Assembly: GCA_900298995.1 (NCBI GenBank)
Contig: OMIC01000029.1
Coordinates: forward strand, 1-64,000
Reading direction: 5' to 3'
Length of the DNA stretch: 64,000 nt
From: Hyphomicrobiaceae bacterium
GTDB taxonomy: Bacteria > Pseudomonadota > Alphaproteobacteria > Rhizobiales > Aestuariivirgaceae
Positions 1 to 64,000 of the stretch are shown here, one piece after another. Position 1 is the first letter of the stretch. Each line of letters starts with the position of its first letter. The position numbers and the translations under genes were made by a program. The notes under the pieces are model-generated. The model did not search any database, was not told where the DNA came from, and was given only the letters and a program-made list of their open reading frames with translations.

Positions 1-947
1 GGCAGGGCGAATTGCCAGAACTCGGCGCGGCGCGACAGCTGCATCTCCTGAAACAGGCTCTGGCTTTCATGCATGGCCATGCCGCGGGCCCTGGTGCTCG
101 GCCAGTGTGCGAGATCATGGGGCAGGTTCTGCTCGTAGAGCCCGTGGCCGGTCTCGTGAAGAATGCCCATCAGCGAGGACAGGAACTCATCTTCGCGGTA
201 GCGTGTGGTCATCCGGACATCGGAGGGCACGCCGCCACAGAAGGGATGATGGGACACTTCAAGACGTCCATGGTGGAAGTCGAAGCCCACAGTCTTCATG
301 AGTTCGAGGCCGAGGGCCTTCTGTCTGTCGATTGCAAATGGGCCGGCAAGCGGCCTGAGAGGGCGCGCCGCGCGCCGCCGCGCCTGGGCGTCAAGAGCCT
401 CTGGAATGAAACCTTTCAGAAAGGCCTTGAGGTGTCCGAATACGCGGCTGATGTCGGCTGACCGGCTGCCCGGGTCATATTGCTCGACGAGGGCATCGTA
501 GGGCGACAGACCCAGCACGGCAGCGCGCCGGCTGGCCTCTTCGCGAGCAAGTGCCACGATGTTCTCGAAGGAGGGCAGGAACTCGGCCCAGTCATTGGCG
601 GGCCGCAGCGCTCGCCACAATTGCTCGCAGCGCAGCCGCGCATTCACCTGCCGCGCCACGAAATCCGAAGTCAGGCAAGTCAGGTTGATGTAAGCCCGCT
701 TGAAGGCCGCGACTGCCACCTTCTGGTCCTGGTCGAGGTCTTCGGCTTCCGCTTTCGCGATCCACTCGGCGACACGTGGCGCGCTGGCCATTTCATGCGA
801 CATGGACGCGATGATGGCCATTGCCTCAGCGCGCTTCTCACCGCCGCCCTCCGGCATGTTGACCGCTTCATCGACGCCCAGCATGGCCTCGGCGTGGTCC
901 ATGGCCTCGAGGCGGCGGCAGAGTTGATCGAGTTGGCTGAAGGACAT
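1..947 (-). CDS. Carboxypeptidase Taq (M32 metallopeptidase), 3' end beyond window
   Basis: The reverse strand from ATG at 947 encodes about 315 residues beginning MSFSQLDQLCRRLEAM and running off the left edge, so the C-terminal part is missing. Family M32 enzymes are cytoplasmic zinc carboxypeptidases of about 500 residues that trim C-terminal residues from peptides. The zinc motif is visible as ILHETGHGLYEQ (about residue 263), an HExxH variant typical of the family, and downstream MAMHESQSLFQE supplies the next conserved His-Glu segment. An upstream GGAGG precedes the ATG. The carA stop lies only 15 bp upstream in the same direction, so the two may be co-transcribed, although their functions are unrelated. 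Identification rests on these motifs and is firm. Confidence 0.9.
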   Translation of the reverse strand, partial: MSFSQLDQLCRRLEAMDHAEAMLGVDEAVNMPEGGGEKRAEAMAIIASMSHEMASAPRVAEWIAKAEAEDLDQDQKVAVAAFKRAYINLTCLTSDFVARQVNARLRCEQLWRALRPANDWAEFLPSFENIVALAREEASRRAAVLGLSPYDALVEQYDPGSRSADISRVFGHLKAFLKGFIPEALDAQARRRAARPLRPLAGPFAIDRQKALGLELMKTVGFDFHHGRLEVSHHPFCGGVPSDVRMTTRYREDEFLSSLMGILHETGHGLYEQNLPHDLAHWPSTRARGMAMHESQSLFQEMQLSRRAEFWQFAL

Positions 948-961
948 GGCTGAGCGCCTCC

Positions 962-2182
962 CTAGTGCCTTGCCTTCTCCATGTAGTCGACGAAGCGCCG
1001 GAACAGATAGTGGCTGTCCTGCGGTCCGGGCGAGGCCTCCGGATGATGCTGCACGGAGAACACTGGACGGTCCCTCAATGCGATGCCGGCATTGGACCCG
1101 TCGAACAAAGAGACATGGGTTTCGACGACATTGGTGGGCAGCGAAGCACGGTCCACAGCGAAGCCGTGGTTCATCGAGACGATCTCGACCTTGTTGGTCG
1201 TGAAATCCTTCACCGGATGGTTGGCGCCGTGGTGGCCCTGATGCATCTTTACGGTTTTGGCGCCCAGCGCGATGCCCAGCATCTGGTGGCCGAGGCAGAT
1301 GCCAAACACGGGCTTGCCCGATGCCACGAGCTTGCGGATTTCGGGAACCGCATATTCGCCCGTCGCCGCCGGGTCGCCCGGACCATTGGACAGGAATATT
1401 CCGTCCGGCTTCATGGTGAGGATGTCCTCGGCCTTGCTGGTTCCCGGCACCACGGTGACGTCGCATCCGGCAGACGTCAGGCAGCGCAGGATGTTGCGCT
1501 TCAATCCATAGTCCACCGCCACCACCCGGAAACGGCCAGGCGCAGCATGGGCATAGCCGCTCTTCCAGTCCCACAGGGTCTCGTCCCAGTGCATGCGCTG
1601 GTTCAGCGAGACGTCCTTGGCGAGGTCGAGGCCCAACAGACCCGGCCAGGCCGCGGCCATGGCCTTGAGCTTCCGGAGGTCGAATTTGCCCTTCGCATTG
1701 TGGGCGATCACCCCGTTGGGCATGCCCTTCTCCCGGATCAGTGCGGTGAGGGCCCGGGTGTCAATTCCGGAGAGGCCGATGATGTTGTGGACCTTAAGCC
1801 ATTTGTCGAAGTGTTTCGCCGAGCGATAGTTGGCAGGCTCGGTGACCGGTTCCTTCACGATGCACCCCACGACACCGGCTGAGGCTGCTATATTGGTCGT
1901 CTCGGAATCCTCGTCATTGGTGCCCACATTTCCGATATGGGGGAAGGTGAAGGTCACGATCTGGCCGGCATAGGAGGGATCCGTCAGCACCTCCTGGTAG
2001 CCGGTCATGGCTGTATTGAAGCAGATCTCGCCCACCGCTTCACCCTCGGCACCCAGCCCTGCGCCCTCGATGATTGTGCCATCGGCCAGTACGAGCAGGG
2101 CCGTGACCTTGGGCAGGTCCCAGTCGCCAAAGGTCGGGCGTGCGTGCGGCTTGGCCTTGGCAGGCTTCTTGGCGGTCGGCAT
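962..2182 (-). CDS. carA: Carbamoyl-phosphate synthase small (glutaminase) subunit
   Basis: This 406-residue protein is the amidotransferase subunit that releases ammonia from glutamine for carbamoyl phosphate synthesis by CarB, feeding arginine and pyrimidine synthesis in the cytoplasm. The N-terminal CarA domain (about residues 25-190) is followed by a class I glutamine amidotransferase domain with nucleophile Cys296 in FGICLGHQ and the His-Glu part of the triad in HHPEASPGP near residue 377. Length matches the family apart from a Lys/Ala-rich extension of about 20 residues at the N-terminus. AGGAG lies 6 bp before the ATG. It is divergent from yqeY, as in many Rhizobiales; carB is not in the window. 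Confidence 0.98.
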   Translation of the reverse strand: MPTAKKPAKAKPHARPTFGDWDLPKVTALLVLADGTIIEGAGLGAEGEAVGEICFNTAMTGYQEVLTDPSYAGQIVTFTFPHIGNVGTNDEDSETTNIAASAGVVGCIVKEPVTEPANYRSAKHFDKWLKVHNIIGLSGIDTRALTALIREKGMPNGVIAHNAKGKFDLRKLKAMAAAWPGLLGLDLAKDVSLNQRMHWDETLWDWKSGYAHAAPGRFRVVAVDYGLKRNILRCLTSAGCDVTVVPGTSKAEDILTMKPDGIFLSNGPGDPAATGEYAVPEIRKLVASGKPVFGICLGHQMLGIALGAKTVKMHQGHHGANHPVKDFTTNKVEIVSMNHGFAVDRASLPTNVVETHVSLFDGSNAGIALRDRPVFSVQHHPEASPGPQDSHYLFRRFVDYMEKARH

Positions 2183-2207
2183 GGCTGGCTCCTGGGAATT
2201 TTCAGCT

Positions 2208-2235
2208 GGTTAAGGGAAGGTAGGGGGTACGTCAA
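2208..2235 (-). promoter_or_regulatory. Candidate sigma-70 promoter of carA
   Basis: On the reverse strand TTGACG (2235-2230) is followed after 16 bp by TTAACC (2213-2208), ending 25 bp before the carA ATG. The -35 box matches five of six consensus bases and the -10 box three of six. It is a prediction only. Confidence 0.3.
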
Positions 2236-2302
2236 GGTTGCGGTTGGCCTTTATCCGCCGTAGACGGGGCGCTTCCGGCATTTCTGGTTGAGGAGCGGCG
2301 GC

Positions 2303-2764
2303 ATGGGCCTGCGCGATGACGTTTCTGCGGCTTTGAAGGAAGCGATGAAGTCGGGCGACAAGAAGAAGCTCGGCACGATCCGGCTGATGCAGGCTGCCAT
2401 CAAGGACAAGGACATCAACAGCCGCACCGACGGTCATGATTCGGCGCTGACGCCTGATTCGGGTCTCGTGGACGTTTTTGCCCGCATGGTGAAGCAGCGC
2501 CTGGATTCTGTTGCCGCCTATGAACAGGGCGGGCGTCCGGAACTGGCGCAGAATGAGCGTGACGAGATCGCGGTCATCCAGTCCTTCATGCCGAAGCAGA
2601 TGTCCGAGGAGGAGGCGAAAGCTGCTGCCGCCGCCGTCATCGCGTCCCTGGGGGCGGGTGGAATCAAGGACATGGGAAAAGTAATGGCGGAGTTGAAGCT
2701 CCGCCATGCTGGTCAGATGGATATGGCCAAGGCCGGCGCAATCGTGAAGAGCCTTCTGGGCTGA
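2303..2764 (+). CDS. GatB/YqeY domain protein
   Basis: A 153-residue helical protein of the YqeY family, related to the C-terminal tRNA-tail domain of GatB. The family is often found beside dnaG and rpoD, and its exact role is unproven; a link to tRNA amidation is assumed from homology. Visible family features are the N-terminal MGLRDDVSAALKEAMKSGD segment, a central QSFMPKQMSEEE stretch and a C-terminal GxxDMGKVMAELK helix. The ATG at 2303 is chosen because AGGAG lies 7 bp upstream; a TTG at 2288 is in frame but has no better site. It is divergent from carA and convergent with ohr. Confidence 0.92.
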   Translation: MGLRDDVSAALKEAMKSGDKKKLGTIRLMQAAIKDKDINSRTDGHDSALTPDSGLVDVFARMVKQRLDSVAAYEQGGRPELAQNERDEIAVIQSFMPKQMSEEEAKAAAAAVIASLGAGGIKDMGKVMAELKLRHAGQMDMAKAGAIVKSLLG

Positions 2765-2780
2765 GGGCCCGGCCGGCGTC

Positions 2781-3200
2781 TCAGATCAGGTTGGTCTTCA
2801 CCGCGATGTTGCCCTTGATGGCATGCGAATAGGGGCACACCACATGAGCCTTGGCGGTAATGTCCTCGGCCTGGGCCTTTGAGAGGCCCGGCAGCTTTAC
2901 ATCCAGCGTCACGGCGATTCCAAAGCCGCCTCCGTCCTCGCGCGGTCCTACGCCCACATGCGCTGTCACGGCCGAGTCCGGTGCAATCGTGACCTTTTCA
3001 TTGCCCGCCACGAATTTCACCGCGCCCAGATAGCAGGCTGAATAGCCGATGGCGAAGAGCTGTTCCGGATTGGCGCCCTTGCCGTCGCCGCCCATTTCCT
3101 TGGGCAGGGAAAGCGCGACGTCGAGCTTGCCATCGTCGGTCTTGCCGCGTCCGTCGCGGCCTCCGGTCGAGGTGGCGTTGGCGGTGTAGATGATTGGCAT
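2781..3200 (-). CDS. ohr: Organic hydroperoxide resistance protein (Ohr/OsmC family)
   Basis: This 139-residue cytoplasmic thiol peroxidase reduces organic hydroperoxides using two cysteines and lipoylated partners (family knowledge). Both catalytic cysteines are visible: the peroxidatic one in LFAIGYSACYLGAV (about residue 56) and the resolving one in VVCPYSHAI (about residue 121). The signature NPEQLFAxGYSAC distinguishes Ohr from OsmC. An AAGGAG lies before the ATG. Ohr genes are usually controlled by an adjacent MarR-type OhrR, but no ohrR is seen here, so regulation may be in trans. The gene ends 16 bp from the yqeY stop, convergent. Confidence 0.93.
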   Translation of the reverse strand: MPIIYTANATSTGGRDGRGKTDDGKLDVALSLPKEMGGDGKGANPEQLFAIGYSACYLGAVKFVAGNEKVTIAPDSAVTAHVGVGPREDGGGFGIAVTLDVKLPGLSKAQAEDITAKAHVVCPYSHAIKGNIAVKTNLI

Positions 3201-3274
3201 GAGGGGTTCTCCTTGAAAGCCGGTGCTACGTTCCGGCCAGCATCTTGGATGTGATTGACGCGCCTTTCAAGCGG

Positions 3275-4144
3275 TCATCGCCGGGCCAGAAGCACGCCGC
3301 CCGCGGCCAGCACGAAACCAGCCCAGCCAAGGGGCGGCATGGCCTCGCCGAGCAACGGCCATGCCATCAGCGCCGAGAGTGGGGGAACGAGATAGAACAG
3401 CGAGGATACGCGGCTGACCTCGCCTGCCCGGATCATTGCCAGCAGCAGCGACATGGCGATGATCGAATTGCCGATCACCAGATAGGCCAGTGCCAGCAGA
3501 AACGGTACGTTCCATTCGAAGGAGAAGCTTTCGAAGGCCATGGCCAGGGGTAGCGTGCAGGCAAGCCCCGCAAGATACTGTACTGCGTTGGACACCACCG
3601 GATGATGGCTCTTTCCGAAGCGCTTTTCCCACAACGTGCCGGCTGTGATGGCGAGGAGTGCGCCCGCCGCCGACAGAACGCCGAGCGGATGCTCCAGTTC
3701 GGGGCTTGATCGGGATAGGATCACGGTTGCCGCTCCCGCCAGCCCGAGCCCAAGTCCGGCCCAGCGCAGCAGGCTCACCCGTTCCCCGGTGAAGCGCGGC
3801 GCAATGATGCCCACCAGGATCGGCTGCAGGCAGACGATGATGGCCACCCCTCCGGCCGACACGCCCGCCTTGAAGCTCAGGTAGGATAGTCCGAAGTAGG
3901 CACCCTGGATCAGAACGCCGACGATGGCGAGGTGTACCCAGTCCATGGCCCGGGGCGGCAGAGGAGGCTGCAGAACGGCCACCAGCGGCGCCAGCAGGGC
4001 ACAGACGCAGGCATAGCGGACGGCCAGGAAGCTCAGCGGCTCGGCATGGCTGATTCCCAGCTTGGCAACCGAAAATCCACCTGACCAGAGAAGCAGGAAG
4101 ACCACCGGTGCCGCCAGAAGCCAGAGAGGCTTGTGTCGGGTCAT
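3275..4144 (-). CDS. EamA/DMT-family membrane transporter
   Basis: A 289-residue integral membrane protein with ten predicted hydrophobic helices arranged as two EamA repeats, the layout of the drug/metabolite transporter superfamily (exporters of amino acids and other small metabolites). The substrate cannot be told from sequence. The first helix reads LWLLAAPVVFLLLWSGGFSV, and the second repeat begins near residue 150. The ATG at 4144 is preferred; an in-frame ATG at 4156 adds only four residues and neither has a strong ribosome site. The frame stays open far upstream, but that part runs antisense to the transport genes and is not coding. It is divergent from the amino acid importer genes. 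Confidence 0.85.
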   Translation of the reverse strand: MTRHKPLWLLAAPVVFLLLWSGGFSVAKLGISHAEPLSFLAVRYACVCALLAPLVAVLQPPLPPRAMDWVHLAIVGVLIQGAYFGLSYLSFKAGVSAGGVAIIVCLQPILVGIIAPRFTGERVSLLRWAGLGLGLAGAATVILSRSSPELEHPLGVLSAAGALLAITAGTLWEKRFGKSHHPVVSNAVQYLAGLACTLPLAMAFESFSFEWNVPFLLALAYLVIGNSIIAMSLLLAMIRAGEVSRVSSLFYLVPPLSALMAWPLLGEAMPPLGWAGFVLAAGGVLLARR

Positions 4145-4318
4145 GGACCTGACCATAGCGGCACTGGACAGGCAATACACCAGCTTGTGCCGGGGGAGCC
4201 CGGGGCCATGGCGATGGAGGTAGGCCCGCCGAGGGGCCTGCGGCGGGCTGGACCGGGGCCCCGACAAGCTGTCATAATCGGCTGCGAGACTGCGACCTTC
4301 ACAAACTGGGGGACCCCT

Positions 4319-5110
4319 ATGAAACCTTTGAAACTTGTTGCCCTCGCCCTGGCCTTTGCCGCGCTTGCCGGTATTGCCCATGCCGAGAAGAAGAAGCTCA
4401 TCATCGCAACGGAGGGTGCCTATCCGCCCTACAACTTTGTCGCTGCTGATGGCTCGCTGCAGGGCTTTGATGTCGATTTTGCAAAAGCCTTGTGCTCCAA
4501 GCTCGATGCCGATTGCGACATCATCAAGCAGGACTGGGACGGCATGATCCCTGGCCTGATCGCCAAGAAGTACGACGTCATCGTCGCCTCCATGGGCATC
4601 CTGCCGGAACGCGAAGAGAAGATCGATTTCTCCATTCCTTACTACCAGAGCCCCACTGGTTTGGTGGCCAGCAAGGCTGCCGCGATCAAGACCGGAGCCG
4701 ACGGCTTCGTCGATCCGGAGTCGCTCGCCGGCAAGAAGATCGGTGTGCAGCGGGCGACCGCTTACGAAACCTTTGCCAAGGAGAAGTGGCCCAAGGCCGA
4801 GGTCGTGGTCTATGATTCCTCCGAAAGCGCCGACCTCGACATGACGGCTGGCCGCATCGATGCACGTTTCGATGATTTCATCGTTCTTCAGACTGGCATC
4901 CTTTCGGGCGACAGCAAGGATGATTTCGAGCGCATCGGCAATATCTGGGGCGAAAAGGCGTTTGGATCGAAGGGCGAAGGCATCGGCGTGCGCAAGGGCG
5001 AAAAGGACCTGCTTGAGGCCATCAACAAGGCAATCCTCGATATGCGTGCCGACGGCACCTACAAGCAGATCAACGACAAGTATTTCGACTTCGACATCTA
5101 CGGCGGCTGA
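4319..5110 (+). CDS. Polar amino acid ABC transporter, periplasmic binding protein
   Basis: A 263-residue family 3 solute-binding protein resembling lysine/arginine/ornithine, histidine and opine binders. A clear signal peptide (MKPLKLVALALAFAALAGIAHA, cleavage near residue 22) directs it to the periplasm. The ligand-site segments IATEGAYPPYNF and FDVDFAKALC are at the mature N-terminus, with YYQSPTGLVA and GVQRATAYETF in the middle, as in HisJ/OccT-type proteins. It is followed within 10 bp by two cognate permease genes, so all three form one operon. No ATP-binding subunit gene is adjacent. Substrate class is inferred as basic or opine-like; the exact ligand is unknown. Confidence 0.9.
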   Translation: MKPLKLVALALAFAALAGIAHAEKKKLIIATEGAYPPYNFVAADGSLQGFDVDFAKALCSKLDADCDIIKQDWDGMIPGLIAKKYDVIVASMGILPEREEKIDFSIPYYQSPTGLVASKAAAIKTGADGFVDPESLAGKKIGVQRATAYETFAKEKWPKAEVVVYDSSESADLDMTAGRIDARFDDFIVLQTGILSGDSKDDFERIGNIWGEKAFGSKGEGIGVRKGEKDLLEAINKAILDMRADGTYKQINDKYFDFDIYGG

Positions 5111-5119
5111 CGTCCGGCC

Positions 5120-5818
5120 TTGCCGTCCTTCCTCGACCTCAAGGGCTATGGCCATCTGCTGATCGACGGGGCGATGATTACCCTGTCGGTCGGCGTGGCG
5201 GCCATGGCGGTGGCCCTGTCGCTCGGCATCATGGGCGCACTGGCGCGTTTGTCATCCCATGCAGCCTTGCGAGGTCTCGGGACCACCTATGCCACCGTCA
5301 TCCGCGGCATCCCTGAACTCGTCCTGATGCTTCTGGTCTACTATGGCGGGACCGTTCTGCTGCAATGGCTGCTGTCGCTGGGCGGGGGCGATGTGCGGGT
5401 AGATCTCAACGCTTTTCTGGCTGGCACGCTGGTCCTGGGCTTCGTCTATGGCGCCTATGCCACGGAGATTTTCAGGGGAGCGTTTCTGGCAATTCCAAAA
5501 GGTCAGGTCGAAGCGGCGCATGCCTATGGCATGACCAATGGCCAGGTGTTCTTCCGGATCAAGCTGCCCCAGGCTTGGCGGCTGGCCATTCCGGGCCTCG
5601 GCAATCTCTGGTTGACCCTTCTCAAGGCCACCTCCATCACCTCGGTGATCGGCCTCACGGAGCTCGCCCGGCAGGCCGATCTGATCAAGGCTCCCACCAA
5701 GATGCCTTTCACCGTGTTTTTCGCGGCGAGCCTTCTCTACCTCGCCATGACCGCCATCTCGGATCTTGTCCGCATCCGGGCGGAACGCTGGGCCTCTTCC
5801 GGATTCCGCAGGAGCTAG
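5120..5818 (+). CDS. Amino acid ABC transporter permease (HisQ/OccQ type)
   Basis: A 232-residue inner-membrane permease with about five hydrophobic helices. The EAA loop that docks the ATPase is visible as EAAHAYGMTNGQVFFRIKLP (about residues 132-151). The start is a TTG at 5120, 10 bp after the binding-protein stop, giving MPSFLDLKGYGHLLIDG; no upstream ATG is available and the ribosome site is weak, so translational coupling is likely. The C-terminus ends GFRRS just before the next permease. It should pair with the following gene product as a heterodimer that moves the ligand into the cytoplasm. Confidence 0.9.
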   Translation: MPSFLDLKGYGHLLIDGAMITLSVGVAAMAVALSLGIMGALARLSSHAALRGLGTTYATVIRGIPELVLMLLVYYGGTVLLQWLLSLGGGDVRVDLNAFLAGTLVLGFVYGAYATEIFRGAFLAIPKGQVEAAHAYGMTNGQVFFRIKLPQAWRLAIPGLGNLWLTLLKATSITSVIGLTELARQADLIKAPTKMPFTVFFAASLLYLAMTAISDLVRIRAERWASSGFRRS

Positions 5819-5822
5819 CGCG

Positions 5823-6554
5823 GTGCTTGGCCCCTTTGATCTTGCCCTCGTCTGGTCCAGCCTGCCGGAATTGGCGTCGGGACTCGTCGTCACACTGCAA
5901 CTTACGTTGCTTACAATTCTGGGTGGTATCGTCCTCTCCGTCCCGCTCGGCGTGTTGCGCTCCGCGCCAAGCAAATGGGTGAGCGGTCCGATCTGGGCCT
6001 ACACCTACTTCTTCCGCGGCACGCCCATGCTCATCCAGCTATTCCTGATCTACTACGGCCTTGCGCAGTTCAAGGCAGTGCGCGGTTCCGGCCTCTGGTT
6101 CATTCTGCGGGAGGGCTACTGGTGCTGCCTCATTGCCTTCACGCTCAACACGGCTGCCTACACCATCGAAATCATTGCCGGCGCGCTGCGCAATGTGCCG
6201 CTTGCTGACATTGAGGCGGCACGAGCCATGGGCATGAGCCCGTTTGCGATCCTCCGCCGCATCAAGTTTCCGATCGCGCTGCGCATCCTGTTTCCGGCCT
6301 ACACCAATGAGGTTGTATTCATCCTCCAGTCTACATCCTTGGCGAGCCTCGTGACCGTCATGGACCTGACCGGCGTCGCCCGCGTCATCATTGCGCGCAC
6401 TTTCTCGCCCTATGAGTTGTTCATCACCATCGGTCTTGTCTACCTTGCGCTGACCTATCTCACGCTCTGGGGCTTCCGGCGCGTCGAGGCCCACCTCTAC
6501 CGCCACCTCAGGGGGCGGCCTGTGGCGGTTGTGGAAGGTCCGGCGCTGCGCTGA
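5823..6554 (+). CDS. Amino acid ABC transporter permease (HisM/OccM type)
   Basis: A 243-residue permease, second half of the importer channel. The EAA motif is EAARAMGMSPFAILRRIKFP, after PLADI. Helices include LTLLTILGGIVLSVPLG near the N-terminus. The GTG at 5823 is chosen because AGGAG lies about 8 bp upstream and the previous stop is only 4 bp away; the longer open frame overlaps the preceding permease and looks non-coding. In HisJQMP-type operons an ATPase gene normally follows, but dnaG comes next here, so the ATPase must be encoded elsewhere or shared with another system. Confidence 0.9.
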   Translation: MLGPFDLALVWSSLPELASGLVVTLQLTLLTILGGIVLSVPLGVLRSAPSKWVSGPIWAYTYFFRGTPMLIQLFLIYYGLAQFKAVRGSGLWFILREGYWCCLIAFTLNTAAYTIEIIAGALRNVPLADIEAARAMGMSPFAILRRIKFPIALRILFPAYTNEVVFILQSTSLASLVTVMDLTGVARVIIARTFSPYELFITIGLVYLALTYLTLWGFRRVEAHLYRHLRGRPVAVVEGPALR

Positions 6555-6596
6555 GCGCGCCATGACATTGCCTGTCTCTGCTGCTAGTGATGCCTC

Positions 6597-8537
6597 ATGC
6601 GCGTTCCGCCGTCCTTTCTGGAAGACATCCGCAACCGGGTGACGATTTCCTCCGTCGTCGGCCGCAAGGTTGCCTGGGACCGGCGCAAGTCCAATCCGGG
6701 GAAGGGCGACTACTGGGCCTGTTGCCCCTTCCATGGCGAAAAGACACCTTCGTTCCACGTCGAGGATCGCAAGGGCCGCTACCATTGCTTCGGCTGCAAG
6801 GCTTCGGGCGACATCTTCACCTTCATGGTCGAGAAGGAAGGTGTGCCCTTCATGGAGGCCGTCGAGCGTCTGGCTGCAGAGGCCGGCCTTGCCATGCCAG
6901 TCGTCTCAGAAGCTGAAGCGCAACGCGAGGAAAAGCGCGCAAGCCTTTACGATATAATGGAATTGGCAACCAAGTTTTTCGAGACTGAGTTGCAGGCGGC
7001 GCGGGGAGCCCGGGCGCGCGGCTACCTGGCGGATCGCCAGTTGCCTGCAGCGGTCCTCAAGGACTTCCGCCTTGGCTATGCGCCTGACGACCGCTCGGCG
7101 CTCCGCGCCTACCTTGCCGACAAGGGTGTTGGCTTGGAGCAGATGGCCGAGGCCGGTCTCGTCATTTCGGGTCCCGACATACCAGTCGCCTATGATCGTT
7201 TCCGCGACCGCGTCATGTTTCCAATCCGCGATCCGCGAGGCCGAGTCATCGCTTTTGGCGGCCGGGCGCTGTCAAAGGATGTGCCGGCCAAATACCTGAA
7301 TTCACCGGAGACTCCGCTCTTCCACAAGGGTCAGGTGCTCTACAATCTCGACAAGGCGCGGGCAGCTGCCCATGAAACCGGTCAGATCATCGCCGTCGAG
7401 GGCTACATCGATGTCATCGCCATGCACCGCGCCGGATTGCCGCAGGCCGTAGCGCCGCTTGGAACTGCCCTTACAGCCGATCAACTGGCTCTGCTGTGGA
7501 AACAGGCACCGGAACCCGTGCTCTGCTTTGATGGCGATGCTGCGGGCCTCAAGGCCGCCTACCGGGCATTGGGCCTCGCCCTGCCGTTGCTCAGCCCCGG
7601 CCACTCGCTTCGCTTTGCCCTCCTGCCGGAAGGACAGGACCCGGATGACCTCCTCAAGGCGCAAGGTGCGGACGCTCTTCGGGCTGTGGTTGAAGCTGCG
7701 CAGCCACTTGCGGATGTACTTTGGCAGCGCACGCTGGCTGGAAACGACCGGGCCACGCCTGAGCGGCGGGCCCCGTTCGAAAGTGAAATACGTTCTGTTA
7801 TCAATGGAATATCAGACGAAGTTGTGAAAAAGCATTATTTTTCAGAGTTTATGCAGCGCATCCGGGCGCTGTTCCAGCCCGTTGTGGAGAAGAGGGGTAG
7901 CTTCAGCCGTCGTCCTGGTTTTGGCAATGGTGGCAAGCGGCCCTTCAAGCCCAATCAGCGGCCCTGGGACGTTCCTCAGCCACCCACCGCGCAGCTCCGG
8001 CAACTGGCAAGCCAGAATGGTTTTCATGGCGGTACCGAGCGCCGGGAGCGGATGATCGTCCTGACCCTGGTCAATCATCCCGGCCTCCTGCATGAGTTCC
8101 TCGACGAGTTTGCAGCCCTCGAAATGACGGTGCCGGAGCTTACGCTCTTGCGCAGCCGGATGATTGATTGCGCTGCCCTTGAAACCGGGCTTGACGGATC
8201 GGGTCTCAGGGACCAATTGAGAGCCATGGGATCGAGGTCCTTGCTGGACCGGCTCGAAGCCCAGGCGAAACGGCTGAACGAGTGGTTTCTTGGGAGCGGG
8301 GCTGCGCCAGATGACGCCCGCACCGGCCTCCGTCAGATGATCGCCCTTCATCGCAAAACCATTACCCTGGAGCGGGAGCTGCGGGCGGCGGAGGCTGCCC
8401 TGGCGGCCGATCCGACGGTGGAAAACGAGAATGCGCTCAAGGCGGTGCGTGAGCAGATGTCGTCCCATGCGGGGCAGGAGGCCCAGATCGAGGGCTTCGG
8501 CGCCGCGAGCGGGCGACCGGCCGACGTCATCACCTGA
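6597..8537 (+). CDS. dnaG: DNA primase
   Basis: This 646-residue enzyme makes RNA primers at the replication fork together with the DnaB helicase. The N-terminal CHC2 zinc ribbon has Cys43, His46, Cys64 and Cys67 in CPFHGEKTPSFHVE and YHCFGCKASGD. The TOPRIM catalytic core follows, with IIAVEGYIDVIAMHRAG near residue 263 and CFDGDAAGLKA near residue 310. A Gly/Arg/Pro-rich linker near residue 440 leads to the helical C-terminal helicase-binding region. Length fits the family. It lies directly upstream of rpoD, as in Rhizobiales, but is separated from carA/yqeY by transport genes. The ATG at 6597 has no strong ribosome site. Confidence 0.98.
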   Translation: MRVPPSFLEDIRNRVTISSVVGRKVAWDRRKSNPGKGDYWACCPFHGEKTPSFHVEDRKGRYHCFGCKASGDIFTFMVEKEGVPFMEAVERLAAEAGLAMPVVSEAEAQREEKRASLYDIMELATKFFETELQAARGARARGYLADRQLPAAVLKDFRLGYAPDDRSALRAYLADKGVGLEQMAEAGLVISGPDIPVAYDRFRDRVMFPIRDPRGRVIAFGGRALSKDVPAKYLNSPETPLFHKGQVLYNLDKARAAAHETGQIIAVEGYIDVIAMHRAGLPQAVAPLGTALTADQLALLWKQAPEPVLCFDGDAAGLKAAYRALGLALPLLSPGHSLRFALLPEGQDPDDLLKAQGADALRAVVEAAQPLADVLWQRTLAGNDRATPERRAPFESEIRSVINGISDEVVKKHYFSEFMQRIRALFQPVVEKRGSFSRRPGFGNGGKRPFKPNQRPWDVPQPPTAQLRQLASQNGFHGGTERRERMIVLTLVNHPGLLHEFLDEFAALEMTVPELTLLRSRMIDCAALETGLDGSGLRDQLRAMGSRSLLDRLEAQAKRLNEWFLGSGAAPDDARTGLRQMIALHRKTITLERELRAAEAALAADPTVENENALKAVREQMSSHAGQEAQIEGFGAASGRPADVIT

Positions 8538-8547
8538 GCGACCCGAA

Positions 8548-8565
8548 TCGGGGTTTTGACCCCGA
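8548..8565 (+). terminator. Hairpin between dnaG and rpoD
   Basis: TCGGGGT pairs with ACCCCGA around a TTTG loop just after the dnaG stop. No T-run follows, so it is a weak terminator candidate. The right arm also contains most of the -35 box of the predicted rpoD promoter. Confidence 0.35.
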
Positions 8566-8584
8566 ATCACAACGCTGCTATGGC
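8556..8584 (+). promoter_or_regulatory. Candidate sigma-70 promoter of rpoD
   Basis: TTGACC (8556-8561), a 17-bp spacer and TATGGC (8579-8584) lie 34 bp before the rpoD start. The -35 box matches five of six consensus bases, the spacer is optimal, and the weak -10 box is common in alphaproteobacteria. It overlaps the hairpin after dnaG. Confidence 0.45.
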
Positions 8585-8618
8585 GGTTGCCCCCGCCTGA
8601 CACATCAAGGACTTGTTC

Positions 8619-10727
8619 ATGGCCCGAGCCCAAGTGCGCGCTACTGCCCCGGACGATCAGGACACCCCTGCCGCCGCCGACGACGCCGAAGCCCCCGAGG
8701 CCCAGGGCGGCGAGAGCGCGGACTCGCCGATCCTCGATCTCTCGGATGCCGCAGTGAAGCGGATGATCAAGCTTGCCAAGGCGCGCGGCTTCGTGACGCT
8801 CGACGAGCTCAATGCCGTCCTGCCGTCCGAGGAGACGAGCCCCGAGCAGATCGAAGACATCATGGCGATGCTCAACGACATGGGCATCAACGTGGTTGAA
8901 TCGGAAGAGGAAACCGAGAACCTCGCGGCCAAGGTCGAAGCGGAAGCCGAGGGCGAGTCGACCGAGACTGCACTGATCAAGGTCGAGGCTGCCAAGACAC
9001 CCGCCGATCGAACCGACGATCCGGTGCGCATGTATTTGCGCGAGATGGGACAGGTGGAACTTCTGTCGCGCGAGGGTGAGATCGCCATCGCCAAGCGCAT
9101 CGAGGCCGGCCGTGAGGCCATGATCGCAGGTCTCTGCGAGAGCCCGCTCACCTTCCAGGCCATCATCATCTGGCGGGATGAGTTGAACGAGGCAAAGATC
9201 CTGCTGCGCGACATCATCGATCTCGAGGCCACCTATGCCGGCCCAGATGCCAAGAAGCAGGGACCCGTCCAGACTCCTGCTCCCTATGTGCCGCCGAAGG
9301 AGGAGGTGAAGAAGAAGGCCGAGGCCAAGCGCGCTGAGGCCAAGCGCCAGGCCGCCGCCGCCATCCGCCGCCCCGGAGCAGAGGATGATTTCAGCGACGT
9401 TCTGAGCCCGGAGGATTTCGACCGTCCGCAGATCGAGGACGATGATGATGATGAGGGTGATGACCTCGGCGTCTCGCTCTCGGCCATGGAGGCGGAACTC
9501 AAGCCCAAGGTCCTGGAGACCTTCGATGCCATCGCAAAGAGTTACAAGAGCCTGCGCAAGTTGCAGGATCAGGAAGTCGCCGAGGGGACCGAACTCTCGC
9601 CGTCCCAGGAACGCCGTTACAAGAAACTCCGGGAGGAGATCGTTGCTGAGGTGAAGTCGCTTTCGCTCAACAATGCCCGCATCGAGGCTCTGGTCGAGCA
9701 ACTCTATGACATCAACAAGCGTCTCAATGCGCTCGAAGGCCGCCTCATGCGGTTGGCCGAAACCTACAAGGTGCCGCGCCCCGAATTCCTGAAGGAGTAT
9801 CAGGGCAATGAACTTGACCCTGACTGGCTGAAGCGTGTGGGACGGCTGGCCAAATTCGGCTGGAAGAAATTCGTGAACGACGAGAAGGAGTCGATCCGCG
9901 TCATCCGTGACGAGATCTTCGAACTTGCCACGGCAACGGGTCTCCAGATTCCGGAATACCGCCGCATCGTTGCCATGGTGCAGAAAGGTGAGCGCGAGGC
10001 CAGGATCGCCAAGAAGGAGATGGTCGAGGCCAATCTCCGCCTCGTCATTTCCATTGCCAAGAAATACACCAATCGCGGCCTGCAGTTCCTCGACCTCATC
10101 CAAGAGGGCAACATCGGCCTCATGAAGGCGGTGGACAAGTTCGAGTATCGGCGCGGTTACAAGTTCTCGACCTATGCTACCTGGTGGATCCGGCAGGCCA
10201 TCACCCGCTCAATCGCCGATCAGGCGCGCACCATCCGCATTCCGGTGCACATGATCGAGACGATCAACAAGATTGTGCGCACCTCGCGCCAGATGATGCA
10301 TGAGATCGGTCGTGAACCGACTCCGGAAGAGCTTGCCGACAAGCTGTCCATGCCGCTCGAGAAGGTGCGTAAGGTGATGAAGATCGCCAAGGAGCCCATC
10401 TCGCTCGAAACGCCCGTGGGTGATGAAGAAGATTCACACCTTGGCGATTTCATCGAGGACAAGAATGCCATACTGCCCATCGACGCTGCCATTCAGGCGA
10501 ACTTGCGCGAGACGACGACGCGCGTGCTGGCCTCGCTCACGCCACGTGAGGAACGTGTGCTGCGCATGCGCTTCGGCATCGGGATGAACACCGACCACAC
10601 GCTCGAGGAAGTTGGCCAGCAGTTCTCGGTAACCCGCGAGCGCATTCGCCAGATCGAGGCCAAGGCGCTGCGGAAACTCAAGCACCCGAGTCGGAGCCGG
10701 AAGCTGAGGAGCTTCCTCGATAATTGA
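8619..10727 (+). CDS. rpoD: RNA polymerase primary sigma factor (sigma-70)
   Basis: A 702-residue housekeeping sigma factor. An Ala/Glu-rich N-terminal tail precedes region 1.1 (about residues 45-115). Region 1.2 starts at [20 protein letters not shown] (residue 133), followed by a long acidic non-conserved region with a DDDDDEGDD run near residue 280. Region 2 is around residue 468 ([12 protein letters not shown], then [15 protein letters not shown] for -10 recognition), and region 4 ends with [20 protein letters not shown] for -35 recognition. The ATG at 8619 has CAAGGA upstream; a TTG two codons earlier is less likely. Size and insert are typical of alphaproteobacteria. Confidence 0.98.
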
Positions 10728-10809
10728 CCGGCCTCCCTCAAGGGGGCTGGCATGGGTGCGGAGAATTCCCTAGACTCGATTTCCAGATCTGGTCAGCGAG
10801 AGAAATTCC

Positions 10810-11097
10810 ATGTCCTTCCTGAAAAAGCTCTTCGGCGGTGGCTCATCTGCAGGCTCGGCTTCTTCTTCGGTGAAGAAGCAGATCGAGTACAACGGCTTCG
10901 TGATTGCGGCGACGCCCTACAAGGAGGGCGGGCAGTGGCAGACATGTGGTGTCGTGTCGAAGGGGGCAGGCACCGAAGTCCGGCAGCACCGCTTCATTCG
11001 GGCTGACCGATTCGCCGACGAAGAGTCAGCTGCCGATCACGCCATCATCAAGGGTCAGCAGATCGTCGACCAGCTTGGTGACCGGATGTTTTCCTGA
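10810..11097 (+). CDS. HlyU-family protein
   Basis: A 95-residue protein beginning MSFLKKLFGGGSS, followed by a Ser-rich linker and a compact domain with YNGFVIAATPYKEGGQWQT and a C-terminal AIIKGQQIVDQLGDRMF helix. This layout matches the HlyU family, named after a Vibrio regulator of haemolysin expression; in alphaproteobacteria the role is unproven. No DNA-binding motif is evident, so 'transcriptional activator' should be treated as a family label only. It stands alone 82 bp after rpoD and is convergent with the oxygenase gene. Confidence 0.8.
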   Translation: MSFLKKLFGGGSSAGSASSSVKKQIEYNGFVIAATPYKEGGQWQTCGVVSKGAGTEVRQHRFIRADRFADEESAADHAIIKGQQIVDQLGDRMFS

Positions 11098-11103
11098 TTG
11101 CCG

Positions 11104-11742
11104 TCAGGCCAGCACGCAGTTGAAGCTGACGCTGATCCGGTGACCCTCGGCACGGTTCAGCGGCACCTCGTGGCGCAGCCAGCTTTCCCACAGCATCAGC
11201 GTCCCTGGCTCTGGGTTGAATGACACATGCGTCCGGAAGGCCCTGGGAGCCTTGGCCTGCTTCGGCGGTGCGGCCATCATGAAGCCGAGCCGCGGATCCT
11301 CATAGACAATGGGGCCTGAGCCGGGCGGCACAGCGACATAGAAAGTTCCACTCAGCACCGCGTTGGGATGGATGTGGGAGCTGTGCGCGCCGCCCTCCGG
11401 CATGACATTGACCCACAGCGAGTCCACACGGGGCTTCAAGCCTCGCAGTTCCCAGTGCAGTTGCCTCGCAAAGGCGAGGGCATGGCGTTCAATGGCGCGA
11501 GTGAGGCGGGCGAATTCCGGGAAGCGCCAGCCAAGGTCGTTCAAGGATGCGTATGAGGTGTAACCCGGATAACCATGCTTTTCGCACCATCTAAGGCCTG
11601 CGCTGTCATCCACGGCGAGAGACATCGCCAGCGCCTCGATGGCGTTGGTGAGCTTGACGGGCACGATTGTCCCCGCGCGGTAGATGCGGGTGGCGAACAG
11701 GGAGTGGACCGAGCCGGCGGAGGCTTTTTCTGACTTTGGCAT
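11104..11742 (-). CDS. Putative 2OG-Fe(II) oxygenase (TIGR02466-like)
   Basis: A 212-residue protein with the jelly-roll dioxygenase pattern: SSHIHPNAVLSGTFYVAVP (about residues 115-133, likely first iron ligands), and near the C-terminus WESWLRHEVPLNRAEGHRIS followed by SFN, containing the distal His and the Arg that should bind 2-oxoglutarate. The family is largely uncharacterised; homologues occur in phages and proteobacteria. Substrate unknown. The start at 11742 (MPKSEKASAGS) is chosen because the longer frame overlaps the neighbouring gene. It is transcribed in the same direction as the host-attachment gene upstream, 22 bp away, so an operon is plausible. Confidence 0.75.
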   Translation of the reverse strand: MPKSEKASAGSVHSLFATRIYRAGTIVPVKLTNAIEALAMSLAVDDSAGLRWCEKHGYPGYTSYASLNDLGWRFPEFARLTRAIERHALAFARQLHWELRGLKPRVDSLWVNVMPEGGAHSSHIHPNAVLSGTFYVAVPPGSGPIVYEDPRLGFMMAAPPKQAKAPRAFRTHVSFNPEPGTLMLWESWLRHEVPLNRAEGHRISVSFNCVLA

Positions 11743-11764
11743 GAAACCCCGACTAGCGGAGCGG

Positions 11765-12217
11765 CTAGTCAGCTTCAAGCGCCTTGACGACGATGGACGC
11801 CACCTCGGAGGCAGCATGCTTTGTGAGATCCTTGTTGATCTCCATGAGCGTGGCCTTGCCGAGTGGTGCTGAAACCGCCTTGCGGTAGACACCCAGAGCC
11901 ACAGGCGGGGCGGCGACAACCAGTTCAGTGAATTCGCCGGCTTTCAGATCCCGTTCCATGTCAGCGGCGATCTGCTGCACGAAACGGTCCTCAGCCTGCT
12001 GGTGGTAGTCCGTGGGCTCGATGGTCGAGCGGCGGCCGGTGGAATCATTGACGCGCGGCGGCTTGTCCGTCCCAAGTTCTCGGCTCGGTGGGTTGTCATG
12101 GCCGTAGACCCTGAGCTGCTCGAGATGTGGCTTTCCCGGCTGTCCGGCATTGCGGAACACGATGGCTCGGCCTCCGTCCGTCACCAGCACCCGGGTGTTG
12201 TGGGCAAGTCGCTTCAT
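11765..12217 (-). CDS. Host attachment family protein (COG5622-like)
   Basis: A 150-residue protein beginning MKRLAHNTRVLVTDGGRAIV with a central FVQQIAADMERDLKAGEF segment and LVVAAPPVALGVYRK, the pattern of the 'protein required for attachment to host cells' family, an RF1-like fold. The name stems from a plant-attachment phenotype in Agrobacterium; the molecular activity is unknown and the fold is shared with archaeal release factors. A GGAGG lies 7 bp before the ATG. It is divergent from the channel-like gene and 22 bp upstream of the oxygenase gene. Confidence 0.8.
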   Translation of the reverse strand: MKRLAHNTRVLVTDGGRAIVFRNAGQPGKPHLEQLRVYGHDNPPSRELGTDKPPRVNDSTGRRSTIEPTDYHQQAEDRFVQQIAADMERDLKAGEFTELVVAAPPVALGVYRKAVSAPLGKATLMEINKDLTKHAASEVASIVVKALEAD

Positions 12218-12319
12218 GTCGAATCCTCCAGTTTGGGCCTCCGACCAGACATCATCGGGAGGCTTCCCGCCTTGCGGAAGATCAATTATGACACGACGAG
12301 GACGCGGCTGGAGAGCGAA

Positions 12320-12703
12320 ATGCGAGAGTCATTCGCCTATGAGACCCGGAAAGAGCCGCTGGCCAGCCGGGCGGTGTTCTTCGGCCGGCTCGGCCGCAAT
12401 GCTTGCTGGGCGATCGCTGTGGTCGCAGTTTCGCTGCTGATCGGAACCGGGGGATACATGTATTTTGAGGGCATGAGCTGGGTCGATGCCTTCGCCAATG
12501 CCTCGATGATCCTGTCGGGCATGGGGCTGCTTGGTCCGCTCAGCACCACCGGCGGCAAACTGTTTGCAGCTTTCTACGCGATTGCGTCGGGACTTCTGCT
12601 TTTCGTGATCGCCGGGTTGCTGCTCTTGCCTGTCTACCACCGCATACTGCATCAGTTTCATGTGGACGAGGGTGATGACGTGCCGCGTGACCTTCCGCGT
12701 TAA
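12320..12703 (+). CDS. Two-helix channel-like membrane protein
   Basis: A 127-residue protein with two hydrophobic helices, WAIAVVAVSLLIGTGGYMYF (about residues 35-54) and FYAIASGLLLFVIAGLLLLP (about 90-109), separated by a short re-entrant segment. The arrangement resembles the 2TM potassium channel pore (Ion_trans_2), including TGGKLFAAFYA before the second helix, but the selectivity filter TVGYGD is replaced by SGMGLLGP. GGAGA lies 6 bp before the ATG at 12320; the open frame continues upstream but overlaps the divergent gene. Function unknown; potassium conduction cannot be assumed. It ends in a 4-bp convergent overlap with the next gene. Confidence 0.75.
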   Translation: MRESFAYETRKEPLASRAVFFGRLGRNACWAIAVVAVSLLIGTGGYMYFEGMSWVDAFANASMILSGMGLLGPLSTTGGKLFAAFYAIASGLLLFVIAGLLLLPVYHRILHQFHVDEGDDVPRDLPR

Positions 12704-13623
12704 TCCTGATCGAGTATCAGCGAGGGGTTCCAGGCAGAGGCAAGCCGACGCCTCGCCGCATGGCAGGCAGCGAGATCCGTCCCGTTGATGACCGCGAGCC
12801 GGAAGCCGCCGGGTGGCATGGCGTGGGCTTCAGGTGGCTTGCCCTCGTGGAAGGTGATCTGCAGGCTGCTCACATGCGGCATGGCCCTGATCTCGGCCTG
12901 CAGCGCCTTTGACGGGTGGCGATAGCCATTCCCATGGCAGGCGAACAGCGGCACTGAATAGCCTTCAGGCCGCGATTGATCGCCAAATTCCCAGGTTCCG
13001 CCTTCATAGAGCTTGACCAGAGCCTCCACCCAGCCCGCGCCGTAGAGGTCGCACCACTGGTCGGCGAAGCGGAGATGAGCCTCGATGATGCTGCCGCCGA
13101 TCGTCTCGAAGTTCATCATGCCGGAATAGCCCTGCATGTGCCGCGCAACCCAGACCGTGAGGCTGGCCGCCAGTTCAGGCATGGTCGTGGCATGGATGCG
13201 CCAATGCCGGAACATGCCCTCCGCCCAGGGTGTACCCGTGGCATGGCAAAGCCAGGCGATCCGGCCATTCACAACAGCGCAGTCCGTCGAGACATGGTCA
13301 CCCGAAAGCAGGGGCATCCACATGTGTCCGGGCTGGCTGAAGAGTTCCATCTCGGCAGCAGACCGGATCGCATGGCTGCCGGTGCCCATGCCACGGAGAT
13401 TGATGATCGGCTTGGAAAACACCGGAAAGCCACCCGGCGTCACACCATGCGGTCCACACGCCAGACCCTGGGTCTCGGCGATGCGGAGCTTGTCGTAGAC
13501 CCAGCGGTGACCGGGGTAGAGCAGCCAGCAATCCGGGTCGTCCGTAGGGATTTGCACATGCTCCGGACAGGGCACATGGTCGAAATACTGCAGCCGCCAG
13601 GGGTCGCGCTCAAGAACCGGCAT
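12700..13623 (-). CDS. Hypothetical protein, possibly ATP-grasp-like
   Basis: I do not recognise this 307-residue protein. It has no signal peptide or membrane helix and is rich in Trp and His. A segment VFSKPIINLRGMGTGSH near residue 68 and FETIGGSIIEAHLRFADQW near residue 173 recall the lysine loop and the acidic metal-binding strand of ATP-grasp ligases, but the match is only by eye. It lies 12 bp downstream of a methyltransferase gene in the same direction, so the two are probably co-transcribed and act on a common substrate. The stop codon overlaps that of the convergent channel-like gene. Confidence 0.6.
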   Translation of the reverse strand: MPVLERDPWRLQYFDHVPCPEHVQIPTDDPDCWLLYPGHRWVYDKLRIAETQGLACGPHGVTPGGFPVFSKPIINLRGMGTGSHAIRSAAEMELFSQPGHMWMPLLSGDHVSTDCAVVNGRIAWLCHATGTPWAEGMFRHWRIHATTMPELAASLTVWVARHMQGYSGMMNFETIGGSIIEAHLRFADQWCDLYGAGWVEALVKLYEGGTWEFGDQSRPEGYSVPLFACHGNGYRHPSKALQAEIRAMPHVSSLQITFHEGKPPEAHAMPPGGFRLAVINGTDLAACHAARRRLASAWNPSLILDQD

Positions 13624-13635
13624 CGTTCAAGGCTA

Positions 13636-14850
13636 TCATGCGCCGGGGCGGATTCCCATGGCCAGAAAATCAAGCCGCCACATTGACCGCAAGAATGATC
13701 GGGTACGGCCGGTTGCAGTATCTGCATCACTGGTGCCGAAGAGGTTCTGGCGCCCGGCTTCTGCGGCGATATCTCTGATTGAACGGTGGCCATCCACCAG
13801 TTGCATAAGCGCCAGCTGTTGTGGATCGAGCGTCATGGTCCAGTCGTGCCGGAACAACTGGCGGCCATTGAGCCCGCAGCGGTAGCGCAAGCTTGGGACG
13901 TAGTCTTCAGCTGCCGGGCTGGCAAAGTCGATCCTGTAGGATCCGCTTGGCCGGTCAGGGTGGCAGGCCATGAAGAAATGACAGCCATTGCGGAAATTGA
14001 TTCGCTCCATGACTTGCCACATCTTCTGCTCCGGCAGGTCGGCGGCGGCAGAGAGGAAGGCATTCGCGGGCGTCCCGTGAACATGGTAGGGCGCCTTGAT
14101 GAAAAGGTCCTGGAAAACGAGGCCCGCAGCCTCAACGAGGGCAATGCACTCCGCAACTGTGTAGCAGCGTTCGCGGCCATGCAGGAAGGTGTCGACCAGT
14201 CCGGCGTCATACTTCACGTCGGGAGCAATCGTCATGTAGCTTCTGAGCGGGTGGTCGGGAGGAAGGCAGGCAAGGGCCTCCCGGACCATGAGCACAGAGC
14301 GATCGTTCTGGACCAGTCCCATGTCGCGGAAGACGCCCTGCATCATTTCCACGCCTGTCCGTCCATATTTCGCATAAAGCATCAGGGCCATGACGCCTTC
14401 CGGCCGCAGGCATTGTGCGAGCGCCTTGGTTCCGGCTTCCGGTACTGCAAGATGATGCAGCACACCCGTGGATATGATCAGGTCGAATTCCTGCCCCAAC
14501 CTTCCGGCATCCTCGACCGGAAGCAGATGAAGCACCAGGTTGCTCATGCCGTAGCGGGTCTTGAGATATTGATGATGATCGAGCGACGGCTGGCTGACAT
14601 CAATGGCAACCACCCGTGCGGTGGGGTTTGTGTAGGCGAGGACCGCTGCTTGATTGGTGCCGCATCCGGCAACCAGAATGTCGATGTTCGGACAGGCGTA
14701 ACGGTCGGGCCACAGCATCCGGTGGGAATGGCTCGGGTCGAACCATTGCCAGTTGCTGGTCAGCCACTTTCGGATGTCGAGGATCGGCTGGGGATACATC
14801 CAGCGCGCGTATTGGCTGGATACGACATCGGAGAGCGGGTCGGCGCTCAT
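13636..14850 (-). CDS. Class I SAM-dependent methyltransferase
   Basis: A 404-residue cytoplasmic protein. The SAM-binding motif I is NIDILVAGCGTNQAAVLAY (about residue 51), the acidic motif II VVAIDVSQPSLDH follows, and motif IV is DLIISTGVLHHL. Beyond the Rossmann domain (to about residue 200) is a C-terminal region of nearly 200 residues ending in a winged-helix-like LALMQLVDGHRSIRDIA segment. Substrate unknown. The ATG at 14850 is preceded by AGGAG at 10 bp; a longer frame exists but has no such site. It is first in a probable two-gene unit with the hypothetical protein downstream. Confidence 0.85.
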   Translation of the reverse strand: MSADPLSDVVSSQYARWMYPQPILDIRKWLTSNWQWFDPSHSHRMLWPDRYACPNIDILVAGCGTNQAAVLAYTNPTARVVAIDVSQPSLDHHQYLKTRYGMSNLVLHLLPVEDAGRLGQEFDLIISTGVLHHLAVPEAGTKALAQCLRPEGVMALMLYAKYGRTGVEMMQGVFRDMGLVQNDRSVLMVREALACLPPDHPLRSYMTIAPDVKYDAGLVDTFLHGRERCYTVAECIALVEAAGLVFQDLFIKAPYHVHGTPANAFLSAAADLPEQKMWQVMERINFRNGCHFFMACHPDRPSGSYRIDFASPAAEDYVPSLRYRCGLNGRQLFRHDWTMTLDPQQLALMQLVDGHRSIRDIAAEAGRQNLFGTSDADTATGRTRSFLRSMWRLDFLAMGIRPGA

Positions 14851-14944
14851 GTCAGTTATACTCCTGGGACCTGCATCCCAGCAGCTAAACCGGAAAACCG
14901 GCGTCCCGCAATTGCGCAATCGTTTCGTGCGGTAGCCGATCCCG

Positions 14945-15652
14945 TCAGCGGATCTCCCAGGTCACATTCACGTCAGCAGCGAGCGTCTGTTCGCCCGCTG
15001 CCACCGGAACCGATACGGCTGCATCTGCCATCATTGCTTTGGCGCGCACGATCGGCACCGGAGGCTCATAACCTGCACCTTCACTGACCGAGATGACAGA
15101 CCCGAGCTTGAGGCCCAGTGCATCGGCATAGACCTTTGCCTTGCGAGTTGCATCTTCCGCCGCAAGCTTGCGGGCTTCGTCGATAGCTGCCTGAGGCTGC
15201 GCGATCTCGAAGGTGATGCCGTTGATCTGGTTTGATCCGGCTGCCACCAGCTTGTCCAGAAGGCTTCCAAGCGCACCGATATCACGCACCCGCACCATCA
15301 CTGTGTTGCTCACATCATAACCGACCAATTGCGGCGGCTGGTTGTTGTCGTAATTGTAACGGGGTTGCACCGAGACGTTCGAGGTCTGAATATCCTTCGC
15401 GGCAATATCAGCCGTTTTCAACACGTCGAGAACGGCTGTCATGGCGCGCGTGTTCGCTGCCAGCGCCTCACCTGCGGTCGATGCCTGGCTGATGACGCCG
15501 GCGCTGACGCTCGCCATGTCCGGCGCGCGGCTGACTTCGCCATGACCCGGAACCGACAGCGTGCGCGGCAGGCGCGCCTCGTCGGCAAGAGTCGGCGTTG
15601 CTGATGCGAGGCAGGCGGCTAGCACTGCTGTGGCAAGGCTCAGGCGGATCAT
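14945..15652 (-). CDS. SIMPL-domain (DUF541) periplasmic protein
   Basis: A 235-residue protein with a signal peptide (MIRLSLATAVLAACLASATPTLA) and a SIMPL domain beginning RTLSVPGHGEVSRAPDMASV, then IQTSNVSVQPRYNYDNNQPP and YDVSNTVMVRVRDI. The family includes BP26/Omp28 of Brucella, a periplasmic oligomer of unknown function and a known antigen. AAGGAG lies 7 bp before the ATG at 15652; an in-frame upstream start adds eight residues that would spoil the signal peptide. The gene stands alone between the methyltransferase and amn genes. Confidence 0.9.
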   Translation of the reverse strand: MIRLSLATAVLAACLASATPTLADEARLPRTLSVPGHGEVSRAPDMASVSAGVISQASTAGEALAANTRAMTAVLDVLKTADIAAKDIQTSNVSVQPRYNYDNNQPPQLVGYDVSNTVMVRVRDIGALGSLLDKLVAAGSNQINGITFEIAQPQAAIDEARKLAAEDATRKAKVYADALGLKLGSVISVSEGAGYEPPVPIVRAKAMMADAAVSVPVAAGEQTLAADVNVTWEIR

Positions 15653-15709
15653 GATGTTCTCCTTCCGGCTGATCACTGGTTGATACTTGATTGCGGCGCG
15701 AATTGGGCG

Positions 15710-17164
15710 TCAGCGGAAAGGCGGTTCATCGAAGCTCCTGAGCTTGCGGGAATGGAGCTGGCCGACTTGCCCGCGCAGCAGTTCGATGGTTTCCAGCCCG
15801 ATCAGCAGATGTTCTCCCACGGCCCTGTCATAGAAGGCGTTGGCGGCGCCGGGTAGCTTGATTTCCCCGTGCAGCGGCTTGTCCGACACGCAGAGCAGCG
15901 TGCCGTAGGGAACCCGCAACCGATAGCCTTGAGCGGCGAGCGTTCCGGACTCCATGTCCACGGCGATGGCGCGTGAGAGATTGATGCGGCGCAGTTCCTG
16001 GCTCCAGCGAAGTTCCCAGTTACGGTCGTCATTGGTGACCACCGTGCCGGTCCGCAGCCTCTCCTTCAGGGCATCGCCGCGCTCGCCGGTCACGCGTGCG
16101 GCCGCTTCCTGCAGCGCGACCTGAACTTCGGCCAGCGCCGGAACCGGTATCTCGGGCGGCACCAGTGAATCAAGGATCCGATCCTGCCGGAGATAACCAT
16201 GCGCGAGTACGTAGTCGCCGATCCGCTGGCTCTGGCGCAATCCGCCACAATGCCCGACCATGAGCCAGCAATGCGGACGCAGCACGGCCAGATGGTCGGT
16301 GATGTTCTTGGCATTTGAGGGCCCGACGCCGATGTTGACCAGGCTGACTCCACCGTGGCCATCGCCCCGTGACAGATGATAGCCGGGCATCTGGAAGCGG
16401 TGCCACTGGGAGCTGGAGATGATGGCTTCCGCCTCGGTGTGCGCCATGCCGCGCGTGATCCGGCCGCCACCGGGGAGCTCGATCGTTGAATAGGGGCTCT
16501 GAGCCTCAAGCTGTGCCAGCGACCACTTGATGAACTGGTCGACATAACGGTGATAATTGGTGAGCAGGATCCATGGTTGCATCGTCCGCCAGTTGGTTCC
16601 TGTATAGTGCTGGAGGCGCTTCAGGGAATAGTCGATACGCACGGCGTCGAACAGGGCGAGGGGCAGGGGCTCGCCAGCCGGCGTCTGCCACAGGCCGTCG
16701 GCCACTTCGTCGCCGACATGGGCGAGGCGCGGCACCGGGAAGTACAGGGCGAGCTCGGCGGCAGTTACACCGTTGCGCCCCAGATCGTCGCCCTGATCCA
16801 GGACGTAAGGATAGGGGATCTCCTGTTCCGATGTCTGGACGGTGATCGTCGCGTCGTAGTCCTTCACGAGATGGGCGAGCTGCTCCATCAGGTAGCGCCC
16901 GAAATGCGCGGGATGCGTCACGGTGGTTGCATAGACGCCGGGTCCCTGGAACTTGGCGAAGGAGCGCGCGATGCGGGGCTGGATGCCGCCCCCGCGATAT
17001 TCGACCCGAAGTTCCGGATAGCGAAAGCCCTTCCTTTCCTCGGCAGATGGGGGCTGGCGGGTGTCGAAATAGCGGTCAAGGCAGCTGCGGAGACTGCCGG
17101 AGGCATTGCGGTAAAGGACGGTCAGCCGCTCAACTGCGGCTTCTGGCGTGAGATGAGGCATCAT
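15710..17164 (-). CDS. amn: AMP nucleosidase
   Basis: A 484-residue cytoplasmic enzyme that hydrolyses AMP to adenine and ribose 5-phosphate. The N-terminal AMN domain (about residues 10-180) precedes a phosphorylase-like catalytic domain with VSLVNIGVGPSNAKNITDHL, GHCGGLRQSQRIGDYVLAHG and the acidic AIAVDMESGTLAAQGYR, where the glutamate is expected to contact ribose. Length fits the family. The start is ATG at 17164 (MMPHLTPEAAV); the open frame continues 20 codons upstream into the tRNA promoter region and is not used. It diverges from the tRNA gene 52 bp away. Confidence 0.95.
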   Translation of the reverse strand: MMPHLTPEAAVERLTVLYRNASGSLRSCLDRYFDTRQPPSAEERKGFRYPELRVEYRGGGIQPRIARSFAKFQGPGVYATTVTHPAHFGRYLMEQLAHLVKDYDATITVQTSEQEIPYPYVLDQGDDLGRNGVTAAELALYFPVPRLAHVGDEVADGLWQTPAGEPLPLALFDAVRIDYSLKRLQHYTGTNWRTMQPWILLTNYHRYVDQFIKWSLAQLEAQSPYSTIELPGGGRITRGMAHTEAEAIISSSQWHRFQMPGYHLSRGDGHGGVSLVNIGVGPSNAKNITDHLAVLRPHCWLMVGHCGGLRQSQRIGDYVLAHGYLRQDRILDSLVPPEIPVPALAEVQVALQEAAARVTGERGDALKERLRTGTVVTNDDRNWELRWSQELRRINLSRAIAVDMESGTLAAQGYRLRVPYGTLLCVSDKPLHGEIKLPGAANAFYDRAVGEHLLIGLETIELLRGQVGQLHSRKLRSFDEPPFR

Positions 17165-17216
17165 GACTCGATGCCTATAGCACGGCGGACCAAATTGCTG
17201 TAGCCATCCCCGTGGG

Positions 17217-17292
17217 GGGCCCATAGCTCAATGGTTAGAGCTGACGGCTCATAACCGTCTGGTTCCAGGTTCGAGTCCTGGTGGGCCCACCA
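17217..17292 (+). tRNA. tRNA with CAT anticodon, probably tRNA-Ile2 (lysidine) rather than Met
   Basis: A 76-nt cloverleaf with encoded CCA. Acceptor GGGCCCA pairs with TGGGCCC, the D stem GCTC/GAGC has an 8-nt loop AATGGTTA, anticodon stem GACGG/CCGTC encloses CTCATAA, and T stem CCAGG/CCTGG encloses TTCGAGT. The anticodon CAT could be initiator or elongator Met or Ile2. It lacks the initiator hallmark GGG/CCC in the anticodon stem, and its D-loop and variable loop resemble E. coli ileX, so Ile2 modified by TilS is favoured. It borders the accessory region. Confidence 0.95.
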
Positions 17293-17595
17293 CCTTACTG
17301 CGCGTTCTAGTCGAGACCTCCAGGCGCCGCGACTTGCAATTCAGGTTCTGAACGCGCGACCCGTTTCAATGTCTCAGTCCGTAGGTTGTGGCTCCAGAAG
17401 GTCTGGAAAGCAATCAGCGCCTGGTTTCTAGTGTGAGACTGGTTGCTACCGGTTTGTCGTCCGAACTTGCCAGCGCCGCGGCTTTTGCGCAAAACACGAT
17501 TCTGCAAGCAACTTGCGGGAAATGGACGCCGTTGCTCTGGACAACAGATGAAGCGGTTCTTTGTTGACCATGTATTCTTGCTGTAGTGGCGTTTC
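17293..17595 (+). other. Intergenic gap after tRNA, no gene seen
   Basis: This 303-bp stretch shows no convincing open frame, tRNA or hairpin terminator. I looked for a second copy of the tRNA 3' end as an integration scar and saw none here. Composition is more A/T-rich than the upstream core. Confidence 0.5.
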
Positions 17596-17970
17596 TTGAG
17601 TCTGCCGACCGACCATTCAACTGCCTCTGGTTCAGCGAATGGGCGTACGCTTATCGAGATGCTTGTGGGGCGTGCGGCGGCAGCGCCTCAATGCACGGGA
17701 TACACATTTCTGAACTATGTTGAGTCCGACGTATTTGAAACGGTGGACCTGACCTATGGCGGCCTACGCGATGACGCCAAGTCGATTGCTGCTGCTCTGA
17801 AGCAGACGTGCCGACGGGGCGACCGTTTCCTTCTTATATGCCCTGCCGGACTGAATTACATTAAGGCATTTTTCGGTTGTGTGTTGGCTGGGATGATTGC
17901 GGTGCCAGCCTACCCCCCGCGCAATGCCAAGCATGCAGACTGTCCTGACCGACATTTCTTACCAGATTGA
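17596..17970 (+). pseudogene. Fatty-acyl-AMP ligase, N-terminal remnant
   Basis: A TTG-initiated frame encodes 124 residues, of which about 110 match the start of fatty-acyl-AMP ligases/acyl-CoA synthetases (usually about 580 residues). Recognisable pieces are LTYGGLRDDAKSIAAALK, GDRFLLICPAGLNYIKAFFG and VLAGMIAVPAYPPRNAKH, the family's conserved N-terminal run. The frame then stops and the rest of the adenylation domain, including the ATP loop, is absent; a different decayed gene follows at once. Such ligases activate fatty acids for lipid or polyketide assembly. The remnant cannot be active. Confidence 0.8.
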
Positions 17971-17984
17971 ATGAGAGACTATTG

Positions 17985-18921
17985 CAATTTTGCGGTTTCG
18001 TCGAGTGCGAGTGGCGGTTCGTGCTTTTTCCGTCAATCCGGTTAATACGAAGATTAGACGTGGAGTGTCGCCTTCGCCTGGTCAGTATGGTTTGCTCGGT
18101 TTGGATGCAGCTTGTGTATTGGACACCGTCGGACCTGAGGCGTACCTGTTCAAGCTGCGCGGTGAGGTATTCTACGCCGGTGCGCTGCATCGAGTGGTCG
18201 CAAATTCTGCTTTTCATGATGTGCATGAGAGGATTATTGGTCGCAAGCCGCGCAACCTTGGTTATTACCAGAGCTGCGGTCTTGCCGCTCGCCGCAATTA
18301 TGGCGTGGCAAGCGTTGTTCGCCCGTCTGAACGTGAACCCTCCGACACTGGAGGGGCGGTACAATTTTCGTCATTGGCGGAGCTGGAGGAGTCGGTTCTA
18401 TCGCGATCAAGATTCTGCGTCAGTTGACCGTTCTCACGATCATCGCTACTGCCTCTCGTCCAGAAACGTGGAAATGGGTACCTGAAATGGGTGCCCAAGA
18501 CGTGATTTATCAGACGCAGCCCCTGCAGGAATAAATCCGGTGCCTTGGGCTGGCGCCGCCAGGCTTCGTGTTCCCGACCACGGATAGCCACAGGCATTTA
18601 GATGCCATTACTAAATTGATGGCGCCACAGGGCCGATTTTGTATTATTGACGACCCACCATCCATCGACGTTATGTAGCTTAGGCGCAGGAATCTGTCGC
18701 TCCATGGGGCACTGATGTTCACGAGACCGCTCTACGGGACCATTGAAATCGAGGCTCAGCACCGGCTTCTGAACGAGGCCTCTGAAATGGTCGAGGATGG
18801 CCGCATTCGCATTACCATGAAGGCTCGCTCTGGCAAGATCACTGGAGCCACACTGCTTCGAACCCATGCAATGATCGAGAGTAGTGCATTGCGGGGCAAG
18901 TCCGTATTGGAAGGCTTTTGA
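17985..18921 (+). pseudogene. Zinc-type alcohol dehydrogenase family protein, multiply frameshifted
   Basis: Three reading frames together rebuild most of an MDR-superfamily zinc-type alcohol dehydrogenase. Frame one (about 17990-18285) gives VRAFSVNPVNTKIRRG, EVFYAGALHR and VHERIIGRKP. Frame two (about 18284-18367) gives [18 protein letters not shown]. Frame three (18364-18921) gives [20 protein letters not shown] (the nucleotide-binding loop), then [45 protein letters not shown] and the C-terminus ALRGKSVLEGF. Frame three has stops TAA at 18532 and TAG at 18676. At least two frameshifts and two stops show the gene is dead. The first roughly 30 residues are missing and the fatty-acyl-AMP ligase remnant abuts it. 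Confidence 0.88.
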
Positions 18922-18952
18922 ATGACGATGAGGCCTCTAGCCTGGAGCGGGG

Positions 18953-19606
18953 ATGGGATTGGAGCCGGAAATGACACAGATGATTGAAATCGATGGTCTG
19001 GTTCACCTGCTTGAACAGGTGCGGCATGGGCGTGTCCTGATTGGTATTGCTGGAGCACCGGGGTCAGGAAAATCAACCATAACGCGCCTGATCGAAGAGC
19101 GCCTCAACAAGGCTGAAGCCGGAACTGCTGCCATCCTGCCAATGGATGGATTTCACTACGACGATATGCTTCTGGAAACTCTCGGCCGGCGTGGCCGTAA
19201 GGGAGCGCCGGCTACGTTTGATGTGGGTGGTTTCCGGCACATCTTGATACGCTTGCAGGCCAACACGGAAGACAACGTCGCAGTGCCAGTCTTTGATCGT
19301 GATATCGAGATCGCGCGCGCTGGTGCGCGCCTTATCTCGAAGACCATAAGGGTTGTTCTTGTAGAGGGCAACTATCTCCTCTTGCGGCAGTCGCCCTGGG
19401 CTATGCTGAAGCCGCTGTTTCATCTCACCGTGATGGTGGAGGCCAGCCTCGAGACCCTCCAACGCCGCCTCACGGCACGCTGGGTTGACTACGGACTGCC
19501 GGCGGATGAAGTCGTGCGGCGTGTCGAACAGAATGACATGCCGAATGGGCGCTTTGTGATCACCGAAAGCAATCCGGCTGATTACGCCCTGGAGAACAAC
19601 GCCTGA
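18953..19606 (+). CDS. Nucleoside/nucleotide kinase-family P-loop protein
   Basis: A 217-residue protein of the uridine kinase-like P-loop family (YggC/FrcK-like). Walker A is GIAGAPGSGKSTITRLIEE (about residue 31), the acceptor-binding MDGFHYDD is near residue 64, VFDRDIEIAR follows near residue 110, and VVLVEGNYLLL near residue 136 is the Walker B region. Substrate is unknown; relatives phosphorylate sugars, pantothenate or nucleosides. Two starts are possible: ATG 18953 (GGAG 6 bp upstream) and ATG 18971 (GGAG also 6 bp upstream). The frame is intact although both upstream genes are decayed, and it stands alone within the accessory segment. Confidence 0.8.
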   Translation: MGLEPEMTQMIEIDGLVHLLEQVRHGRVLIGIAGAPGSGKSTITRLIEERLNKAEAGTAAILPMDGFHYDDMLLETLGRRGRKGAPATFDVGGFRHILIRLQANTEDNVAVPVFDRDIEIARAGARLISKTIRVVLVEGNYLLLRQSPWAMLKPLFHLTVMVEASLETLQRRLTARWVDYGLPADEVVRRVEQNDMPNGRFVITESNPADYALENNA

Positions 19607-19920
19607 GAAGATTTATTTGTGCGGCACCGCAGTGTTGCCTGGCATGACGGCAGCGCTTGCCTTGAACCTTGGGGGACGATCCAGACCAGAATAATTCCGC
19701 CCGAAGACGGTGGAATGAAGATGCGGACTTAGGCAGTTTTCTGCGGAGACAGAGGGACAACTGACAGAAGCCCGACATGCCGAGGAATGACGACCCCGCT
19801 TTAGGTACAAGCAGATGCTGCTATCGGGTTGATTGTTGCTGGGGTAATGTGCGTCTGTTACCAAGTAAAGAAACCGGTTAGCGTTGGACTTGGGCCGTTT
19901 AAATCTCTGGAGGACGCAAA
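19607..19920 (+). other. Intergenic gap, no gene seen
   Basis: These 314 bp contain no convincing coding frame. Only a GGAGG at 19909-19913 that serves the next gene is clear. I could not identify an insertion-sequence end or a promoter I would defend. Confidence 0.5.
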
Positions 19921-20964
19921 TTGATTAATCAATCGAAGGTCGCAGGCACTGTTTTTCTTGCTTTTTCTTTGGTATCGCTCGGTTCTGGAACAGCCTTGGC
20001 TGGCTGCACACCCAGTTTGAATGGCGACGGTTTCAATACTTGCATTGGAGAGCGCGCCCTTCAGGCGAACACCTCCGGAGACTTTAATACTGCGATTGGA
20101 TCTAGTGCGCTGTTCTCCAATAAATCTGGTAAATACAACACCGCAAATGGCCAGGTGTCCCTGAACTCGAATACGCGCGGCAACGCCAATACCGCAAGCG
20201 GAGCAGGGGCTCTCTATTCAAACACGTTGGGCAACTACAACACCGCCGCCGGTGCTGGTGCCATGTCGTCGAATACGACGGGCGAGAAAAATGTTGCCAT
20301 AGGTGGCAGCGCCGGATCGGCGTGGACAACAGGAAAGAACAATATTGCGCTGGGCTTCGGGGCCGGGGGAAAGCAGGTAGCTGGAAGTAACAACATCTCG
20401 ATTGGCACTCCGGGAAAGGCCTCTGATAATGGTGTTATTCGGATCGGAGACAAGCAGAGGCATGTGCGTACATTTGTGGCGGGCATCCAGACGAACGTCA
20501 TTTCGAATGGATTTCCAGTCGTGGTGAACTCTGCTGGCCAGCTTGGCATCAGTCAGTCTGTAAGTTCGTTGCGTTACAAGCAAGATGTCCAATCAATGGG
20601 AGACGTTTCGAGTATTCTGATGCAGCTCCGCCCCGTGACGTATCGATACATAGAGGCTCAGGAAGACGGCAGCCGTCCGTTGCAGTACGGACTGATCGCC
20701 GAGGAAGTAGAAAAAGTGATACCTGAGTTGGTCATTCATGACGAAGAGGCTGTGCCCCAAGGGGTCGCTTACCAGGTGCTGCCCAGCCTGCTGTTGAATG
20801 AGTACCAGAAACAGAACCGCAAGTTGGTTGCCACAGAGACGAAGCTTGAGGCCACCGAGACCAGGCTTGAAGCTCTTGAATCCGAATTGGCCGCGATGAA
20901 ACTGATGTTGTCGAGGCTCGCGTCCGCGCAACCCGGGCAGGTTACTGTTGCATCATCGCCATAG
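19921..20964 (+). CDS. Exported protein with YadA-like head repeats and peptidase S74 chaperone tail
   Basis: A 347-residue protein. The N-terminal export signal ends in LAGC (residues 26-29), a good lipobox with Cys29, so it may be a lipoprotein. Residues 38-165 carry trimeric autotransporter head-like repeats of the type NTAxGxxALxSNTxGxxN. Residues about 213-300 form an intramolecular chaperone (peptidase S74) domain: SSLRYK contains Ser215 and Lys220 spaced as the self-cleavage dyad, then LRPVTYRYI and QYGLIAEEVEKVIPELV. The C-terminus (about 300-330) is a likely coiled coil. The start is TTG at 19921 with GGAGG 7 bp upstream. Such domains guide trimer folding and release themselves. No membrane-anchor barrel is present. 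A second, truncated copy of the tail lies at 24994. Confidence 0.85.
   Translation: MINQSKVAGTVFLAFSLVSLGSGTALAGCTPSLNGDGFNTCIGERALQANTSGDFNTAIGSSALFSNKSGKYNTANGQVSLNSNTRGNANTASGAGALYSNTLGNYNTAAGAGAMSSNTTGEKNVAIGGSAGSAWTTGKNNIALGFGAGGKQVAGSNNISIGTPGKASDNGVIRIGDKQRHVRTFVAGIQTNVISNGFPVVVNSAGQLGISQSVSSLRYKQDVQSMGDVSSILMQLRPVTYRYIEAQEDGSRPLQYGLIAEEVEKVIPELVIHDEEAVPQGVAYQVLPSLLLNEYQKQNRKLVATETKLEATETRLEALESELAAMKLMLSRLASAQPGQVTVASSP
20032..20415 (+). repeat. Head-domain repeats within the S74 protein
   Basis: Degenerate repeats of about 14-22 codons encode motifs such as NTSGDFNTAIGSSALFSN, NTRGNANTASGAGALYSN and NTLGNYNTAAGAGAMSSN, continuing as GEKNVAIGG and GKNNIALGFG. They are the left-handed beta-roll repeats seen in YadA-like head domains. 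Confidence 0.8.
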
Positions 20965-21158
20965 CGGATAACAGCTGGGCCGCAGGGGCGCTGACTTCTG
21001 GAGATTCATCGGTTCCGGCGCTCTTCCTCCGTTGAAGTGATAGCCGCTGGGCATGGGTTGGGATCTAGGCATCGTGGGGGTATTCTGCGACCCGGCTTGC
21101 CTGCCTTGCTGAGCCATGATGTAATCTCAGGCCCATTCAACGAGCAAGGTCCTCCGCC

Positions 21159-22283
21159 ATGAAGAACAGGCCCCGTGATCCATCTCGCCGACAGTTGCTC
21201 CAGCGGGTAGCGGTTGGTTTGGCGTTACCTTCCGTCATCGGTCGTTCCCTGGTGTCGAGCGCGCGGGCAGCCTTCGAAGGTGAGTCCTTGATCGTCGTGT
21301 CGTGGTCTGGCAACCATGAGTTGAGCTTCCGCAAGGCAGTCGTGGAGCCATTCAACGCGCAATATGGCACCAGGGTCGAAACTGTTGGTGGCTGGGATCA
21401 GATGGTGTCTCAGATCGTAGCCGCACCGGCCGACAATCCGCCCTTCGACATCACCATAGCCGATGAATACACAACATCGGCCGGACTTGCCGAAAACCTG
21501 TTCCTTAAGACCGACCGCAGCAAGATCAAGGGGTTTGACGCGGTCTATCCGTGGTTCGATGAAACTCGTGGCGATGCCAGGGCCTACGGGGTGCCCTTCG
21601 GCGGCGGTTCGCTGTGGATGCTTACAGCGAAGAGTGCCGGCCTTGATGGCAGCAGCTGGTCACAGTTCTGGGACCCCAAGGTGCGTGGCAAGACGACAAT
21701 GGATGCTGCGGCCTTCTACTGGGACCTCTGCATTCCTGCGCTGCTGTCGAATGCCAAACCCGGTATCGAGGAAGTGTTTGGTACGCCGGATGAGCTCGAA
21801 CCATTGTTCGTGGAACTCGAGAAGCTTCGCATGGCGAAGTGGTACAAGGATGGCGCCGAACTCTCCAACCTCATGCTTCAGCAGGAGGCGGAGGTTGCCA
21901 TGATGTACTCGGCTGACGCCTATGGGTTCATCAAGGACCATGGTGCGGAGTTTTCAGCAGCGATCCCGGCAGAGGGTACCGCCTCCTACACGAACTGGTT
22001 CATGAAAGTGCGCGGCACGAGGCATGGTGACCTTGCCGACCTGTTCCAGTCCTATCTTCTCGAGAAGGACACGCAGCAACGGTTCCTCGACGTCTCGACG
22101 GACTTCATGTCGCGTTCAGACCTTGTCGCACCAGCTCACTGGGTGAACTATCCCAAGTCCAACGAGGACATGGCACGCATGTTCAGTCTCTTCAGCTTGC
22201 AGGGATGGGAAGTCTTCGGCGCCAACTGGGAGCCGCTCGACGCGCGCATGAAGAAGGTGATCGAGGTGACAACCGCTGGCTGA
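21159..22283 (+). CDS. Extracellular solute-binding protein, PotD-like, Tat-type signal
   Basis: A 374-residue periplasmic binding protein of the spermidine/putrescine type. The N-terminus has a twin-arginine motif SRRQLLQ (residues 9-15) followed by a hydrophobic stretch and cleavage near SSARAAF, so it should be exported folded through Tat. The mature part opens LIVVSWSGNHELSFRKAVVE, then PPFDITIADEYTTSAGLAE and AYGVPFGGGSLWMLTAK, characteristic of this family. The ligand is probably a polyamine or small organic cation, by analogy only. No permease or ATPase gene is nearby, which is unusual. It lies in the accessory segment but has core-like base composition. Confidence 0.85.
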   Translation: MKNRPRDPSRRQLLQRVAVGLALPSVIGRSLVSSARAAFEGESLIVVSWSGNHELSFRKAVVEPFNAQYGTRVETVGGWDQMVSQIVAAPADNPPFDITIADEYTTSAGLAENLFLKTDRSKIKGFDAVYPWFDETRGDARAYGVPFGGGSLWMLTAKSAGLDGSSWSQFWDPKVRGKTTMDAAAFYWDLCIPALLSNAKPGIEEVFGTPDELEPLFVELEKLRMAKWYKDGAELSNLMLQQEAEVAMMYSADAYGFIKDHGAEFSAAIPAEGTASYTNWFMKVRGTRHGDLADLFQSYLLEKDTQQRFLDVSTDFMSRSDLVAPAHWVNYPKSNEDMARMFSLFSLQGWEVFGANWEPLDARMKKVIEVTTAG

Positions 22284-22587
22284 AAGGTCACTGCGCTTCA
22301 CCATGAGAATTAAGATGGTTTGCTTCCAGTTTTCGATCCTCTCGATTTGATTTGCGCGCGGTCTGGCCAGAATCCTCCTGGGCAGAACAGGCCGTGTTCT
22401 GCCGCTGCTGAATGTAGTTATGAGATGAGGTTGCAGGCGGGAATAGGTCGCGCAATTCAAGAATACAACATTCTATGGCGCAACCATGAGGCGGTAGTAG
22501 ATCCTAGCTACTTTACCATTGATTGTATCGCTTCGGTTCTGATAGCTCTGGGTGTGTTAGAATTTCAAAGCGGAGCTCGTCTGCCAG
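22284..22587 (+). other. Intergenic gap, no gene seen
   Basis: A 304-bp A/T-richer stretch between the binding-protein and sulfatase genes. No open frame looks coding on either strand and no hairpin followed by a T-run is seen. It probably contains the sulfatase promoter, which I cannot place. Confidence 0.5.
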
Positions 22588-24876
22588 ATGATGATGCGTA
22601 GTCTGTTGGTGGCCGCCCTGTGCAGTCTTTCCATTTTTGCTACGTCGGATTGCTATGCCGGTTCAACCTCCGCGCAGCAGGGCAGCAGTGGCGATCGCTC
22701 CGCCAGGACGCTGATCCAGCAGCTTGCGACTCTCAGGCAGGGTGACAGTCCTGCCGCGTCACCAAAAGGCAGTCAGAAGTCGGCAAAGCCGAATGTACTC
22801 CTGTTGCTGACGGATGATGCTGGCATGGATCAGTTGCAGATCTATGGTTATGGTGGCCGCACTGCCCCGCCCACACCGAATTTGGCGACCCTTCAGAAAG
22901 CGGGTCTTACGTTTACCGACGCCTGGACGATGCCAGCCTGCTCGACGTCACGCGGCGTTCTCTACACTGGTCGCTATCCATTCCGGACGCAGCTGGAGGC
23001 GGCGCTTGGGCCGTCTGATCTGGCAAACTCCATGATTTCACCCTGGGAAAAGACCCTTCCGAAAGTGATGGCGAAGGCTGGCTATGCAACGGCCTTGTTT
23101 GGCAAGTTCCACGTCGGTTTGCAGGGTAACAATCCCTTCGGGCTCGACATGGCGAATGCCTTGGGTTGGGACTACTTCAATGGCTGGCTTGATACGACGG
23201 GTGATCCCTCCTCGATTGACACCACGGCGGGGGGCGTCGCTCCGGCCGGCACCTATCCAAATGGTTATGTACCAGGGTCAAACGTTGCCAACGGTGCCGA
23301 CTCGGGTGCCTGCTACTATCCAGGATCTGCATGCCGGGCGATGTCCTCTCCGACCAACTCCAAGAACCCTGCAGGCCGCGCCTGCCGCGATGATGGCGGC
23401 ATCTTTGTCCCCAATGCGGCTTGCACAACACCCATGCCGTCGAACCTGAATTTCCAGACTCTTTCGGCGCACTACGTCTCGCCGCTGGTGATCAGTGAGG
23501 GTGGACGCTCCTACGCGGTTCCGCCGACCGACAAGGCGGCTCGCACTTTCCGCAACGTTCAGCAGACCAACGCCGCCATTACATGGATCAACAGGCAGCA
23601 GAAGAAGGGAAAGCCGTGGTTCGCCACGATCTCGACCGCTACCGTCCATACACCGATGCAGGTGCCGCCCATCAACACCTTGCCGGCCAACGCAGTCGAT
23701 CCAAACGGCTTTACGACGTCCACAACTGAAGGGAAGATAATCGTCGCCAACCAGATGCTTCAGGCGATGGATTATGAATTCGGGCGCTTGCTGGAGAGCA
23801 CGGGCCTTGCCAAGAAGGTGAATGGCAAGCTGGTTCCGACGCTTGATGCGGCCAATACCGTGGTCATCTATGTGAATGACAATGGGTCTCTCGGCTCGCA
23901 GGTGCGCGCGCCATTCAATCCCTACCGTTCCAAGGGCACCCCTTATCAGACCGGAGTGTGGACGCCGATGGTCGTGGCCGGACCAATTGTCAAAACCAGA
24001 CCCAATCAGACCGTCTCGGCCATGGTGAACATCGCCGATCTCTATGAACTGATCGGCAGGATCGCTGGCGAGAATGTTCGAGAGGGCAATCCCCGAACGA
24101 TCGACTCGGTTCCGATGATGCCCTATTTCAGGGACGTCAATTATCCGAGCATCCGCGACTTCAACTTCACCCTGGTTGGCCCCAATCTGCAGGCAGATGG
24201 CGGTGCCAATGGGCCATGCCAGTTCCCGGGTGCGAACGGAGATACGCCCTCCTGCTCACAGATCCCCGTCACCAAGAGTGTCTGCGAGGACAATGGTGGC
24301 GTCTGGTTTGGAGAGGGCGCGGATGCAAGCTATCAGACCGGCAGTACCTACACGCCAATCCCGTCAAGTGGCTTTCAGTACTGCTGCCAGGCGCAGCAAT
24401 GGATCAAGAACAATGGTGGCGTGCCCGGAACGGTTGTCCCGGTGACAGGCATCGCAGTGCGCGACCGTTCAGGGTTCAAACTGGTCCGAAACGAGATGAA
24501 CGATTACGACGCCAGTACCAACGAGTGTATCTATGGCGCAAGCTATGATGAACTCTATATTGTTAACCAGGATACGCCACGACCGCGTCTGGACAACTCT
24601 AATCTGCTGATTCCCACGCCTTACTCGCCGCTGGCGCAGCAGAAATACAACAAACTCTCCACCTACATGAATAACATGCTCGCGTCGGACCCGGGGTGCC
24701 TTACGCAAGGGGACGGCAATGACGATGGTGTCGTCGACCAGCAGGATCTGAGAAATTACAACAAGATGATCCAGCTGACCTCGAACTCGAGCTGGTATGA
24801 CGTCAATCTTGATGGCTACACAAACGACGACGACCAGCAGATCATCGTTGACAATCTTGGCTATACTTGCAGGTAA
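22588..24876 (+). CDS. Exported sulfatase-family protein with C-terminal dockerin-like domain
   Basis: A 762-residue protein with a signal peptide (to about residue 24). The alkaline phosphatase-like fold starts at NVLLLLTDDAGMD with metal-binding Asp76-Asp77. The formylglycine motif is at Cys118 in CSTSRGVLYTGR; the usual third residue is Pro or Ala but here it is Thr120. Other active-site pieces are GKFHVG (about 171), VHTPMQ, VYVNDNGSLG and RSKGTPYQTGVWTP. Two Cys-rich inserts (about 240-290 and 540-600) are unusual. Residues about 710-760 hold two EF-hand-like calcium loops, DGNDDGVVDQQDL and DVNLDGYTNDDDQ, matching type I dockerin repeats. It should hydrolyse sulfate esters outside the cytoplasm. 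No maturase gene is adjacent. Confidence 0.88.
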   Translation: MMMRSLLVAALCSLSIFATSDCYAGSTSAQQGSSGDRSARTLIQQLATLRQGDSPAASPKGSQKSAKPNVLLLLTDDAGMDQLQIYGYGGRTAPPTPNLATLQKAGLTFTDAWTMPACSTSRGVLYTGRYPFRTQLEAALGPSDLANSMISPWEKTLPKVMAKAGYATALFGKFHVGLQGNNPFGLDMANALGWDYFNGWLDTTGDPSSIDTTAGGVAPAGTYPNGYVPGSNVANGADSGACYYPGSACRAMSSPTNSKNPAGRACRDDGGIFVPNAACTTPMPSNLNFQTLSAHYVSPLVISEGGRSYAVPPTDKAARTFRNVQQTNAAITWINRQQKKGKPWFATISTATVHTPMQVPPINTLPANAVDPNGFTTSTTEGKIIVANQMLQAMDYEFGRLLESTGLAKKVNGKLVPTLDAANTVVIYVNDNGSLGSQVRAPFNPYRSKGTPYQTGVWTPMVVAGPIVKTRPNQTVSAMVNIADLYELIGRIAGENVREGNPRTIDSVPMMPYFRDVNYPSIRDFNFTLVGPNLQADGGANGPCQFPGANGDTPSCSQIPVTKSVCEDNGGVWFGEGADASYQTGSTYTPIPSSGFQYCCQAQQWIKNNGGVPGTVVPVTGIAVRDRSGFKLVRNEMNDYDASTNECIYGASYDELYIVNQDTPRPRLDNSNLLIPTPYSPLAQQKYNKLSTYMNNMLASDPGCLTQGDGNDDGVVDQQDLRNYNKMIQLTSNSSWYDVNLDGYTNDDDQQIIVDNLGYTCR

Positions 24877-24891
24877 GCACTGCTCAGTGCT
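24876..24891 (+). terminator. Hairpin after the sulfatase gene
   Basis: AGCACT pairs with AGTGCT around GCTC, starting at the last base of the stop codon. No T-run follows, so a role in termination is only possible. Confidence 0.25.
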
Positions 24892-24993
24892 CAGGCAGAT
24901 CTTGCTGGTTGTTGCTGCATGAACCGCGCTGACCATGTTGTTGGGGCAGGCTGCGTGAAGATTTGGTGATCGGAGTGGCACCGTAAATGCCCG

Positions 24994-25383
24994 ATGGGCG
25001 ATGCCAGCAATCGTTTGCTGAAACTTCGGCCTGTCACGTTCCGCTACAAGCAGGCCGAGGAAGACGGCCGTCACCCGCTGCAATACGGTCTCATCGCCGA
25101 GGACGTCGCGGCAGTCATGCCGGAACTCGCCGTCTACAATGAGGACGGCACGCCGGAGTCCGTGGCCTATCAAGTACTGCCAAGCCTCTTGCTGAACGAG
25201 TATCAGAAGCAGAATAGAAGGCTTGTCGTATCAGAGGCCGAGTTGGCCTCTGCCAAATCAACCCTGTCTAGGACGGAGCAACGGCTTCAGTCCGTCGAAG
25301 CTGAATTGGCGGCGATGAAGGCGATGTTGATGACTCTCGCCAGCGCGCAATCAGCAGAGAGGATGCTTGCTTCTTCACCTTGA
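24994..25383 (+). pseudogene. Orphan C-terminal fragment of an S74 chaperone protein
   Basis: The 129-residue frame starts at MGDASNRLLKLRPVTFRYK and matches the tail of the protein at 19921-20964 through QYGLIAEDVAAVMPEL, VAYQVLPSLLLNEYQKQNRR and a similar coiled-coil end finishing in LASSP. It begins exactly where the fuller copy reads SMGD, so the SxxRxK self-cleavage dyad, the head repeats and the signal peptide are missing; upstream sequence is unrelated and has an in-frame stop at 24967. It is most simply a truncated paralogue. A short cytoplasmic protein could still be made, but no good ribosome site is visible. Confidence 0.75.
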
Positions 25384-25529
25384 TCTATACGGCGCGGGCG
25401 TCGCAGGTCAAAGAGCAGAAGACATGTGATGGTCGGCTTCCAGAGGAGATGTGTCGGGTGGCTCATATCGCCTTTCCGCACCAGCGGAGAGTTGGTTCGG
25501 TCTGCGCCTGACTAATCCTGTTGCTTGAA

Positions 25530-25604
25530 TGGTGCCGGATGAGGGGATTGAACCCCCGACCTTCGGTTTACAAAACCGCTGCTCTACCGCTGAGCTAATC
25601 CGGC
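25530..25604 (-). tRNA. tRNA-Thr (TGT anticodon)
   Basis: A 75-nt cloverleaf on the reverse strand including CCA. Acceptor GCCGGAT pairs with ATCCGGC, D stem GCTC/GAGC, anticodon loop TTTGTAA gives TGT, and T stem GGGGG pairs with CCCTC (one G-T pair) around TTCAATC. The outermost anticodon-stem pair is a G-A mismatch, which is tolerated. It marks the right side of the accessory segment. Confidence 0.95.
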
Positions 25605-25712
25605 TCGCACTTCGACGCTTCGGTTACCGCGTTTGGCGTCTGCATGGCAACAGGCTTGCAGAACGGAGTTCCGGGAGATATCGATTGCGCCCTCAACAGG
25701 AGGTTCGTTACC

Positions 25713-26189
25713 ATGATCGTCACCGGCGTCAACCGCAGAGAAATTTTGCTTTCAGGACTGGCACTTGGCCTGACTGCAGTCGCGACCATGCCGAAAGCCC
25801 AAGCCGCCACCGAGCAGGAGGCCAAGGACATGGTCGCCAAGGCAATCAAGCTGTTTGGCGAGCAGGGCGAAGCGGCGCTCGGGGTGTTCAACCAGGGGGA
25901 GGCCGGCGGTTTTCTGGCAGGCGAACTCTATATCGTGGTCCAGGGCACGGGTCCTGATGCCAAGGTCATGGCAAGTGCCGCTGACCCCAAGCTGGTCGGC
26001 ATTCCACTGGCGGGCATCGCCGATGCCGAAGGCGATCATTTTGCGGTGCGCATGAGCGCCGAGGCGACCGAGGAGGGAAGCTGGTTCTACTACCAGTGGA
26101 TGAACCCCGCGGCTGGCAAGGTGATGAGGAAGAAGGCCTGGGCCGTACGCTACGAGGGCCTGATCTTCATTTGTGGGATCTACGAGTAA
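25713..26189 (+). CDS. Exported single-cache-domain protein
   Basis: A 158-residue protein with an Arg-Arg signal (NRREILLSGLALGLTAV) ending in KAQAATEQ. The mature part is one small cache-like sensor domain: AIKLFGEQGEAALGVFNQ, GELYIVVQGTGPDAKVMAS, then WFYYQWMNPAAGKVMRKKAW and YEGLIFICGIYE. Cache domains usually sense ligands as part of chemoreceptors or kinases, but no signalling domain is attached, so it may act as a periplasmic ligand binder. AGGAGG lies about 9 bp before the ATG at 25713. It is convergent with the APC permease gene. Confidence 0.8.
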   Translation: MIVTGVNRREILLSGLALGLTAVATMPKAQAATEQEAKDMVAKAIKLFGEQGEAALGVFNQGEAGGFLAGELYIVVQGTGPDAKVMASAADPKLVGIPLAGIADAEGDHFAVRMSAEATEEGSWFYYQWMNPAAGKVMRKKAWAVRYEGLIFICGIYE

Positions 26190-26193
26190 CGCC

Positions 26194-26229
26194 GAAACCC
26201 GCGGGGCAGGGTCAGCCCCCGGCGGTTTC
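26194..26229. terminator. Hairpin between convergent cache and permease genes
   Basis: GAAACC (26194-26199) pairs with GGTTTC (26224-26229) and GGGGC (26203-26207) with GCCCC (26215-26219), with small bulges and an AGGGTCA loop. It could end transcription from either side, but the T-tracts are short. Confidence 0.4.
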
Positions 26230-27548
26230 TATCGGACATCCGGGGCGTCGCCTCCAGTGCCATAGCGCCGCTCAAGCCAGCGCGAAATGGCCTCGACCGC
26301 GATTGCAGCCGCCAAGATAATGGCAATGGCGCCGGCCTGGCTGGCTGTGGCGGGGACGGAGAGAAACTGCCAGACCGTCACGGCGAGGGCGGCAACACAC
26401 AGCAGCGTGGCCGCGCCCGGAACGGCGCGACCCGCGCCGGTCTCGGGCGCAAGGCGGAACGCGGCGGCGTTGACGGCGGCGAAGACCAGCAGGAAGCCGC
26501 CGCTCGTAGCCGACGACATGGCCTCGATTGGCGCGAGATTGACGGCCAAGAGTGCGAGAACGGCAATGATCGCGAGGCTCCGACTTGCACGGCGCTTCAG
26601 GCCTCTGTGCAATGCGGAGGGAAGCTCATCGATCTTCTGGAGCTGGGGCGGCAGCCGCGTGGCTCCGAAGTAGTCGGCGGTGATTGCAGAGGCCGAGGCA
26701 AGCACTGCGCCCACCGCCATGAGCCCGAAACCGAAGGGCCCCAGAAAGCTCTGCGCCGCCGCAGAGATCCCGAAGTTCTTGGCAGCGATCAGATCGGCCA
26801 GAGGCAGGTGGCCGAGTCCCACGACAAAGGCCAGCACATAGATGATCACGGCAATCGCCACAGATCCCAGGAAGGCTATGGGCAGCGTGCGCCGGGGATT
26901 GGCGATATTGCCGGAAGCGTTCGCGATGAGTTCGAAACCCTCATAGGCGAGAAAGCCAATCATGCCGCTGGCGACAATTGCCATGGGGGTGGCCCAGGCC
27001 TCGGGTGCGAGGCGGCTCCAGTCAATGCCCGGGGCAAGCAGTCCTGCCACGATGAACACTGCAAGCACCAGCAGCTTGCCTGCATTGAAGGCGCTCTCCG
27101 ACGCCTGCACAAGTCCCGGACCGACGAAATTGACCATCCCGAGCACGATGAGGGCGGCGGAGGAAATCAGATGGCCGCCCGAAGGTTTCAGGGCATCCGG
27201 CAGATAGGGCAGGGTGTAGCCTGCAAGTGCCGTGGCATAGACAGCCATGATGGCGACATAGCTGAGGATCAGCAGCACATTGACGGACGCAGCGAAATAA
27301 CCCCTTCCGAAGGCCGCTGTGATGAAGGAGACCGTGCCGCCTGGTCCGGGGTAGCGCAGCGTGAGCCCGACATAGGACCAGGCCGTGAGCAGGGCGATGA
27401 ATCCGCCCAGCAGAAAGGCGATGGGGGTTCCCCCGGCCGCCCCCGCCGCCGTGATGCCGAATGTTGCGAAGAATCCGCCGCCCACGATGCCGCCGACCCC
27501 GATCGACAGCGCACCGAAGGTGCCGATTGATCCTTGTCTTCCGTCCAT
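26229..27548 (-). CDS. APC-family amino acid permease
   Basis: A 439-residue inner-membrane protein with about twelve hydrophobic helices. The first, SIGVGGIVGGGFFATFGITA, carries the broken-helix GxG motif of APC transporters, followed by RYPGPGGTVSFITAAFG. Another conserved piece is FLAYEGFELIANASGNIANP in helix six. APC members import amino acids or polyamines by proton symport or exchange; the substrate is unknown. It lies 19 bp downstream of rlmB in the same direction, so co-transcription is likely without obvious functional link. Confidence 0.85.
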   Translation of the reverse strand: MDGRQGSIGTFGALSIGVGGIVGGGFFATFGITAAGAAGGTPIAFLLGGFIALLTAWSYVGLTLRYPGPGGTVSFITAAFGRGYFAASVNVLLILSYVAIMAVYATALAGYTLPYLPDALKPSGGHLISSAALIVLGMVNFVGPGLVQASESAFNAGKLLVLAVFIVAGLLAPGIDWSRLAPEAWATPMAIVASGMIGFLAYEGFELIANASGNIANPRRTLPIAFLGSVAIAVIIYVLAFVVGLGHLPLADLIAAKNFGISAAAQSFLGPFGFGLMAVGAVLASASAITADYFGATRLPPQLQKIDELPSALHRGLKRRASRSLAIIAVLALLAVNLAPIEAMSSATSGGFLLVFAAVNAAAFRLAPETGAGRAVPGAATLLCVAALAVTVWQFLSVPATASQAGAIAIILAAAIAVEAISRWLERRYGTGGDAPDVR

Positions 27549-27567
27549 CAGACACGCCCCCTGATCG

Positions 27568-28272
27568 TCATCGGGTCAGCGCATAGAGCGCGACCGCACA
27601 GGCATTCGAGACGTTGAGGCTGCGTATCGGACCATTCATGGGTAGTTTCACGAGGCCGTCGCAGGTTTCCCGGGTAAGCTGTCGCAGTCCCTTGCCTTCC
27701 GCTCCCAGCACGATGGCAACGGGTGGCGTGCGGCTGGCATCGGCGATGTCGCCCGGTGCATCGCTGTCCAGGCCGAGGATATGGAACCCGCAGTCCTTCA
27801 ACTCCGCCATGGCGCGCGAAAGATTGGTGACCTTGACGAAGGGTACATGTTCATAGGCTCCCGATGCCGACTTCATCAGCACCGCCGAGGACTCGGGGCT
27901 GTGCCGGGCTGTCGCCACCAGAGCCGTGACATTGAAGGCGGCGCAGCTTCTGAGGATGGCGCCGACATTGTGCGGGTCGGTCACCTGATCCAGCATGACC
28001 ACGATGCCTGACTTGTCGATCTGGTCGAGACGCGGCTGGTCGAGTGGTTTTGCCTCGATGAGCAGACCCTGATGTACTGCCTCCGGACCCAGCCGCCGGT
28101 CGAGGACATTGGGATGCACGATTTCCGGCGTGATGGCGCGCGCCGCAATCTCCGCGGCGAGCCGGTCGGCTGCGTTGCGGCTTGCCTTCAGGGAATAGAT
28201 CTTGCGGCGCGGGTTCTTGAGCGCCTCCGCTACCGGATGGACGCCATAAATGATGTCATTCTGCTCGCTCAT
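27568..28272 (-). CDS. rlmB: 23S rRNA (guanosine-2'-O-)-methyltransferase, TrmH/RlmB family
   Basis: A 234-residue SPOUT methyltransferase. The N-terminal substrate-binding domain starts IIYGVHPVAEALKNPRRKIY; the SPOUT core shows VMLDQVTDPHNVGAILRSC (motif 1), VLGAEGKGLRQLT (motif 2) and PMNGPIRSLNVSNACAVALY (motif 3), which form the knot that binds SAM. RlmB methylates G2251 of 23S rRNA in the peptidyl-transferase loop. Size and motifs fit RlmB better than tRNA-specific TrmH, though position specificity is inferred. It diverges from the carboxylase gene. Confidence 0.9.
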   Translation of the reverse strand: MSEQNDIIYGVHPVAEALKNPRRKIYSLKASRNAADRLAAEIAARAITPEIVHPNVLDRRLGPEAVHQGLLIEAKPLDQPRLDQIDKSGIVVMLDQVTDPHNVGAILRSCAAFNVTALVATARHSPESSAVLMKSASGAYEHVPFVKVTNLSRAMAELKDCGFHILGLDSDAPGDIADASRTPPVAIVLGAEGKGLRQLTRETCDGLVKLPMNGPIRSLNVSNACAVALYALTR

Positions 28273-28401
28273 GGCCGGCGGCTATAACGCATGGCCGGGG
28301 CCGTGTGGGGGGAAAGTTTTGGGCGACCCGCCTCCTTTGGTGTGATTGCCGGGGCGGTCTGTCCGGTCTAGAATCCGGGGCTCAGAAAACGCTGGGGTGC
28401 C

Positions 28402-30372
<1,971 letters not shown>

Positions 30373-30384
30373 CAGCCTGCCGCG

Positions 30385-30996
30385 TCAGCCCGCAGTCAGC
30401 CCCTCTTTTTCCAGCGTCGCCTTGACCGCGGGCCGTGCGCCGATACGGTCCATGTAGGCGATGATGTGCGCATAGGGCGAGAGGTCGAGCTTCACCCATT
30501 TGCTCCAGCCGAGAACCGTGAACGCATAGGCATCAGCCACGGAATAGCTGTCTCCCAGCAGATAGGGCTTCCGCGCCAGTTCGGCATCGAGCCAGCGCAG
30601 ACGCCGGCTCACGCGGTCCACGATGGCCTTCTTGCCCTCTTCGGGCATGGCCGGATTGAACAGTCCACCGATCCCCTTGTGCAATTCGGAGGCGATGAAG
30701 TTGAGCGTCTCCATGGCGCGGTAGCGTTCCATGGTCCCGAAACGGGGCAGCAGGCTGGTATCCTTCGCCTTGTCTGCGAGATACTGCAGAATGGTCGATA
30801 CCTCGGTGAGAACCTCGCCCTTGGCGATTTCGAGAGTCGGAACATAGCCCTTGCTGTTGACGGCGGTGAAATCCGCTCCGGCCTCGGTGGTCTTCGCACC
30901 GAGGTCGACCTTTTCGAGCGTATGGGGCTCCTTGAGCTCGTTGAGCACGATATGGGGCGCTAGCGAGCAGGCGCCAGGTGAATAGTAGAGCTTCAT
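30385..30996 (-). CDS. Glutathione S-transferase
   Basis: A 203-residue cytosolic GST, beta-class-like. The thioredoxin-like half begins MKLYYSPGACSLAPHIVLNE, where Tyr5, Ser6 and Cys10 are the usual glutathione contacts, and VPTLEIAKGEVLTEVSTILQ holds the cis-Pro and acidic motif. The helical half includes LLGDSYSVADAYAFTVLGW. It conjugates glutathione to electrophiles or reduces peroxides; the substrate is unknown. The ATG at 30996 has GGAAGGGA upstream; the frame continues 45 codons further but this is not needed. It is convergent with the carboxylase gene, 12 bp apart. Confidence 0.92.
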   Translation of the reverse strand: MKLYYSPGACSLAPHIVLNELKEPHTLEKVDLGAKTTEAGADFTAVNSKGYVPTLEIAKGEVLTEVSTILQYLADKAKDTSLLPRFGTMERYRAMETLNFIASELHKGIGGLFNPAMPEEGKKAIVDRVSRRLRWLDAELARKPYLLGDSYSVADAYAFTVLGWSKWVKLDLSPYAHIIAYMDRIGARPAVKATLEKEGLTAG

Positions 30997-31130
30997 GGTT
31001 GTTCCCTTCCTCAATGGCTCGGAATTATAGGTTTCATGTAGCACCCGGGTGGATAATTTCCAGCCCGCCGGATGGACATGGGCCGTGATTGCGTCGATAA
31101 TCGTCGCGTCGCAGCTGCGAGGATCTGACA

Positions 31131-31553
31131 ATGCGCCGTCTGGGTTGTTTTCTGCTTTCTCTTCTCATGCTGGCCGCAGCATCCGGCCCTGCGAGGGCCG
31201 ATTTCGTGAAGAACTTCAACGAGTGGCAACGGTTGGGGCCAGACGGCCAGGCGGCCTATGCGATGGCCATTTTTGATGTGATGACCGTTTTCGTCGATGG
31301 TGATCAATATGTGGCCGCCCGCGCCATGGGGCTGCGTGCCTGCGGCATGTCGCTCCAGCTCAAGGCCTCGATGGTCGCTCAGACGATCAACAAGTTCTAT
31401 GCCGATCATCCGGAGGCGCGTGTCGCGACCCCGTTCTTTGCCTTCAACAGCTATCTCGAGCGCGGCGCCTGCAGTCCCTTCATCAATGAGGCCCGCAAGG
31501 AAATGGGCCTGCCGCCGATGAAGGCGCCCCCCGTACCGGCGGCGGAGCAGTAG
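31131..31553 (+). CDS. Small secreted protein of unknown function
   Basis: A 140-residue protein with a signal peptide (MRRLGCFLLSLLMLAAASGPARA) and a mature helical domain of about 115 residues. Two cysteines, in LRACGMSL and ERGACSPFI, could form a disulfide. The stretch TINKFYADHPEARVATPFFA faintly resembles Rap1a/Tai-type proteins, but the match is by eye and no toxin gene is adjacent. The Pro/Ala-rich tail ends KAPPVPAAEQ. It diverges from gst and is convergent with lipB, with only 4 bp between the stops. Confidence 0.7.
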   Translation: MRRLGCFLLSLLMLAAASGPARADFVKNFNEWQRLGPDGQAAYAMAIFDVMTVFVDGDQYVAARAMGLRACGMSLQLKASMVAQTINKFYADHPEARVATPFFAFNSYLERGACSPFINEARKEMGLPPMKAPPVPAAEQ

Positions 31554-31557
31554 GCGC

Positions 31558-32232
31558 TCACACGCTCTGCCCGAATATCAGCCGGAATTGCCGCCGGAGG
31601 GCGTCGTCGAGGTCCGTTATGTCTGCGGCAAGACCGAGGTCCGCGAGGCTTGTCACGCCATGCTCGCGGATACCACAGGGAACAATGCCGCTGAAATGGG
31701 AGAGGTCGGGATTCAAGTTGATTGATATTCCGTGGAAGCTCACCCAGTGGCGAACCCTTATGCCAATGGCCGCGATCTTGTCTTCCTTTTGTCCCCGACG
31801 CACCCAGACGCCGACCCGGTCTTCGCGTCGTTCACCGGTGATGCCGAATTCGCCGAGCGTAGCGATCACCCAGCGCTCGAGGCCTGCCACGAAAGCGCGC
31901 ACGTCGCCACCACGCCGCCTCAGGTCCAGCATCACATAGGCAACGCGCTGTCCCGGTCCGTGATAGGTGAACTGCCCGCCGCGGCCGCTCCTGAACACCG
32001 GAAACCGGTCCGGCTCCACCAGATCCTCGTCCCGCGCCGAAGTGCCAGCCGTGTAGAGCGGAGGGTGCTCGAGGAGCCAGATACGCTCCGGTTCGGTGCC
32101 TCGGGAGATGGCATCGACATGGGCGTCCATCCGCGAGAGTGCGTCCGGATAGGCCACAACTCCGGGGGAAACGGTCCATTCCACCGGGTTTTCTGAAGCC
32201 AGTACGAGATTGATGTCGTTGCGCGCCGTCAT
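31558..32232 (-). CDS. lipB: Octanoyl-ACP:protein N-octanoyltransferase
   Basis: A 224-residue enzyme that transfers octanoate from acyl carrier protein to lipoyl domains of dehydrogenases and the glycine cleavage system, the first step of lipoate synthesis. The signature [20 protein letters not shown] (about residues 84-103) is followed by [20 protein letters not shown] with catalytic Lys152 and by IVPCGI with nucleophile Cys186. The start at ATG 32232 gives MTARNDIN and normal length; upstream in-frame codons lack support. lipA is not in the window. It is divergent from the aminotransferase operon. Confidence 0.96.
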
Positions 32233-32313
32233 GCCTGCAAGCTTTTCCCAGTTTAGACATTGCTGCGCAACCCATGTATTCTTGGGAGGCCAGACAGGGA
32301 GACATGAAGGTCC

Positions 32314-33639
32314 ATGATGAACCAATCGAAATCGGAGGCACTGTTCCGGCGCGGCATGGACGTTCTGGTCGAGGGGGTGTCGTCAGCTTCGCGTGGTCCC
32401 GCAACCTTCGGCACCCATCCCCGCTACATGTCGCATGGCGAGGGTCAGCGCCTCTATGATGTGGACGGCAATGCCTACATCGACTGGATGATGGCCTTCG
32501 GGGCACTGCCGCTTGGCCACGGGCATCCCCGGATCGTCGAGACGGTTTCCCGGGAGATCGCCCGCGGGTCGCACTTCGCCACGGCGCTGGAGGTCGAGGT
32601 CGAGGTGGCGGAGCTGCTGGTGAAACTGCTTCCGCATGCAGACAAGGTTCGGTTTGCCAACACTGGCACCGAGGCGGCCATGGCTGCCTTTCGCCTGGCG
32701 CGCGGCCTTACCGGGCGACGCAAGATCATCAAATTCGAAGGTCATTATCATGGCTGGTGGGATCCGGTGATCGTCAACACCAATCCAATGCCGCCGACCA
32801 TGTTCGGACCGAAGACGAACCCGATCCGAATCGTCGACAGCGCCGGTGTGCTGGAAGAGATGTGGCTCGATACCATCGTGGTGCCATGGAACGAGGTCGA
32901 AATGCTGGAGCGTGCTCTGGAGATACACGGGCGGGATACGGCCTGCGTTGTCACCGAGGGGATCATGGCCAACATGGGGGTCATTCTCCCGAAGCCTGGC
33001 TACCTGAACCGCGTTGAGCAGTTATGCCGCCAGTACGGCTGCCTGTTCTATCTTGACGAGACGGTGACGGGTTTCCGCGTGGCCCCCGGCGGCTGCGCCG
33101 AACTCTATGGACTGAAACCTGACATCGTCACCTACGGCAAGGCGCTCGGGGCAGGGCTTCCGATGGCCGCGATTACCGGTCCCGACCATGTCATGCAGGG
33201 GCTCGAATGGGGAAAGGTCTTGCATTATGGTACCCATAATGCTGGCCGGCTGACGTTGTCGGTCACCAAGACCATGCTGGAAGTCATGCTGGCTGACGAT
33301 AAGGCGAACTACAAGAAGCTCGCCTACCTTGGGAACAGGATGGCTGATGAAATCCGCCGGGTTGCCAAGGGTCACAACCGCCACGGCGTCGTCGTCCAGG
33401 GCGTGAACTCCATGTTCCAGATCTTCTTTACCGACAAGGAGGAGATCAGTGACTGCCGCGATTTCTCTGCCCACGTGAACCGCACCAAGTTCCGGGACTT
33501 TGTGCTGAAGTTGTTTGAAAAGGGTGTCTACATGTCACCCTCCGCAACGCTTCATTCGCTGTCATCGATTGTCCATACGGAAGACGACATTGCGGTTACC
33601 GCCAGAGCCATAGGTGAAGTGCTGGAAGAGTTGCCGTGA
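32314..33639 (+). CDS. Class III aminotransferase, glutamate-1-semialdehyde aminomutase-like
   Basis: A 441-residue PLP enzyme. Its N-terminal half resembles glutamate-1-semialdehyde aminomutase: [36 protein letters not shown] and [12 protein letters not shown]. The PLP lysine is in [15 protein letters not shown] (about residue 275) after [12 protein letters not shown] with the cofactor-pairing Asp. The segment [12 protein letters not shown] departs from the GTLSGNPLAM of true HemL, so a different amino substrate is likely. Alphaproteobacteria make heme precursors with HemA, which also argues against HemL function. It overlaps the next gene by 4 bp (GTGA), a translationally coupled pair. Confidence 0.85.
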
Positions 33640-34391
33640 CGGACCTCGGCTTCATTGGTACGGGCCATCTGGCGTCATTTTTCGTTGAGGGCCTGTCAAG
33701 GGTTGATGCGGGCTATGACATCATGGTTTCTCCGCGCAACGCCGCCAGGGCCAGCGATCTGGCCCATCGCTTCGGGGTCGCCATCGCAGAGAACCAGCAG
33801 ATTGCCGATCGCTGCGATCTCGTGGTGGCAAGCGTTCTTCCCAAAGATGCGGCGAACGTGCTGGGCGGCTTGCGATTCCGGGTTGGGCAGACGGTTCTGT
33901 CGGTTATGGCGGGTGTAAGCCTGTCTGAGCTTCGTGATCTGGTCGCGCCAGCCCAGGCCGTGGTATCCATGATGCCGGGACTCGCCAATGCCTTCAACGC
34001 GGGGCCATCGGCAATGTATCCCGAAAATGTGGCGGCACGGTCCCTGCTGGAGAGGCTCGGACCGGTTCATGTCTATCACGATGAACATGGCTACACGGTC
34101 GCAAGCGTCATGGGCGCCTTTTCCGGCATGACGGTCCTGATGATGCGCGACGCAATGGACTGGTTTGCCTCTCGCGGGCTCGAGCCTGCGGATGCGCGTC
34201 GCCTGGTGGCTGAGGTTCTGAGGGGAAATTCCGCCATGCTGCTTGAGACACCGCTCGCGATGTCGGATGTGGCTCGCGGGGTGGGCACACCCCGCGGCAT
34301 TACCGAGGAGGGTCGCAAGATCCTGGATTCCGGCGGGAGCTGGAGCGAAGCGCTGGATGCCGTTCTGGCGCGCGTATCACCGCGCAGCTGA
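33636..34391 (+). CDS. Pyrroline-5-carboxylate reductase-like NAD(P) oxidoreductase
   Basis: A 251-residue protein of the ProC superfamily. The Rossmann loop is LGFIGTGHLASFFVEG at the N-terminus, followed by CDLVVASVLPKDAANVLGGL and LSVMAGVSLSELR, a typical ProC layout, and a helical C-terminal dimerisation domain with MSDVARGVGTPRGITEEG matching the conserved substrate loop (usually SPGGTT). The loop differs from proline-making ProC, so another imine or keto substrate is possible. Translation starts at GTG 33636 inside the preceding stop region (GTGA). It should act together with the upstream aminotransferase. Confidence 0.85.
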   Translation: MTDLGFIGTGHLASFFVEGLSRVDAGYDIMVSPRNAARASDLAHRFGVAIAENQQIADRCDLVVASVLPKDAANVLGGLRFRVGQTVLSVMAGVSLSELRDLVAPAQAVVSMMPGLANAFNAGPSAMYPENVAARSLLERLGPVHVYHDEHGYTVASVMGAFSGMTVLMMRDAMDWFASRGLEPADARRLVAEVLRGNSAMLLETPLAMSDVARGVGTPRGITEEGRKILDSGGSWSEALDAVLARVSPRS

Positions 34392-34472
34392 GGTCAGCCA
34401 AGACGTCTCTGCGTCTCGCGACGAGCAAACACCTGCCAGTCCGTCAGTCTCTCCCGCTGTTGCTGCCTGTGG

Positions 34473-35774
34473 TCAGCGCAGCCGGTCGATCCATGGCTTT
34501 GCGAGATGGGTCGCATTGATGAAGGTCAGTCGATGGGTGCCGCCGTCGACAGGAAACATCTTGATCTTGCTTTCGGCCTCTGCGTCAGGCGTGCTGTTCA
34601 TTGCAAGATGATAGTCATATGGGAGTCGGGCCACGCGAACCCGGATGACTTCGTCGGATGTGCCATAATACATCCGGATCGGGGTCTTGAATTCCTGGCG
34701 GTAGGTTTCGCTCTCCGCCAGACACTTGCCATAGTCTGACGCTGCAAATTTTGCAGGATCGCGGAGTTCCTCCCTCAGGAACCTTATGTTCGGCACCCCG
34801 GCCAATTCGATCAAGATATTCAGAAGCGCCTCCGGGTTCCCTTGCGGAGAACCATAGGACCGCTCGTAGATGCTGTTGAAGGTATCATAATACTTTGGAT
34901 TGATCGTTTTTCTTGCAAGATCTGCCGGCCCGATGAAGTTCTGGCAAGAGAAGACCGTCAGCGCGATGATGGTATTGATCCACTTCGCATCGCTTTCCAT
35001 CGGGTCGAAGAGGGCGGCATTCAGCGCCGCCAGTGGATCGTTCGGGTTGGCAGCCGAGAAGGCGGCCCGAACCTTTATGCCCCTGGATTCAAACTTCTCC
35101 AGCAAGCCGGTCGTATTCAGGCCACCCTGTGACCAGCCGCCAAGGAAGAAGTCGGAAATCTTGATGTCGCTGTCCGCAAGGTAATGTTTGACGTCGAAGT
35201 AGAGGTCGAAGCTCGACTGTGCGGAGCTCTGCTTCATCATGTAGGATTCATTGTCGCTCGCGTTGCCCCCCAGTCCGAAGTAGTCGGCCGCCATCACCGC
35301 GTAGCCATTCCCGGCGAACAGCCCGACCATGTAGCGGGTCTCGTAGGAGTCGTCGTAGGTATCAAAGGGTGTCGGGTTGTGCTGCTTGAAGGCGAAGGAC
35401 GGCACCGCGTATTTCGGGAAGACCGTTCCATGTTGATAGGAGATCAGTCTGACGGACTTGAGATCGGCCAGCTTCGGAATGGCCAGAAGCCCCGTCACGG
35501 ATATCCGGCGGTTGCCAAGTTCCGGGATGTTTGAGTCATAATGGACCGTGTAGATGTCGACGGCATTCGTGGCCTTCGAGACAGGGGGGAGCTGATATCC
35601 TGGTCCCGGTACCTCACGCGACAGGAACGCTGTGCGTTCGGCATCCAGTATGGCGTTGAGTTCCTTGACGGAAACGGTCTTGAGGAACTTGAACTGGGCA
35701 TTCTCCGCCAAGGCTGCGGAACAGGATACGACCAGGCAGAGCAGGGCGGCGATGAAACGCAAGACTTCCTCCAT
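34473..35774 (-). CDS. Secreted alpha/beta hydrolase (lipase/esterase-like)
   Basis: A protein of about 430 residues with a signal peptide (RFIAALLCLVVSCSAALA, cleaved before ENAQ). The alpha/beta hydrolase core has YQHGTVFPKYAVPSFAFK near the oxyanion region, YAVMAADYFGLGGNA, and nucleophile Ser in FLGGWSQGGLNTTGL. Acid and base are likely in YYGTSDEVIR and DGGTHRLTFI. It resembles fungal-type secretory lipases; the substrate is unknown. Two starts are close: ATG 35774 without a ribosome site, and TTG 35762 with GGAGG 5 bp upstream, which may be the true one. Confidence 0.8.
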   Translation of the reverse strand: MEEVLRFIAALLCLVVSCSAALAENAQFKFLKTVSVKELNAILDAERTAFLSREVPGPGYQLPPVSKATNAVDIYTVHYDSNIPELGNRRISVTGLLAIPKLADLKSVRLISYQHGTVFPKYAVPSFAFKQHNPTPFDTYDDSYETRYMVGLFAGNGYAVMAADYFGLGGNASDNESYMMKQSSAQSSFDLYFDVKHYLADSDIKISDFFLGGWSQGGLNTTGLLEKFESRGIKVRAAFSAANPNDPLAALNAALFDPMESDAKWINTIIALTVFSCQNFIGPADLARKTINPKYYDTFNSIYERSYGSPQGNPEALLNILIELAGVPNIRFLREELRDPAKFAASDYGKCLAESETYRQEFKTPIRMYYGTSDEVIRVRVARLPYDYHLAMNSTPDAEAESKIKMFPVDGGTHRLTFINATHLAKPWIDRLR

Positions 35775-35942
35775 CAGCGAATACGCCACTCTACCTCTGG
35801 ATGTGGGCATGATGTCAATATAACTCTGGATTGTATAACGAGTGAGGCCTGCAGTCTTCCCGGCAGTGCCGGCCTTGCATTTCCTTGAGAAGGCTTCTAA
35901 GCACCCGTCCGTCAACTGCAACTCACACGCTGGGGCAGGCTT

Positions 35943-35976
35943 TGGCGCATGAGGCGGAAGCCTCCACATAGCGCCA
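35943..35976 (+). promoter_or_regulatory. Nested stem-loop in the rpsB 5' leader
   Basis: TGGCGC (35943-35948) pairs with GCGCCA (35971-35976), enclosing a second perfect stem GAGGC/GCCTC with a GGAA tetraloop. It lies 70 bp before the rpsB start. Ribosomal protein operons are often autoregulated through leader structures, so this may be the S2 binding site; that is inference. Confidence 0.45.
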
Positions 35977-36046
35977 GATCCATCCGGTGCCGGGGCGACC
36001 CGGTCACTTTCCCAGCGGCGGATCAACCGGAAAAGGACAAGACCTC

Positions 36047-36802
36047 ATGGCTCTGCCAGAATTCACCATGCGTCAGCTTCTCGAAGCGGGCGTTCACTTC
36101 GGTCACCAGACGCATCGCTGGAATCCGAAGATGCGGAACTACATCTACGGTAGCCGCAACGGTATTCACATCATCGACCTGTCCCAGACCGTGCCCTTGC
36201 TGCACCAGGCTCTGGTCGCGGTCTCGGACACGGTGGCCAAGGGTGGCCGCGTGTTGTTTGTCGGCACCAAGCGTTCAGCCTCGGAGCAGGTGGCGGATGC
36301 GGCCAAGCGGTCGGCCCAGTACTATGTCAATTCACGCTGGCTGGGCGGCACGCTGACCAACTGGAAGACCATTTCCCACTCCATCAAGACCCTGCGCACC
36401 GTCGATGAGACGCTCTCGAAGGAAAACTCCGGTCTCACCAAGCGCGAGCTGCTCGAACTCACCCGCACCAAGGAAAAGCTCGACAAGGCTCTGGGCGGTA
36501 TCAAGGACATGGGCGGCACGCCGGACATCGTCTTCGTGATCGACACCAACAAGGAGCAGATTGCCATCAAGGAGGCGAACCGGCTTGGCATTCCGGTGAT
36601 CGCAGTCATCGACACCAACTCCGACCCTGCCGGCGTCACCTTCCCGATCCCGGGCAATGACGACGCGGGGCGCGCCGTGGCACTCTATTGCGACCTGATC
36701 GCGCGGGCCTGCATCGAAGGCATCTCGCAGGCCCAGTCTGGCGCCGGCGTCGATGTCGGCGCGTCCGAGAACCCCGTTGCCGAGGACGTGTCCGCCGCCT
36801 GA
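36047..36802 (+). CDS. rpsB: 30S ribosomal protein S2
   Basis: A 251-residue S2 protein of the small ribosomal subunit head/platform. The conserved start [20 protein letters not shown] is followed by [20 protein letters not shown] and [14 protein letters not shown]. The ATG at 36047 follows AAGGA by about 8 bp; a longer frame begins upstream but is not conserved. The tail after residue 235 is a short Ala/Gly/Glu extension common in alphaproteobacteria. It leads the rpsB-tsf pair, with a structured leader upstream. Confidence 0.98.
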
Positions 36803-36891
36803 TCCAGGCCCGGCTTCGTCACGCAATCGACAAATGGGCCTGCCGTAACGTCGCGGTGGGCCCAGTTCCTGCAAATCACAAGAGGTAGAAC

Positions 36892-37815
36892 ATGGCCGAG
36901 ATCACGGCTGGAATGGTCAAGGACCTGCGCGAGAAGACCGGCGTGGGCATGATGGACTGCAAGGCGGCGCTTGCCGCCACCAACGGCGACATGGAAGCCG
37001 CCGTCGATTGGCTGCGTGCCAAGGGGCTGGCCAAGGCCGCCAAGAAGTCGACCCGCGTGGCCGCCGAAGGTCTGGTTGCGGTTGCGGTTGACGGTACGAC
37101 CGGTGCGGTGGTCGAGGTCAATTCCGAAACCGACTTCGTGGCCCGCAACGAGAAGTTCCAGGCCATGGTCACGGAAATCTCGAAGCTGGCGCTGAAGGCC
37201 GATGGCAACACGGAAAAGCTGAAGACCATGCACATGCCGGGGTCATCGCATGCTGTTGCCGAATATGTGGCCGAACTGGTCGCCTCGATCGGCGAGAACA
37301 TGACGGTGCGCCGCACGGCCCTGCTCTCGGTGAAGGATGGCGTGATCGGATCCTATGTCCACAATCAGATCGCTCCCGGCGCTGGCAAGATCGGCGTGCT
37401 GGTGGCTCTTGAGTCGACCGGCAACAAGGCAGCACTGGCCGAGTTCGCCCGCCTGCTGTCGATGCATGTGGCTGCGACCAATCCCGTGGCCCTGACGCTT
37501 GAGCAGGTGCCGAAGGACGTGCTCGCACGTGAGAGCGCCATTCTCGAGGAAAAGAACGCCGGCAAGCCCGCCAATGTTCTGGAGAAGATCGTCGCCTCCG
37601 GGCTCAAGACCTTCGCGAAGGAGAACTGCCTCCTCGAGCAGGCCTATGTGCATGACGGCGCCAAGACCGTGACCCAGGCTATCGCCGAGGCTGCCAAGGC
37701 CGCGGGTGCGGACGTCAGGTTGACCGGCTTTGTTCGCATGCAGCTGGGCGAGGGCATCGAGAAGAAGGAAGACGACTTCGCCGCCGAGGTTGCCAAGATG
37801 TCCGGCGGCCAGTAG
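36892..37815 (+). CDS. tsf: Elongation factor Ts
   Basis: A 307-residue nucleotide exchange factor that regenerates EF-Tu-GTP. The N-terminal UBA-like domain has VKDLREKTGVGMMDCKAALA, and the core contains EVNSETDFVARNEKFQ, which contacts EF-Tu. Length and order of the two core subdomains are normal. AGAGG lies before the ATG. It follows rpsB by 89 bp and is followed by a strong terminator-like hairpin, so rpsB-tsf forms its own transcription unit. Confidence 0.98.
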   Translation: MAEITAGMVKDLREKTGVGMMDCKAALAATNGDMEAAVDWLRAKGLAKAAKKSTRVAAEGLVAVAVDGTTGAVVEVNSETDFVARNEKFQAMVTEISKLALKADGNTEKLKTMHMPGSSHAVAEYVAELVASIGENMTVRRTALLSVKDGVIGSYVHNQIAPGAGKIGVLVALESTGNKAALAEFARLLSMHVAATNPVALTLEQVPKDVLARESAILEEKNAGKPANVLEKIVASGLKTFAKENCLLEQAYVHDGAKTVTQAIAEAAKAAGADVRLTGFVRMQLGEGIEKKEDDFAAEVAKMSGGQ

Positions 37816-37842
37816 GCCTCGGGATACCACACGTCGGCAGAA

Positions 37843-37871
37843 GGGCTCCGGACAGGGGCCCTTTTCTTTTT
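37843..37871 (+). terminator. Rho-independent terminator after tsf
   Basis: GGGCTCC pairs with GGGGCCC (seven pairs including one G-T) around GGACA and is followed directly by TTTTCTTTTT. This is the clearest intrinsic terminator in the window and separates rpsB-tsf from pyrH and the envelope genes. Confidence 0.85.
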
Positions 37872-37937
37872 CGGGCCAGCGCGCATGACGAATCGCCTTG
37901 CCCGGCCTAATGTGCCGCTGCTTCAAGGGGTTCCGTG

Positions 37938-38657
37938 ATGGCGGTCAAGACATACAAGCGCATTCTGCTCAAACTCTCGGGCGAGGTCCTGATGGGCAGC
38001 CAGCCCTATGGGATCGATCTCGACACTGTCGGGCGGCTCGCCGACGAGGTGCTCGCCTGCGCGGCCACCGGCACGCAGGTGGCGCTGGTCATCGGCGGCG
38101 GCAACATCTTCCGCGGTGTCGCCGGAGCCGCCAAGGGCATGGACCGCGTCTCCGCCGATCACATGGGCATCATGGCGACGGTGATGAACGCGCTCGCCAT
38201 GCAGGGCGTGCTGACCCACAAGGGCATGGACGCCCGCGTGCTCTCGGCGATCGCCATGCCGACGGTCTGCGAGACCTATTCGCGCGCCAAGGGCATCCAC
38301 CATCTTGAGGCCGGGCGGGTGATCATCTGCGCGGCTGGCACGGGGCTTCCCTTCTTCACCACCGACACTGGCGCAGCCCTCCGCGCCGCCGAACTGGGCT
38401 GTGACGCGCTGTTCAAGGGAACGAGCGTCGACGGCGTCTATTCCGCCGATCCCAAGACCGACCCCAGCGCCCGGCGGTTCGACCGCATCACCTTCGGGGA
38501 AATCCTGGCGCGTGACCTGCGCATCATGGATCCTGCCGCCATCGCCCTTGCGCGGGACAACGGGATTCCGGTAGTTGTCTTCTCCATCCGCAAGCCCGGC
38601 GCCGTGGTCGAAGTGGTCAATGGTGGCGGGCGGTTTACGACCGTAACGAAGGACTGA
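37938..38657 (+). CDS. pyrH: Uridylate kinase
   Basis: A 239-residue hexameric amino acid kinase-fold enzyme that phosphorylates UMP to UDP. The N-terminal [20 protein letters not shown] is the phosphate-binding region, [18 protein letters not shown] binds nucleotide, and [16 protein letters not shown] and STDPKT-like [12 protein letters not shown] are conserved. The ATG at 37938 has AAGGGG upstream; a GTG one codon earlier is also possible. It opens the series pyrH-frr-uppS-cdsA, with gaps of only a few bases. Confidence 0.97.
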
Positions 38658-38661
38658 CGAC

Positions 38662-39228
38662 ATGGCACAGCCCCAGCCCTACAATGCGCAAGACATCAAG
38701 CGCCGCATGCATGGCGCGGTCGAGGCGCTGAAGCATGATTTCGGCGGACTGCGCACCGGACGCGCTTCGTCCAGCCTCCTTGAACCCCTGCAGGTCGATG
38801 CCTATGGCGCCAACATGCCGATCACCCAGGTCGGTTCGATCACGGTGCCTGAGCCGCGCATGCTGCAGATCAACGTCTGGGACCGCGGACTGGTCGTGGC
38901 CGTCGAAAAGGCGATCCGCGCCTCGAACCTCGGCCTCAACCCACAGACCGAGGGCCAGGTCATCCGGCTGCGCATGCCCGACCTCACGCAGGAGCGGCGC
39001 AAGGAACTGGTCAAGGTCGCGCATCAATATGCCGAGAAGGCGCGGGTGGCTGCGCGCAATGTCCGCCGAGACGGCATGGATCACCTGAAGCAACTCGAGA
39101 AGGCTCATCTCATGAGCGAGGATGACCATAAGAAGAAGGCCGACGAGGTCCAGAAGATGACCGACGACACGATCAAGGAGATCGAGCAGGCCCTCAAGTC
39201 CAAAGAGCAAGAGATCATGCAGGTCTGA
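38662..39228 (+). CDS. frr: Ribosome recycling factor
   Basis: A 188-residue tRNA-shaped protein that, with EF-G, splits the post-termination ribosome. The three-helix bundle and small beta domain are seen in the order [35 protein letters not shown], and [19 protein letters not shown]. The invariant Arg in RTGRAS is present. It starts 4 bp after the pyrH stop, so translational coupling is likely. Length is normal. Confidence 0.98.
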
Positions 39229-39244
39229 GGCGGGTTCGGGCTCA

Positions 39245-39979
39245 ATGACGGCGAGTGCTTCCAGCGGCGGACCTCCCCGGCACGTCGCCATCATCATGGA
39301 TGGCAACGGACGTTGGGCCGCAATGCGTGGCCAGCCGCGCTCCGCAGGCCACCGTCAGGGTGTGGAAGCGCTGCGCCGCACGGTGCGCGCTGCCTCCGAC
39401 ATGGGCATCGGCGTTCTGACACTCTACTCGTTCAGTACCGAGAACTGGTCGCGGCCGGCGGGGGAGGTTCGCTTCCTTCTGGAACTCCTGCGCCGCTTCA
39501 TCCGCACCGATGTCGCTGAACTCCATCAGTCCAATGTGCGCATCATGGTGATCGGCGACCGCGACGGTCTGGAGCCCGCGCTGCGCAAGCTCTTCGAGGA
39601 AGCCGAGGCCCTGACGCGCGAGAATACCGCGCTCAAGCTGGTCATCGCCTTCAATTACGGTGGCCGTCAGGAGATCACCCGCGCGGTACAGGCTCTGGCC
39701 AAGAAAGTGGCCGAGGGCAAGATTGCGCCTGCAGACATCCCCCCCGCCGTGATCGGCAATCACCTCGACACCGGAGGGCTGCCGGAGCCTGACCTTCTCA
39801 TCCGTACCGGCGGTGAGCAGCGGCTGTCCAACTATCTGCTCTGGCAATGCGCCTATACGGAATTCGTGTTCCTGCCCGACTACTGGCCTGATTTCGATGC
39901 AGACCGGCTGCGCCACGCGGTGGAGGCCTTTCGGCGCCGGGACCGGCGCTTCGGCGGGCTGACCGCCCAGACCGCGTGA
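39245..39979 (+). CDS. uppS: Isoprenyl (undecaprenyl) diphosphate synthase
   Basis: A 244-residue cis-prenyltransferase that makes the C55 lipid carrier for peptidoglycan and surface polysaccharides. The catalytic Asp is in [19 protein letters not shown] at the N-terminus, with [11 protein letters not shown] next, [12 protein letters not shown] in the middle, and [20 protein letters not shown] near the C-terminus, which binds the second diphosphate. It overlaps cdsA by 4 bp (GTGA), indicating coupled translation. Confidence 0.97.
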
Positions 39980-40824
39980 TCGGAGTGCCCGGTTCCTCCG
40001 ATGCAAGATGGGGTGACCTCGGAGTCCGCGCACTCTCGGCTGCTGTCCTGATCCCTGCCGTTCTGGCGGATGTCTGGGCTGGGGGTATCTGGTTTCATCT
40101 CTTCGTCGCGCTGATCGGCGTTCTGATGGCTCAGGAATGGGTCGCAATCGTCCATCGCGGCGATCCGCTGCAATTTGCCCTGCATGCGGCCGGGGCCATG
40201 TGCGGTGCGCTGCTGCCGCTTGATGTGGGGCTCGGAGGCGGACTCGCTGCCATCGTCGTCCTGGTCCTTGCCTCGGCTGGGCTTGCCGCAGTCCGCGCGC
40301 CGGGCGGGGCGGCGTGGAGCTATCTCGGCGTGCTCTATGTTTCGGTTCCCCCCATTGCGCTGGTGCTGCTGCGGGAAGACCCCGATCATGGAATTGCAGC
40401 CATCGGGATGGTCATGGTCATGGTCTGGGCGGCCGATACCTTCGCCTATTTCTTCGGCCGCATCCTCGGCGGACCCAAACTTGCGCCGCGCATCAGCCCG
40501 AAGAAGACCTGGGCGGGGCTTGCGGGCGCCATGACGGGAAGTGCGCTGGCCGGCCTCCTGGTGGGCGTGTGGCTCGCGGTTCCCTCACTGGCAGGACTGG
40601 TCGTGGTGGCGGCATTGCTGGCGCTCGTGGAACAAGCCGGCGACCTGTTCAAATCGGCCATGAAGCGTCACTATGGCGTGAAGGACTCTGGATCGCTGAT
40701 TCCCGGCCATGGTGGCGTCATCGACAGGGTCGATGGGCTGGTCGCAGTTGCCGTGGCGGCGGCACTTGTCGGCGCCTGGCGGGCTGGTGCCGATCACGCG
40801 GGAGCCGGCCTCCTGCTCTGGTGA
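39976..40824 (+). CDS. cdsA: Phosphatidate cytidylyltransferase
   Basis: A 282-residue membrane enzyme that makes CDP-diacylglycerol, the precursor of all phospholipids. About eight hydrophobic helices are present. The family signature is at the C-terminus: [16 protein letters not shown] and [20 protein letters not shown] followed by [17 protein letters not shown], containing the metal-binding Asp residues. It starts with GTG overlapping the uppS stop. In many relatives dxr follows; here rseP comes next after 113 bp. Confidence 0.95.
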
Positions 40825-40937
40825 CCAGCCACGTCCCCGTCGAAATCTTGCCGCATTGGTGGCATCGACTGGAGTTGCGCGCGTCTGGCGTGTAGTGGCA
40901 GTGGTCTTGGTCTCCAGGGGGAGCCGGAAAGTGTGAG

Positions 40938-42086
40938 ATGGACATTCTGAACTTCCTGCATCTGCCGCTTGGCACCCTGATCTATTATGCGGTGCCCTTC
41001 CTCGTGGCGCTGACTGTCATCGTGTTCATTCATGAACTCGGACATTTTCTGGTCGCGCGCTGGTGCGGCGTGGATGTTGAATGCTTCTCCATGGGTTTCG
41101 GTCGCGAGATCTTCGGCTGGCACGACAGCAAGGGAACACGTTGGAAGGTGGGTTGGATTCCGCTCGGCGGTTACGTAAAGTTCCGGGGAGATGCCAATTC
41201 GGCGAGCATTCCCAGTGCTGAGGCGCTGGCCAGGGCTGCCGGTGATCCCGGCAACTTTCACGGCAAGCCAGTCTGGCAGCGTGCCGCAGTTGTGGCGGCT
41301 GGTCCGATTGCAAACTTCCTCCTCGCCATAACCATCTTCGCCACCCTGTTCATGGCTGTCGGTGCGCCGATCATCGAACCGCGGGTCGATGAGGTCCTGC
41401 CGGGTAGCGCCGCGGAACGGGCTGGTATCCGCGCTGGCGACCTCATCGTGTCGATCGATGGCAAGGCGATCGATGACTTTGCACAATTGCAGCAGGCTGT
41501 CGTCACGCGGGCGGGCGAAGAACTGACTGTGGTGATCAATCGCAACGGAGAGCGGCTCAGCCTTCCCATCGTGCCCGACCTGCGCGAGGAATCGGACAAT
41601 TTCGGCGGAAAGATGCGCATTGGGCTTCTTGGTGTCCGGAACAATCCCGATGGTCCGGTCCGGTTCGAGCCGATGAGTCCGCTCAAGGCCCTTGAAAGGG
41701 CGGTCGAGCGCACCTGGTTCATCGTTGATACAACTTTTAGTTACATCGGCAAGTTGGCCATGGGTCGCGAGAGCGCGGATCAACTCGGGGGCCCGATCTC
41801 TATTGCCAAGGCGGCGGGAGATGCAGCCTCGCTGGGAGTGTTCCAGTTCGTGACGGTTGTTGCCTTTTTGTCGGTCAGTATAGGCCTGCTTAACCTTTTC
41901 CCAATCCCTATGCTGGATGGTGGACACTTGGTTTACTATGCGATCGAAGCGGTGCGTGGCAGGCCGTTGGGGGAGAACGCGCAGGAATGGGGTTTCCGGA
42001 TCGGTTTCTCTCTGGTGATCATGCTCATGCTCGTGGGCACCTGGAATGACGTCATTCGGGTGGCAACCGTGTGGTTTGGCGGCTAG
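40938..42086 (+). CDS. rseP: RseP-type site-2 zinc metalloprotease
   Basis: A 382-residue intramembrane protease. The zinc motif HELGHFLVARWCGV is in the first helix (about residues 32-45), and the distal metal-binding LNLFPIPMLDGGHLVYY is near residue 325. Between them is one PDZ domain with VLPGSAAERAGIRAGDLIVS (about 153-172). E. coli RseP cuts the anti-sigma factor RseA and signal peptide remnants; substrates here are unknown. It lies just before bamA, linking it to envelope maintenance, as in most proteobacteria. Confidence 0.96.
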   Translation: MDILNFLHLPLGTLIYYAVPFLVALTVIVFIHELGHFLVARWCGVDVECFSMGFGREIFGWHDSKGTRWKVGWIPLGGYVKFRGDANSASIPSAEALARAAGDPGNFHGKPVWQRAAVVAAGPIANFLLAITIFATLFMAVGAPIIEPRVDEVLPGSAAERAGIRAGDLIVSIDGKAIDDFAQLQQAVVTRAGEELTVVINRNGERLSLPIVPDLREESDNFGGKMRIGLLGVRNNPDGPVRFEPMSPLKALERAVERTWFIVDTTFSYIGKLAMGRESADQLGGPISIAKAAGDAASLGVFQFVTVVAFLSVSIGLLNLFPIPMLDGGHLVYYAIEAVRGRPLGENAQEWGFRIGFSLVIMLMLVGTWNDVIRVATVWFGG

Positions 42087-42187
42087 CCGGGCCCGGGGAA
42101 GTTTTGTTTGCAAAGGGTGGCTGGGAGGGTAAAACCTCAGCCGCGAAAGAGTCGTCTTGGGCGGATGCCCGCGGAAGTGGCGAATTG

Positions 42188-44539
42188 ATGCGTTGTCGGT
42201 TAGTATTCGTTTTTGTTGCGTCCCTGTTCCTGAGTTTGGCAGGGCCTCTTCTGGTCCCGCAGGTCGCGCTATCGATTGCGCAGGCGGAGACCATTTCGTC
42301 CATCGTCGTGGAAGGCAATCAGCGTGTCGAGGTCGACACGGTGCTGTCCTATGTCCAGATATCGCCTGGCGAAAGCGTGGACCCTGACAAGATCGACGCC
42401 TCCGTGAAGGCGCTCTTCCAGACCGGCCTCTTCTCCGATGTTCAGATCACGCGCCGCGGTACGGCCCTGGTGGTGCGTGTCGAAGAAAACCCGATGGTCA
42501 ATCAGGTGAACTTCGAGGGCAACAAGGAAGTCAAGGACACCGACCTCGCCAAGGAAGTCGAATTGCGTGAACGCATGATGTTCACGCGCGCCAAGGTTCT
42601 CAGCGACGTGAACCGCGTCATCGCGGTCTACCGTCGCGCCGGCTACTATTCGGTCAAGGTCTCCCCGAAGATCATCCGTCTCCCGCAGAACCGGGTTGAC
42701 CTCGTCTTTGAGATTCAGGAAGGCGACGAAACCAAGGTCAAGCGTCTCGAATTCGTCGGCAACAAGGCCTTCAGTTCCAATACGCTCAAGGGTGTAGTTG
42801 GTACCCAGGAGTACTCCTGGTGGAGGTTCTTCAACCGCAACGACAATTACGACGCTGACCGCCTCGAGTACGACAAGGAATTGCTGCGGCGCTACTATCT
42901 GCGCAACGGTTTTGCGGATGTTCGGGTGCTGTCGGCCGATGCGGTGCTGGCGCCAGACGGCTCCGGTTTCACGATCACCTACACCATCGAGGAAGGCCCG
43001 CGCTACAAGGTGGCCGATGTTGCCGTCAATGTCGGCGATGCCCAACTCGAGACTGATCTTCTCGTCAAGCAGGTCAAGACGGGCGTCGGCGATTATTTCA
43101 ACTCGACGAAGGTCGACAAGACCGTCGAAAACCTCACACTTGAGGCTGCACGGCAAGGTTTCGTGTTCGCCCGTGTCAATCCGGACGTCCAGCGCAATGG
43201 CGGCGGCGACACGCTGAACATCACATATAATATCGTCGAGGGTCCGCGCACCTACATCGAGCGGATCGACATCATCGGAAATTTCCGCACCGAAGACCAG
43301 GTGATCCGGAGAGAGTTGCAACTCTATGAAGGCGATGCCTTCAACCGGGTCATGATCGAGCGTGCCCGCCGACGTTTGACCGCACTCGACTTCTTCGAGA
43401 AGGTCGACTTCCGGGATGAGCAGGGCTCTGCCCCCGACCGCGTGATCCTGACCGTTGAAGTTCAGGAAAAATCCACAGGTTCGGTCAACTTCTCGATCGG
43501 CTATTCGACCTCAGAATATGTGGTCGGCTCGATCGCGCTGGAGGAGCGAAACTTCCTCGGCAAGGGTTACGACGTCAAGCTCAACACCACCGCCAGCTGG
43601 TTCCGTCAGAACGTCACGTTCAGCTTCACCAACCCCTATTTCATGGACCTCCCGATTTCGGCTGGCTTCGATGTCTTTGCGACCAATGCCGACAACCAGC
43701 AGGAGTCGAACTACAATAGCCAGCAGATCGGTTTTGCGCTGCGGACAGGCTTCCGTCTCGATCAGAACAGTGGTCTGAGCCTGAAATACGGGCTGACGTG
43801 GCGCGACGTCGACGGTATCGACAAATACAGCGCTGCGCCCGCCGTCATCGAAGCGCAGGGCAAGTCGATGAAGTCCTATGTCACCGGCACATATACCTGG
43901 GACAATCTCGACAACCCGATGCTCCCGACCAATGGTTTCCGCGGCCAGCTCGAGGGCGAAATCGCGGGTCTCGGGGGCGATGTCTACTTCGCCAGCGTTG
44001 AGGCGCATGGCTGGTACTTCATTCCGCTCTACGAAGAGTCGGTGGTGCTGAAGCTCGAAGGCAACGCGGGTCAGATGGTGCCTTTCGCGGGTGACGACGT
44101 GCCGCTCCAGGACCGTTACTTCAAGGGTGCCGATACCTTCCGCGGATTCCAGCCCGCCGGTGTGGGGCCTCGCCAGGTCGGCAACGACGGACAGACGGAT
44201 GCCATCGGCGGCACCACCTATGCGATCGGTACGGTCGAGGTGAACTTCCCGCTGGGACTGCCCGAGGAATGGGGCATCGCCGGATCCGTGTTCAGCGATT
44301 TCGGCACTGTGTTCGGATCGGAGACGAAGTCAGAGGACATGAACACCGGACAGTGCATCTATGACCCGGTCAAGAACTGCAAGGTCTTCGACACAGCGTC
44401 TCTTCGTGCATCGATCGGTGCTGGCATTGTCTGGCAGTCGCCCTTCGGTCCGCTCCGTTTCGAAGGTGCCTATCCCTTGCTCAAGACCGACTACGACAAG
44501 ACCGAGTATTTCCGGTTCTCTGTGGGCACACGTTTCTAG
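42188..44539 (+). CDS. bamA: Outer membrane protein assembly factor BamA
   Basis: A 783-residue Omp85 protein that inserts beta-barrel proteins into the outer membrane. A signal peptide (to QAE near residue 36) precedes five POTRA domains, seen as repeats such as ISSIVVEGNQRVEVDTVLSY and KRLEFVGNKAFSSNTLKG (to about residue 375). The C-terminal 16-strand barrel includes DTFRGFQPAGVGPR, the conserved loop-6 xRGF, and ends in Phe (FRFSVGTRF), the usual outer membrane signal. The ATG at 42188 is chosen for the signal peptide; a longer frame upstream is unlikely. lpxD, normally next, is missing. Confidence 0.97.
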   Translation: MRCRLVFVFVASLFLSLAGPLLVPQVALSIAQAETISSIVVEGNQRVEVDTVLSYVQISPGESVDPDKIDASVKALFQTGLFSDVQITRRGTALVVRVEENPMVNQVNFEGNKEVKDTDLAKEVELRERMMFTRAKVLSDVNRVIAVYRRAGYYSVKVSPKIIRLPQNRVDLVFEIQEGDETKVKRLEFVGNKAFSSNTLKGVVGTQEYSWWRFFNRNDNYDADRLEYDKELLRRYYLRNGFADVRVLSADAVLAPDGSGFTITYTIEEGPRYKVADVAVNVGDAQLETDLLVKQVKTGVGDYFNSTKVDKTVENLTLEAARQGFVFARVNPDVQRNGGGDTLNITYNIVEGPRTYIERIDIIGNFRTEDQVIRRELQLYEGDAFNRVMIERARRRLTALDFFEKVDFRDEQGSAPDRVILTVEVQEKSTGSVNFSIGYSTSEYVVGSIALEERNFLGKGYDVKLNTTASWFRQNVTFSFTNPYFMDLPISAGFDVFATNADNQQESNYNSQQIGFALRTGFRLDQNSGLSLKYGLTWRDVDGIDKYSAAPAVIEAQGKSMKSYVTGTYTWDNLDNPMLPTNGFRGQLEGEIAGLGGDVYFASVEAHGWYFIPLYEESVVLKLEGNAGQMVPFAGDDVPLQDRYFKGADTFRGFQPAGVGPRQVGNDGQTDAIGGTTYAIGTVEVNFPLGLPEEWGIAGSVFSDFGTVFGSETKSEDMNTGQCIYDPVKNCKVFDTASLRASIGAGIVWQSPFGPLRFEGAYPLLKTDYDKTEYFRFSVGTRF

Positions 44540-44615
44540 GGCGCGCAACGCCACGCCAGCAAGGATGCGGACGGTCCTTGCTACCGTCTGCAAATAATCG
44601 GGGGATCACGCAAGC

Positions 44616-45092
44616 ATGACCGAAGCCACACCCGCGCCGGATCTGAAGACGGCCGATATCGCGCGCATCATGAAGTTGCTGCCGCATCGCTATCCCTTCC
44701 TGCTGATCGACCGCATGTATGACCTGAACGGCGAGGAGAGCGGCGTTGCGGTCAAGAACGTCACGATCAACGAGCCGTTCTTTCAGGGACATTTCCCGGG
44801 CCGTCCGGTGATGCCCGGGGTGTTGCTGGTGGAGGCCATGGCCCAGGCGGCCGGAGCGCTGGTGCTCAATCACCTTGGCGATGAGCACGCCGGCAAGCTA
44901 GTGTTCTTCATGTCGATTGACAAGGCGCGCTTCCGGAAACCCGTGGGCCCCGGCGATACGGTGCATTTCCACGTCAAGCTGTCCAACAAGCGCCCGCCCG
45001 TGTGGAAGTACTGGGCCGAGGCGCATGTCGAGGGCAAGAAGGTTGCAGAGGCCGAGATCGGCGCCATGCTGATGAATGAGCGCGGCGGCTGA
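44616..45092 (+). CDS. fabZ: 3-hydroxyacyl-ACP dehydratase
   Basis: A 158-residue hot-dog fold enzyme that dehydrates 3-hydroxyacyl-ACP in fatty acid elongation. The N-terminal IMKLLPHRYPFLLIDRMYDL is typical, and the active site His and Glu lie in FFQGHFPGRPVMPGVLLVEA. Length is normal. In relatives fabZ sits between lpxD and lpxA; here bamA is 76 bp upstream and the convergent gltA stop 12 bp downstream, so it stands alone after the envelope operon. Confidence 0.97.
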   Translation: MTEATPAPDLKTADIARIMKLLPHRYPFLLIDRMYDLNGEESGVAVKNVTINEPFFQGHFPGRPVMPGVLLVEAMAQAAGALVLNHLGDEHAGKLVFFMSIDKARFRKPVGPGDTVHFHVKLSNKRPPVWKYWAEAHVEGKKVAEAEIGAMLMNERGG

Positions 45093-45104
45093 TCAGCAGA
45101 GCAT

Positions 45105-46406
45105 TCAGGACCCGCGGTTGACGATCGGCACGTAGTCGCGCCGCGGCTCGCCCGTATAAAGCTGACGCGGACGGCCGATCTTCTGGCCCGGATCCTCGAT
45201 CATTTCCTTCCACTGCGAAATCCAGCCCACGGTTCGCGCCAGCGCGAACAGCACGGTGAACATCGAGGTGGGGAAGCCGAGGGCCCGCAGGATGATGCCG
45301 GAGTAGAAATCGACGTTTGGGTAGAGCTTGCGCTCGATGAAGTACTGGTCAGAGAGCGCCGCCTTTTCAAGCTCGCGCGCTACCTCGAGCAGCGGATCGT
45401 TGACGATGCCGAGTTCGCCCAGCACCTCGTGCGCCGTCTTCTGCATGATCTTGGCGCGCGGGTCATAGTTCTTGTAGACGCGGTGTCCGAAGCCCATCAG
45501 CCGGATATGTGATGTCTTGTCCTTCACCTTGGCAATGAAGCCCGGTACATTTGCCGGATCACCGATCTGCTTCAGCATTTCGAGCGCCGCCTCATTTGCG
45601 CCGCCATGCGCCGGACCCCACAGGCAGGCGATGCCGGCCGCGATGCAGGCGAAGGGGTTGGCGCCGGACGAGCCGGCAAGCCTCACCGTTGAAGTCGAGG
45701 CATTCTGCTCGTGATCGGCGTGCAGGATGAAGATGCGGTCCATGGCGCGGGCGAGCACCGGGTTCACCACATAGTCCTCGCAGGGCACGGCGAAACACAT
45801 GCGCAGGAAGTTGCCGGCATAGGTCAGGCTGTTCTGTGGATAGATGAATGGCTGGCCAACGTGATACTTGTAGGCCATGGCGGCAATCGTCGGGAGCTTG
45901 GCGATCATGCGGTGGCAGGCGATTTCGCGCTGGCGCGGATCGTTGATGTCGGTTGAGTCGTGATAGAAGGCCGACATGGCGCCCACCACGGCGACCATCA
46001 CGGCCATCGGATGCGCGTCCCGGCGGAAGCCCTGGAAGAAGCGGGTCATCTGCTCATGGACCATGGTGTGGTAGGTGATGTGCTTCTGGAATTCCTTGCG
46101 CTGTGCGGCCGTCGGCAGATCGCCGTAATAGAGCAGGTAGCAGGTCTCGAGGAAGTCGCCGTGCTCGGCCAGCTGCTCGATGGGGTAGCCGCGATAGAGC
46201 AGGACGCCCTCGTCGCCATCGATGTAGGTGATCTTCGACTCGCAGGAAGCCGTCGAGGTGAAGCCGGGATCGAAGGTGAAGGAGCCGGTCTGGGCATAGA
46301 GCTTGCCGATGTCCACGACATCAGGCCCCATCGTTCCGCTACGGACCGGCATGTCCACCGTCATGCCATTGACCGAGAGGACTGCCTTCTTCGGATCGTC
46401 AGCCAT
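45105..46406 (-). CDS. gltA: Citrate synthase
   Basis: A 433-residue type II citrate synthase, the entry enzyme of the TCA cycle. The active-site His is in [18 protein letters not shown], a second in [18 protein letters not shown], and the catalytic Asp lies near [13 protein letters not shown]. The N-terminal beta domain (residues 1-60) marks the hexameric NADH-regulated class. It follows gltX by 131 bp in the same direction, the usual alphaproteobacterial order, and converges on fabZ. Confidence 0.98.
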
Positions 46407-46537
46407 GGGATCGCTCCTGTTCCGTCCGTTGTTTCTGCGAAACTATTGCATCGCAGCATAAGAAGGTCAACGTCACTGACCTGATTCTTTGGTGGGGTCC
46501 GCCCCGTGCAATCTGGAGGGCTGAAGCTTGCGCCTCG

Positions 46538-47959
46538 CTAGCCGGCCTGGTCACGGATGCGGGCCAGCGACTCGGTCTTGCCCAGAACCTCGAGCACATC
46601 AAAGATGCCCGGAGAGGTGCTTGTTCCAGTCAGAGCAGCACGCAATGGTTGCGCAACCTTGCCGAGTTTCAGACCCTGGCTTTCGGCATGGGATTTGACT
46701 GCCGTCTCGAGTGCGGCAACCGTCCAGTCATCGATGGTTTCGAGCATCGGCAGCATCCCGCGCAGCAACTCCGAACCTCCGCCCGCAACGATTTGGCTTG
46801 CTTTTTCATCCATCGGTAGTGGTCGCTGGGCGAACAGGAACTGTGCGCCCGTCATGAGTTCCACGAGCGTCTTGGCGCGTTCCTTGAGGCCTCCCATGGC
46901 CCTCAGCAGCTTGGCCATCATGGCATCGTCGATGCGCGCCTTCAGCGCTGCGCCCCCTTCGGCGTACGGCAAAAAATCAACAAACATTCCAAGCAGTTGA
47001 GCGTCCGGCGTGTGGCGAATGTAATGCCCGTTGAAGCTCTCGAGCTTGGCGAAGTCGAAACGCGCGGCAGACTTGCCGATCGACTCGAGGTTGAACCACT
47101 CAACCAGTTGTTCTGTCGAGAAGATCTCATCGTCGCCGTGGCTCCATCCGAGGCGGGCGAGATAGTTGCGCATCGCTTCGGGAAGATAGCCCATGGCCCG
47201 GTAGGCCTCGACGCCCAGCGCGCCATGGCGCTTGGAGAGCTTGGCGCCATCCGGACCATGAATGAGCGGGATGTGCGACATGTGCGGCACCCGCCAACCC
47301 ATGGCGCGGTAGATCTGGATCTGCCGCGCGGCATTGGTCAGATGGTCGACGCCCCGGATGATGTGTGTGACGCCCATGTCGTGGTCATCGACCACCACCG
47401 AGAGGTTATAGGTCGGATTGCCGTCCGAACGCAGGATGATGAGATCGTCCAAGTCCTTGTTCGGGATGACAACTCTGCCCTGGACGGCATCCTCGATCAC
47501 CGTCTCGCCCTCCTGGGGCGCCTTGAAGCGGATGGCCGGCCTCATGCCCGCGGGGGCTTCGGAGGGGTCCCGGTCGCGCCATGTGCCGTCATAGCGGATC
47601 GGCCGCTTCTCGGCTTCCGCCCTGGCGCGCATGGCCTCGAGGTCTTCCGGCGTGCAGTAGCATCGGTAGGCCTTGCCCTGGGCCAGAAGTTCCTCTGCGA
47701 TCTCGCGGTGTCGCAAAACCCGGCCATATTGCGAGACGGGTTCGCCCGCCCAGTCGAGGCCGAGCCATGTCAGGCCCTCGATGATGGCGTCAATGGCGGC
47801 CGCGGTGGAGCGTTCGCGGTCGGTATCCTCGATGCGCAACAGCATCTTGCCGCCGGTGTGGCGGGCATAGGCCCAGTTGAACAGCGCCGTGCGCGCCCCG
47901 CCGATGTGCAGATAGCCGGTGGGCGAGGGGGCAAAGCGAGTGACGACTGGCGATGACAT
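46538..47959 (-). CDS. gltX: Glutamyl-tRNA synthetase
   Basis: A 473-residue class I aminoacyl-tRNA synthetase. The HIGH motif is in [20 protein letters not shown] at the N-terminus and the KMSKS-type loop is [13 protein letters not shown] (about residue 238). The zinc-site region [12 protein letters not shown] is present. The ATG at 47959 (MSSPVV) is chosen with AAAGG upstream; an in-frame ATG five codons earlier is possible. Alphaproteobacteria often have two GltX copies, one charging tRNA-Gln for later amidation; which this is cannot be told. It diverges from comEC. Confidence 0.96.
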
Positions 47960-48055
47960 TGCGCCTTTCTCCATATTGACTGACGCTGGGGAAACTGGTT
48001 GCCTGCGCGACGACGCCGATTAGCACAGGCGGACGCGGGCCGTAAGGGGAATGCC

Positions 48056-50221
48056 ATGTCCTCTGCCGTCATGGATGGCGCGGTTGCGGGCCGGGAGAGT
48101 ACCACGGGGCGCTTTTCCGCTCTCTGGCAGCGCGTCGTCGCGGAGCAGGAGGGTCGCAGCTTCCTGTGGTGTGCGCCTGCACTGGCCGCCGGGATCGGCA
48201 TCTATTTCGCGCTTCCGTCCGAGCCGGGCATCATGGTGGCCGCCTTCGCGGCCCTTCTGGGCATTCTCTGTCTCTGGCACGGTGCGGGGCTGCCGATGCT
48301 CATGCCGGCGGGAATGGTGCTTCTCGGCTTTGCGCTGATCCGGATCGAGGCTGCCCAGCACGACGCCCCAATACTGGCTGCGACCACCGGCGAGGTTGGC
48401 GTGACGGGCGAAGTCGTCTCCGTTGAGCGCAGTTCCCGGTCGCGGCACGTGATGGTGCTTGGAGTGGCGTCAATCGAGGGCATGGAAGCGGAGAAACTAC
48501 CCAGCCGAATTCGGCTGACGCTGACTGACAATCAGGGCTTGCCCGCTGCAGGAACAGAGGTCAGCGTCCGGGCGCGGCTTGCGCCTTTGCCTGCACCGGT
48601 CATGCCAGGAGGCTTTGACTTTGGACGGACCCTCTGGTTCGAGGGCATCGGTGGCACGGGCCGTGTGACGTCGGCTGTCACGGTCCTCGACCAGCCGGCG
48701 GGTGTAATGGCGCATTTCCACAACTGGATGTCCGGACTTCGGCAGACGATGGGCGCGCGCATCCATGCGGCTCTTCGCGAGCCTTCGGCATCCTTTGCCG
48801 AGGCGCTGATTACCGGCGAACGCAGCGCCATCCCGCCCGAGATCAACCGCAGCCTGCTGATCTCCGGACTTTATCACATCCTCTCGATCTCCGGGTTGCA
48901 CATGTGGCTGGTGGCCGGCGGGGTGTTCTGGTTCGTCCGTGCCGCGCTGGCGGTCTGGCCGCTTCTCGCCCTTCGTTGTCCGATCCGCAAATGGGCGGCT
49001 GCTGCAGCCCTCGCCATGGGTTCTTTCTACATGCTGCTCGCCGACTCCGGCGTGGCGACCGCGCGTGCCTTCCTCATGGTCGCCATCGTGTTCTTCGCGA
49101 TCATGGTCGACCGGCCGGCGCTCTCCATGCGCAACCTTGCGCTGGCAGCACTCGTGATCCTCATCATGGAACCACAGTCTGCGGCGCTCGCGAGTTTCCA
49201 GATGTCTTTTCTCGCGGTGATGGGCCTCGTCGCGTTCTACGAGGGCTGGAGCCGGTTTCAGGCCGTACGTCCGATGGCCGAAGTGCCGGAACGTAACTGG
49301 TCGGTGAGGCTGTTGCGCTGGGCATTTGGTGCTTTTGTCATCAGCCTGATCACGGCGCTGGTTGCGGGCGTGTGCTCGTCTCTTCCCGCCGCCTACCATT
49401 TCGGCCGCATTTCGCCCTACAGCGTACTCGCAAACGGGCTGGCCATACCGGTGGTGGGCGTTCTCGTCATGCCAGCGGCGGTATTTGCCGTGCTCCTCAT
49501 GCCGTTCGGGCTGGAATGGCTGCCGCTTGCGGTCATGGGCCGCGGGCTTGAACTTGTTGTCGCAATATCTGACGCCATAGCGGGCCTTCCGCATGCCAGT
49601 GAGGTGATCGCCTCTCCGCCGTCGCTTGTCATGGTGATGATGGCAACTGGGCTGATCATGATCTGTCTGCTGGCGGGATACGCGCGCCTGACGGGCTGCG
49701 CGGTCATGCTGGTTGCGCTCGGTCTCGCAGTCATGGCGCCACCTGGACCTGATCTGTTCGTCGAAGCATCAGGGCGCAACGTCGCGCTGCGCGATGGTGA
49801 AGGCCGCCTTGTTCCCGCGCATTCCCGCCGCGGACGCTTTGCGGTGGAGGCGTGGCTTCGGCACAACGGTGACGAAGCAGGGTTGCAGGAGGCTGCGCAG
49901 CGGCCCGGCTGGCTTTGCAGCGGTGCTCTGTGCTCTGCCAACGTGTGGGGCAAGCGCGTGGCCTATGTCAGCGGACTGGAGAGGCCGCCGTCCGCCTGTC
50001 CTGATGCCGACGTTCTGATCACCGACATCCCTCTGCGCGGCGCCTGTGCCAATGTTCCACTCCGCATCGACCGGTTTGATCTGTGGCGTCGCGGGGCCCA
50101 TTCTCTCGATCTGTCCGGACCCGCACCGCTGATCAGCACCGCGCGCGGCGAGCAGGGCGCGCGCCCCTGGACGGTTTCACCCAGACCGCGGACATGGTCC
50201 GAGGACTTGCCCGAAGATTGA
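48056..50221 (+). CDS. comEC: ComEC/Rec2-family competence protein
   Basis: A 721-residue inner-membrane protein. The N-terminal soluble DUF4131/OB-like region (about 70-230) is followed by the competence domain with about nine helices and conserved AEALITGERSAIPPEINRSL and GLYHILSISGLHMWLVAGGV. The C-terminal part is short and lacks the metallo-beta-lactamase domain found in Gram-positive ComEC, as is usual in alphaproteobacteria. In competent bacteria it forms the channel for single-stranded DNA. AAGGGGA precedes the ATG at 48056. Position beside gltX is conserved in the group. Confidence 0.92.
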   Translation: MSSAVMDGAVAGRESTTGRFSALWQRVVAEQEGRSFLWCAPALAAGIGIYFALPSEPGIMVAAFAALLGILCLWHGAGLPMLMPAGMVLLGFALIRIEAAQHDAPILAATTGEVGVTGEVVSVERSSRSRHVMVLGVASIEGMEAEKLPSRIRLTLTDNQGLPAAGTEVSVRARLAPLPAPVMPGGFDFGRTLWFEGIGGTGRVTSAVTVLDQPAGVMAHFHNWMSGLRQTMGARIHAALREPSASFAEALITGERSAIPPEINRSLLISGLYHILSISGLHMWLVAGGVFWFVRAALAVWPLLALRCPIRKWAAAAALAMGSFYMLLADSGVATARAFLMVAIVFFAIMVDRPALSMRNLALAALVILIMEPQSAALASFQMSFLAVMGLVAFYEGWSRFQAVRPMAEVPERNWSVRLLRWAFGAFVISLITALVAGVCSSLPAAYHFGRISPYSVLANGLAIPVVGVLVMPAAVFAVLLMPFGLEWLPLAVMGRGLELVVAISDAIAGLPHASEVIASPPSLVMVMMATGLIMICLLAGYARLTGCAVMLVALGLAVMAPPGPDLFVEASGRNVALRDGEGRLVPAHSRRGRFAVEAWLRHNGDEAGLQEAAQRPGWLCSGALCSANVWGKRVAYVSGLERPPSACPDADVLITDIPLRGACANVPLRIDRFDLWRRGAHSLDLSGPAPLISTARGEQGARPWTVSPRPRTWSEDLPED

Positions 50222-50253
50222 AGCACAACTGAAAAAGGAGCTAGAGACGGCTC

Positions 50254-50541
50254 ATGAGCAAGACATCGGTCAAACTGACCATGGCGGAGATCCGCAAGCA
50301 GATTGACCTTATTGATGAAGGCCTCATCAAGCTTCTCGCCGAGCGGCAACGCTGGGTCGAGAAGGCCATCACGGTGAAGCGCCGGGACGGACGACCGGCG
50401 CGAGACGACGCGCGTGTGCGCCAGTTGATCGATCACGTCCGGGTGCTGGCGCGAGCACACAATGTGGACCCTGCGCTGGTTGAGACGATGTGGACCGAAA
50501 TGGTCGAATGGTTCATCGCCTATGAGGAACGAAAGATGTAG
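50254..50541 (+). CDS. Chorismate mutase (AroQ type)
   Basis: A 95-residue monofunctional chorismate mutase that converts chorismate to prephenate for Phe and Tyr synthesis. The helical AroQ pattern is MAEIRKQIDLIDEGLIKLLA followed by ERQRWVEKAITVKRRDG, giving the Arg, Lys and Glu residues expected in the active site, and a C-terminal VETMWTEMVEWFIAYEE helix. It starts 32 bp after comEC, with AGGAG 13 bp before the ATG, so the two may be co-transcribed. In related genomes lexA often follows comEC instead. Confidence 0.9.
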   Translation: MSKTSVKLTMAEIRKQIDLIDEGLIKLLAERQRWVEKAITVKRRDGRPARDDARVRQLIDHVRVLARAHNVDPALVETMWTEMVEWFIAYEERKM

Positions 50542-50606
50542 AAGAAGAGGAAAGGCTGCTCCGGCAAGTCTTCAATGAACGCAAGTAAAGACGTAAAGAC
50601 AAGATT

Positions 50607-52553
50607 ATGCGCTTCGATCATCTGTTCTCGCCTTTCCGCATCAAGTCGACCGAGATCCGTAACCGTATCTTCTCGACAGGTCACGACACCTATCTGCCCG
50701 AGGGCGGTCTGCCCTCGGAGGCGCTGATTGCCTATCAGCGTGCGCGGGCGCGAGGCGGAGCCGGTCTGATCGTCATCCAGGTGGTTGGTGTCCACGAGAC
50801 CGCCCGCTATACAGAAGCCCTGCTGATGGGCACGTCAGACGAGTGCATTGCGCCATTCCGGCGGCTGGTCGATGCCATTCACGCCGAGGGCACCAAGGTC
50901 TTCGTGCAACTGTTTCATCCCGGCCGCGAGTTGCTCGGCAGGCCGGACGGCGTGGTGCAACCGGCCTTTGCACCGTCCCATTCCCCCTCGGAGCGCTTCA
51001 AGGTCATCCCGCGCGAACTGTCGGTGGAGATGATTGGCGAGATTCTGGAGGGCTTTGGCGAGACCGCGCGGCGCATGGCCGAGGCTGGGGCCGATGGTGT
51101 GGAGATCGTCGCGAGCCATGGCTATCTTCCGGCCCAGTTCATGAACCCGCATGTCAACCGGCGGTCGGACCGGTATGGGGGCTCGTTTGAAAACCGGATG
51201 CGCTTCACGCGTGAGGCGATCACCGCAGTCCGTTCGCGCGTGCCGGATGAATTCATCGTTGGAATGCGCATGTCGGGCGACGAGCACGATGAGGATGGCC
51301 TCGTGGAGGAGGCCTCGCTCGCGATCGCGCGCGCTCTGGCGCCCGATCTCGACTATCTGAACCTGATTGCAGGAACCTCGGCGACCGCCTCGGGTGCGGC
51401 GCACATCGTACCCTCGATGGCCAATAGCCACGGTTACGTGGCGCCCTTCGCCCAGAAGGTCAAACAGGCAACCGGAGCCGCCGTGTTCGTCGCGGGACGC
51501 ATCAACCAGCCCCAGATCGCCGAGCAGGTTTTGGCTGCTGGCGCCGCGGACATGTGCGGCATGACCCGGGCGATGATCGCGGACCCTGAGATGCCCAACA
51601 AGGCCAGGGACGGCCGGTTGGATGACATTCGCGCCTGCATCGGATGCAATCAGGCGTGCATCGGACACTTTCAACTGGGCCTGTCGATATCATGCATCCA
51701 GCATCCGGAAACGGGAAGGGAACTGTCCTACGGCCAGAAGCCGCGCGCCGCACGGCGTCGGCGCATCATGGTGGTGGGCGGTGGTCCGGCGGGTCTCAAG
51801 GCCGCTGCCGTGGCTGCCGAGCGGGGACACGATGTGCAACTCCATGAACGCGCAGGCCAGACCGGCGGCCAGGCCAGGCTCGCCCAGTTGCTCCCGACCC
51901 GGGCGGAGTTCGGCGGCATCGTCACCAATCTCACGGCCGAGGCCGAACGCTACGGCGTGGTCATCCGGCGCAACAGCGAAGTGACACGCGCGCTGCTGGA
52001 GGCTGAACGGCCGGACGAGGTGATTCTCGCCACGGGATCGAGGCCTCACCTGCCACCCTTCGAGGGCGACCAGGAGCGTTTGGTCCACGCGGCGGATGTT
52101 CTCGCGGGGCGTGCCGGAACCGGTCAGCGGGTCGTCGTCTATGACTGGATGGGGGACTGGCTGGGGTCGGGCATTGCCGAAAAGCTTGCGGCAGAGGGCG
52201 CGCACGTCCGGCTCGCCGTGAACCACCACTGCGCCGCGGCCAATATCCAGACCTACATTCGGTTCGAGACCATCGCCCGTCTGCACCGGCTTGGCGTCGA
52301 GGTCCATCCCTGGCTCCGCCTCTATGGTGGCGATGGACGGACCGCATACTTCATCCATACTCCTTCACGTCAGGCCGTGGAAATGGAGGACGTCGATACC
52401 ATCGTCGTCAGCGCCCCGAACCTCCAGGAGGATGGTCTGACGCATGTGTTGGACGACCTTGGGTTTTCCTATCGGCTGATTGGGGACGCTCTCAGCCCTC
52501 GGACCGCCGAGGAGGCGGTCTATGAGGGCATGCTGGCCGGCTGCGCCGTCTGA
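50607..52553 (+). CDS. FMN/FAD/4Fe-4S oxidoreductase, 2,4-dienoyl-CoA reductase-like
   Basis: A 648-residue flavoprotein. The N-terminal old-yellow-enzyme barrel (about 1-340) has VQLFHPGRELLGR and SHGYLPAQFMNPHVNRRSDR followed by YGGSFENR. The iron-sulfur motif CIGCNQACIGHFQLGLSISC keeps the C-x2-C-x3-C-x11-C spacing of E. coli FadH. The C-terminal FAD/NAD(P) part opens MVVGGGPAGLKAAAVAAERG. FadH reduces dienoyl-CoA in unsaturated fatty acid breakdown, but relatives act on amines, steroids or aldehydes, so the substrate is open. The ATG at 50607 has a poor ribosome site. No beta-oxidation gene is adjacent. Confidence 0.85.
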   Translation: MRFDHLFSPFRIKSTEIRNRIFSTGHDTYLPEGGLPSEALIAYQRARARGGAGLIVIQVVGVHETARYTEALLMGTSDECIAPFRRLVDAIHAEGTKVFVQLFHPGRELLGRPDGVVQPAFAPSHSPSERFKVIPRELSVEMIGEILEGFGETARRMAEAGADGVEIVASHGYLPAQFMNPHVNRRSDRYGGSFENRMRFTREAITAVRSRVPDEFIVGMRMSGDEHDEDGLVEEASLAIARALAPDLDYLNLIAGTSATASGAAHIVPSMANSHGYVAPFAQKVKQATGAAVFVAGRINQPQIAEQVLAAGAADMCGMTRAMIADPEMPNKARDGRLDDIRACIGCNQACIGHFQLGLSISCIQHPETGRELSYGQKPRAARRRRIMVVGGGPAGLKAAAVAAERGHDVQLHERAGQTGGQARLAQLLPTRAEFGGIVTNLTAEAERYGVVIRRNSEVTRALLEAERPDEVILATGSRPHLPPFEGDQERLVHAADVLAGRAGTGQRVVVYDWMGDWLGSGIAEKLAAEGAHVRLAVNHHCAAANIQTYIRFETIARLHRLGVEVHPWLRLYGGDGRTAYFIHTPSRQAVEMEDVDTIVVSAPNLQEDGLTHVLDDLGFSYRLIGDALSPRTAEEAVYEGMLAGCAV

Positions 52554-52774
52554 TCAGGCCACCGCCTGTTTTGGCTCCCGGCCAGGTTGTTGCGCAGATG
52601 CAACAATGCGAGGATTTGTGCAGTCATCCAAATTCGCCTGAATCTCAACCATTTATCCGCCCAAATTGGTTTCTATCGGACTCGGGCAATGAACCCCTCC
52701 TACCGAACACCAGTCAGTGACCCGTCCTGCAAGCCTGCGCGCCTCGGCGTGCGTGGGGCCACCGAGGCGGCGTG

Positions 52775-53671
52775 ATGGGAATTGCGGCGGTGGGATGTGG
52801 ATGGCGGTTTGCAGGGCTTTGCGCCCTTCTTGCTGTCGCATCGCCTGCTGCGGCCTCCGACGATACCGACCCGGGTCCCTTCGCCGGTTTCTATTCCTAT
52901 CTCCCGGCAGCCCCTGACCTCAAGCTGCCCGAGATTTCCATCCCGTTCTGGACGGACGATCTGAAGAAGGCCAAGCGCGCCTACAGGAGTGGCAATTATG
53001 AACGCGCGGTGAAGCTGTTCCAGAGCGAGTCCGAGGACGGGAACATCGTCGCCGACTGGTACCTCGGGAACATGTACCGTCAGGGTCTTGGCGTGCCTCG
53101 CAACGACGCCATGGCCTACAGTTACTATTCGAGGGTAGCCGAGACCTACGATCCGGATGAGGATGATCACAATCGCCTGCGGATCGCCGTCGATGCGATG
53201 GTGCGTCTCGCCGACTACAAGCGGACGGGAGCCGTCAACGCCGGTCTTCAGCCTGACCCCCACGCCGCCGCCGAGGTCTATCTCCGGATCGCCACCACCT
53301 ATGGGCACCCGGCTGCGCAATATGCGCTCGGTGTCATGAACATCCGCGGCGAGGGAATGAAGAAGAACCCGCAGCAAGGGCTCAAATGGCTGATGGCAGC
53401 GGCGCGCAAGCGGTATGCTCCTGCAGAGGCGTTTCTGGGTGAACTCTACTGGGACGGAAAGATCGTGAGGCCCGACCGGACTCGCGCCATGATGTGGTAC
53501 ATCCTCGCACGGGAGTCCGCGCGTCCCGAAGAGAACCCGGAAATCTTTGACCGCGCCCTGCAGTTCGAGTCCAACATCGCCGAGGACGAGCGCATTGAGG
53601 CGGAGGCCCGCGCCAAGGTGTGGGATGACGAATATCCGGTGGATCGCAAGCGGCAGGCGTCGAACGACTGA
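52775..53671 (+). CDS. Sel1-repeat exported protein, ExoR-like
   Basis: A 298-residue protein with a signal peptide (ending SPAAAS) and Sel1-type repeats, seen in ADWYLGNMYRQGLGVPRNDA, PAAQYALGVMNIRGEGMKKN and AEAFLGELYWDGKIVRPDR followed by AMMWYILARESA. Layout, length and repeat order resemble ExoR, the rhizobial periplasmic inhibitor of the ExoS/ChvI two-component system that controls exopolysaccharide and invasion genes. That role here is inference; no exoS or chvI is present in the window. The ATG at 52775 has GAGG upstream; a GTG one codon earlier is possible. Confidence 0.75.
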   Translation: MGIAAVGCGWRFAGLCALLAVASPAAASDDTDPGPFAGFYSYLPAAPDLKLPEISIPFWTDDLKKAKRAYRSGNYERAVKLFQSESEDGNIVADWYLGNMYRQGLGVPRNDAMAYSYYSRVAETYDPDEDDHNRLRIAVDAMVRLADYKRTGAVNAGLQPDPHAAAEVYLRIATTYGHPAAQYALGVMNIRGEGMKKNPQQGLKWLMAAARKRYAPAEAFLGELYWDGKIVRPDRTRAMMWYILARESARPEENPEIFDRALQFESNIAEDERIEAEARAKVWDDEYPVDRKRQASND

Positions 53672-53675
53672 GGCC

Positions 53676-54053
53676 CTATGAGCGCCGTCTGCTGGGGCGC
53701 GACAGGACGAAAGTCGCCACGCTCGCCAGGATGAGGCCGGCGGCAATGAGCGCCCAGGCCGGCAGATCTGCTCCGAGGACCATGTATCCGAACATTGCGC
53801 TCATCATGACTATGGCAAGGATCTTGCCGCCAGGAGGGATCACCCCTTCGTCTTCCCAGTCGCGCACATAGGCTCCCGCAAGGCGATGATTGCGGATCTT
53901 CTCGGCCAGTTCCGGTGAGGATCTCGAGAAGGCCCAGACTGCCACCAGCAGGAAGGGCGTTGTCGGAAACAGCGGCATGATGATGCCGATCACGCCGAGG
54001 CCGACGCACAGCCATCCGGTGCCGATCAGAAGCGGGCGGCGGAGCGCTCTCAT
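53676..54053 (-). CDS. YbaN family (DUF454) inner-membrane protein
   Basis: A 125-residue protein with three to four hydrophobic helices. The family core GLGVIGIIMPLFPTTPFLLV and AFSRSSPELAEKIRNHRLAG is clear, and the tail ends in Arg/Ser-rich SRPSRRRS. Function is unknown across the family. It ends 4 bp from the Sel1 protein stop, convergent, and diverges from the DUF502 gene 55 bp away. Confidence 0.88.
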   Translation of the reverse strand: MRALRRPLLIGTGWLCVGLGVIGIIMPLFPTTPFLLVAVWAFSRSSPELAEKIRNHRLAGAYVRDWEDEGVIPPGGKILAIVMMSAMFGYMVLGADLPAWALIAAGLILASVATFVLSRPSRRRS

Positions 54054-54108
54054 GCCCGTTTACCGAGGCTTGCGGTTACCGTCCGCTTCATGTCTAGTGC
54101 GTCCACCC

Positions 54109-54828
54109 ATGTCCAACTCAACCGAACCAGAGCCTCAACTGGCCAAGCCTGATGTCGAAATCAAGGCGCAGACATCCGTACTCGCCCGCCTGCGCGCCTA
54201 TTTCTTCACTGGCCTCGTCATCACCGCGCCCATCGCCATTACCGTTTGGGCAACCTACTGGTTTGTAACCCTGTTCGATGCCTGGGTGAAGCCGTTCCTG
54301 CCGCAGGTTTACAATCCTGACACCTATCTGCCGATCCGCGTGCCCGGCTTTGGACTGATCTTCGCCCTGATCGCCATCACCGCGATTGGCTTCATGGCTG
54401 CCAATCTGGCCGGCCGCACCATGATCGCCATCTGGGACAAGACGCTCTATGCGATGCCGGTCGTGCGTTCCATCTACAAGGGATCGAAGCAGATCTTCGA
54501 GACCCTCTTCTCCCAGAAGGGCGCCTCCTTTCGCAACGTCTGCCTTGTCGAATGGCCGCGGCGGGGAACCTGGTCCCTGGCCTTTGTGTCGCGTGAGGTC
54601 GATGGCGGGCAGATCGGCCTCGAGAAGGGCCGCGCCATGTATGCCGTCTATGTCTCGACGACGCCCAATCCCACCTCCGGGTATGTGTTTTTTGCCGATG
54701 CAGCCGACGTGCAGATCCTCGACATGAGCGTCGAGGACGGCTTGAAGCTCGTCATTTCGATGGGGCTGGTCTTCCCAGAGCGGCTTCCCGCGCCCGGGCG
54801 CGAGCCTAGCCCGCCGCGAGAAGCCTGA
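54109..54828 (+). CDS. DUF502 family membrane protein
   Basis: A 239-residue protein with two N-terminal helices (FFTGLVITAPIAITVWATYW and FGLIFALIAITAIGFMAANL) and a cytoplasmic beta-rich domain with VVRSIYKGSKQIFETLF and AVYVSTTPNPTSGYVFF, all typical of DUF502. Function unknown; homologues in plants are the LIKE-COV proteins. The ATG at 54109 matches the family start, although the frame is open further upstream. Its last 23 bp overlap the convergent recG 3' end. Confidence 0.88.
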   Translation: MSNSTEPEPQLAKPDVEIKAQTSVLARLRAYFFTGLVITAPIAITVWATYWFVTLFDAWVKPFLPQVYNPDTYLPIRVPGFGLIFALIAITAIGFMAANLAGRTMIAIWDKTLYAMPVVRSIYKGSKQIFETLFSQKGASFRNVCLVEWPRRGTWSLAFVSREVDGGQIGLEKGRAMYAVYVSTTPNPTSGYVFFADAADVQILDMSVEDGLKLVISMGLVFPERLPAPGREPSPPREA

Positions 54829-56923
54829 CGGCCTCGTCCCGCTCGAAGAGATAGAGCAGGACGCGAAGCGCCTGGCCACGCGCGGAGGCGAGTTTCGGGT
54901 CCCGTGACAGCACGAGCTGGGCATCATCACGCGCTGCCGCGAGCAGGTCGCCGTCGGTGGCCAGATCGGCCATGCGGAACAGCGGCAGTCCTGACTGCCG
55001 GGCCCCCAGCATCTCGCCCGCCCCGCGCAGCCGCAGATCCTCCTCCGCGATGCGGAAACCGTCTTCCGTCTCGCGCATGATGGTCAGGCGTGCCCGGGCA
55101 GTCTCGCCGAGGGGTTCCTGATAGAGCAGGAGGCAGCTCGACTTGCCGCTGCCCCGGCCGACGCGGCCACGCAGCTGATGCAACTGCGCCAGTCCGAAAC
55201 GCTCGGCGTTCTCGATCACCATGGCGGTGGCCTCCGGCACGTCGACGCCCACCTCGATGACGGTTGTCGACACCAGCAGGCTGAGCGCACCGCTCTTGAA
55301 GTCCGCCATGACGCGATCCTTCTCTGGTCCCTTCATGCGGCCATGCACGAGACCGACCCGGTCATGGAAATGCGCGCGAAGCGCGGCATATCGGTCCTCG
55401 GCGGCCGCCAGATCGACGGCCTCGCTCTCTTCGACCAGCGGACAGACCCAGTAGGCGCGGTTGCCCTGCGTGATGGCGCGGTCGAGCCCCGCGACCACCT
55501 CATCCATCCGCGACATCGGAAGCACCCGCGTATCGATGGGCTGGCGGCCGGCCGGTTTCTCCGTCAACCGCGAGACGTCCATGTCGCCATAGACGGTCAG
55601 CGCCAGCGTGCGGGGGATCGGCGTGGCCGTCATGACCAGAAGATTTCCGGCGCTGCCCGCCTTGGCCTGGAGCTGCAGCCGCTGATGAACGCCAAACCGG
55701 TGCTGCTCGTCGATCACCACCAGGCCGAGATCATGAAACGCCACATCGTCCTGGAACAGGGCGTGGGTTCCGATGATGATCCGGGTGTCGCCGCTGGCGA
55801 TTCCTGCGAGGATCTCATCGCGCGGCTTTCCCTTCTCGCGGCCAGTGAGAAGCGCCACGCTGATGCCTGCGGCCGCGCAGAGCCGCGACAGGGTTGCCAG
55901 ATGCTGGCGCGCCAGGATTTCCGTGGGGGCCATGAGCACACCCTGCGCACCGCTCTCGACGGCGGTTGCAAGCGCCAGAAGCGCCACCACGGTCTTGCCG
56001 GCACCCACATCACCCTGCAGCAGGCGGATCATGCGGTGGTCGGAAGCCATGTCGCGCAGGATGTCGTCCACCGCCGTCTGCTGCGCACCGGTGAGGCTGT
56101 AGGGCAGGGCGGCGATGATGCGGGCGCGAAGTTCGCCCGTGCCGTGCAGACTGCGGCCCGAGGCGCGCTTCATGCTGGCGCGCACCAGGGAGAGTGCGAG
56201 TTGGTTGGCGAGCAATTCGTCATAGGCGAGGCGTCGCCGGGCCGGCGTGTCCGGGGCGACGTCGGCGGGCGTCTGCGGCGTGTGCAGGCTTCGCAGGGCC
56301 GTAGCGAACTCCGGCCAGCCATTGCGCTGGCGGAAGGCAGGGTCCTGCCACTCGGGCATCTCGGGAAGCCGCTCCAGCCCCTGCCGGATGGCCTTGACGA
56401 GGAGCTTCCCGGAGACGCCCTCGGTCAGCGGGTAGACCGGTTCGATCAGCGGCAGCGCGGCAAAGGCCTCTGCCGCGACGATGTGGTCGGGGTGGGCAAT
56501 CTGGGGCTCGGAGTTGAACCAGTCGATGGTGCCGGAAATGAAGCGTCGCTCCCCTTCCGGCAGCTGGCGCCGGATGGAGTCGCCATAGGCGTGGAAGAAC
56601 ACCAGCGTCAGGACGCCGGTCCCGTCGCTCACCTCGACCCGGTAGGGCACGCGGCGGTTGCCCGGCGGCGGTGGCCGGTGACGCAGGACCTGGGCCTCGA
56701 CGGTCACCACACCGCTCTGGGGCAGCGCGGCAATCTGCGGGCGGAAGCGGCGGTCCACCACGCCCGATGGCAGGTGGAACAGCAGGTCCACGACCCGCGT
56801 GGTCTCGCCCGGTGCCGCATGCGCCGGCCGCAGGAAGCCGGCGAGAATCCGGTCCAGCTTGCCACCGATGCCCTTGAGACCCGCGGCGCCGGCGAACAGG
56901 GGGTTGAGGAGCGTGGGACGCAT
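54806..56923 (-). CDS. recG: ATP-dependent DNA helicase RecG
   Basis: A 705-residue branch-migration helicase that reverses stalled forks and resolves recombination intermediates. An N-terminal wedge/OB domain (about 1-240) precedes helicase domain 1 with Walker A LLQGDVGAGKTVVALLAL and DEQH box VVIDEQHRFGVHQ, then MTATPIPRTLALTVYGDMD and domain 2 with RLRGRVGRG-type HQLRGRVGRGSGKSSCLLLY. The C-terminal RLRGAGEMLGARQSGLP is the RecG-specific TRG region. The start at 56923 gives the conserved MRPTLLNPLF; the frame upstream overlaps sdhE and is not used. It diverges from sdhE-mfd. Confidence 0.97.
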   Translation of the reverse strand: MRPTLLNPLFAGAAGLKGIGGKLDRILAGFLRPAHAAPGETTRVVDLLFHLPSGVVDRRFRPQIAALPQSGVVTVEAQVLRHRPPPPGNRRVPYRVEVSDGTGVLTLVFFHAYGDSIRRQLPEGERRFISGTIDWFNSEPQIAHPDHIVAAEAFAALPLIEPVYPLTEGVSGKLLVKAIRQGLERLPEMPEWQDPAFRQRNGWPEFATALRSLHTPQTPADVAPDTPARRRLAYDELLANQLALSLVRASMKRASGRSLHGTGELRARIIAALPYSLTGAQQTAVDDILRDMASDHRMIRLLQGDVGAGKTVVALLALATAVESGAQGVLMAPTEILARQHLATLSRLCAAAGISVALLTGREKGKPRDEILAGIASGDTRIIIGTHALFQDDVAFHDLGLVVIDEQHRFGVHQRLQLQAKAGSAGNLLVMTATPIPRTLALTVYGDMDVSRLTEKPAGRQPIDTRVLPMSRMDEVVAGLDRAITQGNRAYWVCPLVEESEAVDLAAAEDRYAALRAHFHDRVGLVHGRMKGPEKDRVMADFKSGALSLLVSTTVIEVGVDVPEATAMVIENAERFGLAQLHQLRGRVGRGSGKSSCLLLYQEPLGETARARLTIMRETEDGFRIAEEDLRLRGAGEMLGARQSGLPLFRMADLATDGDLLAAARDDAQLVLSRDPKLASARGQALRVLLYLFERDEAVRLLAAG

Positions 56924-56984
56924 GCGCCCTTTTCGGCGGGAACCGGTTGCGGCGCAAGAGCGGTTGGGGCAAGACACGCTCCGT

Positions 56985-57254
56985 ATGGTGAGCCTTTCCG
57001 CAGACGACGACAGCTTCCGCCGCAAGCGCCTTCTTTGGCGCGCCACGCATCGCGGCATCAAGGAGATGGACCTCATCCTTGGCGGTTTCGTGACCCGCCA
57101 TATCGATGCCTTCAGTCCGGGCGAGATCGACGATCTCGAGCGGATCATGGAGATACCGGATCAGGACATGCTCGCCTGGGCCACGCGGCAGACCGATATT
57201 CCAGAGGGGCAGGCCTCGCCGCTGCTCGTCCGCATTCTTGCCTCCGCGCCATGA
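56985..57254 (+). CDS. sdhE: Succinate dehydrogenase assembly factor 2 (FAD assembly)
   Basis: An 89-residue protein of the SdhE/Sdh5 family that helps attach FAD to the succinate dehydrogenase flavoprotein. The key RGxxE motif is present in ATHRGIKEMDLILGGFVTRH. Length fits. The ATG at 56985 gives MVSLSADDDSF; a longer frame antisense to recG is not coding. The stop overlaps the mfd start by 4 bp (ATGA), so the two are translationally coupled. The arrangement recG / sdhE-mfd is common in alphaproteobacteria. Confidence 0.93.
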   Translation: MVSLSADDDSFRRKRLLWRATHRGIKEMDLILGGFVTRHIDAFSPGEIDDLERIMEIPDQDMLAWATRQTDIPEGQASPLLVRILASAP

Positions 57255-60200
57255 TTGACATCTCTCCGCTCCGGCCGCTGCTCGGGAGGCCTGGCCGCAC
57301 CACGCTCTCGGGCGTGCCGGAAGGTCTGGACGCCATGCTGATCCCGGGGATCGCGCGGGCGGCTGAGAGGCGCGTGGTGGTGCATGTGGCGGTGGATGAT
57401 CAGCGCGCCGCCACGCTGGCCGGCCAGGTGGCCTATTTTGCGCCCGAACTCGAGGTCCTGCGGTTTCCGGCCTGGGATTGCCTGCCCTACGACCGGGTTT
57501 CGCCGGTGGCGGACATACTGGCGCGGCGGCTGGCCACGCTGGCAAGGCTGCTCGAACCCGTATCAGCTCCTCTGGTCGTGATCACCACCGTGGCCGCCAT
57601 GCTGCAGCGGGTGGTGCCCCGTGACATGATCGAGGGGCACAGTTTCAGGGCCCAGCCCGGAAGCCGCATCAACTCCGAGACGCTCGTCGGATTTCTCGCT
57701 AGCAACGGCTTCTCGCGCACGGGCACCGTTGTCGACCCCGGCGACTTCGCAGTGCGCGGGGGCATCATCGACATATTTCCACCGGGCGCCGACGCACCCG
57801 TGAGACTCGATTTTTTCGGCGATGCCCTGGAGTCGATCCGCAGTTTCGATCCCGAGTCGCAACGCACGACGGCCACACTCAGGCAATTCACACTGAACCC
57901 CGCGAGCGAGGTTCTGCTCGGCCCGCAATCGATCGGCCGGTTCCGGGTTGGCTACGCGGAAGCCTTCGGCGGCCTCGACATCCACGACCCGCTCTACGAG
58001 AGCATCACCAATGGCCGCAAGTATCAGGGCATGGAGCACTGGCTGCCGCTGTTCCATGAGCGGCTCGCGCGACTGACGGACTACCTCGTCGACCCAGTCC
58101 TCACGCTTGATCACGCCGTGGATCAGGCTGCAACGGCCCGTCACGAACAGGTTACGGAATTCTACACCGCCCGGCGCGAGGCCATCGACAGCAAGGAGAG
58201 CTACGGTGCGGCGCCCTACAAGCCGGTGAAGCCCGAAACGCTCTACGTGACGGCGTCTGAATGGACGGAGTTGCAATCGACCGCCACCGTCTTTGCCTTT
58301 TCGCCCTTCGAGAACCCCGGCGGCGTGTCCTTCAGGGGACGGCGCGGGCGCAGCTTCGCTGCGGAGCGGGCCCAGCCCGGCGGCAACGTCTACGAGGCCG
58401 TCCGCGACCATGCCGCGACCATTCGCCGGAACGGACGTCGCGTGGCGGTGGCATCCTGGACGGAGGGCTCGCGCGAGCGGCTCGAGACGATCCTCAAGGA
58501 CCACGATCTTGCGCCGCTTGCCGCTGCGCGGGACTGGCCTGAGTTCCTGTCATGGGACAAGGCCATCGCCGGGCTTCTGGTGCTGGGCCTGGAGGATGGT
58601 TTCGAGACCGATGAGTTTGCCATCATCTCCGAACAGGACATTCTCGGCGACCGCATGGTGCGCCGCCGGCGCGCCAGCCGGAAGGCCTCGGATTTCATCA
58701 ATGAACTTTCCGCGCTGACGCCTGGCGATCTGGTTGTCCATGTCGATCATGGCATCGGCCGCTTCGAAGGCCTCAAGACCATCGAGGTGCAGGGCGCGCC
58801 GCATGACTGCCTCTTCCTGTCCTATGCCGGGGGTGACAGGCTCTTCCTGCCGGTCGAGAACATCGAACTTCTCTCGCGCTATGGCTCGGAAGAGCAGGGC
58901 GTTCAGCTCGACAGGCTGGGCGGGGGTGCCTGGCAGGCCAAGAAGGCCAAGCTCAAGGAACGCATACTCCGCATCGCCGAGGGTCTCATCCGCACCGCGG
59001 CCGCCCGCGAACTGAAGGCGGGCGATGTTCTTCCGCCGCCCGAGGGCGCCTATGAGGAGTTCTGCGCACGCTTCCCCTATGAGGAAACCGAGGATCAGCT
59101 GGCGGCCATCGACGCGGTGATCGATGATTTTCAGAAGGGACGTCCCATGGACCGGCTGGTCTGTGGCGACGTCGGCTTCGGCAAGACGGAAGTGGCGCTG
59201 CGTGCCGCCTTCATTGCTGCCATGAACGGCAGGCAGGTGGCGGTGGTAGTGCCCACGACCCTGCTGTCACGGCAGCATTTCGCCACCTTCCAGTCACGCT
59301 TCAAGGGCCTTCCCGTGAATATCGCGCAGGCCTCGCGCATGGTGCCGCGCAAGGAGCTCGAGCGGGTTCGCGCCGGACTTGTGGCGGGCGACATCGACAT
59401 TGTGGTCGGAACGCACGCGCTTCTGGCCGGCTCGATCGCCTTCCGGGACCTCGGACTTCTCATCATCGACGAGGAGCAGCATTTCGGTGTCAAGCACAAG
59501 GAGCGTCTCAAGGAGCTGCGCACCAACGTCCATGTTCTCACTCTGACGGCGACGCCCATCCCGCGCACGCTGCAACTGGCGCTGTCCGGCGTTCGCGAGC
59601 TGTCGCTCATCACCACGCCGCCGCTCGATCGGCTGGCCGTGCGAACCTATGTCACTCCTTTCGATGCCGTCATCATCCGGGAAAGCCTGCTGCGCGAGCA
59701 CTACAGAGGTGGTCAGAGCTTCTACGTGGTGCCGCGCGTCTCCGATCTCGAAGAAATTGCCGCCTTCCTCCGCGAGGCCATTCCGGAGGTGAAGTTCCGG
59801 ATGGCCCATGGCCGCATGCCGCCGACAGAGCTCGAGGACATCATGACGGGCTTCTACGATCGTGCCTTTGATGTTCTGCTGTCCACCACCATTGTCGAGT
59901 CTGGCCTCGACATCGCGACCGCCAACACCCTCATCATCCATCGCGCCGACATGTTTGGCCTGGCACAACTCTACCAGCTGCGCGGGCGCGTGGGGCGCTC
60001 GAAGCAGCGCGCCTATGCAATCCTGACAACTGCAGCCAATGCCGCCCTGACGCCCGCTGCCGAGAAGCGCCTCAAGGTGCTGCAATCGCTCGACTCGCTC
60101 GGGGCGGGCTTCTCGCTTGCCAGCCACGACCTTGATTTGCGCGGAGCCGGCAACCTTCTGGGTGACGAGCAATCCGGGCACATCAAGGAAGTTGGCTACG

Positions 60201-60724
60201 AACTCTATCAGCAGATGATCGAGGAGGCCGTCGCCAAGCTCCGGACCGGAGATGAAACGCTGGAATCCGATAGCCAGTGGTCGCCACAGATCAACATCGG
60301 AACCTCGGTTCTCATCCCCGAGAGTTATGTCGATGACCTGCAGGTGCGGCTCGGCCTCTACCGCCGACTGGCCGATCTTTCCGATCAGGGTGCGGTCGAG
60401 TCCTTTGGCGCTGAACTGCGAGACCGCTTCGGTCCGTTGCCGGAGGAGGTCAACCACCTGCTCGCCGTCATGGCCATCAAGCTTCTCTGCCGTGCGGCCA
60501 ATGTCTCGAACCTCGATGCCGGGCCCAAGGGTGCGGTCATTGCCTTCCGCGGCGAGTCCTTCGCCAATCCGCCTGCGCTGATCTCATGGATCACCGGACA
60601 GGGCGTGCACGCCAAGCTGCGGCCCGACATGAAGCTTGTTGTCATGCGCGACTGGGACACGCCCGACAACCGGCTGAAGGGGACGCGGGCGCTGATGCAG
60701 GCGCTCGTGAAGCTCGCCGCCTGA
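57251..60724 (+). CDS. mfd: Transcription-repair coupling factor
   Basis: A 1157-residue translocase that removes stalled RNA polymerase from damage and recruits UvrA. The UvrB-like N-terminal module includes LRFPAWDCLPYDRVSPVADI; the RNA polymerase-interaction domain begins near LTPGDLVVHVDHGIGRFEG (about residue 493); the helicase core has RLVCGDVGFGKTEVALRAAF, DEEQHFGVKHKE and LRGRVGRSKQRAYAILTT; and the C-terminal TRCF region is present. Size is normal. A frame open for 691 codons upstream is antisense to recG and unrelated. The start overlaps the sdhE stop. Confidence 0.97.
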   Translation: MIDISPLRPLLGRPGRTTLSGVPEGLDAMLIPGIARAAERRVVVHVAVDDQRAATLAGQVAYFAPELEVLRFPAWDCLPYDRVSPVADILARRLATLARLLEPVSAPLVVITTVAAMLQRVVPRDMIEGHSFRAQPGSRINSETLVGFLASNGFSRTGTVVDPGDFAVRGGIIDIFPPGADAPVRLDFFGDALESIRSFDPESQRTTATLRQFTLNPASEVLLGPQSIGRFRVGYAEAFGGLDIHDPLYESITNGRKYQGMEHWLPLFHERLARLTDYLVDPVLTLDHAVDQAATARHEQVTEFYTARREAIDSKESYGAAPYKPVKPETLYVTASEWTELQSTATVFAFSPFENPGGVSFRGRRGRSFAAERAQPGGNVYEAVRDHAATIRRNGRRVAVASWTEGSRERLETILKDHDLAPLAAARDWPEFLSWDKAIAGLLVLGLEDGFETDEFAIISEQDILGDRMVRRRRASRKASDFINELSALTPGDLVVHVDHGIGRFEGLKTIEVQGAPHDCLFLSYAGGDRLFLPVENIELLSRYGSEEQGVQLDRLGGGAWQAKKAKLKERILRIAEGLIRTAAARELKAGDVLPPPEGAYEEFCARFPYEETEDQLAAIDAVIDDFQKGRPMDRLVCGDVGFGKTEVALRAAFIAAMNGRQVAVVVPTTLLSRQHFATFQSRFKGLPVNIAQASRMVPRKELERVRAGLVAGDIDIVVGTHALLAGSIAFRDLGLLIIDEEQHFGVKHKERLKELRTNVHVLTLTATPIPRTLQLALSGVRELSLITTPPLDRLAVRTYVTPFDAVIIRESLLREHYRGGQSFYVVPRVSDLEEIAAFLREAIPEVKFRMAHGRMPPTELEDIMTGFYDRAFDVLLSTTIVESGLDIATANTLIIHRADMFGLAQLYQLRGRVGRSKQRAYAILTTAANAALTPAAEKRLKVLQSLDSLGAGFSLASHDLDLRGAGNLLGDEQSGHIKEVGYELYQQMIEEAVAKLRTGDETLESDSQWSPQINIGTSVLIPESYVDDLQVRLGLYRRLADLSDQGAVESFGAELRDRFGPLPEEVNHLLAVMAIKLLCRAANVSNLDAGPKGAVIAFRGESFANPPALISWITGQGVHAKLRPDMKLVVMRDWDTPDNRLKGTRALMQALVKLAA

Positions 60725-60736
60725 TTGCCGGCGCGG

Positions 60737-61390
60737 TCAGTGTTCTGCCGCCGTCACTCCGTCGATCCTGGCTGCCGCAATCACGGCCTGGGTCCGGCTT
60801 GATACGCTCAGCTTCTGCAGGATGGCAGAAACATGGGCCTTGATCGTTGCCTCCGAGACATCGAGTTCATAGGCGATCTGCTTGTTGAGCAGGCCCTCCC
60901 TGAGCATCATCAGCACGCGGATCTGCTGCGCCGTCAGCGTCGCAATGCGGCGCGCGATGTCCTCGGCTTCTCGGTCGGCGGTCGCAGTCTCGGTGGCGCC
61001 TGCGGGAACCCACACGTCGCCCTTCAGCACTGCGGTCACGGCGGCGAGAATTGTCTCGATCCCCGATGTTTTTGGAATGAAACCGGAGGCATTGAGATTG
61101 AGGGCCTTGGCGAGCAATCCGGGATCATCCGCTGCAGTCACGATTGCGACCGGAACATTGGGATATTGTGCCCGCAGATAGATCAGCCCCGAAAGGCCCT
61201 GAACGCCCGGCATGCGCAGATCGAGCAGGATCAGGTCGAAGTCATCCTCGCTGTCCAGTATGGCGGTGGCGGCGTCGAGCGAACCCGCCAGATGGACGCT
61301 GGCTCCTGCAATGCCACCGGTGATGGCCTGCCTGAGAGCCTCACGGAACAGCGGGTGGTCATCGACGATCAGGATCCGTGTCTCCGTCAT
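60737..61390 (-). CDS. LuxR/NarL-family response regulator
   Basis: A 217-residue two-domain regulator. The receiver has RILIVDDHPLFREALRQ, phosphoacceptor Asp in FDLILLDLRMPGVQG (about residue 54) and the conserved Lys in GFIPKTSG. The C-terminal LuxR helix-turn-helix is in GLLNKQIAYELDVSEATIKA. No histidine kinase gene is adjacent. The ATG at 61390 is chosen; a GTG three codons earlier is in frame. It is preceded by an unknown gene 17 bp away in the same direction and is convergent with mfd. Confidence 0.9.
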   Translation of the reverse strand: MTETRILIVDDHPLFREALRQAITGGIAGASVHLAGSLDAATAILDSEDDFDLILLDLRMPGVQGLSGLIYLRAQYPNVPVAIVTAADDPGLLAKALNLNASGFIPKTSGIETILAAVTAVLKGDVWVPAGATETATADREAEDIARRIATLTAQQIRVLMMLREGLLNKQIAYELDVSEATIKAHVSAILQKLSVSSRTQAVIAAARIDGVTAAEH

Positions 61391-61407
61391 CGTGCGCACT
61401 GCTCCCG

Positions 61408-62067
61408 TCAGCTTCCATCAGCCGTCAGCGTTGTGGCGCCCGGTGACTCGAGCAGCCGCTTGCGGTCGAGGAAAGTGCGCCGCATCCAAGGCACGTCGGG
61501 CGCCGCCCAGTTGGGTGAGAGCCCAACCACCATGTCGAAAAATGCAATGGCGTTGGCTGGGTTCTCCGCCACATTCTCGCGGAAGGAGTCCCAGAAGCGC
61601 GGGTCTTCGGCTATTCCCGCCGCCGCTGGTTCGGCATCGCCCATCTCGCCCAGAACGGCGGCGGCAACCGAAAGGCAGAAGCTCGTATAGGCATAACCCT
61701 CGGGCCAGCGCTTGAGGCGGTGGTCAAGGGTGGCGGGCAGGGCCGGAAGGCCCAGCGCATCCGGCACGATGGCAGTGATGGGACGGGCGGCGAGCAGCTC
61801 CTTCAGCATCATCCCGGCGGCGAAGATCGTGAAGTCCCGGCGGTCGACATCCGCCAGATGCTTGTTTTCGTCGAAGGCCTGACGCCAGCGGGAAAAGGCT
61901 TCGGCAAGTGCCGCATGGTCGACTTCCGCTGCCAGTCCTGTGCCTCGGAACAGAAGCTCGATGTTTTTCTCGAAACTCCACAGGATCGTCCGGAACCGGC
62001 GCGCCTCATGGCTGAGGTCGCCGACCTTTTCCACTTCCGGCTTGAGGGGCGTCAGCATGGGGCCCAT
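61408..62067 (-). CDS. Hypothetical protein upstream of response regulator
   Basis: I do not recognise this 219-residue, mainly helical cytoplasmic protein. It has no signal peptide, membrane helix or cofactor motif. Segments such as RRFRTILWSFEKNIELLFRG, FTIFAAGMMLKELLAARPIT and GYAYTSFCLSVAAAVLGEM suggest a single alpha-helical domain, and ENPANAIAFFDMVVGLSPNW lies near the end. The ATG at 62067 has AGGG 6 bp upstream and fits the coding start better than the longer frame. It is 17 bp upstream of the response regulator, so it may belong to the same signalling unit. Confidence 0.65.
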   Translation of the reverse strand: MGPMLTPLKPEVEKVGDLSHEARRFRTILWSFEKNIELLFRGTGLAAEVDHAALAEAFSRWRQAFDENKHLADVDRRDFTIFAAGMMLKELLAARPITAIVPDALGLPALPATLDHRLKRWPEGYAYTSFCLSVAAAVLGEMGDAEPAAAGIAEDPRFWDSFRENVAENPANAIAFFDMVVGLSPNWAAPDVPWMRRTFLDRKRLLESPGATTLTADGS

Positions 62068-62210
62068 TGTAACCCTGCCGCCGGGGCAATCAACCGGGAA
62101 AAGAGGCTGTTCCGTTCGCTCTGGAAGGTCCGGCGGGTCATGTCGCGAAACGGACGGAGATTGCCGGTGGCTTGTCAGCGGCGGTGGCCTCATGCTGTTG
62201 TTCTGGAACC

Positions 62211-64000
62211 ATGACATCACGGACATTTCTCATCGGCGTCGACACCGGCGGAACCTATACGGATGCCGCGGTGATCGAGGCCCAGGGCCACAGGGTTCTG
62301 GCCTCGGCCAAGGCGATCACCACCAAGGGCGATCTCGCAATCGGCGTCACCGGGGCGATCCGCGCGGCCGTGGCCAAGCTTCCCGAGGGTCTTCGCCCGC
62401 AGGATATCTCGCTCGTGTCGGTTTCGACGACGCTCGCCACCAATGCCGTGGTCGAGGGCCATGGCAGTGCCGTGGGCGTCATACTCATCGGGTTTGATGA
62501 GGCGATGGCCGAGCGCACAGGGATCGCCAGATCCTTCCCCGGTGTTCCGATTGCACGCATTGCAGGCGGCCATGACCACAATGGCGAGGAGGTCCGCCCG
62601 CTGGATGTTGCCGCCCTTGGCGAGGCAATAGCCGCCATGCCCGTCGATGCCTTCGCGATCGCGGGGGCCTTCGCTGTGCGCAATCCCGCCCATGAACAAG
62701 CGGCGCGCGACCTCATCGCCCAGGTCACCGGCAAGCCCGCCACCTTGTCGACCGAGCTCACCTCGGCGCTTGACGCGCCGCGCCGCGCCCTGACAGCGGT
62801 TCTGAACGCGAGGCTCATCTCGCGCATTTCCATGCTGATCGGAGCCGTGCGCCGGTCCATGGCGGAACTGGACATCGAATGCCCGCTCATGATCGTCAAG
62901 GGTGACGGCACGCTGGCCCTTGCCGAGCGGGTGGCGCTGCGGCCGATCGAGACGGTGCTCTCCGGGCCCGCAGCGAGCCTTGTCGGCGCCTCATGGCTGT
63001 GCGGCCGCAAGGACTTCATCATGTCCGACATGGGCGGCACCACGACCGATCTCGGCGTGTTGCTGAACGGGCGTCCGAAAGTGGCCGAGCAGGGGGCCGA
63101 GGTCGGCGGCTGGCGGACCATGGTGCGCGCCATCGATGTCCGGACTGTGGGACTGGGCGGTGACAGCGCTATTGCGATCGGCCTCAATGGCATCATCACG
63201 GTGGGGCCGGAGCGTGTGGCGCCCGTGGCGCTGCTGGCGGCGCGCTACCCCGAAGTCGTGGCCATGCTCGAAGCCGACCTCACCGATACCGAGGGTGGAT
63301 CGCTCCACGGCAAATTCGTCCTGAGGCCCTTTGGTGCCGATCGTGCTGCCACGGCTGAACTGTCGGCGCGTGAAGCGGAGTTGCTGGCGATGGTCGATGA
63401 TCGCCCCAGGCCCATCCGCAAACTGGCGGTGTCCTCGGCGGCACAGCGCGCGCTGGTCTCGCTGCGGCGGAAGGGTCTGGTGCAGACTGGCGGTTTCACT
63501 CCGTCTGACGCCGCCCATGTGCTCGGGCTGCAGGACAACTGGCCCGGCCCTGCCGCCGAGCTGGCGGCGCGCCTCATGGTGCGCTTCCGCGACATGAAGG
63601 CTGGCGATGCGGCGCGCGTCGAGGGCTTTTGCCGCGAGGTCTGGTCCGAGACGGTCCGGCGCACGGCCCACGTCATCCTGGAGACGGCCTTTGGCAAGAG
63701 CTTCGGCGAGCATGAACTGGTTGATGCGGTGAGTGCCGGACGCGGCGCGGTCGGCCTCGCCCGGGTGCAGATATCGCCATCCGTGCCGGTCGTCGCCGTG
63801 GGCGGACCGGTGCGGGTCTATTACGAGGAGGTGGCGCGGCGGCTGGCCTGCGAGGTCGTGTTCCCACCCTTCTTCGATGTCGCCAACGCGGTGGGTGCGG
63901 CGACGGGCGTCGTCGCCCAGGCCGTGACGGTCACCGTGGAGGGCGACGGCAGCGGACTGTTCCGTGTCATGGGTCCGGCGGGAAGTTCCGCCTTCACCTC
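62211..64000 (+). CDS. Hydantoinase/oxoprolinase family protein (HyuA-like), 3' end beyond window
   Basis: The first 596 codons of an ASKHA-fold hydrolase run off the right edge. The phosphate-binding loops are LIGVDTGGTYTDAAVIE at the N-terminus and FIMSDMGGTTTDLGVLLNG near residue 270; VSTTLATNAVVEGHG near residue 82 is also conserved. The family cleaves hydantoins, 5-oxoproline or acetone-type substrates with ATP, often with a HyuB partner. The glycine-rich domain order matches HyuA. Substrate is not assignable. The ATG at 62211 has only a weak GGA upstream. It diverges from the unknown gene at 61408. Confidence 0.88.
   Translation, partial: MTSRTFLIGVDTGGTYTDAAVIEAQGHRVLASAKAITTKGDLAIGVTGAIRAAVAKLPEGLRPQDISLVSVSTTLATNAVVEGHGSAVGVILIGFDEAMAERTGIARSFPGVPIARIAGGHDHNGEEVRPLDVAALGEAIAAMPVDAFAIAGAFAVRNPAHEQAARDLIAQVTGKPATLSTELTSALDAPRRALTAVLNARLISRISMLIGAVRRSMAELDIECPLMIVKGDGTLALAERVALRPIETVLSGPAASLVGASWLCGRKDFIMSDMGGTTTDLGVLLNGRPKVAEQGAEVGGWRTMVRAIDVRTVGLGGDSAIAIGLNGIITVGPERVAPVALLAARYPEVVAMLEADLTDTEGGSLHGKFVLRPFGADRAATAELSAREAELLAMVDDRPRPIRKLAVSSAAQRALVSLRRKGLVQTGGFTPSDAAHVLGLQDNWPGPAAELAARLMVRFRDMKAGDAARVEGFCREVWSETVRRTAHVILETAFGKSFGEHELVDAVSAGRGAVGLARVQISPSVPVVAVGGPVRVYYEEVARRLACEVVFPPFFDVANAVGAATGVVAQAVTVTVEGDGSGLFRVMGPAGSSAFT

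Follow-up and report, generated by a model that had tools for sequence, protein, structure and literature searches.

The stretch of DNA analysed here (64,000 nucleotides, hereafter the window) lies on contig 29 of G000, a genome of 2.99 Mb in 58 contigs that is 99.36% complete. It carries the conserved block that runs from rpsB to gltA (Table 1). An earlier note, made from the letters of the window, had stated that fabZ is flanked directly by bamA (76 bp) and gltA (12 bp) and that the lpx genes of this block are gone without a remnant. The ORF coordinates give exactly these distances, and no lpx homologue was matched at the junction in the window. The description of a block order that is otherwise kept (rpsB...rseP-bamA-fabZ-gltA) also agrees with the ORFs, with the addition that dxr is absent too. 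The true start of bamA may sit further in, near 42185; a bamA match was obtained in 115 of the 120 genomes in the genome search. The window's fabZ shares 83% identity with that of a named metagenome-assembled genome (MAG; L001).

Table 1. Features of the rpsB-gltA block in the window
Feature	Position	Strand	Evidence
rpsB-tsf-pyrH-frr-uppS-cdsA-rseP, conserved left part of the block	36044..42086	+	ORFs; order compared with relatives
bamA (outer-membrane protein assembly)	42071..44539	+	822-aa ORF
Scar 1a, 76-bp gap in place of the relatives' lpxD	44540..44615	.	Comparison with lipid-A-positive loci L158-L172
fabZ, retained	44616..45092	+	158-aa ORF
Scar 1b, 12-bp gap in place of the relatives' lpxA-lpxI-lpxB	45093..45104	.	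Locus comparison
gltA (citrate synthase), convergent, right border of the scar	45105..46406	-	433-aa ORF, 3' end at 45105

The usual place of dxr is between cdsA and rseP, which corresponds to 40825-40937 in the window. Within the family of G000 (f1, 69 genomes sampled), the gene is present there in the loci seen from genera g2, g3, g4, g8, g9, and g10, as it is in most other families, and absent in those from g1, g5, g6, and g7, which form one clade; it is also absent there in G112 and G117. The step may be carried out by another enzyme.

Loss of the lipid A genes

The survey set comprised 120 genomes, the 69 of f1 and 51 representatives of other families. In LpxC-positive families of the order, bamA-lpxD-fabZ-lpxA-lpxI was the arrangement at all 19 loci retrieved, with lpxB visible in 18 and gltA in 15, the rest ending or breaking before it. 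We also inspected the fabZ locus in 63 LpxC-negative genomes, that is, 56 of the 69 of f1, six clade relatives, and G118. Here fabZ lies no more than 400 bp from bamA in 59. Among these, gltA is the next marker in 31 and surA in 3, G033 shows an lpxA fragment, and the other 24 have no marker within the stretch. As for the four exceptions, gltA comes next in G037 and G103 and only after 4.7 kb in G045, and no marker was seen in G025. The lpx-free junction recurs in related genera, the comparison that the earlier note had suggested.

Two of these loci are unusual. The bamA-gltA interval of G103 (L153 11187-11282) is without fabZ itself. In G033 (L140 9071-10047), bamA is followed by a foreign-looking fabZ and the lpxA fragment at the contig end; this fabZ is only 60% identical to that of the nearest f1 relative, and the fragment is, among the loci compared, closest to non-alphaproteobacteria. 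Either a foreign acquisition or a chimeric contig would account for it.

The earlier note left two readings, the relocation of the lpx genes or an envelope without lipid A. LpxA, LpxB, LpxC, and KdtA were sought across G000, and none gave a match, although the same searches give matches in the E. coli and Caulobacter controls. This rules out relocation for lpxA and lpxB and shows that LpxC and KdtA are gone as well, and of the two readings the lipid-A-free envelope is the one supported; LptD, also among the genes to be looked for, was found. The pattern extends to the whole family. LpxC scored above the cut-off in 0/69 f1 genomes vs 44/51 representatives of other families, KdtA in 0/69 vs 41/51, and the LpxA C-terminal domain was found at full length in 0/69 vs 43/51; in the subset searched for LpxB, the counts were 0/25 and 11/16. 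A miss is not always a loss, as LpxC-positive genomes also gave misses for KdtA (3/44), LpxB (3/14), and LptD (2/44). Outside f1, seven representatives are LpxC negative: G072, G082, G103, G104, G105, G114, and G118.

It could be supposed that lipid A synthesis continues through enzymes that have moved or escaped recognition. The genome-wide search covered LpxA, LpxB, LpxC, and KdtA, a faint and partial LpxC match occurs in G044 (82% complete), scoring 20.6 bits where the cut-off is 27, and there is the lpxA fragment of G033. However, a genome as complete as G000 (99.4%) is missing four proteins of the pathway at once, and LpxC and KdtA are above the cut-off nowhere in f1 while the searches recover their targets in the controls and in 41 to 44 of the 51 other families (11 of 16 for LpxB). 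We therefore consider continued synthesis very improbable, and the absence of lipid A from the group as good as established. Five g3 genomes gave partial LpxA-domain matches, which lie in long open frames and span 40-45 of the 82 domain positions; three of these matches exceed the domain cut-off. Seven families of Hyphomicrobiales have lost lipid A synthesis: lpxD and lpxA-lpxI-lpxB around fabZ, LpxC, and KdtA.

Retention of LptD and exchange of the LptF/LptG pump

LptD was found in 67/69 f1 genomes, in 6/6 of the other clade families, and in 42/44 LpxC-positive genomes, and not in G118. The two misses in f1 are G050, where LptD is cut by the contig end, and G060, which is 78% complete. The 756-aa LptD frame of G000 carries both an LptD domain (PF04453, 181 bits) and an OstA-like one (OstA_2, 22.0 bits, the cut-off being 21.2). 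A sequence profile built from 25 LptDs, with the G000 protein at its head, aligns with solved LptD chains from profile position 65 to 744. Three cysteines (C173, C176, and C711 in G000 numbering), which we take to correspond to the disulphides of E. coli LptD, are invariant in 25/25 LptDs from genomes with and without lipid A. The AlphaFold model of the G000 protein is nearly all strand (mean pLDDT of 80.4, pTM of 0.62). Of 20 named genomes searched, 18 have LptD, and those lacking it are an OCS116 MAG and a Rhodospirillales MAG (G141). In the latter (L023), only an lpxI-like gene was seen at fabZ. A Defluviicoccus MAG (L029) has LptD and no lpx match beside fabZ.

The surroundings of lptD carry a second scar. 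Between pepA and lptD, lptF and lptG are present, with a gap of 2.5-5.5 kb, in 19/19 loci from genomes that retain lipid A genes (14 from LpxC-positive genomes of the order and five from named genomes with lpx at fabZ), whereas in 22/22 loci from genomes without them pepA and lptD are 93-871 bp apart and neither lptF nor lptG occurs in the stretch. The latter comprise 17 LpxC-negative clade genomes and five named loci, namely, two Alphaproteobacteria MAGs, a Sphingobium, a Sphingopyxis, and a Paracoccaceae MAG, whose lipid A status was judged by their fabZ loci. Eight loci without one or both flanks were excluded, four LpxC negative (L211, L212, L232, and L304) and four named (L273, L274, L280, and L281). 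In genus g3 (L304, L305, and L308), lptD-surA adjoins fabZ-bamA and faces it, so that both scars are now neighbours, and pepA lies beyond lptD in L305 and L308.

The second scar also bears on the proposal that the missing genes are an assembly gap or a mis-join. The named relatives are mostly MAGs, which would favour such an explanation, but the first junction lies inside contigs, fabZ directly follows bamA in 59/63 genomes, and the matching pepA-lptD scar is found at every one of the 22 loci. We give this proposal practically no credence, and the recurrence of the junction rules out an artefact.

LptF/LptG domains were nevertheless found in 69/69 f1 genomes, 6/6 relatives, and 42/44 LpxC-positive genomes, and not in G118. 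G000 has two matches in all (L173 14064-16354, contig 42, minus strand), and this, the only LptF/LptG pair found, adjoins the ceramide cluster aasR-cerR-acpR-spt. In the trees of LptF (45 rows) and LptG (46 rows), sphingolipid-linked and LptD-linked copies split with support of 100/100. These final trees omit the LptF of G087, which is very long, and three copies whose neighbours are not clear; with them included, the sphingolipid group needs two changes for LptF, an unplaced copy of G103 falling inside it, and one for LptG. By the trees and by the absence of the genes between pepA and lptD, the LptF/LptG of G000 are not of the LptD-linked (LPS) kind, and the possibility that LptD has been retained together with an LPS-type pump is ruled out on the same two grounds. 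The G000 copies are of the LptF2/LptG2 cluster kind, as they group with the Caulobacter cluster copies and sit by spt and cerS. Extra LptF/LptG matches (4-5 per genome) were seen in G103 (L184), G104, and G082, and the extra LptF of G103 sits at the base of the group's sphingolipid-type copies.

The two kinds can occur together. Both are present in the LpxC-positive G074, G101, and G087, which carry SPT-like genes of 581, 677, and 467 bits, respectively, and in Caulobacter BP25 and Gluconobacter, each with lpx at fabZ. The cluster LptF of G087 has diverged strongly. An exception is G117, which is LpxC positive with an SPT-like gene of 466 bits and only two LptFG copies. The first helices of LptF and LptG touch LPS. 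At positions 31-32 (G000 numbering), the sphingolipid-kind LptF is acidic in 26/26 rows and then basic in 25/26, and the LptD-linked LptF has Thr, Ala, or Val followed mostly by Gln (12/20).

In the seven-family group, the LptD-linked lptF-lptG pair is gone, and the LptF/LptG that are present form a lineage apart, located next to a ceramide cluster in most of the cases that could be placed. The losses, the kept LptD, and the swapped pump with its neighbours are direct observations. The route of LPS export would thus persist with a changed cargo-loading pump.

The ceramide cluster and the proposed cargo

The cluster of G000 encodes an acyl-AMP ligase (AasR-like, 605 aa), an SDR (CerR-like), an acyl carrier protein (AcpR-like), a serine palmitoyltransferase (SPT), and a DAGK-type kinase, followed by LptG, LptF, a metallophosphoesterase, and a protein of 343 aa that matched no family. 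The last occupies the place of CerS and is bCerS-like (48% identity to the protein of Caulobacter BP25). The SPT scores 579 bits against a curated cut-off of 500 (NF047599), and among solved structures it is closest to SPTs (443 bits), the first non-SPT following at about 204. The earlier note had suggested that a lipid-A-free envelope might contain sphingolipids, and a ceramide cluster with an SPT above the curated cut-off supports that suggestion for G000 at the level of its genes.

The SPT family search matches all 14 controls at E <= 0.001 via related enzymes, so that only the score separates SPT from its kin, and we used a threshold of our own of 430 bits beside the curated one of 500. 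SPT exceeds 430 bits in 64/69 f1 genomes (61 of them >500), in 6/6 relatives, in 4/44 LpxC-positive genomes, and not in G118. The f1 genomes without such a match are G010 (a partial one of 337 bits) and G012, G035, G044, and G066, these four being 74-88% complete. Among other families, SPT thus accompanies 6/7 LpxC-negative vs 4/44 LpxC-positive genomes (Fisher p of 8e-5, uncorrected for kinship; one representative was taken per family, and six of the seven LpxC-negative ones are one group). LptF/LptG lie within 15 kb of SPT on one contig in 38 and on different contigs in 20 of the 58 f1 genomes that, among those listed, have places for both.

The gene order of the G000 cluster matches CC_1165-CC_1154 of Caulobacter crescentus (aasR, cerR, acpR, spt, ceramide kinase, phosphoesterase, lptF2, lptG2, and cerS), as given in PMC11324152. 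The identities to Caulobacter sp. BP25 are 54% for SPT, 51% for AasR, 48% for the bCerS-like protein, 44% for AcpR, 41% for CerR, 38% for the phosphoesterase, 33% for LptF, 30% for the kinase, and 29% for LptG. Caulobacter BP25 has lpx at fabZ and LptD-linked LptF/LptG, whereas G000 is without both. The C. crescentus sphingolipid cluster (CC_1168-CC_1152) includes LptC2, LptF2, and LptG2 and has further head-group genes (PMC11324152); no LptC2 and no further head-group genes were seen in the G000 cluster, which has only the kinase and the phosphoesterase. In G041, the cluster additionally encodes an ABC exporter, two NTP transferases, and a protein resembling CDP-alcohol phosphotransferases, none of which was seen in the cluster of G000; judged by eye, G014, G072, and G105 have ORFs resembling several of these extra proteins at matching places. 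In PMC11324152, LptC2, LptF2, and LptG2 are proposed as probable sphingolipid transporters, the route being called unknown there and transport lying outside that study; PMC11087976 likewise states that no sphingolipid flippase or transporter has been identified.

On these grounds, we suggest that a sphingolipid replaced lipid A and that the Lpt bridge was kept to export it, a reading that the gene content makes probable and that is the best of those considered. For the cargo, the parts of LptA, LptB, LptC, and LptE, and the surface lipid, we infer the following scheme. The outer leaflet would be built from a sphingolipid. AasR, AcpR, and Spt would form keto-sphinganine, the bCerS-like protein would acylate this product, and CerR would reduce it, while the lipid-kinase-like protein probably phosphorylates the lipid. 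The sphingolipid-type LptF/LptG, with LptB, would then extract the sphingolipid from the inner membrane and hand it on to LptD by way of an LptC/LptA bridge, and LptD would place it in the outer leaflet.

A different cargo has to be considered. It may be that lipid A was lost and that what LptD and the cluster LptF/LptG carry is something else, either a different glycolipid or a polysaccharide lipid, the sphingolipid reaching the outer membrane otherwise. The sphingolipid cargo is deduced from gene neighbourhood only, and Borrelia has an Lpt-like system without LPS for which modelling points to glycolipids, as far as the abstract of PMC10353723 describes it. However, such LptF/LptG sit by ceramide genes not only in the clade but also in Caulobacter, Gluconobacter, and sphingomonads, the cluster LptF/LptG are a separate lineage, and G118 is without both Lpt and SPT. 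We therefore regard another cargo as unlikely and retain export of a sphingolipid as the preferred reading.

Number of losses and comparison with other lineages

How often lipid A was lost was approached with concatenated marker trees. In a tree of 2,890 columns, from which G074 was left out for having too few columns, f1 groups with G072, G103, G104, G105, and G114 (SH-aLRT of 99), G082 stands beside the LpxC-negative group (84), and G118 lies apart from it and joins an OCS116 MAG (100). A tree of 4,783 columns places G074 within the group, together with G105 (82), and leaves G082 without a position. Constraining the LpxC-negative rows together, without G074, was not rejected (p-AU of 0.70). 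As G074 possibly belongs inside the group, one loss is possible, and two or more are possible too.

G074 is LpxC positive, yet its cluster genes (L187 and L218) and markers fall among LpxC-negative families. It has LpxC, KdtA, an LpxK-like gene, and both LptFG kinds, and bamA, LpxA, and LpxB were not found in it; it possibly represents an intermediate state. G118 is a further loss of the lipid A genes, separate from the group. LpxC, SPT, LptD, and LptFG are all absent from it, and bamA is kept (L152). Its sister, the OCS116 MAG NORP83 (L025), is without lpx at fabZ, without LptD, and without LptFG. In the G118/OCS116 lineage, LPS and its exporter have both been lost and bamA kept. That a genome without lipid A and without SPT is also without LptD and LptFG counts, as a contrast, for the export of a sphingolipid through LptD.

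If LptD is kept for a sphingolipid, LPS-lacking sphingomonads should keep LptD and the cluster pump only. Sphingomonas paucimobilis is reportedly one such sphingomonad. As in G000, the fabZ locus of two Sphingobium genomes and one Sphingopyxis genome is free of lpx; each of the three has a single LptD and two LptFG matches that adjoin sphingolipid genes, and the pepA-lptD scar is present in both of those examined for it (a Sphingobium and a Sphingopyxis). They differ from the clade in belonging to another order with a separate place in the marker trees, and their lipid A status is read from the fabZ locus alone. Judged by its loci, a Paracoccaceae MAG presents the same picture (no lpx at fabZ, two LptFG by sphingolipid genes, and LptD). 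Two Alphaproteobacteria MAGs (L018, L020, L317, and L318) that group with Sphingobium have both scars and have kept LptD. Borrelia burgdorferi resembles the clade in having an LptD-type bridge in an organism without LPS, but it is a spirochete, and the abstract of PMC10353723 describes no link to a serine palmitoyltransferase.

Taken more broadly, the evidence moderately favours the view that the Lpt bridge exports amphipathic lipids in general and that LptF/LptG determine its cargo. Alphaproteobacteria would repeatedly have swapped LPS for a sphingolipid, losing lipid A and the LPS-type pump and keeping LptD, and LptD would have been lost only when both cargos were gone. The group of the window would be the largest such case found here, its LptDs having carried only sphingolipid since the loss. 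Among the papers listed in our search of the open-licence PMC literature, neither this lipid-A-free group of Hyphomicrobiales nor the pump swap was found.

Lipid A is the usual outer lipid of Gram-negative cells and is often treated as essential, and a broad group of free-living bacteria related to rhizobia is seen here to lack it. In at least seven families, evolution has discarded LPS together with the pump that served it and retained the LPS translocon alongside a sphingolipid-linked pump, a natural case that makes one answer to the question of sphingolipid transport directly testable. The Lpt machine is a target of new antibiotics, and these genomes provide natural variants of LptD and of LptF/LptG for finding what sets the choice of its cargo.
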